Assembly (NCBI GenBank): GCA_018003015.1
Contig: JAGNEZ010000050.1
Span: 1 to 47,385 of the forward strand
Length of the DNA stretch: 47,385 nt
Direction: 5' to 3'
DNA from: Phycisphaerae bacterium
GTDB taxonomy: Bacteria; Planctomycetota; Phycisphaerae; UBA1845; PWPN01
Part shown: piece by piece, positions 1 to 47,385 of the stretch
How positions within the stretch are numbered: the first letter of the stretch is position 1
Layout of the letters: each line of letters starts with the position of its first letter
Translations under genes and position numbers: made by a program
Notes under the pieces: model-generated
What the model saw: the letters and a program-made list of their open reading frames with translations, nothing else
Database searches by the model: none
Told to the model about the DNA's origin: nothing

Positions 1-2425
1 CCAGGCGATTGCCCGCCCGAAGCGGGGCGATGGGCTCGCCCATGCCGTTGGTGATCTCCACCTTGCCGGCGGAATCGAAGGTCAGCACGCGGCTGCCCTG
101 GGGCGCGCAGGCAACGACAACATCGCGGTCCGGCCCCTTAAAACGGCAGGCGTAAGCTCCTTCCCCGACGTCGAGTACTCCGGCCAGCCTGCAACCAGCC
201 AAAGTGGTGGCCAACGTCGCGAGGCAACGGTACCCGGGTTTGAGTCTGAAGTCGCTGCGGATCAGGCCGAAGTTCTGCTCACTTTCGTACGGATCGTTGC
301 CGTCGTTGCGGAAGTCGTACCAGGAGATGTTGGTCGCCACGCCGCTGGCCAGCGAGGCGAGGTAGATGCGAGCAACGAGTGATGCCTGGTTGCGCTCACT
401 GTAGCCGCTGACCAGCTGTGTCGGGAAGCCGATCTCGGTCAGCCACAGGGGTCTGCCTCCACCCAGTCTATGAGCGTCCTGGAGTTCACGGATGTAGCCT
501 TGGTCGTTCAGGCCTCCGCGGTAAGGGTGAATCGATAACGCGTCGAATTTCCCGCCCTTATCCATTGTTGTCTTGATGAAGGCACTGTCGATGCCCGATG
601 TGGAACAGCCCATCACGACGGCCTCGGGATCCTCGGCCTTGATGGCCGCATACGACTGGGCCAGTAGATCCGCGTACATCTCCTTGGGTCCCGTCCAGAA
701 GAAGATGTTCGGCTCGTTCCAGATCTCCCAGTGTTTCACCCGGTCTTTGTAGTGCCGGACGACCTGCCGAGCCCAGTTAGCGTAGTCGCGGATTCCCTCC
801 GGTGTGTTGGGTTTGGTCCATCCTGACCAGTAGGCGAGCAGGCCGTAGACCTGGATGCCATGTCGGCGGTGGATATCAACGACCTGATCGTAGAAGGACC
901 AGTCCAGTTTGCCCTGCCGCGGCTCGATCCGATGCCACTGGAACTCCTCCCGGGTCCATTTGACGCCCGCGCGCTGGGCAAGGGCGGCCACCCGGTTCAT
1001 GTTCTCGATGCCCTCGGGGTTGCCGCCCCACCGGTAGAGGTAGACACCCATACCGATGGGACTATTGAGGTCGAGATCCGCCGAGCCCACCGATTCCGGT
1101 TCCTGAGACACTCCGATAGAGGCGGGCGGAGTGGCGGAGCCCGGCGCCACCCATCTGAAAACCGCATCCAAAGCATTGAAATCACCCATCGGGCAGGCAA
1201 ACTCGTGGACCGCTGATCCACCGGATGCCGGCAGGGTCAGTTCGGTTGCATCCATCTTCGCGCGTTGGTCCAAACCACGAATGTCGCACACTAGCCGCCC
1301 GATGACCTCCTCCTGTCTCACGTTTGTCACCCGCACGGAGAACCGAGCTTGCCCCTTGTCGAGATGGGCGTCGGGCACAAGAAGCGTGTCGTGCCCCGGG
1401 GGCATCTCTGTGTCCACCTCCAGTCGCTTGAGCCGGATCTGGCCTTGCGCCGGACCGCTCGCCTGTTCAAGCCGGACTTCCACCATGCGCAGCGGAAACC
1501 GAACCACGCCGTCGTCTTGGCCACCCCGATGCTCCCAGTCCGTCATTGAGCCGAGTGCCACCTCAATCGTCTGCTCGCCCTTACCATCGAGACGACCGAT
1601 CTCGCGGGAGAAAACCTGGAAATGCGACCCCATACTCGCGTGGACGGCGACACCGGCCGTGTCGGTATCGAGCACCAGCCTCAACTTGACCGGCTTACCC
1701 ATCAGCGAGAAGTCCCGGCGCAGGCCTGGCGTATCTCCGGGGTTGAAGGCGAACCTCCAATTCCGGCCGTCCAGTTTGTTTCCGGCCCCGCCGCGGACGC
1801 TCCAGTGAGTGTTGCCGGAGAAGTCGTCCGGGACGTAGGTCGAGAGACCGGTGCGGTTTGGGCGACCGCTGGCCAGCAGTTCGACATCATCCAGCCGAAG
1901 CACGCCGACCCGCGGCTCGTCGCTGTTCTCGATGAGCACACCGAACCGTCTGGTCGGGAACTTGACCTTCCCATCCTTCGCCCCGCCCCAGGAGGATTGC
2001 CAGTGCCCGAGATCGACCTCCACTTGCTGCCAGTCGGCGAAATGGTATTCGAGCGGCTTCTGGAAGGTCTGGCCGCCGGCGTCCGTCGCTCGGAACGTCA
2101 GCTTGTGTCCGCCGGGTTTCTTGATCCAGAGCCGCACCGTCCGAGCCGTATTGCCTTCGGGCAGTACGAATCCGGCCTCGACGTAGTTGCCGCCGCCGGT
2201 AAAGTCGTACTGCAGAGCGAGGCACCCGCGAGCGAGGTGGCCTTCACGGCCATCCCATGCGATTGCTCCCTTGGCCCCGGGAAACTCCGGCCCACTATTG
2301 AAGTCCCAGGTTTTCGCCGAGCCCGCGTCGTCGAAGCTGATCGGTCCCGCCTTGAGTTTGGCGGCGGGCAGTGCGACCAACATGGCGGCGAGCCACGTCG
2401 TCACCCGTACACGAGGATCCACCAT
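1..2425 (-). CDS. Secreted clan GH-A glycoside hydrolase, 3' end beyond window
   Basis: An open frame runs from ATG at 2425 through the left edge (808 complete codons, no stop), so the C-terminus is missing. The N-terminus is a signal peptide (basic start, then a hydrophobic stretch to about residue 25). Residues about 30-340 look like two beta-sandwich carbohydrate-binding-type domains. From about residue 460 there is a TIM-barrel-like domain with the clan-A signatures W-N-E-P (acid/base Glu571) and L-T-E-I-G-F (nucleophile Glu664), as in GH39, GH5 and related families. It probably cleaves a plant or algal polysaccharide outside the cytoplasm; the substrate cannot be read. GGGAGG six bases upstream supports this ATG over an in-frame ATG at 2449. 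The gene is transcribed divergently from the acyltransferase gene. The fold call is confident, the exact GH family is not. Confidence 0.85.
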   Translation of the reverse strand, partial: MVDPRVRVTTWLAAMLVALPAAKLKAGPISFDDAGSAKTWDFNSGPEFPGAKGAIAWDGREGHLARGCLALQYDFTGGGNYVEAGFVLPEGNTARTVRLWIKKPGGHKLTFRATDAGGQTFQKPLEYHFADWQQVEVDLGHWQSSWGGAKDGKVKFPTRRFGVLIENSDEPRVGVLRLDDVELLASGRPNRTGLSTYVPDDFSGNTHWSVRGGAGNKLDGRNWRFAFNPGDTPGLRRDFSLMGKPVKLRLVLDTDTAGVAVHASMGSHFQVFSREIGRLDGKGEQTIEVALGSMTDWEHRGGQDDGVVRFPLRMVEVRLEQASGPAQGQIRLKRLEVDTEMPPGHDTLLVPDAHLDKGQARFSVRVTNVRQEEVIGRLVCDIRGLDQRAKMDATELTLPASGGSAVHEFACPMGDFNALDAVFRWVAPGSATPPASIGVSQEPESVGSADLDLNSPIGMGVYLYRWGGNPEGIENMNRVAALAQRAGVKWTREEFQWHRIEPRQGKLDWSFYDQVVDIHRRHGIQVYGLLAYWSGWTKPNTPEGIRDYANWARQVVRHYKDRVKHWEIWNEPNIFFWTGPKEMYADLLAQSYAAIKAEDPEAVVMGCSTSGIDSAFIKTTMDKGGKFDALSIHPYRGGLNDQGYIRELQDAHRLGGGRPLWLTEIGFPTQLVSGYSERNQASLVARIYLASLASGVATNISWYDFRNDGNDPYESEQNFGLIRSDFRLKPGYRCLATLATTLAGCRLAGVLDVGEGAYACRFKGPDRDVVVACAPQGSRVLTFDSAGKVEITNGMGEPIAPLRAGNRL

Positions 2426-2478
2426 GGCCGGCCTCCCATTGAGCCACATAACGGACACGCCACGCACAGGGCCAAAGG

Positions 2479-2507
2479 AAGGTAGCCTTATTCCCGGCGA
2501 TCGTCCA
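2479..2507 (-). promoter_or_regulatory. Putative promoter of the glycoside hydrolase gene
   Basis: On the minus strand TGGACG is followed after 17 bp by TACCTT. The predicted start site is near 2472, giving a leader of about 47 nt. The -10 match is weak. Confidence 0.35.
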
Positions 2508-2522
2508 GCACCTCTGACGGGG

Positions 2523-2565
2523 TTGTTACCCGGGGATGCAGGCTTATTACTGGCCGCATGCGGCC
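2523..2565 (+). promoter_or_regulatory. Putative acyltransferase promoter with a 14-bp palindrome
   Basis: TTGTTA (2523-2528) and TATTAC (2545-2550) are 16 bp apart. The perfect palindrome GGCCGCATGCGGCC (2552-2565) would lie across the predicted start site and could be an operator or an early mRNA hairpin. A 14-bp palindrome can occur by chance in GC-rich DNA of this length. Confidence 0.35.
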
Positions 2566-2630
2566 TGAGGATGGTACCATTCCCGCATCCGGTCAGGTCG
2601 GGGTGCCTCCGGCCGACCTTCGAGAGGATC

Positions 2631-3692
2631 ATGAGCAAGGACCGACACCTGACTTTTGACGCGTTCCGCGGCTTGGCGATACTCGCGGTAATCGCCCTTC
2701 ACTGCCTAAACAGGCCCCCGGAGCGAGCCGATGCGCCTGACAGCGCCCTGGCGGGCTTGAACCAGGCATTCCCTGTCTTGTGGCGACCGTGGCTGGTATT
2801 CGCCGTCCCGGTCTTTCTGTTCATATCGGGCTACTTCCTATGCGACACCAGAATCAACAGCTGGGCGGAGTACCGCGCGCACCTCACGAAGCGTCTGCCT
2901 CGTATTCTCATCCCCCTGGTCACCTGGTGGCTTGTGGGCCGGCTCATCCTGGCAGGGGTCATGATCGCCTACTTCCGCACGGCACAGACCGACATGTCCG
3001 ACGTAGCCCAACGGGAGCTTTACTTCAGGATCGCCTTCTTCATTCAAGGACCGTACTACTACCTGATTGTCCTGGCCCAGATGTACATCGTACTGCCGGT
3101 GCTAACCTGGCTGAACCGGATGGAGCTGGGGCGGCTGGGGCTGCTGGCCTTCTGCATCGCGTGGCTGGCTTTCCGGCAGCCGCGATTGTCGCAGTGGACT
3201 GTGCTCCTGCTCATCCCCTGGATGCTGTATTACCAGTTGGGAATGTACGTCGGCAGCCGCGCCACACTCAATTACCGCCGATACCGCAAGCTGATCGTGG
3301 CGGCCGTCGTGGTCTTCGGCTTCCTGGGTATCCTGGCGGGCCTTGCTCGACTCTGGGGATATGCGGCCGCACCCGCGGTGTCCGGAATCGCGCCCGTAGA
3401 AGCGGCCTATTCCTGTTCCGTGATTGTCTTGATGCTCTTGCTGGCCCAATCTCGGTGGGCACCTGACTGGCTGGTTTGGCTGGGGGGCTACTCGTTCGGC
3501 ATCTATCTGATCCACATGCTGTTCGTTGTCCTGGCAGTCACCCTGGTTCGCCAGGTGGAGTGGTTGTGGGCCTTCCATCCGCTCTATCATACCGTGGTGG
3601 CAACGGCCACACTGGTGGGGTCTGTGCTCTTCATCGCCGGTGTGCGGCGTGTATTGCCGCAGAGGATCTGCCAGCGGTTCCTGGGGTTCTGA
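2631..3692 (+). CDS. Acyltransferase-3 family integral membrane protein
   Basis: 353 residues. The N-terminus L-T-F-D-A-F-R-G-L-A-I followed by a helix ending in A-L-H is the start typical of acyltransferase-3 (OafA/NodX/WecH-like) proteins, where this histidine is essential. About ten hydrophobic segments follow, including F-V-x-F-I-S-G-Y-F around residue 65 and S-F-G-I-Y-L-I-H near residue 290. These enzymes move acyl groups onto envelope carbohydrates or small molecules from within the inner membrane; the acceptor is unknown. The ATG at 2631 is chosen because GAGAGG lies just upstream and the family motif begins at once. The frame is open for 148 codons further upstream, but that part is not family-like. 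The neighbouring secreted hydrolase gives no clear functional link. Confidence 0.88.
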   Translation: MSKDRHLTFDAFRGLAILAVIALHCLNRPPERADAPDSALAGLNQAFPVLWRPWLVFAVPVFLFISGYFLCDTRINSWAEYRAHLTKRLPRILIPLVTWWLVGRLILAGVMIAYFRTAQTDMSDVAQRELYFRIAFFIQGPYYYLIVLAQMYIVLPVLTWLNRMELGRLGLLAFCIAWLAFRQPRLSQWTVLLLIPWMLYYQLGMYVGSRATLNYRRYRKLIVAAVVVFGFLGILAGLARLWGYAAAPAVSGIAPVEAAYSCSVIVLMLLLAQSRWAPDWLVWLGGYSFGIYLIHMLFVVLAVTLVRQVEWLWAFHPLYHTVVATATLVGSVLFIAGVRRVLPQRICQRFLGF

Positions 3693-3796
3693 CATGCCCA
3701 GCCGCAGTATTCGGTGTGACCATGGGAGCAACGAGGAGCCACGCACTCCCTCCGCGCTGCGAAGAGGGCGCCCTTGCCGGCTGGCCGGTCGCCTCA

Positions 3797-3826
3797 TGGA
3801 CGGAGAAGGGCACCTCGGATTATGCT
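3797..3826 (+). promoter_or_regulatory. Putative promoter of the D-aminoacylase-like gene
   Basis: TGGACG (3797-3802) and TATGCT (3821-3826) are separated by 18 bp. The predicted start site is near 3833, about 35 nt before the ATG at 3868. Confidence 0.4.
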
Positions 3827-3867
3827 GTCTCGGTCAACCAACCACGGACTCAGACGGGGTGGCGAAG

Positions 3868-6579
3868 ATGAATACAGCACGATACATGTCCCGCTGGCAC
3901 GCCATCGTGCGGACCGGGCGACCAGGAAGACCTGAAGGTACTCTGCTTCTCGCGGGCATCGCTGTTCTGGCGATCGCCCTCTCCGCTTTCGGGCAGGCGT
4001 CCGGCGGACGTTCTGCCTCTGCCGGTAGCCGCGACCGCTTCGTCATCATCGTGGATCCGGCGGCATTCGGACCGGCTGCCCAGGTTTTCCAGGAGGAGTT
4101 GAAGCGGCGTTTTGCGGCCGACAAGAACGCACCGGAGCTCGTGCTGGTCGAAGGTGCCGAGTCGAAAGTGCTGGCAGCTAAGGTACTTGCCGTGAGGGCC
4201 GACGGCGGCACGCTTCCGCAGGGTCTGCTTGACGTCCGCTCCAGCGCCACCCCCGACAAGCCTTCGCAGGCCTTCATCGAGGCCTATCACTACCCCTTCG
4301 GAGCCATCGCCCGGGATCACCTTGAGAGCCCGGAATACAGCTTCAAGTTTGCCTCCTGGTCGGCTCTGCTGGCGATCAGCCTGCATCAGTCTCTGGCGTC
4401 CACGCGCGGCGGCGAGCGGGCCCTCTTCGGCGAGACAGAAATGCGTATGGCTACCGACGCCAATCCGCACTTGCCGCGTGAAATCCTCGGCAGGACGGTG
4501 CGTCTGGTCTGCCAGGAACCCAAGCCGCTCGCCACTGGCCGCGCGGTTCGGCTCGCGTCACTGGTGAAAGAGGCTGTAGCAGGCCTTTCAGAGCAGACGA
4601 GCACGTGTCATATGATGGGTGTCGTTTCGGAGAAAGTGATCGGGAATCTCGCCCAGCAGCTACCCGCCAAGGTTCTGATTCGAAAAGGGAACGAGCTCGC
4701 TCGGGCACGCACAGAGCGGGTACTCGGGATGCCCGTGACCGACGGAATGCTCCTTGGCAGCGTTGAGGTCCGCGTCTTCAAGTACGAGTACCCGGACAGG
4801 GAGTCCTTGAAGCTGGCCGACCGACTGGCGGCCCAGGCTGCCGGCCAGGAACCGCCCGACCAGGTCGGTAAGCTGGTCGCGACGGTTCGCCCTTCCCCAT
4901 CCGGCCTCTACGTCATCAGCGGTCTCGATCCGCTCGCGCCATACGTGATTCGTTTCATCGACACCAGCAAGGATCGCAATCACCCGCTTCGTCAGCTGGA
5001 CGAGGTTGCGTTCGTGACCAGCTCGCGCCAGGGCATCGTTCGAACCGTGCCGGGGAAACACAGCCGCTACCTGCCCTTGCCGGATGAGTATCGGCCGCCG
5101 CCGCCCGTTCTGCCGGATGCCAAGGTGATGGATTACGTGATCGAAGGGGCGACGGTCTTTGACGGATCGAAGGACAAGCCGCGATTCACCGCCGATCTGG
5201 GCGTGATCGGGGAGCGAATCGCGGCCATCGGCGATCTGTCCACCGTGACCCGTCGAGGCACAATCGTGGGCCGTGGCTTGTTCCTCATGCCTGGTTTCGT
5301 AGACATACACAGTCACGCCGATGACAACGTGCTCAAGGTTGCCGACGCCCCATCACACATCCGCCAGGGCATCACCACCGTACTGGCCGGCAACTGCGCC
5401 TCTTCTCCGCTGGGCATCGGCGCCTTTCTCGACGAGGTGGATCGCAAGGGTAGCCCGTTGAACCTGGCCGTACTCATCGGCAACGCTCCGGTGCGCGAGC
5501 GGGTGATGGGCAAACGCAAGGGATTGCCCACCACCGAGGAGACCTACCGGCAGAAGGAGCTGGTGGACCTGGCCATGGAGGAAGGCGCGTTCGGCATGTC
5601 CACCGGTCTGATCTACGCGATCAGTGAGCAGGCCTTCCCTCTGGAACTCGCAGAACTCGCCAAGCAGCTCAAGCCCTACGGCGGATTCTATGCCAGCCAC
5701 ATCCGCGACGAATCCGACGGTGTACTCGGTGCGGTCCGCGAGGCTCTGTTCATCGGCGAGCTGGCCGAGGTACCCGTCCAGATCTCGCACATGAAGGCCA
5801 ACCACAAGCGCAACTGGGGGGCGATGGAGCGTTACCTGGAGATCATGAAGGCTGCGCGGACGCGTGGCATGGACGTCACTGGCGACCAGTATCCCTGGCG
5901 AGCATCCGGCCCCGCGGCCCACTACACGCTCCACAAGCTGCTGGTCCGGGACGCGATCCGTGCCGGCACGCCCGAGGTTATCCTGCTCAAGAACATGCCC
6001 GGACAATACGCCAAATACTCCGGACGACCGCTGACCGAACTCCTCGCCGCCGAGAAGATCACGCCCCAGCAACTGATCGACCATCTCAAGCTAACCGAGG
6101 ATTCGCCGGTTCATGCGACCTACCTCTGCATCGGCGAGGAGGACCTGTGCCGGGCCATGAAGGAGGACATCGTCATGGTCTGCACCGACGCCGGGCTGGC
6201 TTCTAGTGCGGACATTGCCGGCGGCAAGGTGAGCGACGCCCACCCGCGCAAGTTCCGCACCTATCCCGAGTTCTTCGCCCGTTACGTGCGCGATCGCAAG
6301 ATCCTGTCCTGGGAACTGGGCGTCTACAAATGCACCGGACTGCCCGCCCAACGACTGAAGCTGACTGATCGAGGGGTGCTCAAACCGGGCGCGTTTGCCG
6401 ATCTCGTGCTGCTCGATCCAACCAAGCTCGACCCGGGAAGCGACTTCCGCGACCAGGCTCCGCCCCCCAGGGGGATCCAGTGGGTATTCCTCAACGGCCG
6501 GCCCGTTCTCAAAGACGGCCAACCCGTCGACCTTCTTGCGGGCAAGGCGCTCCGTGGTTTTGGACATGAGAGACCGTGA
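3868..6579 (+). CDS. Exported N-acyl-D-amino-acid deacylase-like amidohydrolase with long N-terminal extension
   Basis: 903 residues, far longer than the roughly 480-530 usual for D-aminoacylases. A signal-like hydrophobic stretch (about residues 25-45) is followed by about 370 residues I do not recognise, ending in a short beta-rich segment that resembles a carboxypeptidase-regulatory-like or fibronectin-like fold. The amidohydrolase barrel starts near residue 425. Metal-binding and catalytic residues of the D-aminoacylase subgroup are visible: H-S-H-A-D (His481, His483), the bridging Cys510 in G-N-C, His611 in S-H-I-R-D-E, His641 in I-S-H-M-K, and Asp774 in C-T-D-A-G. The likely reaction is hydrolysis of N-acyl-D-amino acids or related amides, outside the cytoplasm. 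The frame is open upstream to 3526, but that part overlaps the acyltransferase gene and is not protein-like. ATG 3868 has only a weak ribosome site. Confidence 0.85.
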   Translation: MNTARYMSRWHAIVRTGRPGRPEGTLLLAGIAVLAIALSAFGQASGGRSASAGSRDRFVIIVDPAAFGPAAQVFQEELKRRFAADKNAPELVLVEGAESKVLAAKVLAVRADGGTLPQGLLDVRSSATPDKPSQAFIEAYHYPFGAIARDHLESPEYSFKFASWSALLAISLHQSLASTRGGERALFGETEMRMATDANPHLPREILGRTVRLVCQEPKPLATGRAVRLASLVKEAVAGLSEQTSTCHMMGVVSEKVIGNLAQQLPAKVLIRKGNELARARTERVLGMPVTDGMLLGSVEVRVFKYEYPDRESLKLADRLAAQAAGQEPPDQVGKLVATVRPSPSGLYVISGLDPLAPYVIRFIDTSKDRNHPLRQLDEVAFVTSSRQGIVRTVPGKHSRYLPLPDEYRPPPPVLPDAKVMDYVIEGATVFDGSKDKPRFTADLGVIGERIAAIGDLSTVTRRGTIVGRGLFLMPGFVDIHSHADDNVLKVADAPSHIRQGITTVLAGNCASSPLGIGAFLDEVDRKGSPLNLAVLIGNAPVRERVMGKRKGLPTTEETYRQKELVDLAMEEGAFGMSTGLIYAISEQAFPLELAELAKQLKPYGGFYASHIRDESDGVLGAVREALFIGELAEVPVQISHMKANHKRNWGAMERYLEIMKAARTRGMDVTGDQYPWRASGPAAHYTLHKLLVRDAIRAGTPEVILLKNMPGQYAKYSGRPLTELLAAEKITPQQLIDHLKLTEDSPVHATYLCIGEEDLCRAMKEDIVMVCTDAGLASSADIAGGKVSDAHPRKFRTYPEFFARYVRDRKILSWELGVYKCTGLPAQRLKLTDRGVLKPGAFADLVLLDPTKLDPGSDFRDQAPPPRGIQWVFLNGRPVLKDGQPVDLLAGKALRGFGHERP

Positions 6580-6701
6580 CCCGGATCGGTCATCGCAGCG
6601 AGACCAGAGGAGCACTGCGACCGGAGCCGCCGACGCATCCTCAATGGGAAGCACACGGTTCACATCATCGACATTCAGCCCGCATCACTTCGCCCTGTCC
6701 C

Positions 6702-6730
6702 CTGACACGCGTCGGCGAGGGTAGTACAAT
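6702..6730 (+). promoter_or_regulatory. Putative promoter of the Gfo/Idh/MocA gene
   Basis: CTGACA (6702-6707) and TACAAT (6725-6730) are separated by 17 bp, a good sigma-70-type match. The predicted start is near 6737, leaving a leader of about 76 nt with no structure that I recognise. The rest of the 233-bp gap after the previous gene holds nothing visible. Confidence 0.6.
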
Positions 6731-6812
6731 GCGCGCCTTGGCAGGGTCTCCGCAGGCCGCGTGCCGCGCCGACCCGGTTCTGGACAGTTCACTTGGGATG
6801 AAAGGACACGAT

Positions 6813-8000
6813 ATGACCAATCACCAGGACGATCACTCACGGCGAAGCGTCATTGCCGGCGGCTTGGGAGTCGCGTCGGCCGCTCTGCTGGCTTCGGGGC
6901 GCGAGCGCTTTGCCCTGGCCCGGCCTGCAGAACCCATCCTGCAGCCTGAGGCCCTGAAGGTCGCTCCCGGCGAGGACATCCGCTGTGGGATTATCGGCGT
7001 CGGCGGGCGGGGTACAGGGGTACTGGAAGCGATCAACCATGTGGCCGGCGTCCGGGTGACTGCCATCTGCGACATCGACGAGGCCAAGGCCAAGGCCGCC
7101 GCCGCGAAAGTCGCTGCTGACCAGCCCCGGCTGTTCAAGGACTACAAGGAGCTGATCAGCTTCAGCCCCATCGACGTCATCTTCGTGGAGACACCCTGCT
7201 ACCTGCACGCCGACATGGTGGTTGAGGTGATGAAGTCGGGGCGGCACTGTTACGGTGAGAAGCCGATGGCCCTCAGTGTGGCCGACGTTGAACGGGTCGT
7301 TCGGGCGGTCGAAGCCAGCCGGAGGGTCTACCAGGTCGGAACGCAACTCCCCTACGCGGCCCCCTGGTTTGGAGCGATCAAGGCGGTCAATGAAGGCGCC
7401 ATCGGCAAGCCTATCCTGATCCGGGCCCACCGGATGAATGGCGGCGACCTGCCTCATCACATTCCCTGGTTCTTCGACCGAAAACAGTGCGGGGATATCA
7501 TCCTCGAGCAGGCGGTCCACGAGTTTGACATCTTCAACGCCCTGCTCCAGGACATCCCGGAACAGGCGTGCGGCTTCGGCGGCCAGGCCATGATGTTCAA
7601 ACCCGCCGGCCGGAACATACGCGATCACTACGCCGTCGTCTTCGACTACGGGAAGGACCGCAAGGTCGCCTATTCGCATGCCTACATATCCGTACCCAAC
7701 GTACCGTGCGACGGGCGGTCGGAGTTCGTTTACGGTACCGGCGGGGTGGTGGACGTCGAGTACGGCATGATCTACCCGCGCGACGGTAAGCCCCGGAAGG
7801 TCGAAGAGGAGCCGAAGGGCGACTCCACGCAATTGGCCGTCAACCATTTCTTCGAGTGCGTACGCAACGGCCGGCGCCCCCTGACCGATGTGACCCGCGG
7901 ACGCAACGGTGCGCTGGTCGGCCTCCTGGGCCTCAAGGCCCTGGATACCGGACGTACGGCAACCATGAAGGAACTGCTGAGTCAGGGATACTCAGCGTAG
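6813..8000 (+). CDS. Gfo/Idh/MocA-family oxidoreductase with Tat signal
   Basis: 395 residues. The N-terminus has a twin-arginine motif (S-R-R-S-V-I, about residues 9-14) before a hydrophobic stretch, as in the many exported planctomycete members of this family. The Rossmann nucleotide-binding motif G-I-I-G-V-G-G-R-G lies near residue 54. The family signature E-K-P-M-A follows near residue 148, and the conserved H-E-F-D segment near residue 238. Such proteins are NAD(P)-dependent sugar or polyol dehydrogenases or related enzymes; the substrate cannot be inferred. Start 6813 has AAAGGA six bases upstream and places the Tat motif correctly. The longer open frame back to 6576 overlaps the preceding stop and is rejected. 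Confidence 0.9.
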   Translation: MTNHQDDHSRRSVIAGGLGVASAALLASGRERFALARPAEPILQPEALKVAPGEDIRCGIIGVGGRGTGVLEAINHVAGVRVTAICDIDEAKAKAAAAKVAADQPRLFKDYKELISFSPIDVIFVETPCYLHADMVVEVMKSGRHCYGEKPMALSVADVERVVRAVEASRRVYQVGTQLPYAAPWFGAIKAVNEGAIGKPILIRAHRMNGGDLPHHIPWFFDRKQCGDIILEQAVHEFDIFNALLQDIPEQACGFGGQAMMFKPAGRNIRDHYAVVFDYGKDRKVAYSHAYISVPNVPCDGRSEFVYGTGGVVDVEYGMIYPRDGKPRKVEEEPKGDSTQLAVNHFFECVRNGRRPLTDVTRGRNGALVGLLGLKALDTGRTATMKELLSQGYSA

Positions 8001-8109
8001 TTGTCTTCACCGGTCGGCTGTCGCCTGTGACACCCTCGGCGAGTGGTGGGTAGGTTACTCCGTCTGCAAGCGGGTTGTCCGACTCGTGGAGCGGGCCCCG
8101 CTCACGACC

Positions 8110-8138
8110 TTGACGCAGTGAAGCACTGCGGCTAGATT
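8110..8138 (+). promoter_or_regulatory. Putative purF promoter
   Basis: TTGACG (8110-8115) and TAGATT (8133-8138) are 17 bp apart. The predicted start is near 8145, about 38 nt before the GTG start. This leader is too short for a purine riboswitch and none is visible. Confidence 0.65.
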
Positions 8139-8182
8139 GTCCTTTTAGCGTCGAATTGCCTTTTCAAAGGACGTACATCGGC

Positions 8183-9604
8183 GTGATTCCCCCCAGTATT
8201 CATCACCATTGCGGTCTCTTTGGCGTGTTTGGCCATCCCGAAGCCGTGCAGCTGACCTATCTGGGGCTCTATGCCCAGCAGCATCGCGGGCAGGAGTCGG
8301 CCGGCATCTGCAGTTGCGACCACGGTCCGATCAACCGTCACGCGGGCATGGGGTTGGTGACCGATGTCTTCGATCCGTCGAAGCTCGAGCAGCTGCGCGG
8401 GACGATGGCCATCGGACATGTGCGCTACTCGACCACCGGTTCCTGCCAGGCCAGCAACGCTCAACCTCTTCTGGTGAACTACGCTCGCGGGCAAGTAGCC
8501 GTCGCCCACAATGGCAACCTGATCAACGCCGCCCTGCTGCGCAACGAGTACGAGGAGCATGGGGCGATCTTCAACACCACCAGCGACACCGAGGTCATCG
8601 TTCACCTGCTGGCCAAGCCTCGCCATCTGGATCGTTCCGATCAGATCGTCCACATCTTGAGTCATCTGCAGGGCGCGTTTTCGTTGTTGTTCCTTTTCAC
8701 CGACCGCATGGTGGCCGCTCGCGACCCGTTCGGGCTGCGTCCCCTGGTTCTTGGCAAGCTGGATAACGGGGCCATCGTCGCCGCAAGCGAGACGACTGCT
8801 CTGGACATCGTTGACGCCGAGTATCTCCGCGAGGTAGCCCCGGGTGAGGTCGTGACCATTGGGGACAAGGGTTTAAGCAGCAAGTGGATTGCCCCCCCCG
8901 GCGCGGTCCAGCCGGCTTACTGCATCTTCGAGCAGATTTACTTCGCAGACCCGGCCAGCGACGTGTTCGGCGAGAATGTCCACCTGGTTCGAGCGGCCAT
9001 GGGCCGGCGGCTGGCCTGGGAGGCCCCGGTCGAGGCCGACATGGTCATGGCCGTGCCCAACTGCGCCCGCTGTGCCGCGATCGGCTACTCCCAGGCCAGC
9101 GGCATCCCCTACGGCCGCGGCTTCACCGTCAGCCACTACGCCGGCCGGTCGTTCATCATGCCTGAACAGAGCATGCGCGACCTGGCGGTGAAGATGAAGC
9201 TCAATGTGATCCGGGGCAACGTCAAGGGCAAGCGACTGATCGTCGTCGAGGACTCGGTCGTTCGTGGGACGACGACTCGCGGCAAGGTCGGGGCGCTGCG
9301 CAAGGCCGGTCCCAAGGAGATCCATCTCCGCGTGGCTAGCCCGCCCATCCGCCATCCCTGCTACTTTGGCATTGATTTCCCAGACCCGTCCACTCTCATC
9401 GCCAACAACCGGTCGGTGGATCAGATCCGCGACTATCTCGGTGTTGATTCGCTCCACTACCTCTCGGTTGAAGGTATGTTGTCCTGCGTCAAGCATCCCC
9501 CCGACCACTACTGCACCGCCTGCTTCACCGGCAAGTACCCGATGCCCGTTGACCATCCGGTCAACAAGCTCGCCTTTGAGCAGCAGCTCAAGATCCTCGA
9601 GTAG
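8183..9604 (+). CDS. purF: Amidophosphoribosyltransferase (PurF), Fe-S type
   Basis: 473 residues, the usual length. It catalyses the first committed step of purine synthesis, making phosphoribosylamine from PRPP and glutamine in the cytoplasm. The N-terminal glutaminase nucleophile is Cys10 in C-G-L-F-G-V-F-G, preceded by a nine-residue propeptide as in Bacillus-type enzymes that are matured by self-cleavage. The PRPP loop V-V-E-D-S-V-V-R-G-T-T is near residue 354. Four cysteines match the 4Fe-4S ligands of Bacillus-type PurF: one in Y-C-I-F-E-Q, one in H-P-C-Y-F-G-I-D, and two in Y-C-T-A-C-F-T-G-K-Y. The GTG at 8183 is chosen; an in-frame TTG at 8156 would add nine residues. AAAGGA lies 11 bases upstream of the GTG. 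It is a single-gene unit with its own promoter. Confidence 0.97.
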   Translation: MIPPSIHHHCGLFGVFGHPEAVQLTYLGLYAQQHRGQESAGICSCDHGPINRHAGMGLVTDVFDPSKLEQLRGTMAIGHVRYSTTGSCQASNAQPLLVNYARGQVAVAHNGNLINAALLRNEYEEHGAIFNTTSDTEVIVHLLAKPRHLDRSDQIVHILSHLQGAFSLLFLFTDRMVAARDPFGLRPLVLGKLDNGAIVAASETTALDIVDAEYLREVAPGEVVTIGDKGLSSKWIAPPGAVQPAYCIFEQIYFADPASDVFGENVHLVRAAMGRRLAWEAPVEADMVMAVPNCARCAAIGYSQASGIPYGRGFTVSHYAGRSFIMPEQSMRDLAVKMKLNVIRGNVKGKRLIVVEDSVVRGTTTRGKVGALRKAGPKEIHLRVASPPIRHPCYFGIDFPDPSTLIANNRSVDQIRDYLGVDSLHYLSVEGMLSCVKHPPDHYCTACFTGKYPMPVDHPVNKLAFEQQLKILE

Positions 9605-9652
9605 CGCGACGACGACTCAACGCCAGGCAAGGTCGCGACTGAGGCGATCGCC

Positions 9653-9680
9653 ACTCCGATCCGGCGCAGCCGGCGGGAGT
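9653..9680. terminator. Hairpin between convergent purF and PQQ-propeller gene
   Basis: ACTCC pairs with GGAGT, and an inner CCGGC pairs with GCCGG around a GCA loop. The hairpin sits between two converging genes, as a bidirectional terminator would. It has no T-tract on either side, so intrinsic termination is doubtful. Confidence 0.35.
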
Positions 9681-9726
9681 CGGGGGTGAGACGATGCCCT
9701 GGCCTACGCGAGAGGTACCTGCCCGA

Positions 9727-11136
9727 TCATCGACCAGGCTGGGATGCGGCGATCTCCAGGGAGGCACACACGATCGCCTTGTCGTTGCGGGCGAAGACGT
9801 GACGATTCGCGAATGCCGGATGCGACCAGACGACGTCGCGTCGGCGCACCCGATTCGTAGGCTCGATGAGTCTGGCCCGGCTCAATTCCTCATATCCTTT
9901 CGGACTGAGGCGCGCGGTGATGAGCTCGCCCTGCTCGTTGGCGATGAAGACCCGATCGCCGCACGGAATCAGAAAGGCATTCCACCAGCGGTCATTGCCC
10001 GTCGGCTGATACGTCTCCCACACTCGCCCGCCGGTCTCGGCGTCCAGGCATCGCAGGGCACCGTAGCCGCCGACAGCATACAGGTACCCGTCTTTCAACC
10101 ATGGCGTGGACATGAGGCAATGGACCTTCTCCGTGTCCAGTTCGCTGTCGCTTTCGCCTTTCCACGAGACGGTCGCGGCCGGCCGGTCGGCCGCGAGGCG
10201 GAGCATGAGCGGGCCGTTGTAGAAGGTCGAGACGAAGAGCCGGCGCCCGTCAGTAATCGGGGTGGCGATCGAAAGACCGCTTTCACAATGAAAGGGCTGT
10301 CGCCAGTAGAGTTCGCCGCTGTCAGGGTCGAGCGAACACAACTCCTCTGGCATCCACACAATCAGTTGCCGTGTCCCGCTTGCTTCGATGATCACCGGTG
10401 GGCAATACCCGATCTCCCGGGTTGACAGCGACCGCCAGATTTCGCGGCCGGTGTCCTTGTGAAAGGCCACCACGGCCGCAGTGTCCGGGCCTCCGATGAG
10501 GGCGATCAACCGCTCGCCGTCGATCAGCGGAGCGCTGGCGAAGCCCCACACCGGCACCGAAGCACGGTAATCCTTGACGTAGTCCTTGGTCCAGAGGACG
10601 CGGCCGTCGCGAGCATCGAGGCAGAAGAGGTGTCCCATTGCCCCAAGGGTATAGACCTTGGCGTCGCGCACCGTGGGCGTAGCCCGAGGGCCCGAGTCGT
10701 AGCTCACGCCATAGGTGCAGGCGTACTCGTGCCGCCAGAGCAGCTCTCCCGTGCCGGCATCCAGGCAGAGTACACGCTCGGTAGGCTTGTTCCTGTCGCG
10801 GTCGGTCACGAAGACTCTGCCATCTGCCACTGCGGGGCCGGCGTAACCGGGCTTGATCGCCACTCGCCAGCGGATCGGAAGCTGGCCGCCCTTACAACGG
10901 TCGGCGATGCCGGTCTCGCGCCAAATACCGTCGCGCAGCGGACCGCGCCACTGAGGCCAGTCATCAGCCGAAACGGACAGACCGCCCCCCTGAAGGACTG
11001 CCAGGAGTGACCCCATGATCAGGGAGCAACGCACGATCCGACTTGAACCTCCGCGGAGAAGAAGGGTCAGCGATGATCCGCCAGCTGCGCTGCGGGGAAT
11101 TGGAACCGCCGAGACGCCGCTCCCTCCATGGCTCAT
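9727..11136 (-). CDS. PQQ-type beta-propeller repeat protein
   Basis: 469 residues. A secretory signal-like stretch ends near residue 57, then W-P-Q-W-R-G-P opens a chain of propeller blades with repeated G-x-L-x-W and D-A-x-x-G-x-x-x-W motifs. These are PQQ/WD40-like quinoprotein-type repeats; many planctomycete members have no proven cofactor or activity. The ATG at 11136 overlaps the TGA of the upstream gene as ATGA, so translation is probably coupled. An internal ATG at 11016 would put the signal peptide at the very N-terminus and is a real alternative. It probably acts in the periplasm or at the surface. It forms an operon with the gene upstream. Confidence 0.85.
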   Translation of the reverse strand: MSHGGSGVSAVPIPRSAAGGSSLTLLLRGGSSRIVRCSLIMGSLLAVLQGGGLSVSADDWPQWRGPLRDGIWRETGIADRCKGGQLPIRWRVAIKPGYAGPAVADGRVFVTDRDRNKPTERVLCLDAGTGELLWRHEYACTYGVSYDSGPRATPTVRDAKVYTLGAMGHLFCLDARDGRVLWTKDYVKDYRASVPVWGFASAPLIDGERLIALIGGPDTAAVVAFHKDTGREIWRSLSTREIGYCPPVIIEASGTRQLIVWMPEELCSLDPDSGELYWRQPFHCESGLSIATPITDGRRLFVSTFYNGPLMLRLAADRPAATVSWKGESDSELDTEKVHCLMSTPWLKDGYLYAVGGYGALRCLDAETGGRVWETYQPTGNDRWWNAFLIPCGDRVFIANEQGELITARLSPKGYEELSRARLIEPTNRVRRRDVVWSHPAFANRHVFARNDKAIVCASLEIAASQPGR

Positions 11137-12341
11137 TTCCTGCTCAGATCCACGCAGACGGCCTTCTTCAGGTTACGGGCGAAGAGCTTCCCCTGGTGCA
11201 GCGCGGGAATCGTCCAGCACCGTCCGTCGAGGATCGAGGCCGTCGCCGTCGGCTTGAACTCTTTCGGTGAGACCGGAGCGATCATCAGCTTGCCGCTTTC
11301 GGTCAGGACGATCAGCTGGTCGTCGGCCAGAAGAACTGTTGAGTTGGCGGTACGCTCGCGGACATCCCAGAGGATCTTCCCGGTCTTGAAGTCAACCGCC
11401 TTCAGCGACTTCTCATCTCCGCCATACAACACACCGTCCCTGAGGACGCACGACTGGAACTTGTTGACGATGTTCTTGTTCCGCCAGACCTCCTTGCCTT
11501 CCAGCTTGTCCCCGGCCGCGGCCATCTTGAACAGAGCACACCCGGTACCATAGCCGGAAGTCAGAAAGAGATGGCCGTCGTGGAAAATGGGGGACGAGGC
11601 ATTAACGTCGTAGGAGGTCTTCCAGGGGGTCTTCCAGACCTGCTTGCCGGTCTTGGCGTCGGCGATGATCACGCACTTGCCCATGAAACCAACGATGTAC
11701 CGCTTGTCTTCAAAGGTGAACGGGTAGGGCGTGGCATATCCCGCCTGCTCGTCGCCGCATTTCCAGACCGTCTTGCCGGTCATCTTGTCCAGAGCAAGGA
11801 GCCCGCCGTCGGCGTTGCCGGGCGTCACCACAGCCAGATTGCCCTCAATGAGGACCGAGTTGCTGTAGCCCCACTGAGGTTCGTTGTTTCCCTTGTACCG
11901 CCAGATCTCATCGCCCTTGGCCGCATCGAAGCACAGGACCAGGCCGTGCCCGCCGACAATGTAGATTCGGCCGCCGTCAAAAGTCGGCGTGGCCCGTGTT
12001 CCGTCACCGCCTTGTCCGTCTTTCCTCTCCGACTCGAATGCCTTCTGCCAAACGACGTCACCCGTTCCGGCATCTAGGCAGTAGAGCACCTGTTTCCTTT
12101 CCTTCGTGCCGCAGGTGAACACCTTATCACCTACACAGGCGAACGAGCTGAAGGCCGCGCCGATGGGCTTGTCCCAGATGATCTTCGGGGGCTCCGTCCA
12201 CGTGGTAGCGAAGCCCGTCTCCGAGCTGATGCCGTCGTGGTTCGGCCCTCGCCAATGGGGCCAGTCACCTGCGGCTGCTGGCAAAGGACTCGCAACAACG
12301 CCGGCGAGCAGAATGAGGCCAGCCATCCAGGCGGTTTTCAT
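11133..12341 (-). CDS. PQQ-type beta-propeller repeat protein, signal peptide
   Basis: 402 residues. A clean signal peptide (M-K-T-A-W, a hydrophobic core, cleavage near P-A-A-A-G) is followed by W-P-H-W-R-G-P-N-H-D-G, the usual opening of this planctomycete family. Propeller blades follow, with C-L-D-A-G-T-G-D-V-V-W, A-L-D-K-M-T-G and V-D-F-K-T-G-K-I-L-W repeats. It is probably a periplasmic beta-propeller with a binding, scaffold or quinoprotein role. Start 12341 has AGGGAG seven bases upstream; the frame is open to 12452 but only this start gives a signal peptide. It is paralogous to and overlaps the downstream propeller gene by four bases (ATGA), which suggests a duplication kept as a coupled pair. 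Confidence 0.88.
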   Translation of the reverse strand: MKTAWMAGLILLAGVVASPLPAAAGDWPHWRGPNHDGISSETGFATTWTEPPKIIWDKPIGAAFSSFACVGDKVFTCGTKERKQVLYCLDAGTGDVVWQKAFESERKDGQGGDGTRATPTFDGGRIYIVGGHGLVLCFDAAKGDEIWRYKGNNEPQWGYSNSVLIEGNLAVVTPGNADGGLLALDKMTGKTVWKCGDEQAGYATPYPFTFEDKRYIVGFMGKCVIIADAKTGKQVWKTPWKTSYDVNASSPIFHDGHLFLTSGYGTGCALFKMAAAGDKLEGKEVWRNKNIVNKFQSCVLRDGVLYGGDEKSLKAVDFKTGKILWDVRERTANSTVLLADDQLIVLTESGKLMIAPVSPKEFKPTATASILDGRCWTIPALHQGKLFARNLKKAVCVDLSRK

Positions 12342-12415
12342 ACGATATCTCCCTTCGAAGAAAAGCTGAAACGATCTTGTTCTCCCGTCAAGGCATTCCC
12401 CGACCCACGCCCGGG

Positions 12416-12444
12416 ATTCTAAGCTGCAGGGAAGTCCCCGGCAA
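12416..12444 (-). promoter_or_regulatory. Putative promoter of the PQQ-propeller pair
   Basis: On the minus strand TTGCCG (12444-12439) and TAGAAT (12421-12416) are 17 bp apart. The predicted start is near 12409, giving a leader of about 68 nt. It lies just past the 3' end of hslV, so read-through from hslV is also possible. Confidence 0.6.
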
Positions 12445-12467
12445 CCACCCAAAATCTCGTGGGCATG

Positions 12468-13013
12468 TCAGAGAGTCTCGACGGTGATGTGTTCGTTGGT
12501 ATAGATGCAGATTCCGGCCGCAATGAGGAGCGACTCGCGAACGATCTGGTCGGCCGGTAACGCCGAATGGCGCAGCAGCGCCCGTGCCGAGGCGCCGGCG
12601 TACATCCCTCCCGAACCGATGCCGATGATACCGTCCGTAGGCTCGATGACATCGCCTGCCCCGCCCAGAATCAGGGACGTGTCCCGATCCACGACAGCGA
12701 GCATGGACTCCAGCCGCCGCAGAATACGATCCGTCCGCCAGTCCTTGGCCAGCTCGATGGCCGCCTTGCGTAGGTTGCCCTTAAACTCGTCGAGCTTGCG
12801 TTCAAACCGGTCCAGAAGAGCGAACGCGTCGGCGGCCCCGCCCGCAAAGCCACAGAGCACTTTGCCGCCGCACAGTCGGCGGATCTTGCTCGCGTCGTGC
12901 TTGACGGCCGTTGAACCGAGCGTCACTTGCCCATCGCCGCCGATGGCGGTCATTCCGTCGCGGCGGACAGCCAGAATCGTCGTGCTTCGGACGATGTGCT
13001 CGGATCTGCTCAT
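12468..13013 (-). CDS. hslV: ATP-dependent protease subunit HslV
   Basis: 181 residues, the usual length. HslV is the proteasome-like peptidase ring of the cytoplasmic HslUV protease. The catalytic N-terminal threonine is the first Thr of [10 protein letters not shown] (residue 11), preceded by a ten-residue propeptide that must be removed, as in several other bacteria. Family blocks are clear: [25 protein letters not shown] and I-G-S-G-G-x-Y-A. Start 13013 is chosen because it leaves a short propeptide; the open frame back to 13214 has no family match and crosses the divergent gene's start. The ATPase partner hslU, normally adjacent, is not in this window. Confidence 0.96.
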
Positions 13014-13143
13014 ATGGAGACTACCGTAACCTCGACCCTGGTGTTCCGCAACCTGATCCTGCGTGTAGTGTTCATCCACAAGAAGCCGTATGATGTGTGG
13101 GCTCAGAAACGAAGTATCCGTCGAGACAGCGGGAGGTGCGCGC

Positions 13144-13701
13144 ATGGATGGCAGATCGCTGATCCGCATCGGAGGGCTGGTCCTGGCGGTGGCCTTGGTC
13201 GGCTGCAACAACAAACCGCGGTCTGCGGGAACGGGTGCCGCCCCCAGCGACCAGGTTACGTCGCCGACCGCCGCGGCTGAGACGAAGCCGTTCCTGGGTC
13301 CTGCCGTGGCCCGCTCGGCGTCTCAAACCGCTGCTCGGCAACCGGTTCCGGCGTCACTCCCCACGTCGACCTACGACTCGACGCCCCCTTACCCGGTTCG
13401 CCTCTTCGTTCGTTCGCCGGAGGACGAGCAACCCGGGTGGCTCAAGATTCTGTCGCTGATCGATCCGAAGACTACCGCCACATGCAGCGGGCAGTTTGCC
13501 GTGAAGAACCAGATCGAGGTGACAACTGACAACGTACGACAGATCCGCATCCACATCAGCCACTTGCCCCTGGCCGAGAGGAAACGGATCATCCTCCGCA
13601 TCGACGACCAGGCGATTGAGCTGGCCCGCAAGAACCGGGATTACGTCATCGTGGAACGGCGCACCACCGGCGAATGGAATGTCGCCAGGTCTCTCCCGTA
13701 G
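13144..13701 (+). CDS. Small lipoprotein of unknown function
   Basis: 185 residues. A lipoprotein signal peptide ends in A-L-V-G-C with Cys21 as the lipidation site. Then comes a low-complexity Ala/Thr/Pro/Ser linker to about residue 85, and a small globular domain of about 100 residues that I do not recognise. The domain has I-R-I-H-I-S, a Leu/Lys/Arg-rich segment and a C-terminal V-I-V-E-R-R. GGAGG seven bases before ATG 13144 fixes the start. It is the first gene of a plus-strand unit with the lipid kinase (9-nt gap) and kdsA, so an envelope role is a reasonable guess. It diverges from hslV. Confidence 0.75.
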
Positions 13702-13710
13702 CGAATCTCT

Positions 13711-14607
13711 ATGAAGGTCGCCGTCATCATCAATCCGGTCTCCGGGGCCAGTAAGACCGGTTCCCGGCTGCGCGAGCTCATCCCTCGGCTCCGACGCGAC
13801 GGTCATCAGGTCGAACGATGGCCGACCGCCGGACCGGGTGACGCCCGCCGACTGGGCCAGATGGCCGCCCATCAGGCCGACGCAGCCGTGATTGTCGGCG
13901 GCGACGGCACGGTGTGCGAGGCGGCCGATGGTCTGGTCGGCAGCACGGTTCCCATGGTTCTATGGCCGGCGGGTACGGAGAACCTCGTGGCACGGTCGCT
14001 GGGCTTCAAGGCCGATCCAGAGACAGTGAGCCGTTGCCTGAGCCGTGGCCGGACCATGACGATCGACCTGGGTAAGGCCAACGGGCAGTCTTTCACCGTG
14101 GTCGCCGGCGTCGGCTTTGACGCCGAGGTGGTCGAACGACTGACGCGGCTGAGGACCGGGCATATCACCCATCTGTCCTATTTTTGGCCATTGTGGCGGA
14201 CGTTCTGGGAGCATCGTTGGCCACGGATACTAGTCGAGGCGGAATCACCGGCGGGGACGATCCGGTGGGACGGTCGCGGGATGGTCTTTGTCGGCAACAT
14301 GGCCCGTTATGCCCTTGGACTGCCTGTGGTCCGTGACGCCAGGCCGGACGACGGGCTGCTCGACCTGTGCATCCTGCCCTGCACTAATCCCCTCCAGCTG
14401 ATCGGCCACTCGCTCCGCACGCTGGCCAAGCGGCACGTTGAGCGTCCCGGCGTTCTCTACGAACGGGTAACACGGCTGCGGGCCACCTCCCCGAGCCGGG
14501 TGCCCTATGAGGCCGATGGCGAAGCGGCCGGCTGCCTGCCCCTGGATATCGAGATCCGGCCGGCCGCCATCCGAGTCAAGGTTCCACCCGCACCGCCGAG
14601 CAGGTAG
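13711..14607 (+). CDS. Diacylglycerol kinase / YegS-type lipid kinase
   Basis: 298 residues. The N-terminus V-A-V-I-I-N-P-V-S-G and the nucleotide-binding motif V-G-G-D-G-T (about residues 66-71), followed by P-A-G-T-E-N, place it in the DAGK catalytic family that includes YegS, DgkB and related sphingosine/diacylglycerol kinases. It probably phosphorylates a membrane lipid at the cytoplasmic face of the inner membrane; the lipid is unknown. It starts 9 nt after the lipoprotein gene and ends 11 nt before kdsA, so the three are very likely one operon. No clear ribosome site precedes the ATG, which suggests reinitiation after the upstream stop. Confidence 0.9.
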   Translation: MKVAVIINPVSGASKTGSRLRELIPRLRRDGHQVERWPTAGPGDARRLGQMAAHQADAAVIVGGDGTVCEAADGLVGSTVPMVLWPAGTENLVARSLGFKADPETVSRCLSRGRTMTIDLGKANGQSFTVVAGVGFDAEVVERLTRLRTGHITHLSYFWPLWRTFWEHRWPRILVEAESPAGTIRWDGRGMVFVGNMARYALGLPVVRDARPDDGLLDLCILPCTNPLQLIGHSLRTLAKRHVERPGVLYERVTRLRATSPSRVPYEADGEAAGCLPLDIEIRPAAIRVKVPPAPPSR

Positions 14608-14618
14608 AATCTGGTACC

Positions 14619-15476
14619 ATGACCACGCAGACTCCACTGGACCTGGATGCGACGCCAGGTGCTCGCCCGGTCGCCATTGGACCCGTCCGCATCGGGCCGG
14701 GATGCCCGCTGACCCTGCTGGCCGGCCCTTGCGTCATCGAGTCCCGCGAACACACGCTCCGCCTGGCCGAAGGCGTCCAGCGAGTTGCCCAGAGCCTGAA
14801 CCTCTCCTTGATCTTCAAGGCCAGTTTTGACAAGGCCAACCGGTCGAGCCTGCGCGGTTTCCGAGGGCCGGGCCTCGACGAGGGACTGAAGATCCTGGCC
14901 GAAGTGCGTCAGGCGATCGGTCTGCCGGTCGTCTCGGACATCCACGATCCCGCGCAGGCGGCCGTTGCCGCCGGCGTGCTCGATCTGCTTCAGATCCCTG
15001 CCTTTCTCTGCCGCCAAACCGATCTGCTCCAGGCTGCCGGGCAGACTGCCCGACCGGTCAACATCAAGAAGGGTCAGTTCATGTCGCCCGAGATGATGCG
15101 TCTGGCGGTCGAGAAAGTAAGGGAGGCGGGTGGGCGCGGCGTGCTGCTCACCGAGCGGGGTACGTTCTTCGGCTACGGCCGGCTGGTCAACGACATGACC
15201 GCGATTCCGCGGATGTCCGTTTGGGCTCCGGTGGTCTTCGATGCCACGCACTCCTGTCAATTGCCCGGCGAGGGTGGAATACAGTCCGGGGGGCAGCGTG
15301 AGATGACTCCGGTGCTCGCGAAGGCGGGTATCGCCGCGGGGGCTCACGCCCTGTTCCTGGAAGTCCACGACCGGCCCGACGAGGCCAAGAGCGATTCGGC
15401 CACCGTCTGGCCGCTGGACCGACTCAGCGGTCTGCTGGCTGAGTGCTTGCGGGTGTTCGAGGTGACGCGCGCGTAG
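14619..15476 (+). CDS. kdsA: 3-deoxy-8-phosphooctulonate synthase (KdsA), metal-dependent class
   Basis: 285 residues, the normal length. It condenses phosphoenolpyruvate with arabinose 5-phosphate to Kdo 8-phosphate for lipopolysaccharide. Family blocks run in order: L-L-A-G-P-C-V-I-E-S, F-K-A-S-F-D-K-A-N-R-S-S, F-L-C-R-Q-T-D-L-L, K-K-G-Q-F, E-R-G-T-x-F-G-Y, D-A-T-H-S. Cys38 in A-G-P-C-x-I-E-S is the metal-ligand cysteine of Aquifex-type enzymes, where E. coli KdsA has Asn; this marks the metal-dependent class. It is the last gene of the lipoprotein / lipid kinase / kdsA unit. Its final 53 bases overlap the 3' end of the converging minus-strand gene. It implies an outer membrane with Kdo lipid A. 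Confidence 0.97.
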   Translation: MTTQTPLDLDATPGARPVAIGPVRIGPGCPLTLLAGPCVIESREHTLRLAEGVQRVAQSLNLSLIFKASFDKANRSSLRGFRGPGLDEGLKILAEVRQAIGLPVVSDIHDPAQAAVAAGVLDLLQIPAFLCRQTDLLQAAGQTARPVNIKKGQFMSPEMMRLAVEKVREAGGRGVLLTERGTFFGYGRLVNDMTAIPRMSVWAPVVFDATHSCQLPGEGGIQSGGQREMTPVLAKAGIAAGAHALFLEVHDRPDEAKSDSATVWPLDRLSGLLAECLRVFEVTRA

Positions 15477-18234
15477 TCGCGGCGCTGGCCTCGGCATCCC
15501 TTTCCACGGATTCGATGGCACGCTTCCACCGCGGCCCGCCCAGCGTCGCATCGTGAAAGCGCTGTTGAGCAATAGGCAGAATGATCGAAGCCGGTTCCGC
15601 TCCGAGCCTGGCCAGGCACTGGAGATTGCCGGCGAAAGCCTGCCACCACGGAGGAGAATGCTCGGGGACCTGCTGCCAGATCCCATTGAACAGGGTGACC
15701 GCTTCCTCCGGTTTGCCCGTCATGAGCAAACAGGTGGCCTCACCCAACCGGACATCGATCCGCGAAGCGGCGTTGTCCGGGAGTTGGTCCTTCGGAAGAG
15801 TCGCCAGTTCCCGAAACACGGGCAGAGCGGCGTGAGCCTGACCGGCATCAATCAGCGACCAGGCTCGCCAGACGCGGATCAGAATCGTGTCACTGGGCGT
15901 CACCTGGTCGGGTCGGTCCTGGAACCAGGCGATGAGCCGGTCGGCCAGCCGCACCGCTTCCTCGGCCAGTTCCGTGACTGCCTGATCGTTGCCGCGGTCG
16001 CTCGCCTCCGCGATCTCCTCGCGCATGGTCTCGAGGAGTCGGGCCATCACCGGTCCGGCGTGCTCCGGGTCGGCCCTGAGAAACCGTTCGACCACTTCGC
16101 GAGCCTCGGCGAGTTTCTTGAGCTGCCGCAGGGCAAGGACTCGCTCGCGCAGAGCCGCCCCCACCGCCCCTGGACAGTCCGGGAACCGCTCCTCGAATGA
16201 TTCGAGGACCTCCTCTGCCGCCGCCGGGCGAGCGATCAACGGCGAATTGAGCAGGTCCGCCTCCAGCAGCACGGTGTCGGCCACCAGACAGTGTTCTGGA
16301 TCACCGGCCTTGTCTGCCCCCCGGCCTCTGGCGAAGGCCACCGTCTCTTGAGCCGCCTTCAGAGCCTCCTCTGCCATCGCTCCCAGATCGGCCTTGCCTG
16401 TCTTGGGGTCACCGGCCGCCTGCTGGAGCAGGACTCGGAGACACCGGGCCCGCCGTGCCGCCGCCTTGAGGGCGTTGGCATCGTCAGGGGCGACGGCTGC
16501 ATACTCCTTGGCCGCTTCCCGCAATTGTCCTCCATCTTCAACCGCCCGGGCGATGAAGTACTGCAGTCGCTTAGTCTCGGGGGTGTTCGGGGCCAGGTCG
16601 CGAAGCAGCCGGCCAGCCCGAAGGAAGGCCGCACGCGCCTCAGGGGTCTGCCCATGTTCCGGCAGACGCAGCATTTCCTGGGCAATGGCCACGGCCTGTC
16701 CGACCCCCATCAGCGCCCGGTCATGCTGAGGGTACTTCCGGGCCAGATCACAGAGGACGCTGCAGGCCTCAAGGGCGTCTCCTGCCAGATAGAACCCTCG
16801 CCCCAGCAGGAACATCAGCTCGCCCACGGTGGCTGGCGGCGTACCCTCGGGCGGTTTGGCGACCACACCCAGCAACATGTGCACCACCCCCTTCAGGGCG
16901 GCGTCGTCGCGGCGCCGATCGGGCGGATAATCGGTCACCAGGTTGCGCAGGGCGGCCCCCGCCAGGAGCTGCATCTGAAAGGCGGGCGGCGAGGTCAGTT
17001 CCGGAAGCGAGTCCATCCCGAGACCAAAAGCCGCGTACACCATCTCGCGATGTGTGGTGGACACATCCGCGAACCGCTGAACAGGGGCGAGGGCTCTGGC
17101 CATTCCATGGAACCCCTTGGCCGCCGCCTGAGGATCGGCCTGACGGGCAAGGACGTCCGATTCCAGGATCGCGATGGCCAAAGACGCCGACTTGTCGTCC
17201 GGCCGTGTCTGCTCGGCCCATTGTCGGCCCTGCGCCACAGCCCCGAGGGCCTCGGTGAACTTGCCTGCGTCGCGGAGGCCACGGATCTGTTCGAGAATAC
17301 CCAGCAATGATGCACGCCGGAGTCGGTGGCGCTCCGCCGGATCCGCGACCTTGGTCATCGTGGCCAGGATCCGCCGGGCGTGGGCGGCGCCTTCATCGAA
17401 GCGCTTGAGCTGTCGGCACGATACAGCCGCGATCACCAAGGCATTGCATCGCAGTGCCTCCTGGCCGGGGTTCTGACGCTCGGTCCAACCCTGTCGTTCC
17501 GTGACCTCCTGGAGAAGCTCCATGAACGCAGCCGACCGCTGCTGTTCGTTGAGGTCGGTGCTCAACGCCTGATAGAGTCCGGCCCAGACCGAGAGCATGA
17601 TTGCCTGGCGATCGGCTGCCTCCAGCTCGCGCAGGGCACCCGAAGCAGTCGCCTGGACAACGGCCTGCTCGTCCATCTCGCCCACTCTGTTCCAGGCGGC
17701 CTGGATATCTCTCCTCAGACCACCCAGCGCCTCAATGGCGGCGTCGGCGGCCGACGCAACGTTGGTCCGCCCCCGGCCGCCGAATTCATGAAGCAGCACT
17801 GCCTCGAAGGCGTCGGGGGCTCGACGTTCCAGATGGTCGCGGGCCAGTTCGATCTGCCACCTCAAGCGGTTTGGGTCGTTGGGCCGCTGGGCAATCAGAT
17901 CGCTCAGGATCGCGCTCGCCTCGGCAACCTTGGCGCGCTGTTCGTACGCGGGCAAGCCGGAGGCCTCCGCCTGGGTCAGGAGGTGGTCGCGCCGCCGGGA
18001 CTGCCGCGTGACCAGATCGGCAGCCGGGTTATCGGTGTCGTACTGAGCCAGCCAGTCGGCGAGCCCCCGGCGGCGCAGCTCCTCGCGAAAGGCGGTCTCG
18101 TCCAAGGCCGTTCGGGACGGCGGGGAATCGGCCTTCTCCGCTCTTGCCGGCCAAGCAGTCCCGACAAGGTTCGCCAATAACACGCTCAGGGCCAGGAGCA
18201 GGGCAGCGGTCAACCGCTGGCGGTGACAGCTCAT
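15424..18234 (-). CDS. Large exported alpha-helical repeat (TPR-like) protein
   Basis: 936 residues. A signal peptide covers about residues 1-32 (hydrophobic run ending in A-R-A). The rest is almost wholly helical, with degenerate TPR-like units rich in Ala, Leu, Glu and Arg, such as G-D-A-L-E-A-C-S-V-L-C-D-L-A-R-K-Y-P-Q. The last 25 residues are a disordered Ser/Thr/Ala/Pro tail. No catalytic motif is visible. Its ATG overlaps the TGA of the second ExbD gene as ATGA, so it is translationally coupled to the ExbB/ExbD genes and is probably their periplasmic partner, perhaps a scaffold that receives proton-motive work (inference). Its last 53 bases overlap kdsA on the other strand. Confidence 0.85.
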   Translation of the reverse strand: MSCHRQRLTAALLLALSVLLANLVGTAWPARAEKADSPPSRTALDETAFREELRRRGLADWLAQYDTDNPAADLVTRQSRRRDHLLTQAEASGLPAYEQRAKVAEASAILSDLIAQRPNDPNRLRWQIELARDHLERRAPDAFEAVLLHEFGGRGRTNVASAADAAIEALGGLRRDIQAAWNRVGEMDEQAVVQATASGALRELEAADRQAIMLSVWAGLYQALSTDLNEQQRSAAFMELLQEVTERQGWTERQNPGQEALRCNALVIAAVSCRQLKRFDEGAAHARRILATMTKVADPAERHRLRRASLLGILEQIRGLRDAGKFTEALGAVAQGRQWAEQTRPDDKSASLAIAILESDVLARQADPQAAAKGFHGMARALAPVQRFADVSTTHREMVYAAFGLGMDSLPELTSPPAFQMQLLAGAALRNLVTDYPPDRRRDDAALKGVVHMLLGVVAKPPEGTPPATVGELMFLLGRGFYLAGDALEACSVLCDLARKYPQHDRALMGVGQAVAIAQEMLRLPEHGQTPEARAAFLRAGRLLRDLAPNTPETKRLQYFIARAVEDGGQLREAAKEYAAVAPDDANALKAAARRARCLRVLLQQAAGDPKTGKADLGAMAEEALKAAQETVAFARGRGADKAGDPEHCLVADTVLLEADLLNSPLIARPAAAEEVLESFEERFPDCPGAVGAALRERVLALRQLKKLAEAREVVERFLRADPEHAGPVMARLLETMREEIAEASDRGNDQAVTELAEEAVRLADRLIAWFQDRPDQVTPSDTILIRVWRAWSLIDAGQAHAALPVFRELATLPKDQLPDNAASRIDVRLGEATCLLMTGKPEEAVTLFNGIWQQVPEHSPPWWQAFAGNLQCLARLGAEPASIILPIAQQRFHDATLGGPRWKRAIESVERDAEASAATTRASPRTPASTQPADR

Positions 18235-18785
18235 CTCGCTGCCCCCGCGAACATGATCCTCTGGAACTCGGCCGCCATGGCGGCATTGTAGGCGTTGATC
18301 ACATCATCCCAGGGCACGTCGTCGCCGGCCACGAGGTACACCGGGGTGCCTTCGTCATAGCCGGGAATCTCGTTGCGGATCTTGCGAAGATGAGCGACCA
18401 GAGAGCTGGGCGATACTCCGGCCTCCGCGAGTCTATCGATCGTCACGCAGCATCCCCTCTCAGCGGCGGGGTCGGCCACCAGACGGATGCGGATCGGTGT
18501 ACGGGGAACGCTGGTCGCCGCGACATGAGCGGCGACCTGCCCCTTGACCGGCAAATCCGACCGCAGCAGACCCTCGATCGCTCCGAATCGGCTGATAGCC
18601 ATGAACAGGAAGAGAAGATTGAAGACTGTGTCGATCATCGGAGTCAAGTTCAGCGACATGACCCAGCTGGATGGTCGGCGGCGACGACGAGAGCCGTAGC
18701 GGCCGTACCTCCGCCGATAGTCTCCATAGGTCCGCAGCGGCGTCGCCGGCGGATGAGGGGCCATGTTGTCAGACCGCTCCGTCAT
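18231..18785 (-). CDS. ExbD/TolR-family protein, second copy
   Basis: 184 residues. A basic, Tyr/Arg-rich cytoplasmic N-terminus of about 40 residues precedes the single transmembrane helix, whose L-T-P-M-I-D-T-V-F contains the proton-path aspartate (Asp52). The periplasmic domain of about 115 residues is longer than usual and ends coupled to the next gene. ExbD/TolR proteins form the rod inside the ExbB/TolQ pentamer and transmit proton-motive force. The divergent N-terminus, compared with the first copy, suggests distinct roles in a heteromeric pair. GAGAGG six bases upstream supports ATG 18785, 15 nt after the first ExbD gene. Confidence 0.88.
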   Translation of the reverse strand: MTERSDNMAPHPPATPLRTYGDYRRRYGRYGSRRRRRPSSWVMSLNLTPMIDTVFNLLFLFMAISRFGAIEGLLRSDLPVKGQVAAHVAATSVPRTPIRIRLVADPAAERGCCVTIDRLAEAGVSPSSLVAHLRKIRNEIPGYDEGTPVYLVAGDDVPWDDVINAYNAAMAAEFQRIMFAGAAR

Positions 18786-18800
18786 CCAGGGCCTCTCAGC

Positions 18801-19250
18801 TCACTTGCTGACATCCAGTTCGGCGACCAGTTGAAGCCGTGTCAACCGATTGGCCGCGACCATCTCCATGACCTGACGAATCGAACCGTAATGGACCCGG
18901 CGATCGCTTCGCAGGATAACATCGACTTTCGGGTTAGCCCTGGCCAACTCGCCAAGTCTCGCGTCCAGCTCGCTCCAAGAGGCTACCGGCACCGGGCCGA
19001 ACATCAAGTCTGGCTCGCCGGTCTCCTGGTTGTACAGTAGATTGAGAATGATCTTATCGGGTACTTTCCGGTCTTCGGCCAGGCTTTCGTGCGGTCTGGG
19101 CAGGGACATATCCGGTTTCTCGGCAGAGGCGTAGTGACTGGCGAGCATGAAGTAGGTGAGCAGCAGGAACGTAACGTCGATGAGAGGCGTCATGTTGAAC
19201 TGCCACTCCGACGAGCGACGAGATCGAAAAACTGAGGATCGCGCAGCCAT
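18801..19250 (-). CDS. ExbD/TolR-family protein, first copy
   Basis: 149 residues, typical length. A short basic N-terminus is followed by F-N-M-T-P-L-I-D-V-T-F-L-L-L and the rest of a single membrane helix. Asp25 is the conserved proton-relay residue, at the same position as in E. coli ExbD. The periplasmic part contains V-I-L-R-S-D-R-R-V-H-Y-G, the usual ExbD C-terminal domain block. It lies 24 nt after the ExbB/TolQ gene and 15 nt before the second ExbD copy, so these form one operon. It works in the inner membrane as the stator-associated partner of the ExbB pentamer. Confidence 0.93.
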   Translation of the reverse strand: MAARSSVFRSRRSSEWQFNMTPLIDVTFLLLTYFMLASHYASAEKPDMSLPRPHESLAEDRKVPDKIILNLLYNQETGEPDLMFGPVPVASWSELDARLGELARANPKVDVILRSDRRVHYGSIRQVMEMVAANRLTRLQLVAELDVSK

Positions 19251-19274
19251 CTGGACAGCCTACCACACCAGCGT

Positions 19275-20018
19275 CTAGAGAGCACCTCGCACGCGCGGAG
19301 TGTCCTCCTGGCCCTTGAGAGCATCCGGCGCCGCCCGGCCTTCCGTCTGGATCACCGTGGCCACGAGTTGATCGCACAGCTTGACACACTCGGCACCGTA
19401 GGCATCGATGCGATTCCGTAAGAACGCGAAGGCGCTCAAGGCGGGTATGGCGACGAACAGCCCCCAGAACGTGTTGACCAGGGCGATGGCGATGTCGCCA
19501 ACCAGCTTACTTGCCTCGGGAACACCTCCGCCGGCGGTGAAGATCCGGTTGAACGCCTGGATCATGCCCACCACGGTACCGAGTAATCCGATCATCGGGG
19601 CCACGTTGCCGATCACACTGAGATACTCGATCCGGCGCAGCAGCCGGCCGACCTGCTCGTCCACCGTCTCGACCACGGCTCCCATGGCGACCTCGAAGCC
19701 GGATCCGATTTGAGAGACGCCCGCATAGACCGCCTGGCCAAGCATGTTCGTCTCCTCGCGGGTGATCTCCAGAATGCCCCGTGATTGACCCTGCCGAGCG
19801 GCGGCGGCCAGCGCCCTGGCCAGCGATGCGGGAGCTTGTGTTCCGCGACGGATGGTGAAAGCGTAGTTGATGATGAGCGTGACGGTAATGACCGAAAGCG
19901 GAATCAGGACACACCAGGTGATCGGCCCGCCGTCAATGACAAAGTGCTTGAACAGCGAAACCGGCTGTGTATCCTGCCCCAGCATGATCCCCTGTAGCAT
20001 CACAGTCGAACCGGACAT
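19275..20018 (-). CDS. MotA/TolQ/ExbB proton channel family protein
   Basis: 247 residues. Three membrane segments are visible, near residues 25-48, 130-158 and 178-202. The family signature I-G-N-V-A-P-M-I-G-L-L-G-T-V-x-G-M-I is in the second segment, and an L-V-N-T-F-W-G-L-F-V-A-I-P block is in the third. It is the pentameric proton channel of a Tol/Exb-type motor in the inner membrane. The ATG at 20018 is preferred because AAGGA lies six bases upstream; the in-frame ATG at 20033 has a poorer site. It is 46 nt downstream of the M16 protease gene and upstream of two ExbD genes and the large exported protein. Without TonB or TolA here, TonB-type and Tol-type roles cannot be told apart. Confidence 0.93.
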   Translation of the reverse strand: MSGSTVMLQGIMLGQDTQPVSLFKHFVIDGGPITWCVLIPLSVITVTLIINYAFTIRRGTQAPASLARALAAAARQGQSRGILEITREETNMLGQAVYAGVSQIGSGFEVAMGAVVETVDEQVGRLLRRIEYLSVIGNVAPMIGLLGTVVGMIQAFNRIFTAGGGVPEASKLVGDIAIALVNTFWGLFVAIPALSAFAFLRNRIDAYGAECVKLCDQLVATVIQTEGRAAPDALKGQEDTPRVRGAL

Positions 20019-20064
20019 TGCAGGTCCTTCCATCCGCCTGGCCTTGCCTTATCCCAATCACCGA

Positions 20065-22800
20065 TTACCTGCTGCTCCTGGCGGTGGGAGCAATGCTCGA
20101 GAGCGCGGGCACCAATTCGTCGCCCCGCCCAACAACCACAATCGTCAGCCCGGAAGGATCGATGATCCGGGCAGCCGCTGCGGTCAGCTCCGCCGGATCG
20201 GTGACGGTCGCCAACCGAGCGAGGTAGTCCTGGTACCAGGTGGGCGGCAATCCCCAGACCCTGAGATTCCAGTGCATCGCGGCGGCTCGGGCGGAGGTCT
20301 CCATGTCCACTTGGAAGCTGCCAACCAGCGTATCCCGTGCTTGATCCAGCTCTTCCCGGGTCATGTCGCTCGGACGGTTGATCCTGGCTACCTCGCTAAG
20401 AATAAGTCTTACGGCTTCGGCGGCCCGGTCGGTCCGCGTGAACGTGGTGATGTGCAGGCGAGCCGCCTCCGACTTGTTGTCAAAGTTGCCGCGGGCGCCG
20501 TAGGTGAGTCCTTTCTCAATGCGGAGCACCCGGTTAAGCCTGCTGCCAAACGACGAGCCGAGGATATGAGAAACCAGACGGGCCGCGGGGTAGTCCCGGT
20601 CCCGCCGCGACAAGGGAACGATCTGGCCAACCCGAATCTCCGACTGGGCAGCGTCAGGCTGGTCCACGACGACGATGTGCGTTCGCGGGCCGACTTGCGG
20701 AGGTGCGTATTTCCGCTGCTCGGCCTTACCCGTCCAGTCACCGAACCATCGACGGGCCAAGGCTGTCGCCCGGTCCAGGGTGATGTCGCCGGAGAAGACC
20801 AAGGCGCTGACGTCAGGGGCAAAGCAGCGCTTGTAGAAGCCCACCACAGCCTCGCGGTCGATCTTCCCTAAAGACGCGGAGTCGCCTTCGATCGGTCGGG
20901 CGAGAAAGTACTCACCGAACACCTCACGGGCGGCAGACCGGTCAGCCACTGTGGACGGGTCCTTCTCCTCGATGGCCCGCCGAGCAGCGGATCGGGCGAT
21001 GTAGCCGGCCACTTCCTTCTGCGGAAAGGTGGGCTCGCGTACGATCTCGGCCAGCGTCTCGACGGCCAGGTCCAGGTGCTCGCTCAGGGTCCACATCCGG
21101 AGAGAGACGTCCTCGTGGTCGGTGTTTTCCGACAACGAAATCGCGTGGAAATCAAGCCGCTCGGCCAGTTGATCACCGGTGTGTCTGATCGTTCCGCGAC
21201 GAAGCGTGTTCACCACCACTTGTGCAAGGCCCGCCATCTCGTCTGGATCTTCCCGGGCTCCAATGCGGGCGCTGAAACTGACCGTGACCGCCGGTGTGGA
21301 GGAATCAGGGACGACCAGGATTTCCAGGCCGTTCTCCAGTCTGTCCGTCAACGGCAGCGGAATCTCGATCGGCTTGGGAGCCTGCCCCTGCGGCATATCC
21401 TGCGGGCGCGGCCAGTCGAGAACCGGTTCCTGCCTGCCGCCCGATTTGTCTGCCACCTCCTGATCTGTGGCCCTCTTCGCCTCCGGCCGGACCAGTAGCG
21501 TCAGACAGTTGTTATCCCGGAGGACCCGCCGGGCCATGGCCATCACTTCGTCGATCGTCACCCCCCTGAGCCGATCGAGGTCGGTGTTAACGCGGTTGAC
21601 ATCGCCGAGGATGACGGCCGCATAGCCCAACTGGCCCGCCCGGCCTTGGACCGTCTCACCCAACCGAACGTAATTGGCGACCTCCTGGTTTCGTGCCTTC
21701 TCAAGTTCGGACGATTCGATGCCCTTCTCCAGAAGGAGCTTGATTTCCTCCCGGATGGCCTTCTCACCCTCCTCCACGGTCACACCGGGCTTCAGCGTCG
21801 CGTTGATGACCAACAGGCCGGCCTGTTCCATCGCATGGTTGTAGGCCGATGCACTGACTGCGATCTCCCGCCCCTGGACAAGGTGGCGATACAGGCGGCT
21901 GCTCTGTCCGGATCCGAGAATGCCGGACAACAGGTCGGCACACACCGAGTCACGGTCGACGGCGGACGGCGTGTGGTAAACGCAGGCGGCCAACGGAGCC
22001 GGTGCCTTGTCGGTGATCTCGACCCGCTTGGGGGCGGTTATCGGTGGCTCCACCGCGGTCACGGGCGGCGGGTCGGCCGCGCGGGCAACCGGTCCCAGAT
22101 ACCGGCGCGCCTTGGCCAGAACTTCCTCGTGCCGGACGTCCCCGACCACTACCAGTGTGGCGTTGTTGGGGGTGTAGAAGGTCTTGAAGAACCTGCGCAA
22201 TTCATCCGCGGTGGCCGCGTTAAGGTGATCGAGCCGGCCGATTGGCGTCCATTTGTATGGGTGTACGTCGAACGCCGCGGCATGCAGCTGCTCATGCAGC
22301 GAACCGTAGGGGCGATTCAGCACGCGCATACGCAGCTCTTCCTTCACCACCTCACGCTCGGCGGCGAAGTACTCCTCGTCGATCCGCAGCCGCCCCATCC
22401 GCTCAGCCTCCAGCCACAAGGCCACGTCAAGCTGGGCTGCAGGCAACGTCTGCCAATACACCGTCTGGTCGAAACTGGTGTAGCCGTTGACCTGAGCGCC
22501 ATACCGCTGAAGGTACTTGAAGTGATCCTGCGGTCCGATTCGGTCCGAGCCACGGAACATCATGTGCTCGAACATGTGCGCGAAACCCTGGCGGGCGGGA
22601 TTCTCGTCCTTGCTACCCACGTGGTACCAGACCTGCACATTGACAATCGGGACATGGTGGTCCTCGAGCGTCAACACCCGCAGGCCGTTCTCCAACCGGT
22701 CGTCCCGAAACCGCCAGGCCTCGCGCGCGTCGCCCATGACCAGGGATGCTCCCAGGAATACGCCCCCAAGCCCGACCCAGGCTGCCGTCACCGATCTCAT
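20065..22800 (-). CDS. M16-family (pitrilysin/insulinase-like) zinc protease, two-domain
   Basis: 911 residues, holding two M16 units in tandem. A signal peptide covers about residues 1-23. The first unit carries the inverted zinc motif H-M-F-E-H (His75, Glu78, His79), with the distal glutamate in V-V-K-E-E (154/155), so it is catalytically complete. The second unit, from about residue 480, lacks H-x-x-E-H and should be the inactive half of the clam-shell. It probably degrades peptides in the periplasm. It leads the operon with ExbB/ExbD, 46 nt upstream of the channel gene. No ribosome site precedes its ATG, and a TACAAT -10 box ends nine bases before it, so its mRNA may be leaderless. Confidence 0.93.
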   Translation of the reverse strand: MRSVTAAWVGLGGVFLGASLVMGDAREAWRFRDDRLENGLRVLTLEDHHVPIVNVQVWYHVGSKDENPARQGFAHMFEHMMFRGSDRIGPQDHFKYLQRYGAQVNGYTSFDQTVYWQTLPAAQLDVALWLEAERMGRLRIDEEYFAAEREVVKEELRMRVLNRPYGSLHEQLHAAAFDVHPYKWTPIGRLDHLNAATADELRRFFKTFYTPNNATLVVVGDVRHEEVLAKARRYLGPVARAADPPPVTAVEPPITAPKRVEITDKAPAPLAACVYHTPSAVDRDSVCADLLSGILGSGQSSRLYRHLVQGREIAVSASAYNHAMEQAGLLVINATLKPGVTVEEGEKAIREEIKLLLEKGIESSELEKARNQEVANYVRLGETVQGRAGQLGYAAVILGDVNRVNTDLDRLRGVTIDEVMAMARRVLRDNNCLTLLVRPEAKRATDQEVADKSGGRQEPVLDWPRPQDMPQGQAPKPIEIPLPLTDRLENGLEILVVPDSSTPAVTVSFSARIGAREDPDEMAGLAQVVVNTLRRGTIRHTGDQLAERLDFHAISLSENTDHEDVSLRMWTLSEHLDLAVETLAEIVREPTFPQKEVAGYIARSAARRAIEEKDPSTVADRSAAREVFGEYFLARPIEGDSASLGKIDREAVVGFYKRCFAPDVSALVFSGDITLDRATALARRWFGDWTGKAEQRKYAPPQVGPRTHIVVVDQPDAAQSEIRVGQIVPLSRRDRDYPAARLVSHILGSSFGSRLNRVLRIEKGLTYGARGNFDNKSEAARLHITTFTRTDRAAEAVRLILSEVARINRPSDMTREELDQARDTLVGSFQVDMETSARAAAMHWNLRVWGLPPTWYQDYLARLATVTDPAELTAAAARIIDPSGLTIVVVGRGDELVPALSSIAPTARSSR

Positions 22801-22809
22801 AGCGGCAGG

Positions 22810-22838
22810 ATTGTAAGCGGGCTCGCCGGCCCGGTACA
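22810..22838 (-). promoter_or_regulatory. Putative promoter of the M16/ExbB/ExbD operon
   Basis: On the minus strand TGTACC (22838-22833) and TACAAT (22815-22810) are 17 bp apart. The -10 is good and the -35 poor. The predicted start is only two or three bases before the ATG at 22800, so the transcript may be leaderless. Confidence 0.5.
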
Positions 22839-23141
22839 GGGGACGCGCTGCAGTTGCGATACGATGGGGTCCGACGCCGCCGTTTGGCTTGAGCCGGGTT
22901 CCTGCTGTCGTTGTTCACCCGACCGGCCCGCGCGGCCACACCCGCTCGGCATTCCCGGTCGCGGGATCGTGCTCGCGGTACAAGGGTGGTTTCGTCGCCC
23001 GGGTCGCGAGGCGGGTCGTTCCGGCCGTCAAAGGACCTGATACCCAGGAGTGTCACCACCCGCCTGTCCGGCAGGCGGTCAACCCTGGTTCGCGACCTGC
23101 CTGCTTCTGGGTCTCGGACCAGCGAAGGGGTGCTGGTGCTG
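22839..23141. other. Intergenic region between rho and the M16 operon
   Basis: Apart from the promoter at its right-hand gene and the hairpin at 23060-23078, I see no gene, RNA or repeat here. Open frames across it are GC-driven and lack protein-like composition. Confidence 0.5.
23060..23078. repeat. Perfect hairpin downstream of rho
   Basis: CCGCCTG and CAGGCGG form a 7-bp stem around a 5-base loop, 64 nt past the rho stop codon. No T-tract follows in either direction. It could mark the rho mRNA 3' end or be a dispersed palindrome. Confidence 0.4.
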
Positions 23142-24740
23142 TCAGCCGAAATTCATGGTCATCAGGAACTCGGCGTTGGTTCGAACCTTGAGCAATCGGG
23201 AACGAAGCAGTTCGATGGCTTCGATCGGGTTCATATCGCTCAGCACGCGGCGAAGCTTGTACACGAGTTCAAGCTCCTCGGGAGCGAGCAGCAGCTCTTC
23301 CTTGCGCGTACCACTCGAATTGATGTCGATGGCAGGCCAGGTCCGGCGATCGACCAGGCGACGGTCGAGGTGCAGCTCGGCGTTGCCCGTGCCCTTGAAC
23401 TCCTCGAAGATGACCTCGTCCATTTTGCTCCCGGTATCGACAAGGGCCGTACCGATGATGGTCAGAGAGCCGCCTTCCTCGATGTTGCGGGCAGCGCCGA
23501 AGAACCGTTTGGGTTTCTGCAAGGCATTGGCGTCGACACCGCCGGTCAGGATCTTGCCCGAGTGCGGCACTTCAGTGTTGTACGCTCGGGCCAGACGGGT
23601 GATCGAGTCGAGCAGAATGACCACGTCGTGGCCGTACTCGACCATGCGTTTGGCTTTCTCGATGACCATCTCGGCCACTTGGACGTGCCGGCTGGCGGGT
23701 TCGTCGAAGGTGGATGAGATGACCTCCGCCTTGGTCGCCCGCTGCATTTCGGTCACTTCCTCCGGCCGTTCGTCGATCAGCAGGATGATGACGTACGCGT
23801 CCGTGTCGTTCTTCGAGATAGCGTTGGCCATCTTCTGCAGGAGCACCGTCTTGCCGGTCCGCGGTGGGGCCACGATGAGCATGCGCTGGCCCTTGCCGAT
23901 CGGGGTGACCAGGTCCACGATCCGCATGTTGATCTCGTCGGAGGCGGTTTCCAGCCTCAGCCGACCCTCATTTCCAAGCAAGGCCGTGGCGGGGTCCTTC
24001 GGTCCGGGGTGAAGCGGGGTCAGATCCTCGAAGTTGGTCTTCTCCGTGACCCGCTCGGGATCCTCGAGGTTGATCGCCTCGACCCGCAGCAAGGCAAAGT
24101 ACCGCTCTGATTCCTTGGGTGGGCGGATCTGGCCGGCCACGATGTGCCCGGTACGGAGGCCAAACCGGCGAATCTGCGAGGGGCTGACGTAAATGTCGTC
24201 GGGGCAAGGCAGATAGTTGTACTCCGGGTTTCGCAGGAATCCGAACCCATCCGGGAGGATCTCCAGCACTCCTTCACCGTACATCAAACCGTTCTGACGA
24301 ATCCGCTCCTTCAGGATGCGGAAGATCAACTCGGACTTGCTCAGGCCGGTGTAGTCGGACAGCCCTTCGTTCTTGGCGATCTCATGGAGGGCGTCCACGG
24401 TGATTTTCTGCAGATCCTTGATGTGCAGCTCACCGCGTTTGACTTCCTCGTACTTGGCATGGGTCTCGGCGTCGATGGCGGACTGGGAATCCGCCGAGCG
24501 ACCGACTTCGGCCGGCCGGGTAGGCTCGGCAGCCACGGCCACGCCTTGGGCGGTCGCGGCCGGCTCACTGTCGCCGAGGCCTTCGGCGAAGCCATCGCTC
24601 CCATCGGCCGGTTCGACCGCCGGTTCAGGCGATTCCTCGACCTGCGGAAGATCGTTCTCGATCTCGTGCCTCTTGCGGGCAGCCCCGCGTGATCCGCCGC
24701 GCGTTGTCTTGCTCTTGGACTTGTCACTGGCTCGCGCCAT
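23142..24740 (-). CDS. rho: Transcription termination factor Rho
   Basis: 532 residues, longer than E. coli Rho (419). The extra length is a low-complexity Lys/Arg/Ala/Glu N-terminal extension of about 100 residues, seen in several high-GC phyla and able to bind RNA. The Rho N-terminal helical domain (L-K-D-L-Q-K-like start near 108) and cold-shock RNA-binding domain (about 150-225, with G-F-G-F-L-R) follow. The hexameric ATPase has Walker A A-P-P-R-T-G-K-T (Lys297) and Walker B V-V-I-L-L-D-S. The C-terminus N-A-E-F-L-M-T-M is standard. It is 62 nt downstream of coaE, probably in one operon. GGAGG eight bases before the ATG lies inside a small hairpin. Confidence 0.98.
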
Positions 24741-24746
24741 CTACGA

Positions 24747-24760
24747 ATCCTCCAAAGGAT
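24747..24760 (-). promoter_or_regulatory. Small hairpin enclosing the rho ribosome binding site
   Basis: In the mRNA sense, ATCCT and AGGAT pair across a TTGG loop, and the Shine-Dalgarno GGAGG is in the loop and 3' arm. A 5-bp stem is weak on its own but could dampen rho translation. Confidence 0.35.
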
Positions 24761-24802
24761 GACTGTTCGTTACTGAGTGTCGAGAACGGAAACCGCCCCG
24801 GG

Positions 24803-25435
24803 CTATCGGCCAGATGCGTCGTGGCAACCGGAGAGTATTCGGGAAAAGACCTTCTCCACTTGTCGGCGGAGATCGTCTATATCGGAGTTGTTCTCTACCG
24901 TATAATCGGCTCTATTCCTCTTGAAGTCAAGTGGTTTCTGGGCTGCCTGCATTCTCGCCAGGTCCCGCAGGTCCCATCCCCGTGACCGCCGAACGCGCCT
25001 CAGCCGCGTTTGCTCGTCGGCATTCACGAAAACCACACCATCACACCGCTCGGCGAGGCCCACCTCGTAAAGCAGAGGGGCATCCCACACGATCGCCCGG
25101 ACCTTGGGGTCCCGATCGTAGGCAGCCAGCAGTTCCTCGGACCGTCGAGCGATTCGTGGATGAACCAGCCGTTCAAGACGGCCAAGCTCGGCAGGGCTCT
25201 CCCGCACGATCTCGCGGATAACGCTTCGATTGGCCCGCGGCCCGGGAGACACCACCCCTTCCCCCCACCAGCCGACCAGGGTTTCCAGCACCTCAGGCGA
25301 GTCCAACTCCTCGTGGCTGATGCGATCCGCGTCGATGACCTTCGCCCCAAGGTCCTGCAGGATCGCAGCCACCGTGCTCTTGCCTGAACCAATCCCCCCG
25401 GCGATACCAATGATCGGTTTTCCAACCCTGGTCAC
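24803..25435 (-). CDS. coaE: Dephospho-CoA kinase (CoaE)
   Basis: 210 residues, the normal length. It phosphorylates the 3'-hydroxyl of dephospho-CoA, the last step of coenzyme A synthesis, in the cytoplasm. The P-loop G-G-I-G-S-G-K-S-T is at residues 13-21. D-A-D-R-I-S-H near residue 35 and the V-H-P-R-I lid region near residue 91 are also typical. The start is GTG (25435), with AAAGG seven bases upstream. Its own promoter is about 158 nt upstream, and rho follows after 62 nt, so coaE-rho is probably one transcription unit. Confidence 0.96.
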   Translation of the reverse strand: MTRVGKPIIGIAGGIGSGKSTVAAILQDLGAKVIDADRISHEELDSPEVLETLVGWWGEGVVSPGPRANRSVIREIVRESPAELGRLERLVHPRIARRSEELLAAYDRDPKVRAIVWDAPLLYEVGLAERCDGVVFVNADEQTRLRRVRRSRGWDLRDLARMQAAQKPLDFKRNRADYTVENNSDIDDLRRQVEKVFSRILSGCHDASGR

Positions 25436-25744
25436 GCCGACGCCTTTCCATCCTCGGGATCAAGCCGCCCTACCGCTCACACGCTTGACTCACCCGGCAC
25501 AGTGGAGGCTGACAAGTGCTGGAGATGCCGCCAGAGGCATGGCCTTGTGATTGACGCCCAAGCCGTCATCCAAACACACGGAGCACGTTAGGCCATTGAA
25601 GTATAACCGTTCGCCCGGGCCTTGTCACTCCCTTTTTCGTCAAAATCCGAGCTCTCCAGCAGTCCAACAGCCCGACGAACCGTCACCACACTAAGCGCCT
25701 GTTGAAAAAGGGCTTAAGATAAGGAATTCACCCCCCCGCCAAGC
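25436..25744. other. Intergenic region upstream of coaE
   Basis: It holds the coaE promoter (25600-25628). An imperfect inverted repeat near 25690-25718 (TAAGC and GCTTA arms around an A-rich loop) faces the VOC gene. No gene is visible. Confidence 0.5.
25600..25628 (-). promoter_or_regulatory. Putative promoter of coaE-rho
   Basis: On the minus strand GTGACA (25628-25623) and TATACT (25605-25600) are 17 bp apart. The predicted start is near 25593, giving a long 5' leader of about 158 nt with no recognised riboswitch. Confidence 0.65.
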
Positions 25745-26128
25745 TCAGAAGCTGTGGTAGGCTACCACATCCACACGATTACCCGCAGGATCGAGCATCG
25801 TCAATCTCCGATCGTAGAACGACCAGCCATGAGCCTGCTCAAACGCGATACGCCGCTCGCCCAAGGACACGGCAAAACCGACCAAGTCGGCCACCTGAAT
25901 CAGCACTTGCCGCCGAACCGGAGTCAGAGCCGGGTCCGCCCCCAGTCGGATGACCAGCTTGGGGCCATTCCGCGGCCGCCCCCGAAATCGCATCACTTCC
26001 GCGCCACCGCCCCGTGGCAGCAGGTCAAAACCAAGAAGATCCACGTAGAAGGCCTGGGTCTCCTCCACGGCGTCCGGTGGCGACCAAAGATGGACATCGT
26101 CGATAGCCAGGATCCGAGGCGTCTCCAT
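25745..26128 (-). CDS. VOC (glyoxalase/bleomycin-resistance) superfamily protein
   Basis: 127 residues, a single VOC unit. The beta-alpha-beta-beta-beta pattern is seen in D-D-V-H-L-W-S-P, then E-E-T-Q-A-F-Y-V-D-L-L-G-F, a central V-M-R-F-R-G strand, and a C-terminal T-M-L-D-P-A-G-N-R-V-D-V-V, which is the usual VOC end. These proteins are metal-dependent lyases, isomerases or dioxygenases, or small-molecule binding proteins; the substrate is unknown. ATG 26128 is chosen because the fold begins there; the open frame to 26221 is Cys/Trp-rich and overlaps the gene upstream. It lies 13 nt after the secreted-protein gene and is probably co-transcribed with it. Confidence 0.85.
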   Translation of the reverse strand: METPRILAIDDVHLWSPPDAVEETQAFYVDLLGFDLLPRGGGAEVMRFRGRPRNGPKLVIRLGADPALTPVRRQVLIQVADLVGFAVSLGERRIAFEQAHGWSFYDRRLTMLDPAGNRVDVVAYHSF

Positions 26129-26141
26129 GCATCCGCAAGCC

Positions 26142-27233
26142 TCATCGGAAGCGTCGCACCAAGCCCGGGACCAGAGCAAACAAGAACACCGCGGGCACCA
26201 GCTCAACACCCATCGCCCCACACCAGGCGGGAATCAGACGCGATTGCGGCAACACCACCACCTGGGTCGTTCGGTCCGCCGCCGATAGGGGTTTCACCGG
26301 GGCGGGATGAGCGGCAACCTGGGTGACGACCGCGTTTCCGAACAAGCCGCCTGTCCCCTGGCCGACGATTTGATTCAGCAGAGTCGGCACGTCAGAAGCC
26401 GGTACGCCGATCAACAACGCTACCCCCGTACCACTGCGATTGACGAAAGAACCCTGAACCCGGGCTTTCAGATCAAACTGCTCACCCACCGATGCCTGGT
26501 AGGTATATGGAATGGCCAACTCCGGCAGGACCACCACGCGAGCCACGCCCACATCCGCCACCGACGACGTGATGTCCAGCTCAAGCAGGTTGTCGGCGCT
26601 GATCCCGCCACTGGTCGTGACCGCCAACGTGCCGTCGCTGTGGCCCACGAGCGACAGGCCCGCGGAGAGCACCGGGGTTGACACCTCCTCGGTGCCGCGA
26701 ACCTGATCCACGCTGACCGAAAGATCCGCGAGGACCTGCGACAAGCCCAGGCCGCTCGATTTGCTCCATACTACCACGATGCCATCAAGGAAGAAGTAGC
26801 TGTGAGCCTCCAGGGCGGTACCATTCGGCTCGCCGATCTCACTGTCCAGGAATGTCACCCGCCGCACCTCCACCGTCTCCCCGCGTCCCGCGTACGAGAC
26901 ATCCTCGGTCAGGCTGATGCCGGCGGCCACGAGGCCAAACTCGTTCGGATCGGGCAGCGTACTCAAGTTCGGCTCACTGAAGGTGGCGGTCACGGCCGCC
27001 CCGCTGATATCCATGGGATCAGTGCTGTGCTTGAGTTGGGCTTCGGCCAGCAGAGGCAGGTTGTCGGTCGTCTGGCCAAGGTCCTTGAAGGCGTAGTCAA
27101 CGTTGACCACGTTCAGGCCGACGTACTCCTTGACCTCGGCATTCACCGTAGCATCCAGCGGCTCGCCATAGCCCAAGGCAACCCCCGAACCGGCCAGCAC
27201 GAGCCCCACCGACAGCATGACGTGGAACCGCAT
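26142..27233 (-). CDS. Secreted protein with possible C-terminal sorting signal
   Basis: 363 residues, function not recognised. A signal peptide covers about residues 1-21 (M-R-F-H-V then a hydrophobic core to A-L-G). The mature part is beta-rich, low in Lys and Cys, and high in Val, Ser, Thr, Gly and Asp, like extracellular planctomycete proteins. The last 30 residues are I-P-A-W-C-G-A-M-G, a hydrophobic helix, then R-R-F-R. This Cys-Gly / helix / Arg-rich layout resembles MYXO-CTERM and PEP-CTERM sorting tails without matching either exactly. Start 27233 has GAGGT seven bases upstream. It diverges from the aldo/keto reductase gene, and the VOC gene follows after 13 nt. Confidence 0.75.
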   Translation of the reverse strand: MRFHVMLSVGLVLAGSGVALGYGEPLDATVNAEVKEYVGLNVVNVDYAFKDLGQTTDNLPLLAEAQLKHSTDPMDISGAAVTATFSEPNLSTLPDPNEFGLVAAGISLTEDVSYAGRGETVEVRRVTFLDSEIGEPNGTALEAHSYFFLDGIVVVWSKSSGLGLSQVLADLSVSVDQVRGTEEVSTPVLSAGLSLVGHSDGTLAVTTSGGISADNLLELDITSSVADVGVARVVVLPELAIPYTYQASVGEQFDLKARVQGSFVNRSGTGVALLIGVPASDVPTLLNQIVGQGTGGLFGNAVVTQVAAHPAPVKPLSAADRTTQVVVLPQSRLIPAWCGAMGVELVPAVFLFALVPGLVRRFR

Positions 27234-27415
27234 GTGATGTACCTCGTTTTCTGTGTCCCCATGACAGGACGCGGTGCAACGAGCCGAGACTGCATGGAAC
27301 GGTGCACGCACGGCTCCTGCTCATATTCAAACCCGCCTTGGCACGAAAGTAAAGCCCATTCTCGCAGGAAAAACTCATCCTGATCCAGGTCGACAGGGGC
27401 GAGAGGGCGTGCAAT

Positions 27416-27445
27416 CTGGCCCCCTTCCCGGGCATCGGCTATAGT
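27416..27445 (+). promoter_or_regulatory. Putative promoter of the aldo/keto reductase gene
   Basis: CTGGCC (27416-27421) and TATAGT (27440-27445) are 18 bp apart. The -10 ends eight bases before the ATG at 27454, so the predicted mRNA has almost no leader. Confidence 0.5.
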
Positions 27446-27453
27446 CCATTCCC

Positions 27454-28593
27454 ATGGCTCAACAGGACGGGATAGCATTCGGGCGACGCAGCGGGCTGAA
27501 GGTGCATCGCGTCAGCATCGGGGCGATGCGGCTACCTAAGGGAGATGATGAGGCCGTCGCCCTGCTTCGTCAGGCGATCGACGCGGGGATGATCTACATT
27601 GACACCTCTCGCGGATACGGAGACAGCGAGATCAAAGTCGGCAAGAGCCTCAAGGATGGCTACCGCTCCAGGATCCTCCTGTCGACCAAATGGTCGCCCT
27701 GGGTCCAGATGGTTGAGGAGACCGACCGGCCGACGGCCGCGTGCACCTACAAGCGGATTCTTGAATCCATGGAGCGCCTGGATGTTGACCGGCTGGACTT
27801 CTACCAGCTGTGGAACATCGACAGCCTTGAGCACTGGCAGCAGGCAACCGGCAAGGATGGCATGCTCGAGGGCATCCTTCGAGCCAGGAAGGAAGGCCTT
27901 GTCGGGCATATCGGCTTCACGACGCATGACAGCCCCGAGAACATCAGCCGTTATATCGACGAAGCTGACTGGTGCGAGGCCATCCTGTTCACATACAACG
28001 TCATGAACCAGACCTACCAGGAGAACATCGCCAAGGCCCACGCCAAGGGTATCGCCACCCTCGTGATGAACCCCATCGGCGGTGGAATGCTCGCGGAGAA
28101 CTCGCTAGTCCTGACCGCCGCGGCCAGCGGGCTGGAACCCATCGAGGCGGCCCACCGCTTCCTGAGCGGCGACCCCAATGTGGACACGGTGCTCTGCGGA
28201 ATCCGAAAGCCCTCAGATATCACCGACACGCTGGCCAACTTCGCCAAGCCGCCACTGGTCGGTGGCCTGCGCTCCAGGATCGTGGAGGCCTACGCCCGAC
28301 TGTCCAAGAAGAACCTCGGCCTGTGCACGGATTGCCAATACTGCATGCCCTGCCCCCGGGGGCTCAACATCCCCGGCATCATGCACACCGCCTACCTCCA
28401 CCGCGTGCTTCAATGCCCGGAAGCGGCCGCCAACCACTACCGATGGATCGCCGACCCGGCGAAGAACACAACAGCCGAGAACTGCACCCAATGCGGCGAA
28501 TGTGAGAGCAAGTGCACGCAGAAGCTGCCCATCCCCGAGCACGTGGGGTATGTCGCCCAACACCTGGGTTCTAGCTCCCAGGGCAAACGGTAG
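27454..28593 (+). CDS. Aldo/keto reductase with C-terminal 4Fe-4S ferredoxin-like domain
   Basis: 379 residues. The barrel has I-D-T-S-R-G-Y-G-D-S-E with catalytic Asp50 and Tyr55, and Lys79 in L-S-T-K-W. The usual catalytic His position reads F-Y-Q-L-W, so Trp seems to replace His; I recall this in related iron-sulfur members. Residues about 285-365 carry two cysteine clusters, C-T-D-C-Q-Y-C-M-P-C-P and C-T-Q-C-G-E-C-E-S-K-C, which should bind two 4Fe-4S clusters. It is probably a cytoplasmic oxidoreductase taking electrons through Fe-S and NAD(P)H; the substrate is unknown. No ribosome site is visible and the promoter ends just before the ATG, so translation may be leaderless. Confidence 0.9.
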   Translation: MAQQDGIAFGRRSGLKVHRVSIGAMRLPKGDDEAVALLRQAIDAGMIYIDTSRGYGDSEIKVGKSLKDGYRSRILLSTKWSPWVQMVEETDRPTAACTYKRILESMERLDVDRLDFYQLWNIDSLEHWQQATGKDGMLEGILRARKEGLVGHIGFTTHDSPENISRYIDEADWCEAILFTYNVMNQTYQENIAKAHAKGIATLVMNPIGGGMLAENSLVLTAAASGLEPIEAAHRFLSGDPNVDTVLCGIRKPSDITDTLANFAKPPLVGGLRSRIVEAYARLSKKNLGLCTDCQYCMPCPRGLNIPGIMHTAYLHRVLQCPEAAANHYRWIADPAKNTTAENCTQCGECESKCTQKLPIPEHVGYVAQHLGSSSQGKR

Positions 28594-28651
28594 CCGGAGT
28601 CGTCAACACCCGAGATCGGACCCCGCGATTCACCTCCCGACACCCTCGATT

Positions 28652-28680
28652 CTAGCCACGGCCAAGGCCCCTCCGGCTAG
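28652..28680. terminator. Hairpin downstream of the aldo/keto reductase gene
   Basis: CTAGCC and GGCTAG form an outer 6-bp stem around an inner GGCC-AA-GGCC element. No T-tract follows, so it is terminator-like in place but not in form. Nothing else is visible in 28594-28749. Confidence 0.35.
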
Positions 28681-28749
28681 GTCGGCGCGAACCCCCTGGG
28701 CCCCAGCCTGAGTGTCGGCCGAAGATCCACCGAGGGGCCGCTGACCTGC

Positions 28750-28778
28750 TTGACCCGTCCTGCCCCACCGATTACGAT
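28750..28778 (+). promoter_or_regulatory. Putative promoter of the TPR-rpsT unit
   Basis: TTGACC (28750-28755) and TACGAT (28773-28778) are 17 bp apart. The predicted start is near 28785, about 40 nt before the ATG at 28825. Confidence 0.65.
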
Positions 28779-28824
28779 GTAACCTCTGGCGCTTTCTTGG
28801 CTTATTGCTGGACCTTCGAAGCCG

Positions 28825-30309
28825 ATGAGTAAAGCAGAAAACCCGAGCAACAGCGGAGACGACGCACGGCCCACCTTCACCGACGCCGACATCGCCAGGG
28901 CCCGCCAGTGGTTTCGCCACGGTCAGCAACTGGTCGAGAAGAAGAACTACGACTACGCCATCGAGAGTTACATCACCGGCCTCGAGTTCTGGCCCGAGGC
29001 TGTCGAGGAGGGCCACAAGCCCTGCCGGGCGGCTGCCCTGTTCCGCGGGCCCCGCAAGGTATCCTTCACCGACGGAATCAAGTATAAGACCAACGCCAAA
29101 GACACCAAGCGGTCAATGCTCAACGCGGAAGTCCTCCTTTCCAAGGATCCCGGCAACATCGACTACATGGAGGCCATGTTCAAGAACGCGGCCAAGTCGC
29201 GTTTTGACCAGACCACGCTTTGGATAGGGGAACTGCTCGCGGACGCGGCCGTCAAGGAGCCGAAACCCAGGCCGGCTCGCTTCGTGCTCATGCGCACCAT
29301 CTACGAGGAACTCGGTGACCGGAACGCCAATACCGATCCGCCCATGGCCATCGCCGGTCTGGAGCGGGCGGTACAGGCTCTCAGCCGGCTCCAGGCTCTC
29401 AAGCCGCAGGATCTGGACATTTCCACCGATCTGCGCGACGTGGCCGGCAAACTCACCATCCTCCGTGGCAAGTACGGTTCGGCGGACTCCTTCAAGGACT
29501 CCATCCGCGATAGCGATGCCCAGGCCGAGATTCGCGACCAGGAGCGCATCGTCCAATCTGACGAACGCCTGGACCAGCTCATCGCCGCAGCAGAACGGCG
29601 TTACAGCGTCAAACCCAACGACAAAGGCCTGATCAACGAGCTGGTCGACTTGCTCTGCCGCAGGGACGACGAAAACCTCGAGAACAAGGCCATCCAGATC
29701 CTCGAGAAAACCTTTACTGAGCTTCGGGAGTATCGCTTCAAGCTCAAGGCCGACGACATCCGAATGCGCCAGCTCAAACGACGATCCCGCGAAGTCCTGG
29801 CCTCGGGCAGCGCCGAGGAAGCTAAGAGGATGGTCGCGACGATGCTCAAACTCGAACTGTCGGTCTTCAAGGAACGCTGCGAACAGTATCCGACCGATCT
29901 CCGGCTCCGGTACCAGTACGGACAACGGCTTTTTCAGGCCAAGCGCTACGACGAGGCCATCCCGGTCCTCCAGGAAGCTCGAGCCGACCCCAAGACCCGG
30001 GGGCAGTGTAGCTTGCTCATCGGCCAGTGTTTCTTCAAGAAAGGCTACTACTCCGCGGCGATCGACACGCTCCGGGAGGCGATCAAGCTCCATGAAGTCC
30101 AGGATAACGAGCTCGGAAAGGACCTGCACTACAGGCTGGCCCGGGCGCTCGAAGAGGACGGCCGGATCGAAGAAACGTTGAAAATCTACGGCCAGATCAT
30201 ACAATGGGACTACAACTACCGGAACGGCGAGGTCCGAAAACGTATCGACGACCTGCGCAAACGGCAAGAGGACGAGAAGGCCGCCAAGGGGGAGAATCCG
30301 AAGGATTAG
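28825..30309 (+). CDS. Cytoplasmic TPR-repeat protein
   Basis: 494 residues without a signal peptide or membrane segment. TPR-like helical pairs are visible at residues about 25-55 (F-R-H-G-Q-Q-L-V-E-K-K-N-Y-D-Y-A-I-E) and again at about 370-470. There the units R-L-F-Q-A-K-R-Y-D-E-A-I-P-V-L, C-F-F-K-K-G-Y-Y-S-A-A-I-D-T-L and R-A-L-E-E-D-G-R-I-E-E-T-L follow in order. The middle is charged and helical, and the C-terminal 20 residues are Lys/Glu-rich. A basic patch (R-K-V-S-F-T-D-G-I-K-Y-K) near residue 75 could touch RNA or acidic partners. It precedes rpsT by 99 nt and probably shares its transcript, which hints at a link to ribosomes; that is inference. The exact role is unknown. Confidence 0.8.
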   Translation: MSKAENPSNSGDDARPTFTDADIARARQWFRHGQQLVEKKNYDYAIESYITGLEFWPEAVEEGHKPCRAAALFRGPRKVSFTDGIKYKTNAKDTKRSMLNAEVLLSKDPGNIDYMEAMFKNAAKSRFDQTTLWIGELLADAAVKEPKPRPARFVLMRTIYEELGDRNANTDPPMAIAGLERAVQALSRLQALKPQDLDISTDLRDVAGKLTILRGKYGSADSFKDSIRDSDAQAEIRDQERIVQSDERLDQLIAAAERRYSVKPNDKGLINELVDLLCRRDDENLENKAIQILEKTFTELREYRFKLKADDIRMRQLKRRSREVLASGSAEEAKRMVATMLKLELSVFKERCEQYPTDLRLRYQYGQRLFQAKRYDEAIPVLQEARADPKTRGQCSLLIGQCFFKKGYYSAAIDTLREAIKLHEVQDNELGKDLHYRLARALEEDGRIEETLKIYGQIIQWDYNYRNGEVRKRIDDLRKRQEDEKAAKGENPKD

Positions 30310-30408
30310 GCCCTCCCGAGTTGTGGCGGTCCTCGGCGGCCCGCCCCGAGGTTGAACCGGAAGTCAGGCGCACGACCTGAGGATTCAGTCAGTCCAGGAG
30401 AATACGAA

Positions 30409-30681
30409 GTGGCTCATTCATTGTCCGCCAGGAAGCGGATCCGTCAGGGTGTCAAGCACCGGGCCGTCAACCGCGCCCGGAAAATCGAGCTCAAGGACAC
30501 CGTCCGCAATTTCAAGGAAGCTCTGTCCTCCGGGGACAAGGCCAAGTCGGCCGAGGCCCTCAAGGCCGCGATCAAGAAACTGGACAAGGTGGCTTCCAAG
30601 GGCACCATCCACAAGAACACCGCCAACCGCAGGAAATCCCGACTGCAACGGAAATTCAACGCGAGCGGTAAGACCACCTGA
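30409..30681 (+). CDS. rpsT: 30S ribosomal protein S20
   Basis: 90 residues, normal length. The A-H-S-L-S-A-R-K-R-I-R-Q start, the basic helical hairpin (K-H-R-A-V-N-R-A-R-K) and the C-terminal I-H-K-N-T-A-N-R-R-K-S-R-L block are diagnostic. It binds 16S rRNA early in small-subunit assembly. The start is GTG at 30409 with AGGAG eight bases upstream; an in-frame TTG at 30352 would add 19 residues that are not S20-like. A strong intrinsic terminator follows. In other bacteria a non-ATG start on rpsT is linked to autoregulation, and the GTG here may serve that purpose. Confidence 0.97.
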   Translation: MAHSLSARKRIRQGVKHRAVNRARKIELKDTVRNFKEALSSGDKAKSAEALKAAIKKLDKVASKGTIHKNTANRRKSRLQRKFNASGKTT

Positions 30682-30742
30682 TGACTTGTTCGTCAAGCTC
30701 CGCGCTCAGCGTAGCCACAGCCATCAGCCATGGGAACACCGT

Positions 30743-30784
30743 ACCAGGCGAACGATTCCAGGGGCATTCGCCTGGTTTGTCTTG
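30743..30784 (+). terminator. Intrinsic terminator after rpsT
   Basis: ACCAGGCGAA (30743-30752) and TTCGCCTGGT (30767-30776) form a perfect 10-bp stem with a 14-base loop, followed by TTGTCTT. It sits 62 nt after the rpsT stop. Confidence 0.75.
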
Positions 30785-30820
30785 GCCGAGGTTGCACGCC
30801 GAGCGCCCCGGCAGTGCTAC

Positions 30821-31432
30821 ATGTGTCAGCCGAACATAGGTCTGGAGAAACACCTCTTGCCACCCAATCCTCATCGACCGTATGTCAGTCGCGGCGGTGA
30901 GAAGCTGGCGGCCGCCCTGGACGCTTTCGGCATCGACCCAAAGGGCATGTCCTGCGCGGACCTGGGCAGCAATGTGGGGGGATTCGTCCATTGCCTGCTG
31001 CGGCGCGGCGCCTCCCGAGTCTACGCGATCGACACAGGCCACGGCGTTCTTGCCTACACGCTCCGAGTCGACCCGCGGGTGAGAGTCCTGGAGCGCACCA
31101 ACGCCATGCATGTTGCCTTGCCCGAGCAGGTCGATCTGGTGACCATCGACGCCGGCTGGACCCGGCAAGAGCATATCCTGCCCAACGCGACGAAGATGCT
31201 CCGGCCGGCAGGACGTATCATCAGCCTGATCAAGCCTCACTACGAATCTAGCCCCGAGAGGCTGCGCGAGGGTGTGCTTCCCCAGGCCGAGGCAACGGCC
31301 GCTCTGGCTCAGACCCTCGACCGTATCCGCGGGCTCGGCTTAGCCATCGACAGTCTCATCCCCAGCCCGATCCTCGGCCAGAAAGGCAATGCCGAGTTCC
31401 TGGCCCTGCTCAGCTGCCCATCGCAGCCATGA
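30821..31432 (+). CDS. TlyA/FtsJ-like rRNA methyltransferase lacking the S4 domain
   Basis: 203 residues from ATG 30821. P-Y-V-S-R-G-G-E-K-L, the SAM site A-D-L-G-S-N-V-G-G-F, Y-A-I-D-T-G-H-G, L-E-R-T-N-A and L-I-K-P-H-Y-E follow the TlyA order closely. TlyA makes 2'-O-methylcytidine in 16S and/or 23S rRNA. The usual N-terminal S4 RNA-binding domain (about 60 residues) is absent here, as only about 17 residues precede the methyltransferase block. The frame stays open upstream but is not S4-like. A TTG at 30857 with GGAG nine bases upstream is an alternative start. The gene's last 23 bases overlap the converging YebC-family gene. The terminator upstream implies its own promoter, which I cannot place. 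Confidence 0.85.
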   Translation: MCQPNIGLEKHLLPPNPHRPYVSRGGEKLAAALDAFGIDPKGMSCADLGSNVGGFVHCLLRRGASRVYAIDTGHGVLAYTLRVDPRVRVLERTNAMHVALPEQVDLVTIDAGWTRQEHILPNATKMLRPAGRIISLIKPHYESSPERLREGVLPQAEATAALAQTLDRIRGLGLAIDSLIPSPILGQKGNAEFLALLSCPSQP

Positions 31433-32159
31433 CATCGTCGGGAATGTCGAAGTTGGAATACACGTTCTGGATGTCGTCCTGGTCCTCGATGGCTTCGATC
31501 AGTTTAAGCAGCTTCTGACCGTTCTCCGCGTCCACCGTCACCGTGGTTGATGGCCGGCGGATGATTTCTGCGGACTGCGTCTGAATCCCGGCCTTGGCCA
31601 GCGCCTCTCGAATCGGCTCGAAGGCGGCAGGCTCGCAGACGATCTCCCAGACGTCCTCGGACTTGACGTAATCATCCGCGCCCGATTCCAGGGCAATCTC
31701 GCCGATCTTGTCCTCGTCCGCGGCCGCAACCGGCACCATGATCAGCCCCTTCGAGCTGAACATCCACTGCACGCAGCCGGCGGCCCCGATATTGCCTCCG
31801 TGTCGCTCGAAGATCTTCTTAATCTCAGGCGCGGTCCGGTTCCGATTATCCGTCAACGCCTCGGCCAGAACCGCCACCCCTCCAGGGCCGTAACCTTCGT
31901 AATAGACGGTCTCGTAGTTCGTGGCCTCGCCACCACCGACGCCCTTCTTGACTGCGTTCTCGATCGTATCCTTCGGCATGTTGGCCCCTTTGGCCTTGTC
32001 GATCGCGTAGCGCAAGGTCAGATTCTGGTCCGGGTCACCTCCTCCTCGTTTGGCGGCCACGATGATGTTCCTGGCGAGTTTGCTCCACAGGCGTCCGCGA
32101 CGAGCATCGGTCACGCCCTTTTTGTGCTTGATTCGTGCCCAGTGTGAATGCCCAGACAT
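31410..32159 (-). CDS. YebC/PmpR-family regulatory protein
   Basis: 249 residues, the usual length. The N-terminus M-S-G-H-S-H-W-A-R-I-K-H-K-K and the blocks A-R-R-G-R-L-W-S-K-L, N-Y-E-T-V-Y-Y-E-G-Y-G-P-G-G-V and D-D-V-Q-like C-terminal segments identify the family. Members act as DNA-binding regulators and, more recently, as factors that relieve ribosome stalling at proline-rich stretches; both roles are known of the family. The ATG has AAGGAG seven bases upstream. The stop lies inside the 3' end of the converging TlyA-like gene (23-bp overlap). Confidence 0.95.
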   Translation of the reverse strand: MSGHSHWARIKHKKGVTDARRGRLWSKLARNIIVAAKRGGGDPDQNLTLRYAIDKAKGANMPKDTIENAVKKGVGGGEATNYETVYYEGYGPGGVAVLAEALTDNRNRTAPEIKKIFERHGGNIGAAGCVQWMFSSKGLIMVPVAAADEDKIGEIALESGADDYVKSEDVWEIVCEPAAFEPIREALAKAGIQTQSAEIIRRPSTTVTVDAENGQKLLKLIEAIEDQDDIQNVYSNFDIPDDVMAAMGS

Positions 32160-32302
32160 GACGATTCTCCTTGAGTATCAGGCTTCGGCAAGCAGCCTCC
32201 AGCCTTATGATCGCCTCTGACCGGTGACGAACGATGAGCATTGAACGTCAAGTCGATCACCGGACGCCGTCCCCCATCCGTCGTTCCTGCCTATACTTCA
32301 CC

Positions 32303-32323
32303 AGTCCCGGAACGTCCGGGACT
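32303..32323 (-). terminator. Perfect hairpin two bases after the TPR-lipoprotein stop
   Basis: AGTCCCGGA and TCCGGGACT make a 9-bp stem with a 3-base loop. No T-tract follows, so it may stabilise the mRNA 3' end or act with Rho. Confidence 0.5.
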
Positions 32324-32325
32324 CT

Positions 32326-35300
32326 CTACGGCGACGGCTGTGTATCGGGGATCGCTTCGGCGACGAGTGGCTTGCCCCCCTTCTCCGCAGCCACTAGTTT
32401 GGCCTTCGTCTTCTCCATCGCCTTCTCGTCTCGGTCCTGGAACCCCTCGGCCGCGATGTTCGCGTAAACCTCGAGGGAACGCCGCCAGCATCGAACGGCC
32501 TCCTCCTTTTCCCCCAATCGCCAGCAGGCGTCCGCCAAGTGGTCGAACACCACAGGATCCTCGCCGGTCTCCATCCCGGTCGCCCGCTTGAGCCAGGTCC
32601 GAGCAAGCCCGAACTGTCCCTTCCGGTAGAACACCCAGCCCAGACTATCCAGATACGCGGCCTCTTCGGGACTCTCTCCCACCGCAAAGCGGACCATCCT
32701 CTCGGCGTCATCCACGTCGCGTCCCGCCTCGATCAGCGTGTACCCCAAGTCGTTGTTGAGCCCCACGTCCTCAGGCATCAATTGCCGGGCATCGCGCAGC
32801 GTGTCGATAGCGGAGTCCATCTGGCCCTGAAGCTGGTAAACATAGGCCAAGGTCTGGAGCAGGATGGCCTCTTGCCGGCGAACCTCGCGCTCGCTGTACC
32901 AGATGCTGGCCCGCTGCGCCGGGTCTTCGATCCGCGGCAGGACCGCCGCAGCCTTCTCTCGGAGACTCTCCAGCTGGGCAATCATCTCGCGCAGGTTGTC
33001 GACCGCTTCATCGAATCGCCTCGCCCGGGCCAGGATCCGACTGTACATTCGCCGCTGTTCGGTCAGCGTAGCGTCGACCACACCTTTTTGACGATCGTCG
33101 ACGACTTCAAACAGCTTCCGAAGCTCGGAGAGCAGATCCTTGGTCGTGGCCACCGCCTGCTCGTCACGCCTGCCCCGCATGTACGCATCCCGCAGCGTGC
33201 TGACCCGACTGACCCGCTCCTGCGGCGGCAGGCCCGGCACGAGCTGACTCGATGCGATCTCGATGGCCTCGTCGTGGCGTCCGGCGGCCTGCAAGACGCT
33301 GACGATCCACTCGACCGGAACCGAGTCGTCGTTCGACTTCGAAAACCACGCAAGGGCCTGCGTGGCGGCCTCATCGTACCGCTTGGCTCCCAGCAGACCG
33401 GCCTCACCCGGCGGGGCGCCAAGGACGTCCTGCGAGCGATCCACCCCCAGGCCGAGCAGCCACCCACGCAGCTCGACGTTGGCCGGATCCGCCGCCAGCC
33501 AGCCGCGCACGCGATTCAGATAGCGACCGTGCTCCTTGGCTCCCGCATCGGCCACGAGGACAAACCAGCGGCAATGACGGATCAAGTCCTCCCGGCCGGC
33601 CGCCTGAGCCAGCCAAGCCTCGGTCTCCTTCAACGCAATGTCGAAGCGCCCCCCCTTACGGTAAGCCTCGAGCAGGATTGCCCGGTAAGCGGTCTCCTGC
33701 TGATCCCCGGGCTTGACCAGGGCCAGAAGCCGCTTGGCAACCGTGGCGGCGACATCGTAATCCTGGTCCATCATGTGGAATCGAACCAGCGTCCGCAGCC
33801 ACCCTTCTCGGTTCGGGTAGAACTGCACCATCCGCTCAAATTGGGCGCGGGCCAGCTCGAACTCCAGCGATCGAGTCAGAACGTGGGCCAGCAGCTCGTT
33901 GCCGGTCGCGGAAAACGGATCTCGCTTCAGAAGCTGCTGAATCTCCTCTCGGGCAGCATCGAAATCCCGCATCGCGATCAACGCCCGGGCCAGGTCCTCG
34001 CGAGTGCCCAGGTCATCCGGACTCGTTCCCAGGATCTCGCGCAGGTCCTTGGCGTAATGGCCCCAGTCCAGCAGAGGGGGACGGAGGTACTTGACCATGC
34101 TCGCACAACGCACCGTAGCGGGGGCATTCGGGGCCAGCCGCTGCATCGCGGCGAGTTCGTCGGAAAGCCGCTGATGCTCGCGGGCACTCCACAAAATGCG
34201 GATCAGCCGATCCCGGGCGGCGATGCTGTCCGGGGCAATTCGGAGCACCTGCTCGTACTGCTTCCGGGCCTCAACCACCTTATCGATCCGCTCGTACAGG
34301 CTGGCCAGCCACATCATCGGCCGGATGTCGTTCGGAGCGAGCTCGATAGCCTTCCCGTAATGCTCGATCGCGCTATGGACCTTATCCAGCCCGTCGTCGC
34401 AACGCCCCAGGAGGGCTTCGATCATTCCCTCGGGCTTGGCCGAAGATCGCCCCGCCGCTTCCAGAATGCCGCGGGCCTCGTCCCACCGGCAGCTCTGCAG
34501 CTGCATCTCCGCCAGGGTCACCACGGCCGGAAGGTGTCCGCCTTCCTGCCGGGCGGCTCGCTCGAGCAGGACCTGGGCCTCCTGTGACCGGTTCAGGCGC
34601 TGGGCGATCCGAGCCACGAGGTAATCTCGAACCCCGGATTGTGAAGGGTCCGCGGCGATCGTGCCCAGGTATTTGCCCGCCCGACCAGCCGGGGTCAGGC
34701 ATTCATCTACGATCGCCTTCGCAATCGGCTCGGGACAGCGGGCGATCTCCTCCGTCAGCCGGCTCGAGCCCTCAGGCCGTCTGACCGTCTCCTCAACCAG
34801 GGCTCGCAGCCAGCCCGCCCAGTCGCCTCGCGCCCCATTGAGATACACCAGCTTCCAGCGCACCTCGGGCAGATCCGCATGATCCGCCAGCAGGCCCTGG
34901 ATCTCGTTCGCAGCGTCGTCATACCGCTTGGCGGCCGTGAGCGCGTCAATGTAGAACAATCGAAGGTCGACATTGTTTCCCTGCTGAGCCACGATGGCCT
35001 GCAACGAAGTGACCGTCCGCTCGGGATGGCCGGTTTCTCGATGGAGGGCGGCCAGCAGTTCCAGGGATTCACGGCTCGCCTTACTGTCGGCGACAAACCG
35101 ATCGGCGGCGGCCGCAGCCTCGTCCAGCCGCTTGGCCAGCACCAGCATGCGGATGTGAGCTGCGCGGAGCTTCCCGTCCTCCGGTGCGGCCATCGATGCC
35201 ACCTTCATCGCGTCCGCAGCAGCCCCGTACTTGCCCAGCAGAGCGTAGCCGTCAGCTCGTTGCAGCGCCAGCGGCACCCGCTGGACCCGGACAATCGTCG

Positions 35301-36006
35301 CCAGTTCGGGATTGCTGTCGACCGCTCCGCCTAGTGCCCCCAGCTTAGTATCGAAGGCATTGAATTGGACCAGGGCTGCGGCGTAAAAGCGCTCCTCGAA
35401 CAGCCGCTTGCCGAGATGAAAATGGCTAAGCGCTCGATACTCGGCATCCCCTGGAGCGGCTTCGCACTTCAGGGCCGTGCGGTAGCGGCGCAGAGCTTCC
35501 TCCCGGTTGCCCGCCTTGTCCGCCAGCCGGCCCAGGACGAAGTGCCCTACCAGATCCCCCGGCTTCAGCTCGAGGACCCGGGCCGCGTGATGGCCCGCCT
35601 TCGGGTCGTCACCGGAGAGCTGATAGCACAGTGCCAGCAGGCGATGAGCGTCGAGAATCGCGGCATGGTAACGAAGGGCTTTGCCCAACTCGCTGATCGC
35701 CTCGCTGAATCGTTGCTCCGCGAACAACCGCCGGGCTTCCTCGACATGGCGAGTTGCCTGGCGGGGCAGTTCGACATCGGGAACAGACCGGTCCTTGGGG
35801 GGCGCCGGAGGATCATCGGCGATCTGATCGAGCGACGCCTCGGCTCGCTCCACGTCAAAACCCGCCGGTCGTTCGGGAGCCGCGAAAAAACGTGTGGTCG
35901 CCGGATCGGCCCCCGCCCCGGACAACTCGGAGCAACCGCCGAGCAGAGCCGCACCCAGAAAGGCCAGGATGCCCGACCCACGATGTCGGATGAGCGGCGA
36001 CGGCAC
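32326..36006 (-). CDS. Giant TPR-repeat lipoprotein
   Basis: 1226 residues. A lipoprotein signal ends in L-L-G-G-C with Cys25 as the lipidation site. A disordered Pro/Asp-rich linker runs to about residue 85, then TPR units fill nearly all the rest. Examples are R-R-L-F-A-E-Q-R-F-S-E-A-I-S-E-L near 95 and A-I-E-H-Y-G-K-A-I-E-L-A-P-N-D near 550. A further one, near 1090, is A-I-D-T-L-R-D-A-R-Q-L-M-P-E-D. No enzyme motif is visible. The GTG at 36006 is chosen because GGAGGTGA lies seven bases upstream; an in-frame start at 36042 would only lengthen the tail before the signal. Such proteins scaffold envelope complexes or exopolysaccharide export. It follows hisG by 49 nt. Confidence 0.85.
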   Translation of the reverse strand: MPSPLIRHRGSGILAFLGAALLGGCSELSGAGADPATTRFFAAPERPAGFDVERAEASLDQIADDPPAPPKDRSVPDVELPRQATRHVEEARRLFAEQRFSEAISELGKALRYHAAILDAHRLLALCYQLSGDDPKAGHHAARVLELKPGDLVGHFVLGRLADKAGNREEALRRYRTALKCEAAPGDAEYRALSHFHLGKRLFEERFYAAALVQFNAFDTKLGALGGAVDSNPELATIVRVQRVPLALQRADGYALLGKYGAAADAMKVASMAAPEDGKLRAAHIRMLVLAKRLDEAAAAADRFVADSKASRESLELLAALHRETGHPERTVTSLQAIVAQQGNNVDLRLFYIDALTAAKRYDDAANEIQGLLADHADLPEVRWKLVYLNGARGDWAGWLRALVEETVRRPEGSSRLTEEIARCPEPIAKAIVDECLTPAGRAGKYLGTIAADPSQSGVRDYLVARIAQRLNRSQEAQVLLERAARQEGGHLPAVVTLAEMQLQSCRWDEARGILEAAGRSSAKPEGMIEALLGRCDDGLDKVHSAIEHYGKAIELAPNDIRPMMWLASLYERIDKVVEARKQYEQVLRIAPDSIAARDRLIRILWSAREHQRLSDELAAMQRLAPNAPATVRCASMVKYLRPPLLDWGHYAKDLREILGTSPDDLGTREDLARALIAMRDFDAAREEIQQLLKRDPFSATGNELLAHVLTRSLEFELARAQFERMVQFYPNREGWLRTLVRFHMMDQDYDVAATVAKRLLALVKPGDQQETAYRAILLEAYRKGGRFDIALKETEAWLAQAAGREDLIRHCRWFVLVADAGAKEHGRYLNRVRGWLAADPANVELRGWLLGLGVDRSQDVLGAPPGEAGLLGAKRYDEAATQALAWFSKSNDDSVPVEWIVSVLQAAGRHDEAIEIASSQLVPGLPPQERVSRVSTLRDAYMRGRRDEQAVATTKDLLSELRKLFEVVDDRQKGVVDATLTEQRRMYSRILARARRFDEAVDNLREMIAQLESLREKAAAVLPRIEDPAQRASIWYSEREVRRQEAILLQTLAYVYQLQGQMDSAIDTLRDARQLMPEDVGLNNDLGYTLIEAGRDVDDAERMVRFAVGESPEEAAYLDSLGWVFYRKGQFGLARTWLKRATGMETGEDPVVFDHLADACWRLGEKEEAVRCWRRSLEVYANIAAEGFQDRDEKAMEKTKAKLVAAEKGGKPLVAEAIPDTQPSP

Positions 36007-36055
36007 TGCGATCTCACCTCCGCCCTCGCAACCGGCGGCCACCTGCCACCGATCG

Positions 36056-36934
36056 CTAGGGAATAACCTTGCTCAACGGATAGACGATGATCCCCGAGGC
36101 TCCGACCTTCAGGAGTTGCGGAACAAGCACTCGCTCCGCCTTGGCCTCGAGGATGGCCTCCACGGCACTGTAACGCCCGTTGGCCAGCGGCGAGACCGTC
36201 GGGGACAGCTGGGCCGGCAAGAGGGCGAGCACTTTCTCGAGGTTCTCGTTGCCCACGTTCAGCTTCAGGCCGACCTTGGCCTTCGCTTCGATGGCACTGC
36301 GCAACAGCAAGGCGAGCGAGTCCGTCTTCTCCTTCTTCCACGAGTCTGCGTACGACCGGCGATTCGCGATCAGCCGCGTGGTCGACGTGAGCACCTCGTC
36401 CAGGATCCGCAGGTTGTTCTCCCGCAGCGACGAGCCCGTTTCGGTCAGTTCGACAATGCCGTCCACTAAGCGGGCCTTGACCTCGGTGGCTCCCCAGCTG
36501 AACTCGATGCGGACCTTGACACCCTTGCTCTCGAAGTACCGCCGGGTCGCATTGACCAGCTCGGTGGCGATGATACCTCCATCAAGATCCTCGACACGCT
36601 TCACGTTCGACTCGTTGGGCACGGCCAGCACCCACCGGGCCGGGCGGGCGCTCGTCTTGGAGTACACCAGCTCACAGACCTCGTGCACGTCGCTGCCGTT
36701 CTCCTTGATCCAATCGTGACCGGTCAGGCCGACATCCAGAACGCCGTCCTCGACATAGCGGCTCATCTCCTGAGCCCGGAACATCACGCAACTCAATTCG
36801 GGATCGTCGATCGACGGGTAGTACCCCCGTGAGGAGATCTGCAGGCTGAAGCCCGCGCGGGCAAAGAGATCGACGGTGGAATCAGCAAGGCTGCCCTTGG
36901 GGATACCCACCTTCAGAATCCGCTGATCAGTCAC
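36056..36934 (-). CDS. hisG: ATP phosphoribosyltransferase, long form (HisG)
   Basis: 292 residues, the long form with the C-terminal ACT-like regulatory domain and no need for HisZ. It joins ATP and PRPP in the first step of histidine synthesis, in the cytoplasm. Seen are I-G-I-P-K-G-S-L near the start, D-V-G-L-T-G-H-D-W-I, the PRPP loop region I-V-E-L-T-E-T-G-S-S-L-R, and the regulatory domain with L-P-A-Q-L-S-P-T-V-S-P-L. The start is GTG (36934), with AGGAG eight bases upstream. No other his gene is in the window; it lies 42 nt after the HhH-tail gene, inside a translation-factor run. Confidence 0.96.
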   Translation of the reverse strand: MTDQRILKVGIPKGSLADSTVDLFARAGFSLQISSRGYYPSIDDPELSCVMFRAQEMSRYVEDGVLDVGLTGHDWIKENGSDVHEVCELVYSKTSARPARWVLAVPNESNVKRVEDLDGGIIATELVNATRRYFESKGVKVRIEFSWGATEVKARLVDGIVELTETGSSLRENNLRILDEVLTSTTRLIANRRSYADSWKKEKTDSLALLLRSAIEAKAKVGLKLNVGNENLEKVLALLPAQLSPTVSPLANGRYSAVEAILEAKAERVLVPQLLKVGASGIIVYPLSKVIP

Positions 36935-36976
36935 TTGAGCTTCTCCTGGTCCATACGCATGGCCGGCCGGCCTGGC

Positions 36977-38026
36977 TCATCTCTTGGTTTTGGCCGTCGC
37001 GACCGCTTTCTTGGGTTTGCCTGCGGTTGATTTGACTGCTGGCTCCACCTTGCCGCGTCCCTTGGCCCCAGGATCGCGCTTACCCCCCGCTTTGGATGCA
37101 GTTTCAGATCCGGATGAGGTCTTGACCGCCGACTCGGGTCTCGAGGGCGGCTTAGAGGCTGCATCCACCTTGAACGATGGCTTGGGACTCGGCCGCGGCT
37201 TCGCAGTCGCTTTCGCCGCGGCCGCAGGCTTGGCAGCCGTTTTGGTCGCCTCGGCCTTGGGGGAACCTTTGGAGGGCTCCGGCTTGCCGGCCGGCTTGGC
37301 CGGGGTAGTCTCCGCTTTCAGCGGCGGCTGGGGCTCTGCCTTGAGAGCGAGCTGGTCGGGGGCCGGCTTGGAGGCCGGTGGGTGCATCAACGTCGGAATG
37401 GCCTCCACATCAATCCGCATGGCATGCGCGGCGACGTAGCGACTGAGCAGCAGCGCGAACATCGGGGCCTCGGCGGCAGTGATGTGCCGCTCAATGAAGG
37501 CCTGAGCCTCAACCCCGTCAACGGCCGGATCGATCATGTCCTCCTTGCGAAGAATGTAAAGCGTCAGGTCGTCAACAGGAATGGCATGTCCGCCCAAAGA
37601 GAACAGGACGACTGAAGCGGCCGCCGCCCGGGGCACGCCGTCCAGTGACTCAAGGTATTCCCGAGCTTCACGACGCCCACGCTGCTGCAAGAAGGAAAGA
37701 TCCAGCGTGTCCTGCCGGCGGCGCACCGCGTTCAGGGCCTCAACGATCCGCCTCGCCTTGTCCGTCGCGTGGGGTACGCTGTCCCCGATCATCTCGGCCA
37801 ACTCCAGAGCCGGTGTGACCCGAAGCTCGTTCAGATCGACCATCTGCTGGGTGATCTTCCGATAGACCGCTTGTGCCTTGGTCTCCGTACTGTCAATCGC
37901 CAGGATCCCGATCACCAACTGCTCGAGCGGATCGACGGACTCGACTGCCGCTGGCTTCCCGTACTTGCTCACCAGGTCGTGATGCAGCCGCTTGATTCGC
38001 TTGGCATACTCCTTGCCATGCTTCAT
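36977..38026 (-). CDS. HhH-GPD (endonuclease III-like) protein with histone-H1-like basic tail
   Basis: 349 residues. Residues about 1-215 follow the endonuclease III fold: L-V-I-G-I-L-A-I-D-S-T-E (where EndoIII has L-L-S-A-Q), the hairpin L-D-G-V-P-R (128-133), and V-D-D (Asp152) at the catalytic aspartate position. The catalytic lysine after the hairpin Arg is replaced by Ala134, and there is no C-terminal 4Fe-4S cysteine cluster. Glycosylase/lyase activity is therefore unlikely as in classical EndoIII. Residues about 220-349 are almost only Ala, Lys, Pro, Ser and Gly, like histone H1 or AlgP-type tails. Its ATG overlaps the rbfA stop (ATGA). It is probably a DNA- or RNA-binding protein; the role is unknown. 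Confidence 0.8.
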   Translation of the reverse strand: MKHGKEYAKRIKRLHHDLVSKYGKPAAVESVDPLEQLVIGILAIDSTETKAQAVYRKITQQMVDLNELRVTPALELAEMIGDSVPHATDKARRIVEALNAVRRRQDTLDLSFLQQRGRREAREYLESLDGVPRAAAASVVLFSLGGHAIPVDDLTLYILRKEDMIDPAVDGVEAQAFIERHITAAEAPMFALLLSRYVAAHAMRIDVEAIPTLMHPPASKPAPDQLALKAEPQPPLKAETTPAKPAGKPEPSKGSPKAEATKTAAKPAAAAKATAKPRPSPKPSFKVDAASKPPSRPESAVKTSSGSETASKAGGKRDPGAKGRGKVEPAVKSTAGKPKKAVATAKTKR

Positions 38027-38445
38027 GCGTCTTCTCCGCCAGACTCACCCATCATTTGCCCGTCCTTCGCCGACCCCCGGGAGGCTTCGTCTCGGCGAAT
38101 CTCGGCCATGGCTTCGTCGATCAGGCGGTAGGTTTCCGCCGCCCGCTTGATCGATTCGTCCAGATGGAAACTCAGGTGGGGGCATTGCCTGATCGGCAAT
38201 TCCCCGGCCAAGAGCTTCTGCACCAGACCCGCCGCGGACCTGAGTCCCTGCATGGTCCGCCGTTGGACCGCGTCGTCACCCATCACGCTCACGAATACCT
38301 TGGCATGCTCGAGATCCTGAGTCACCTCCACTCGGGTCACGCTGGTCATCGGCTCGATCCGCGGGTCGCTCAGTTTCTGCGCGATGGCTTCGCTCACCAC
38401 CTGTTGGACCACGCTGGCTACCCGTTCCGGCCGAAATGACTTCAT
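38023..38445 (-). CDS. rbfA: Ribosome-binding factor A (RbfA)
   Basis: 140 residues. R-P-E-R-V-A-S-V-V-Q-Q-V-V-S-E-A-I at the N-terminus, D-P-R-I near residue 28, V-T-R-V-E-V-T-Q-D-L-E-H-A-K-V-F-V-S and a C-terminal H-L-S-F-H-L-D-E-S are the family blocks. It helps 30S maturation at the 16S rRNA 5' helix. It lies 48 nt after infB. Its stop overlaps the start of the HhH-tail gene by ATGA, so the next protein is translationally coupled. The last 20 residues are a Gly/Ser/Glu tail. Confidence 0.95.
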   Translation of the reverse strand: MKSFRPERVASVVQQVVSEAIAQKLSDPRIEPMTSVTRVEVTQDLEHAKVFVSVMGDDAVQRRTMQGLRSAAGLVQKLLAGELPIRQCPHLSFHLDESIKRAAETYRLIDEAMAEIRRDEASRGSAKDGQMMGESGGEDA

Positions 38446-38493
38446 ACACCTGACCCCGGTCGCGCCAAACCCATCACCTTGCCCGGCTGATAG

Positions 38494-41325
38494 CTAGAGC
38501 TTGCGCGCGGTCTCAATTACCTCGTAAGCCTCGATCACGTCGCCCGGCTTGACGTCGTCGAAGTCCTCAACCCGGATGCCGCACTCCATGCCCGATCGCA
38601 CTTCCCGAACATCGTCCTTGAACCGGCGTAGAGACCCCACCGACCGATGCCGCCCGCGCTTCACATCATCGGCTGTTGGGACGATGATCTGCCCGTCGCG
38701 GATCACCCGCAGCTTGTGCGCTCGAGCCACGATGCCGTCGGTGACCAGGCAGCCCGCGATGACGCCGACCCGCGACACCCGGAACGTCTCGCGAACCTCG
38801 GCCTTGCCCCGGCTCTCTTCCTTGCTCTCCGTCGGCAGCAGGCCCTCCAGCGCCTTGCGGATGTCGTCGGCCACGTCATAGATGATCCGGTACAGCCGGA
38901 CGGTCACGCCCTCGGCATCAGCCATCCGCTGCACGGTCGGGTCTGCGGCCACGTTGAAACCAACCACCATCGCCCCGCTCGCCGCGGCCAGCACCACATC
39001 GCTCTCGCTTACCGCACCGATCCCGGTGTGCAGGAAGGTCAGCTTGACCTCCTCGCTGGGAATCTCTTTCAACACCTTCACCAGAGCGTCAACCGAACCT
39101 TGCACGTCGGCTCGAAGGATCAGATTCAGTTCCGGAATCTGGCCGCTTTCCCGCTGCTGGAACAGGTCATCCAGCGTCTTCGGCTTCTGCAGCTGAACCA
39201 GGGCTTCCTGGCGACGCAGGTTGCCGGTCTCGGCCGCAACCGACTTGGCCCGCTGCAGAGACTCGACGCAGTAGAACGAGTCGCCCGCGTTGGGCACGGC
39301 ATCCAGACCTGCCACCTCGACCGGCACGCCGGGTCCGGCTGACTTCAGGACCCGCCCGCGATCGTCGCGCAGCATCCGCACCCGACCGGCGGCGGGGCCG
39401 GAGACCAGGTAGTCCCCGCGTTTCAGCGTCCCTTCCTGAACCAGCATGCGCACCACCGGCCCCACCGCCGACTGCATCTGGGCTTCGATCACCGCTCCAC
39501 GCGCCGGAACGGTCGGATCCGCCTTCAAATCCAGTAGCTCGGACAGGGTCGCCAAGTGGGCGATCAGCGCCTCGACGCCCGTCCCGGTCGTGGCCGAGGT
39601 CTTGATCACGTCCGTCTCTCCGCCCCACTCTGTCGGAGCCAGCCCCATCTCCGAAAGCTGGCCGTAAATCTTGTTGATGTCCACCCCGGGCAGATCGATC
39701 TTGTTTAGGGCAACCACGATGGCGACCTTGGCCGCCTTGGCGTGGTTGATCGCCTCGATCGTCTGGGGCATGAGACCATCGTCGGCGGCAACGACCAGCA
39801 CGACCACGTCGGTCATGTGGGCGCCACGAGCCCGCATCGCGGTGAACGCCTCATGGCCCGGGGTGTCGAGGAAAGTCACCGACAGGTCACCCCGCTCGAC
39901 GCGGTAAGCACCGATGTGCTGGGTGATCCCGCCCGCTTCTCCGCTGGCCACCGAAGTCCTCCGAATCGCGTCCAGCAGGCTGGTCTTGCCATGGTCCACG
40001 TGCCCCAGCATCGTCACCACCGGCGGGCGGCGCTGCAGGTTGCCACGCTCCCGGGCATCGAACTCGTCCTTAAGTCTTTCCAACTCGGTTTTCGGTTTCA
40101 CCACTTCGAGTTCGACTCCAAAGTCAAGCATCACCACCTGGGCCACGTCGGTCGGAATGACGCTATTCCTGCTGATCATCAGATTGTGTTCGTTCTTCAG
40201 CTTCGGGAATAGCTGGTTCAGCCCGATGCCCGTGGCCGCGCACAGCTGGTGCACCAGGATCGGTTCAGTCACCTGGGCACGAGTCTTGCGCGGAGCAACC
40301 ACGCCCGGAGCGTGGGCCGCCGCCTTCTCACGAGCCCGCCGGGCGTGAATGCCCCGGCCTGTTGCTTCCTGAAGCCTCTCCTGCCGCTCGAGCAGATCCC
40401 GGTCGTTCCATTCACGCAGGCGCTCGCCAACCTCGGCCAGCGACCCGCGCGTCCGGCGCGGGTTGGCCCGAACCTTGCTCTTACGCCCTTCGTCATCCCT
40501 CGCCGCCGTCCGGCCGTGACCCTGCCGCCCGCGACCCTCGCCCGTTTCCGCAAGATCATCGGGCGCAACCAGGGGTTCGCCGGGCCGGGCACGCGGAACA
40601 GGCCGGGGAATGACATCCGGCTTGGCAAAGCCGACGACGCGCGGACCTTTCATCTGGGCCGGCGCGGGAACGTTCTGTGGACCGGCCGGAGCAATCACCG
40701 CCGCCGGCCGAGCCGGCGGAGCGGGCTTGGCCGCCTTCGACGGATGAGCATGGGCGGGAGTCCGAGCCGCCGGGGTCGGCGCGACCACGGCCGCAGCGTC
40801 GGTGGGTGCGGCCGCAACCGTCTCGACCACCGGCGCTGCCGCCGCCACCGTGACCGGCGAGGCCACAGCCGCGAGGCTGTCCGGTTGGACGGCGGGTACC
40901 GGCTGCTCGGGGGCAATCACCGCCGGGGCCTCAGCGGCGACCGCGGGGACGACTGCCGGAGACGCCTCCGTCGGCGGCGCAACCTCGGGCACCACAACGG
41001 TCGTCTCCAGACCCGCCGGCACCGTCTCCGCTCCCTTCTCGGCTTCGACGTGTTCGCCAGCCTCCTCGCCTTTGGCCGACTTGCGGGCTCCGCCTCGGCG
41101 TCGACTTCGAACCTTGTCCAGGTCGACAGGAGCGGCCTCCTCCACCGCCGTGGCGTGCGTTCCCCCGCTGAACCACTCGCGGATCGTCTCCGCCAGTCCG
41201 GCCGAAACGGTCGACATGTGGTTCGTGATCCCATCGACCCCCTCAAGCTTGCACTTGTCGAGGATCGCCTTGCTGGTCACGCCCAGTTCCTTGCTGAGCG
41301 TATGAACGCGTAGCTTGTCAGCCAA
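38494..41325 (-). CDS. infB: Translation initiation factor IF-2
   Basis: 943 residues. The IF-2 N-terminal subdomain ([12 protein letters not shown]) is followed by an Ala/Val/Pro-rich linker (about 70-300) and a second basic N-domain. The GTPase has G-H-V-D-H-G-K-T (Lys447), D-T-P-G-H-E and N-K-I-D; the later domains bind fMet-tRNA and the ribosome. The start codon is TTG (41325) with AAGGAG seven bases upstream. No ATG lies before residue 37, and the family N-terminus begins at the TTG, so this rare start is well supported. It lies 15 nt after nusA, with the ribosome site right after the nusA stop. Confidence 0.97.
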
Positions 41326-41340
41326 AATCAGTCTCCTTGG

Positions 41341-42738
41341 CTACGCCGGCTGTTGCGAGGCACCCGTCTCCGGCGTCTGGACTCCCTCCGTCCCCAACGG
41401 CTCCGCCGGAGCTTCGGGCTTCGGCCCGTCACCGGCATCAGACGGCACGGTCGCTCCATCCACCGCACCCGCCTCCTCCGCAGCCGTGGCCGATCGGATC
41501 TCCGAGTCCGTCTCGACCCCGTCCGTCACGCTTGTCGCTGCCGATTCCGCGGCGGCCGCAGCCACTGCCGCGGCCTTCGCCGCCTCCGCCTCAGCCATCA
41601 ACCGCTTGGCAGCCTCACTGCTCGTGCTGATCACCTGCTGGGCCAGTTCCTCGCTCAATCCGAGAACCTTCATCAGCGGCTCGACCCCGATCTCCTCGAC
41701 ATCGCCCAGCGAAATGATGCCCATGGCCATCATCTTCTCGATCTTCTCGCTGGTCATGCCTTCAAGGGAGGACAGCACCTTCTCCATGTCATCCAGGCCC
41801 TTGTTGTATTCCTTCGGAGTGAGAATATCGATGTCCCAGCCGGTCAGTCGGGCCGCCAGACGAACATTCTGGCCTCGCTTGCCGATGGCCAGGGACAGCT
41901 GGTCGTCCGGAACCACGACGGTCGCTCTCCCCAGTTCGAAGCAAAGGGCCGTCTCTTCGACCTCAGCGGGCTTGAGGGCATTGTTAATCAGGATCTGGGA
42001 GGATTCATTCCAGCGCACGATGTCAATCTTCTCTCCACCCAGCTCCACGACGATGTTCTTGATGCGGCTCCCGCGAACACCTACGCACGCGCCCACCGCG
42101 TCCACCTTCATGTCAATCGATGAGACCGCGATCTTCGTCCGATACCCGGCCTCGCGAGCCAGGGCCTTCACCTCAATGATCCGCTCGGAAACCTCCGGAA
42201 CCTCAAGTTCGAACAACCGCCGGATGAAGTCCGGATGCGATCGGCTCAACACGATCTTGACCTGGTGGGGCGACTCCCGGACATCGAGGATGAGCGTGCG
42301 GATCCGCTCGCCAGGATGGTGAGTCTCACCCGGGATCTGCTCGCTCTTGGGCAAGAATCCCTCCGCACGACCCAGATTGATGATCAAAGCCCCGCCCTCA
42401 TATCGCGAGACGGTGCCGGTCACGACCGTGCCCTTGCGATCCTGAAACTCGTCAAAGATGCTGCCGCGCTCAGCCTCCCGGATCTTCTGGATCATGACCT
42501 GCTTGGCGGTCTGGGCCGCGATGCGCCCCAGGTCGCGCATGTCGATCGGCTGGCCGTTGCGGGCCGCGCTGATGTCTCCGGTGAGGCGATCAATCGAGAC
42601 CTTGACTTCATCGAGCTGCCCATAAGCCTTGCGGACCGCGGATTCCATCGCTTGCTCGAGGTCAAGGTAGACCTCGTCCTTCTCAATGTTCTTGTCCCGA
42701 GCAATGCTGTCAACGATTCGAACCAACTCAGCGTTCAT
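41341..42738 (-). CDS. nusA: Transcription elongation/termination factor NusA
   Basis: 465 residues. The N-terminal RNA-polymerase-binding domain, an S1 domain (about 105-180, G-T-V-S-R-Y-E-G-G-A-L-I), two KH domains (with G-V-R-G-S-R-I-K and I-G-K-R-G-Q-N-V-R) and a helical C-terminal region follow in order. The last 90 residues are an Ala/Glu-rich low-complexity tail. NusA binds RNA polymerase and enhances pausing and hairpin termination. It starts a run with infB, rbfA and further genes; rimP, its usual upstream neighbour, is missing. An intrinsic-terminator-like hairpin lies 26 nt before its ATG. Confidence 0.97.
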   Translation of the reverse strand: MNAELVRIVDSIARDKNIEKDEVYLDLEQAMESAVRKAYGQLDEVKVSIDRLTGDISAARNGQPIDMRDLGRIAAQTAKQVMIQKIREAERGSIFDEFQDRKGTVVTGTVSRYEGGALIINLGRAEGFLPKSEQIPGETHHPGERIRTLILDVRESPHQVKIVLSRSHPDFIRRLFELEVPEVSERIIEVKALAREAGYRTKIAVSSIDMKVDAVGACVGVRGSRIKNIVVELGGEKIDIVRWNESSQILINNALKPAEVEETALCFELGRATVVVPDDQLSLAIGKRGQNVRLAARLTGWDIDILTPKEYNKGLDDMEKVLSSLEGMTSEKIEKMMAMGIISLGDVEEIGVEPLMKVLGLSEELAQQVISTSSEAAKRLMAEAEAAKAAAVAAAAAESAATSVTDGVETDSEIRSATAAEEAGAVDGATVPSDAGDGPKPEAPAEPLGTEGVQTPETGASQQPA

Positions 42739-42764
42739 CTGCGATCATCCTCATATTTCCAAAC

Positions 42765-42797
42765 AAAAAAGTGGGACGCCTTCGGGACCCACTTTTC
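42765..42797 (-). terminator. Intrinsic terminator or attenuator in the nusA leader
   Basis: In the minus-strand sense AAAAGTGGG and CCCACTTTT pair as a 9-bp stem around a 12-base loop, with TTTTTT as the tail. It ends 26 nt before the nusA ATG. The gap is too short for a full promoter beyond it, so transcripts into nusA should pass through it. It may end the ATPase gene's mRNA and also attenuate nusA. Confidence 0.75.
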
Positions 42798-42926
42798 GAG
42801 CCGCCGGCCCGCGGGTTTCCCGGGACCAGCCACCAGACGTGGATGCTTCGCCGTCAACGCATCGCAGGCCTCCCGACGATCCGTTGCGACCCCACCCACA
42901 ACCAACTCGACCAGTGCTGAACCCGA

Positions 42927-44072
42927 CTAGGCCGCACTGGCGTGGTCTCCACTTCCGGTCAGGCTGACGTTCACACCTTCGTCTCCCGGCTCGAAAACAT
43001 GCACCTGCTCCATGTCCAGGTACATCGGAAGTCTCATCCCGTCCCTGATCGTCCGGTCGGCATCCACTCGGCAGACGATACGGTCGTGCCGCCCGGTCTG
43101 AACATGCACGTCCATTCGATCGCCCAGCGGCTCAACCACGGTCACCGCCACGCTCAAGACATTCTCTCGCCCTGCGAATCGGCCTTCGGAACGCAGACCA
43201 ATCCCCTCCGGACGCACGCCCAGCACCATCTCCCGTCCGCTGCAACCGGCCATGGCCCGGGCCAAACGGTCCGGCAAACGCAGTCTGCCGGATCCCTCGT
43301 CGAACCAAAAACCGCCGTTCTCCCCCCCCACGACACGCCCTTTCAGGAAGTTCATCGGCGGCGTGCCCACGAACCCTGCAACAAAGCGATTCACCGGCCG
43401 CTCGTAAACCTCCAGCGGACTGCCACACTGGTGAATGACGCCGTCCTTCATGACCACGATCCGGTCTCCCAGCGTCATCGCCTCTTCCTGGTCGTGGGTG
43501 ACGTAGATCGTCGTCGTCCGTAGCTTGCGGTGGAGCTTCTTCAACTCCGCCCGCATCTCGATACGCAGCTTCGCATCCAGGTTGCTCAGCGGCTCGTCGA
43601 ACAGAAACGCCTTCGGCGTCCGAACGATCGCCCGCCCCACCGCCACCCGCTGTCGCTGCCCGCCCGACAAGGCCTTCGGCTTTCGGTCCAGCAGGTGCTC
43701 GATGCCCAGCATCCTGGCCGCCCCCCGCACCCGCTCATCAATCTCCGCTTTGGGCACCCGCCGGAGCTTCAGGCCAAACGCCATGTTCTTGTACACCGAC
43801 ATGTGCGGGTACAGAGCGTAGTTTTGGAAGACCATCGCGATATCGCGATCCTTCGGCGCAACGCTGTTGACCACACGCTCACCGATCCGGATCGTGCCGT
43901 CGCTGATCTCCTCGAGACCGGCCACCATCCGGAGCGTCGTGCTCTTGCCACATCCGGACGGCCCAACCAAGACAATGAACTCTTCGTCTCGGATGGCCAG
44001 CGAAACGTTGTCCACCGCCCTGATATTCCCAGGGTAGACCTTCACAACGTTCTCTAAGACCACCTCTGCCAT
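42927..44072 (-). CDS. Sugar ABC transporter ATP-binding protein (MalK/UgpC/MsmX-like)
   Basis: 381 residues. Walker [10 protein letters not shown] (Lys43), the ABC signature L-S-G-G-Q-R-Q-R, Walker B A-F-L-F-D-E-P and the H-loop T-H-D-Q-E-E-A form a full ATPase. The C-terminal TOBE/OB regulatory domain (about 240-370, L-G-V-R-P-E) is typical of carbohydrate importers with shared ATPases. It works on the cytoplasmic side of the inner membrane. No permease or binding-protein gene is near, so it may serve several importers. GAGGTG seven bases upstream fixes ATG 44072. Confidence 0.93.
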
Positions 44073-44090
44073 AGAGTTACACCTCACCCG

Positions 44091-44109
44091 ACGGCGGATT
44101 TCACGCCGT
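44091..44109 (-). promoter_or_regulatory. Leader hairpin of the MalK-like gene
   Basis: ACGGCG and CGCCGT pair around a 7-base loop in the short leader, ending five bases before the ribosome site. It could influence translation. Confidence 0.35.
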
Positions 44110-44129
44110 TGGGCCCTTGAGTGTCACCG

Positions 44130-44157
44130 ATTATAAATGCACTCCGCCACACGTCAA
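44130..44157 (-). promoter_or_regulatory. Strong sigma-70-like promoter of the MalK-like gene
   Basis: On the minus strand TTGACG (44157-44152) and a perfect TATAAT (44135-44130) are 16 bp apart. This is the best match in the window. The predicted start is near 44123, about 50 nt before the ATG. Confidence 0.8.
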
Positions 44158-44309
44158 GCAGCCCTGGACGACCAAGGCCGCCCGACCGAGCTTTCGGGGC
44201 AGCCAATTCCCCCACCATTCCGACAGCTTAAACCAGGAGACGTGCGGATACCCAGATCGTCCGTAACTCATTGTCGTCAATAACGATACAGATCTTCCAG
44301 GGCACCCAG

Positions 44310-45146
44310 ATGCTGCGAGAGGTGTTCACCATTTCCATGGACTCCCTCCGACCGGATTTCCTGGGTGTGTACGATCCGCAGGGTCGGCAACCCCCCGTCA
44401 TCAACAAGCTGGCGCAGGGAGCGGCGATCTTCACCGAGGCGGTCTGCCACGCGCCCTTCACGACGCCGGCCATCGCCAGCCTGCTGACCGGTGTATACCC
44501 CTTCCGAACCGGCGTGCGTCTCCTCCTGGGCCAGTTGTGCAACCAGAAGATCCCCACCCTGGCCGAGTACACCCGCCGGGCAGGATTCCTCACCGCCGGG
44601 TTCCCTTCCACCCTTGTCTTGAACTCGCCAACCGGGCTCAACCGCGGATTCGATCTCTACCGGGACATCCACGACGGAACCATGACCTGCCGAGGAGGAT
44701 GCTGGCAGACCTGAGACCGGCTCAACCAAGCCGTGGACCAGTTGCTGACCGACGTCGGTCGTCAGCGTGTCTTCTGCTGGCTCCACTACTTCGACCCCCA
44801 TGACGATCACCTCGACAAGAACGTCCCCCTCCACCGCCTCGCACGTCGACACCCGAGCCCGCGACGCCTTATCCTGCTGGGCTACGGCCAGAACGCGATG
44901 CGTCTGATTGCGGCGGCCCACCTGTTGGGCTTCTGGGACAACTGGGATTGGCAAGCGTGGGACGATGATCCACGAGTCCAGGCCCAGGCCGAGCATGCCG
45001 GCTTGGCAACCAGCAACCCGTGGCACAACCCCAAGCACGATCCCACCGCGCCGCTCATCGTCACGCCACGGGGCGGCGCCTACCTCGAAACGCGACCCGG
45101 CCGATCAGGTTACCCCGAAGGCACGCACTGGCTCCGACTCTGCTGA
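44310..45146 (+). pseudogene. Sulfatase/alkaline-phosphatase-superfamily gene, interrupted
   Basis: Reading from ATG 44310, M-D-S-L-R-P-D-F-L-G-V-Y and T-T-P-A-I-A-S-L-L-T-G-V-Y-P are the start of a sulfatase-like hydrolase. At the formylglycine position C-x-P-S-R the sequence reads T-T-P-A-I, so this was never a standard Cys-type sulfatase; Thr may be the nucleophile as in related phosphotransferases. A TGA at 44712-44714 breaks the frame. The same frame then continues with a linker and H-Y-F-D-P-H-D, the next sulfatase-family block, ending near 44815. After that the frame stays open to 45146 but no longer matches the family. The simplest reading is a decayed gene with an in-frame stop and a replaced 3' part. 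Confidence 0.7.
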
Positions 45147-45169
45147 CGCGTCTTGTGCTCCCGCCGTCC

Positions 45170-45198
45170 TTGGCCCCGGCTGCGAATCCGGATACACT
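45170..45198 (+). promoter_or_regulatory. Putative lepA promoter
   Basis: TTGGCC (45170-45175) and TACACT (45193-45198) are 17 bp apart. The predicted start is near 45205, about 37 nt before the ATG. An inverted repeat overlaps this promoter. Confidence 0.65.
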
Positions 45199-45219
45199 AT
45201 GCGTTTGAGGATTCGCAGC
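45179..45219. repeat. 11-bp inverted repeat across the lepA promoter
   Basis: GCTGCGAATCC (45179-45189) and GGATTCGCAGC (45209-45219) are perfect inverted copies, 30 bp centre to centre (about three helical turns). One arm lies in the -35/-10 spacer, the other just after the predicted start, as an operator for a dimeric regulator would. Confidence 0.7.
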
Positions 45220-45241
45220 GAGAACGAAAGACCATTGACCG

Positions 45242-47044
45242 ATGTTTGACCGCCAGCTGATCCGTAACTTCAGTATCATCGCCCATATCGACCACGGAAA
45301 GAGCACCCTGGCCGACCGCATTCTTGTCGCGACCGGAGCCGTCGCCCAGCGCGAGATGCGCGAGCAGTTCCTCGATGATATGGAACTCGAGCGGGAGATG
45401 GGCATTACCATCAAGGCCAACCGGGCGACCGTCTTCTACGAGTGCAATGGCCAGGAGTACATGCTCAACCTGATCGACACGCCTGGCCATGTGGACTTCC
45501 ACTACGAGGTCTCCCGGGCCCTGGCGGCCTGCGAAGGCGTGTTGCTGCTCGTCGACGCCACGCAAGGGGTCCAGGCTCAGACCGTAGCCAACGCCTACAA
45601 GGCCGTCGAGGCCGACCTGGAGATCATCCCGGTCATCAACAAGATCGATCTGCCCACGGCCCGGGCGGAGGACGCCGCCCTCGAGGTGGAACACGTCCTG
45701 GGCATTCCCGCCGATCGCGCGGTTTTCACCTCGGCCAAGACCGGCGTCGGACTGGACGACGTCTTCCGGGCGATCGTCGAGAAGATCCGCCCGCCGACGG
45801 CGAACCTGGATGCCCCGTTGCGAGCCTTGGTCTATGACGCCAAGCCGGACGTCCACCGAGGCGTGATCTGCCACCTCCGCATCATGGACGGCCAGATCCG
45901 GCGGGGCGACAGGGTCTTCCTCATGGCCGCCCAGCGAACCTACACGGTCATTGAGGTCGGCAAGTTCACACCCAAGCCGACCGCGGTCGATGTCCTCGCC
46001 GCCGGCGAGGTAGGCTACATGGTGGCCGGCATCAAGACGCTCAACGACGTCACCATCGGCGACACCATCACGCACGACGACCCGCGGGCCGCGGAACCCC
46101 TTCCCGGTTATCAGCCGCCTCAACGCATGGTGTTCTGCGATTTCTACCCCGGCCCGATGACCGAGGCGCCGGAACTTCGCGCCGCCCTCGAGAACCTCTG
46201 GCTCAACGACTGTTCGTTCTCGTTTGAACCCGTGCACAGCACCGCCCTGGGTTTCGGGTTCCGTTGCGGATTCCTCGGCCTGCTACACATGAAAATCATC
46301 CAGGAACGCATCGAGCGCGAGGCAAACATCGACGTGGTCCAGACCGCTCCCACCGTCAATTACCAGGTGCTGACGAGCAACGGCGAACTGCTCACCATCG
46401 ACTCGCCGAGCGAGTTGCCCGATATGTCGAAGGTCGAGGAAATTCGGGAGCCAATGATCGACGCCAATCTGATCGTTCCAGCCGACGCCATCGGGGCGAT
46501 TATGCAGATCGCCGAAGACCGCCGGGGAATCTACAAGAAGACCGAGTATCTCTCCACCCAGCGCGTCATGCTGACCTATCGGTTCCCGCTGGCAGAGACT
46601 ATCTTCGACTTCTACGACCGACTCAAGGCCGCGACCAGGGGTTACGGCACCATGGACTACCAGCTGGCCGGCTATCACCCCGACAAGCTCGTCAAGCTCG
46701 ACATTCTGGTCAATGGCACCTCGGTCGACGCGCTGTCGATCATCGTCCATCGCGACAAGGCCGAACGCCGAGGGCGGACCCTGATCAACCGACTCCGCAA
46801 GGAGATCTCCCGGCACATGTTCGACATCCCCTTGCAGGCCGCCATCGGCGGCCGGATCCTCGCCCGCGAGACCATCAAGGCCATGCGCAAGAACGTCACC
46901 GCCAAGTGCTACGGCGGCGATGTCACCCGCAAGCGGAAACTGCTTGAGAAGCAAAAGGAGGGCAAGAAGCGCATGAAAATGGTCGGCTCGGTGACCATCC
47001 CGCAGGAGGCCTTCATGGCCGTTCTGGACCCGGGAGACGATTGA
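45242..47044 (+). CDS. lepA: Elongation factor 4 (LepA)
   Basis: 600 residues, the standard length. The GTPase begins I-R-N-F-S-I-I-A-H-I-D-H-G-K-S-T (Lys20) with D-T-P-G-H-V-D-F and N-K-I-D. The LepA-specific C-terminal domain is intact, with R-R-G-R-T-L-I-N-R-L-R-K-E-I and G-G-R-I-L-A-R-E-T-I-K-A-M-R-K-N-V-T-A-K-C-Y-G-G-D. It acts on ribosomes, affecting translocation and initiation under stress. It has its own promoter with an overlapping dyad. The ribosome site is weak. It is not next to lepB, with which it often shares an operon. Confidence 0.98.
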   Translation: MFDRQLIRNFSIIAHIDHGKSTLADRILVATGAVAQREMREQFLDDMELEREMGITIKANRATVFYECNGQEYMLNLIDTPGHVDFHYEVSRALAACEGVLLLVDATQGVQAQTVANAYKAVEADLEIIPVINKIDLPTARAEDAALEVEHVLGIPADRAVFTSAKTGVGLDDVFRAIVEKIRPPTANLDAPLRALVYDAKPDVHRGVICHLRIMDGQIRRGDRVFLMAAQRTYTVIEVGKFTPKPTAVDVLAAGEVGYMVAGIKTLNDVTIGDTITHDDPRAAEPLPGYQPPQRMVFCDFYPGPMTEAPELRAALENLWLNDCSFSFEPVHSTALGFGFRCGFLGLLHMKIIQERIEREANIDVVQTAPTVNYQVLTSNGELLTIDSPSELPDMSKVEEIREPMIDANLIVPADAIGAIMQIAEDRRGIYKKTEYLSTQRVMLTYRFPLAETIFDFYDRLKAATRGYGTMDYQLAGYHPDKLVKLDILVNGTSVDALSIIVHRDKAERRGRTLINRLRKEISRHMFDIPLQAAIGGRILARETIKAMRKNVTAKCYGGDVTRKRKLLEKQKEGKKRMKMVGSVTIPQEAFMAVLDPGDD

Positions 47045-47385
47045 CCGGGCTCGAGACCGGCCGCAGCCACCGTCGGACCGCCTGCCCGTGCAACGATGCC
47101 GGCACCTCGGTTCGAGGCGTCGACCAGCACCCGGGTCGTCACGAACGTGCCCTTGCCCGCGGCTTCGTCCAGGGAATCGAGGAACGACTGCCAGTAGTCA
47201 CGCTTGCCCGAGTCGCCGGTACACCAGTCGTGGACCAGGACGACCACAACCAGCCGGTTAGCCCAAGTTACTGAACAACTGCGATTTTGAAAAGATCTTC
47301 GGGTTGGCATCCGCGTTCTCCGGGCGATCAGCGGGGTTGGATGGCGTTTTCGGCGATGTAGTGGAAACCTACCCTCTTGAAGATG
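47045..47385. other. Region after lepA, no intact gene
   Basis: About 341 bases to the window edge. It holds only the possible gene remnant on the minus strand (47080-47253) and a short minus-strand open frame running in from the right edge that ends at 47328; the latter is too short to identify. Confidence 0.4.
47080..47253 (-). pseudogene. Possible gene remnant, unknown family
   Basis: A minus-strand stretch reads V-V-V-V-L-V-H-D-W-C-T-G-D-S and F-L-D-S-L-D-E-A-A-G-K-G-T-F-V-T-T-R-V, with protein-like composition. It has no good start and would run on into the 3' end of lepA. I recall no exact family. It may be the decayed tail of a hydrolase-type gene. Confidence 0.25.

Follow-up and report, generated by a model that had tools for sequence, protein, structure and literature searches.

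The closest solved relatives of the protein described here, by both sequence and fold, are EndoIII-1 (DR2438) and EndoIII-3 of D. radiodurans. The accessible text of PMC10523315 reports that the D. radiodurans EndoIII proteins carry a [4Fe-4S] cluster and have the family's Asp and Lys in the cleft, that DrEndoIII1 works mostly as a monofunctional glycosylase, and that EndoIII-3 binds DNA with no detectable EndoIII activity. MIG thymine-DNA glycosylase, AlkA and Sis-HhH-GPD belong to the same fold superfamily. According to the accessible part of PMC11754123, these HhH-GPD enzymes are active without the Lys, having Tyr, Trp and Glu, respectively, at that site, and Sis-HhH-GPD is active also without the Asp. 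Here we describe an EndoIII-like gene that follows rbfA in planctomycete genomes, whose product is best read as having a function outside base-excision repair.

Results

The window, that is, the whole stretch of 47,385 nucleotides that was analysed (Phycisphaerae bacterium, contig JAGNEZ010000050.1), comes from a 98.67% complete genome whose 144 contigs total 6.86 Mb. The EndoIII-like gene lies on the minus strand at 36977..38026, starts with ATG and encodes 349 aa; the frame read on the plus strand of the same interval contained stops. The gene order on the minus strand was nusA (41341..42738; PF08529, PF13184), infB for initiation factor IF-2 (38494..41325; PF11987, PF00009), rbfA for ribosome-binding factor A (38023..38445; PF02033, E 1.9e-29; TIGR00082 above its cut-off), the EndoIII-like gene, hisG as the next gene downstream (36056..36934; PF01634, E 1.2e-43), a gene for a TPR protein and, farther downstream, a gene for a YebC/TACO1-type translation factor (31410..32159; PF01709, PF20772). 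The original prediction, made from the DNA sequence, had placed the gene within a run of translation-factor genes, with its start overlapping the rbfA stop. Both points held: nusA, infB and rbfA precede it on the same strand, and the rbfA stop and the start of the gene share 4 nt (ATGA, 38023..38026, minus strand).

In E. coli K-12, nusA-infB-rbfA is followed immediately by truB, with a 1-nt overlap, and the EndoIII-like gene has the same place and overlap style as truB in the enterobacterial operon. However, TruB and the EndoIII-like protein have unrelated folds, and TruB of the class, where present, is encoded elsewhere in the genome. The simple idea that the gene replaced TruB was rejected, since the EndoIII-like gene is present whether or not a genome has TruB. 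The TruB_N domain (PF01509) was missing from 13/13 genomes of the window's family (f1), several of which are 97–100% complete, and was found in 8/8 other relatives, in 56 of 100 near-complete class genomes, with absences that followed families, and in 14/14 control genomes. Either this near-universal enzyme, the tRNA pseudouridine-55 synthase, has been lost repeatedly, or the genomes in question have a version that is invisible to Pfam.

The sequence-only tie of the window protein to the EndoIII family was weak. Pfam gave zero matches at E≤1, with PF00730 below its gathering score, and PF00730 was matched at E≤0.01 by only 2/80 class members. In NCBIfam, the protein scored 47.7 bits (E 1.3e-12) against MonDNAglycDR2438 (NF053634; cut-off 400) and 13.6 bits against nth (TIGR01083; cut-off 211.7). 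MonDNAglycDR2438, the nearest named family, was matched at E≤0.01 by 69/80 class members, and the closest PDB chain by sequence was D. radiodurans EndoIII-1 (E 7.6e-8). An AlphaFold model of the core (215 residues), built on an alignment of 80 class members, had a pLDDT of 96.6 and a pTM of 0.92. Comparisons with this model retrieved the EndoIII structure 8a5f with Foldseek (E 2.9e-8) and 4uob with VIA (Z 18.5, rmsd 3.5, 205 aligned). As modelled, the core (residues 1–204; 37415..38026, minus strand) is an all-helical two-domain EndoIII/HhH-GPD fold, and residues 214–349 of the full-length model were devoid of secondary structure. The proposal of an EndoIII-like domain fused to an H1-like tail was borne out by structure prediction, in which the core was modelled with confidence as EndoIII-type and the tail as unstructured.

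The hairpin of the window protein reads LDGVPRAAAAS, and alignment placed Ala134 (37625..37627, minus strand) at the site of the Nth catalytic lysine. Asp152 (37571..37573, minus strand), in the motif PVDD, was placed by alignment at the catalytic-Asp site, and the translation contains no Cys among its 349 aa. The replacement of the hairpin-adjacent lysine by Ala and the missing Fe-S cysteines, as read in the original prediction, were therefore both upheld. The GxG of the hairpin holds the DNA backbone in the HhH-GPD fold; the window protein has GVP there. Compared with endonuclease III (Nth, TIGR01083), the protein shares the fold, Asp152 and a weak profile match, but lacks the Lys, the Fe-S cluster and the hairpin GxG and scores below the TIGR01083 cut-off. 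Unlike the D. radiodurans EndoIII proteins, it has neither cluster nor Lys, carries a long basic tail and is encoded after rbfA.

The 204-residue core was matched at E≤0.001 in 287/298 class genomes, although a few of the lower-scoring ones could be paralogues, and in 230/231 near-complete ones (≥90% complete, ≤5% contaminated). Within family f1, 12/13 genomes matched and the orthologue was in view in 11/13; in genome G010 (84% complete), the paralogues L017 and L020 were the sole matches and the orthologue was not seen. Across the phylum, a search with a single-protein query matched 194/294 genomes, and a profile matched 363/393 genomes at E≤1e-6, a count that possibly includes paralogues. 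A scan of genome contigs gave 4 loci, all from Planctomycetota or Phycisphaerae, and the single weak match in a plasmid search was an archaeal endonuclease III. The EndoIII-like family is found throughout the window's class and in much of the phylum; because sampling stayed within the phylum, we do not claim that it is confined to Planctomycetota.

For comparison of residues, 189 distinct EndoIII-type cores were assembled (153 rbfA-linked, 25 motif-bearing but unlinked, and 11 paralogues) after removal of duplicate loci (L001–L005) and near-identical cores. In the linked members, the matched rbfA domain lay upstream of the core and on the same strand, at a domain-to-domain distance of 45–508 nt. 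Nine second-hit loci (L017–L025) were treated as paralogues, outside the class count. Selection was non-random: class loci were mainly top scorers, with 20 more drawn from the bottom of the listed score range, and loci from outside the class comprised 40 high scorers, 20 weaker ones and 10 from the search itself.

Lysine was found at the lysine site in 0/153 linked members. Phe or Tyr occupied the site in 128/153 (82 and 46, respectively), and the rest had H (5), A (3), C (3), S (3), T (2), D (2), N (2), R (2), G, M or W (1 each). A lysine at the neighbouring position, aligned with the residue that precedes the Nth lysine, was seen in 6/153 linked members; a lysine in the column itself was seen in 1/25 unlinked members (L189), beside gaps in a poorly aligned row. 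No family-wide substitute catalytic residue was evident at this site among the 153 linked members; in particular, and unlike in Sis-HhH-GPD, Glu occurred in 0/153. The Asp column of the same members contained D (101), N (19), T (15), S (9), G (4), H (3), Y (1) and E (1). The original prediction that the Asp is kept was correct for the window protein, for every close relative and for the whole of family f1, but not for the 52/153 linked members from which Asp is absent. A quick tree, built from the 153 members with the Asp column excluded, required at least 14 switches between Asp and non-Asp. Paralogues had Asp in 11/11 cases, and the second Gly of the hairpin was present in 6/153 linked members versus 11/11 paralogues.

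The four-Cys Fe-S pattern was found in 0/111 class members (one regular-expression match, L214, was set aside as an artefact of an N-terminal extension), in 10/42 linked members outside the class and in 17/25 unlinked members. Since lysine loss is common to essentially the whole family and cluster loss is partial, the alignment suggests that the lysine was lost before the Fe-S cluster. Homologues that keep both features would speak against the non-repair proposal; lysine was absent from all 153 linked orthologues, but the Fe-S cysteines do occur in some orthologues outside the class, and lysine and cluster were kept together only in paralogues elsewhere in the genomes (L017–L019, L078). For orthologues, this check favoured the proposal. 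Across orthologues, the EndoIII catalytic apparatus was not conserved. Repair catalysis is very probably not the conserved job of the family, the case for loss of the repair role is strong, and the residue patterns suggest that glycosylase activity is lacking.

An unlikely alternative is that the protein is a monofunctional DNA glycosylase of unusual specificity, based on Asp152 and without a lyase step, in which the tail would aid DNA scanning and the place in the operon would be regulatory or historical. The main fact on its side is the retention of Asp152 in the window protein, of the same residue in all of f1, and of Asp in 101/153 members; MonDNAglycDR2438 is the nearest named family, as described above, and a clusterless MutY structure (8uuc) exists. 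IF2 reportedly has a role in genome integrity as well (PMC3334882). The mostly monofunctional DrEndoIII1 (PMC10523315, accessible text) and the Tyr of MIG and Trp of AlkA at the lysine site (PMC11754123, accessible part) count in the same direction. However, Asp has given way to N, T, S, G, H, Y or E in 52/153 members, through at least 14 changes, while the gene, its linkage and its motif stay, and 147/153 lack the second hairpin Gly. Moreover, canonical repair glycosylases are encoded separately in the genome of the window, which contains Nth (L078, with the lysine and four Cys), MutY (L079), a MagIII-like protein (L080) and an additional HhH-GPD match in L081.

The most conserved feature of the family is a motif, D64-x-N66-E67-x-R69-V70 (37817..37837, minus strand), which was not found in the paralogues. 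Among the 153 linked members, R69 was conserved in 153, N66 and D64 in 151 each, and V70 in 146. Ranked by column entropy over 183 sites, R69, N66, D64 and V70 were the top four, followed by P150, L98 and E75, with the Asp site at 32nd and the lysine site at 43rd. In the AlphaFold model, the motif comes after the C-terminal end of helix 48–61, and the N-terminal end of this helix bears the loop corresponding to the first DNA-intercalating loop. Being at the opposite helix end from this loop, the motif, judged from helix order, probably faces away from the DNA side.

The tail of the window protein (residues 205–349; 36980..37414, minus strand) is rich in Ala, Lys and Pro and was measured at 145 aa with K25 and R5 and a net charge of +18, in line with the roughly 130 residues originally predicted. 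A tail of at least 20 residues past the core was present in 137/150 linked members with a closed frame and was shorter in 13/150; net charge was at least +5 in 125/137 of the longer tails and below +5 in 12/137. The last 30 aa carried at least +5 in 131/150 members, versus 0/187 RbfA, 0/85 HisG, 0/36 YebC and 0/159 InfB control frames from the same loci, duplicates counted. Judged by composition, the basic tail is a family trait. The charge of the core was rejected as an argument against DNA binding, since its median was −4 versus −5 in the paralogues.

A long, disordered, basic stretch rich in Lys, Ala and Pro is also found in histone H1-like bacterial proteins, and the protein might act on the nucleoid, with a tail that condenses DNA and a dead core that gives weak structure- or damage-specific targeting. 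The low-complexity A/K/P/S/T/G-rich tail, which has a net charge of +18 in the window protein and is also strongly basic in the majority of its relatives, is predicted to be unstructured, and the catalytically silent EndoIII homologue DrEndoIII3 still binds DNA (PMC10523315, accessible text). We nevertheless consider a nucleoid role improbable: the conserved partners belong to translation and to transcription-translation coupling and not to chromosome organisation, the hairpin GxG is lost, and the tail is short in some lineages.

The preferred role beside RbfA was supported by the linkage between the two genes: in 153/178 distinct motif-bearing members, rbfA was the gene immediately upstream and had the same orientation. 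The coupling to rbfA seen in the window extended to relatives, in 111/111 distinct loci examined within the class and in 42/68 outside it, where the remainder were 25 motif-bearing unlinked members and 1 paralogue. Of the first 89 linked loci, 56 had a 4-nt overlap of the two genes and 6 an overlap of another length; the genes were 0–30 nt apart in 18 and farther apart in 9. It is very unlikely that the gene is merely an operon hitchhiker, with a function unrelated to RbfA and a place kept for expression level only. On the side of this reading, hisG, a histidine-biosynthesis gene, comes next in the window and at many class loci, so that the operon is functionally mixed. In addition, 25 motif-bearing members are located away from rbfA, and in 16 of these hisG, yebC or both still follow within the stretch that was read. 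Against it, rbfA is the invariant partner while hisG and yebC vary between loci, and the start and stop overlap in most loci.

A family tree was built from 72 rows, comprising 59 motif-bearing members and 13 paralogues (Nth and MutY of the window's own genome, and MagIII-like and EndoIII-1-like proteins). The branch dividing the two sets had support of 92/90 and was recovered in 90% of bootstrap trees. Another branch, with support of 96/73, had the class members on one side; several rows from outside the class were long branches, and the branching detail there is therefore unsafe. Four paralogues from some of the relatives (L017, L018, L019 and L191) resemble D. radiodurans EndoIII-1 and have the lysine, the Asp and the Fe-S cysteines; these may be the closest to the ancestor from which the rbfA-linked family arose.

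Discussion

What the family retained was its place in the operon, the motif surface and the tail, and what it did not retain was the residues of glycosylase and lyase chemistry; we therefore regard it as a fold recruited to a non-repair role. The original prediction of a nucleic-acid-binding protein rather than a repair enzyme stands in its second part, as the best reading of the unconserved catalysis, the rbfA linkage and the basic tail; nucleic-acid binding remains putative.

In the mechanism we propose, an EndoIII-type DNA glycosylase would have become a non-repair accessory of nusA-infB-rbfA early in the phylum. Its core would have lost the lysine nucleophile everywhere, the Asp repeatedly and the Fe-S cluster in the class, and would have kept D-x-N-E-x-R-V as a family-specific surface through which it most likely docks on a partner. 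The disordered basic tail may contact nucleic acid, for which, from the gene neighbourhood, rRNA in maturing 30S subunits would be the likeliest target, and translational coupling would keep synthesis in step with RbfA. The ribosomal and rRNA reading derives from the neighbours RbfA (30S assembly), IF2, NusA and YebC, the last of which, in other bacteria, is a translation factor that contacts 23S rRNA according to the accessible part of PMC12234827.

The evidence for a former DNA-glycosylase fold that is now a non-repair accessory of nusA-infB-rbfA, probably directed to RNA or the ribosome, appears to us evenly balanced, and we propose the ribosome as the place of action with moderate confidence. 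More tentatively, the protein could be a phylum-wide translation or ribosome-assembly factor made from a glycosylase that lost its lysine, then its Fe-S cluster and often its Asp, and that acts together with RbfA, docking through a new D-x-N-E-x-R-V surface and binding rRNA with its tail. Several observations count against our best explanation: the Asp is kept in the window protein and its close relatives, HhH-GPD enzymes can be active without the Lys and, in one case, without the Asp (PMC11754123), the tail is not universal, and 25/178 motif-bearing members have no adjoining rbfA.

If the explanation is true, a base-excision-repair fold has turned into a core translation accessory throughout an entire phylum of bacteria. 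Such a switch of function would be unusual, and its intermediates would still be visible in some lineages, with the lysine lost and the Fe-S cluster kept. Automatic annotation would miss the family, which has no Pfam match, or could mislabel it as endonuclease III. We recognised no paper describing the family within the literature covered, subscription papers and some preprints lying beyond its scope. In Planctopirus limnophila, 108 planctomycete-specific proteins of unknown function are essential according to the accessible part of PMC10632474, and the EndoIII-like protein is a near-universal candidate among planctomycete-specific proteins of unknown function. The main text of the planctomycete essential-gene papers, in its accessible parts, names neither rbfA nor endonuclease III.

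Two variants of the gene were also observed. At L087:3714-5309, an EndoIII-like core and HisG share one open frame of 532 aa, which is either a gene fusion or an assembly or frame error. In the genus g58 (L064, L067, L070, L207 and L223), the gene follows rbfA and its tail extends 10–14 residues past the core; this genus is a natural tail-less comparison.
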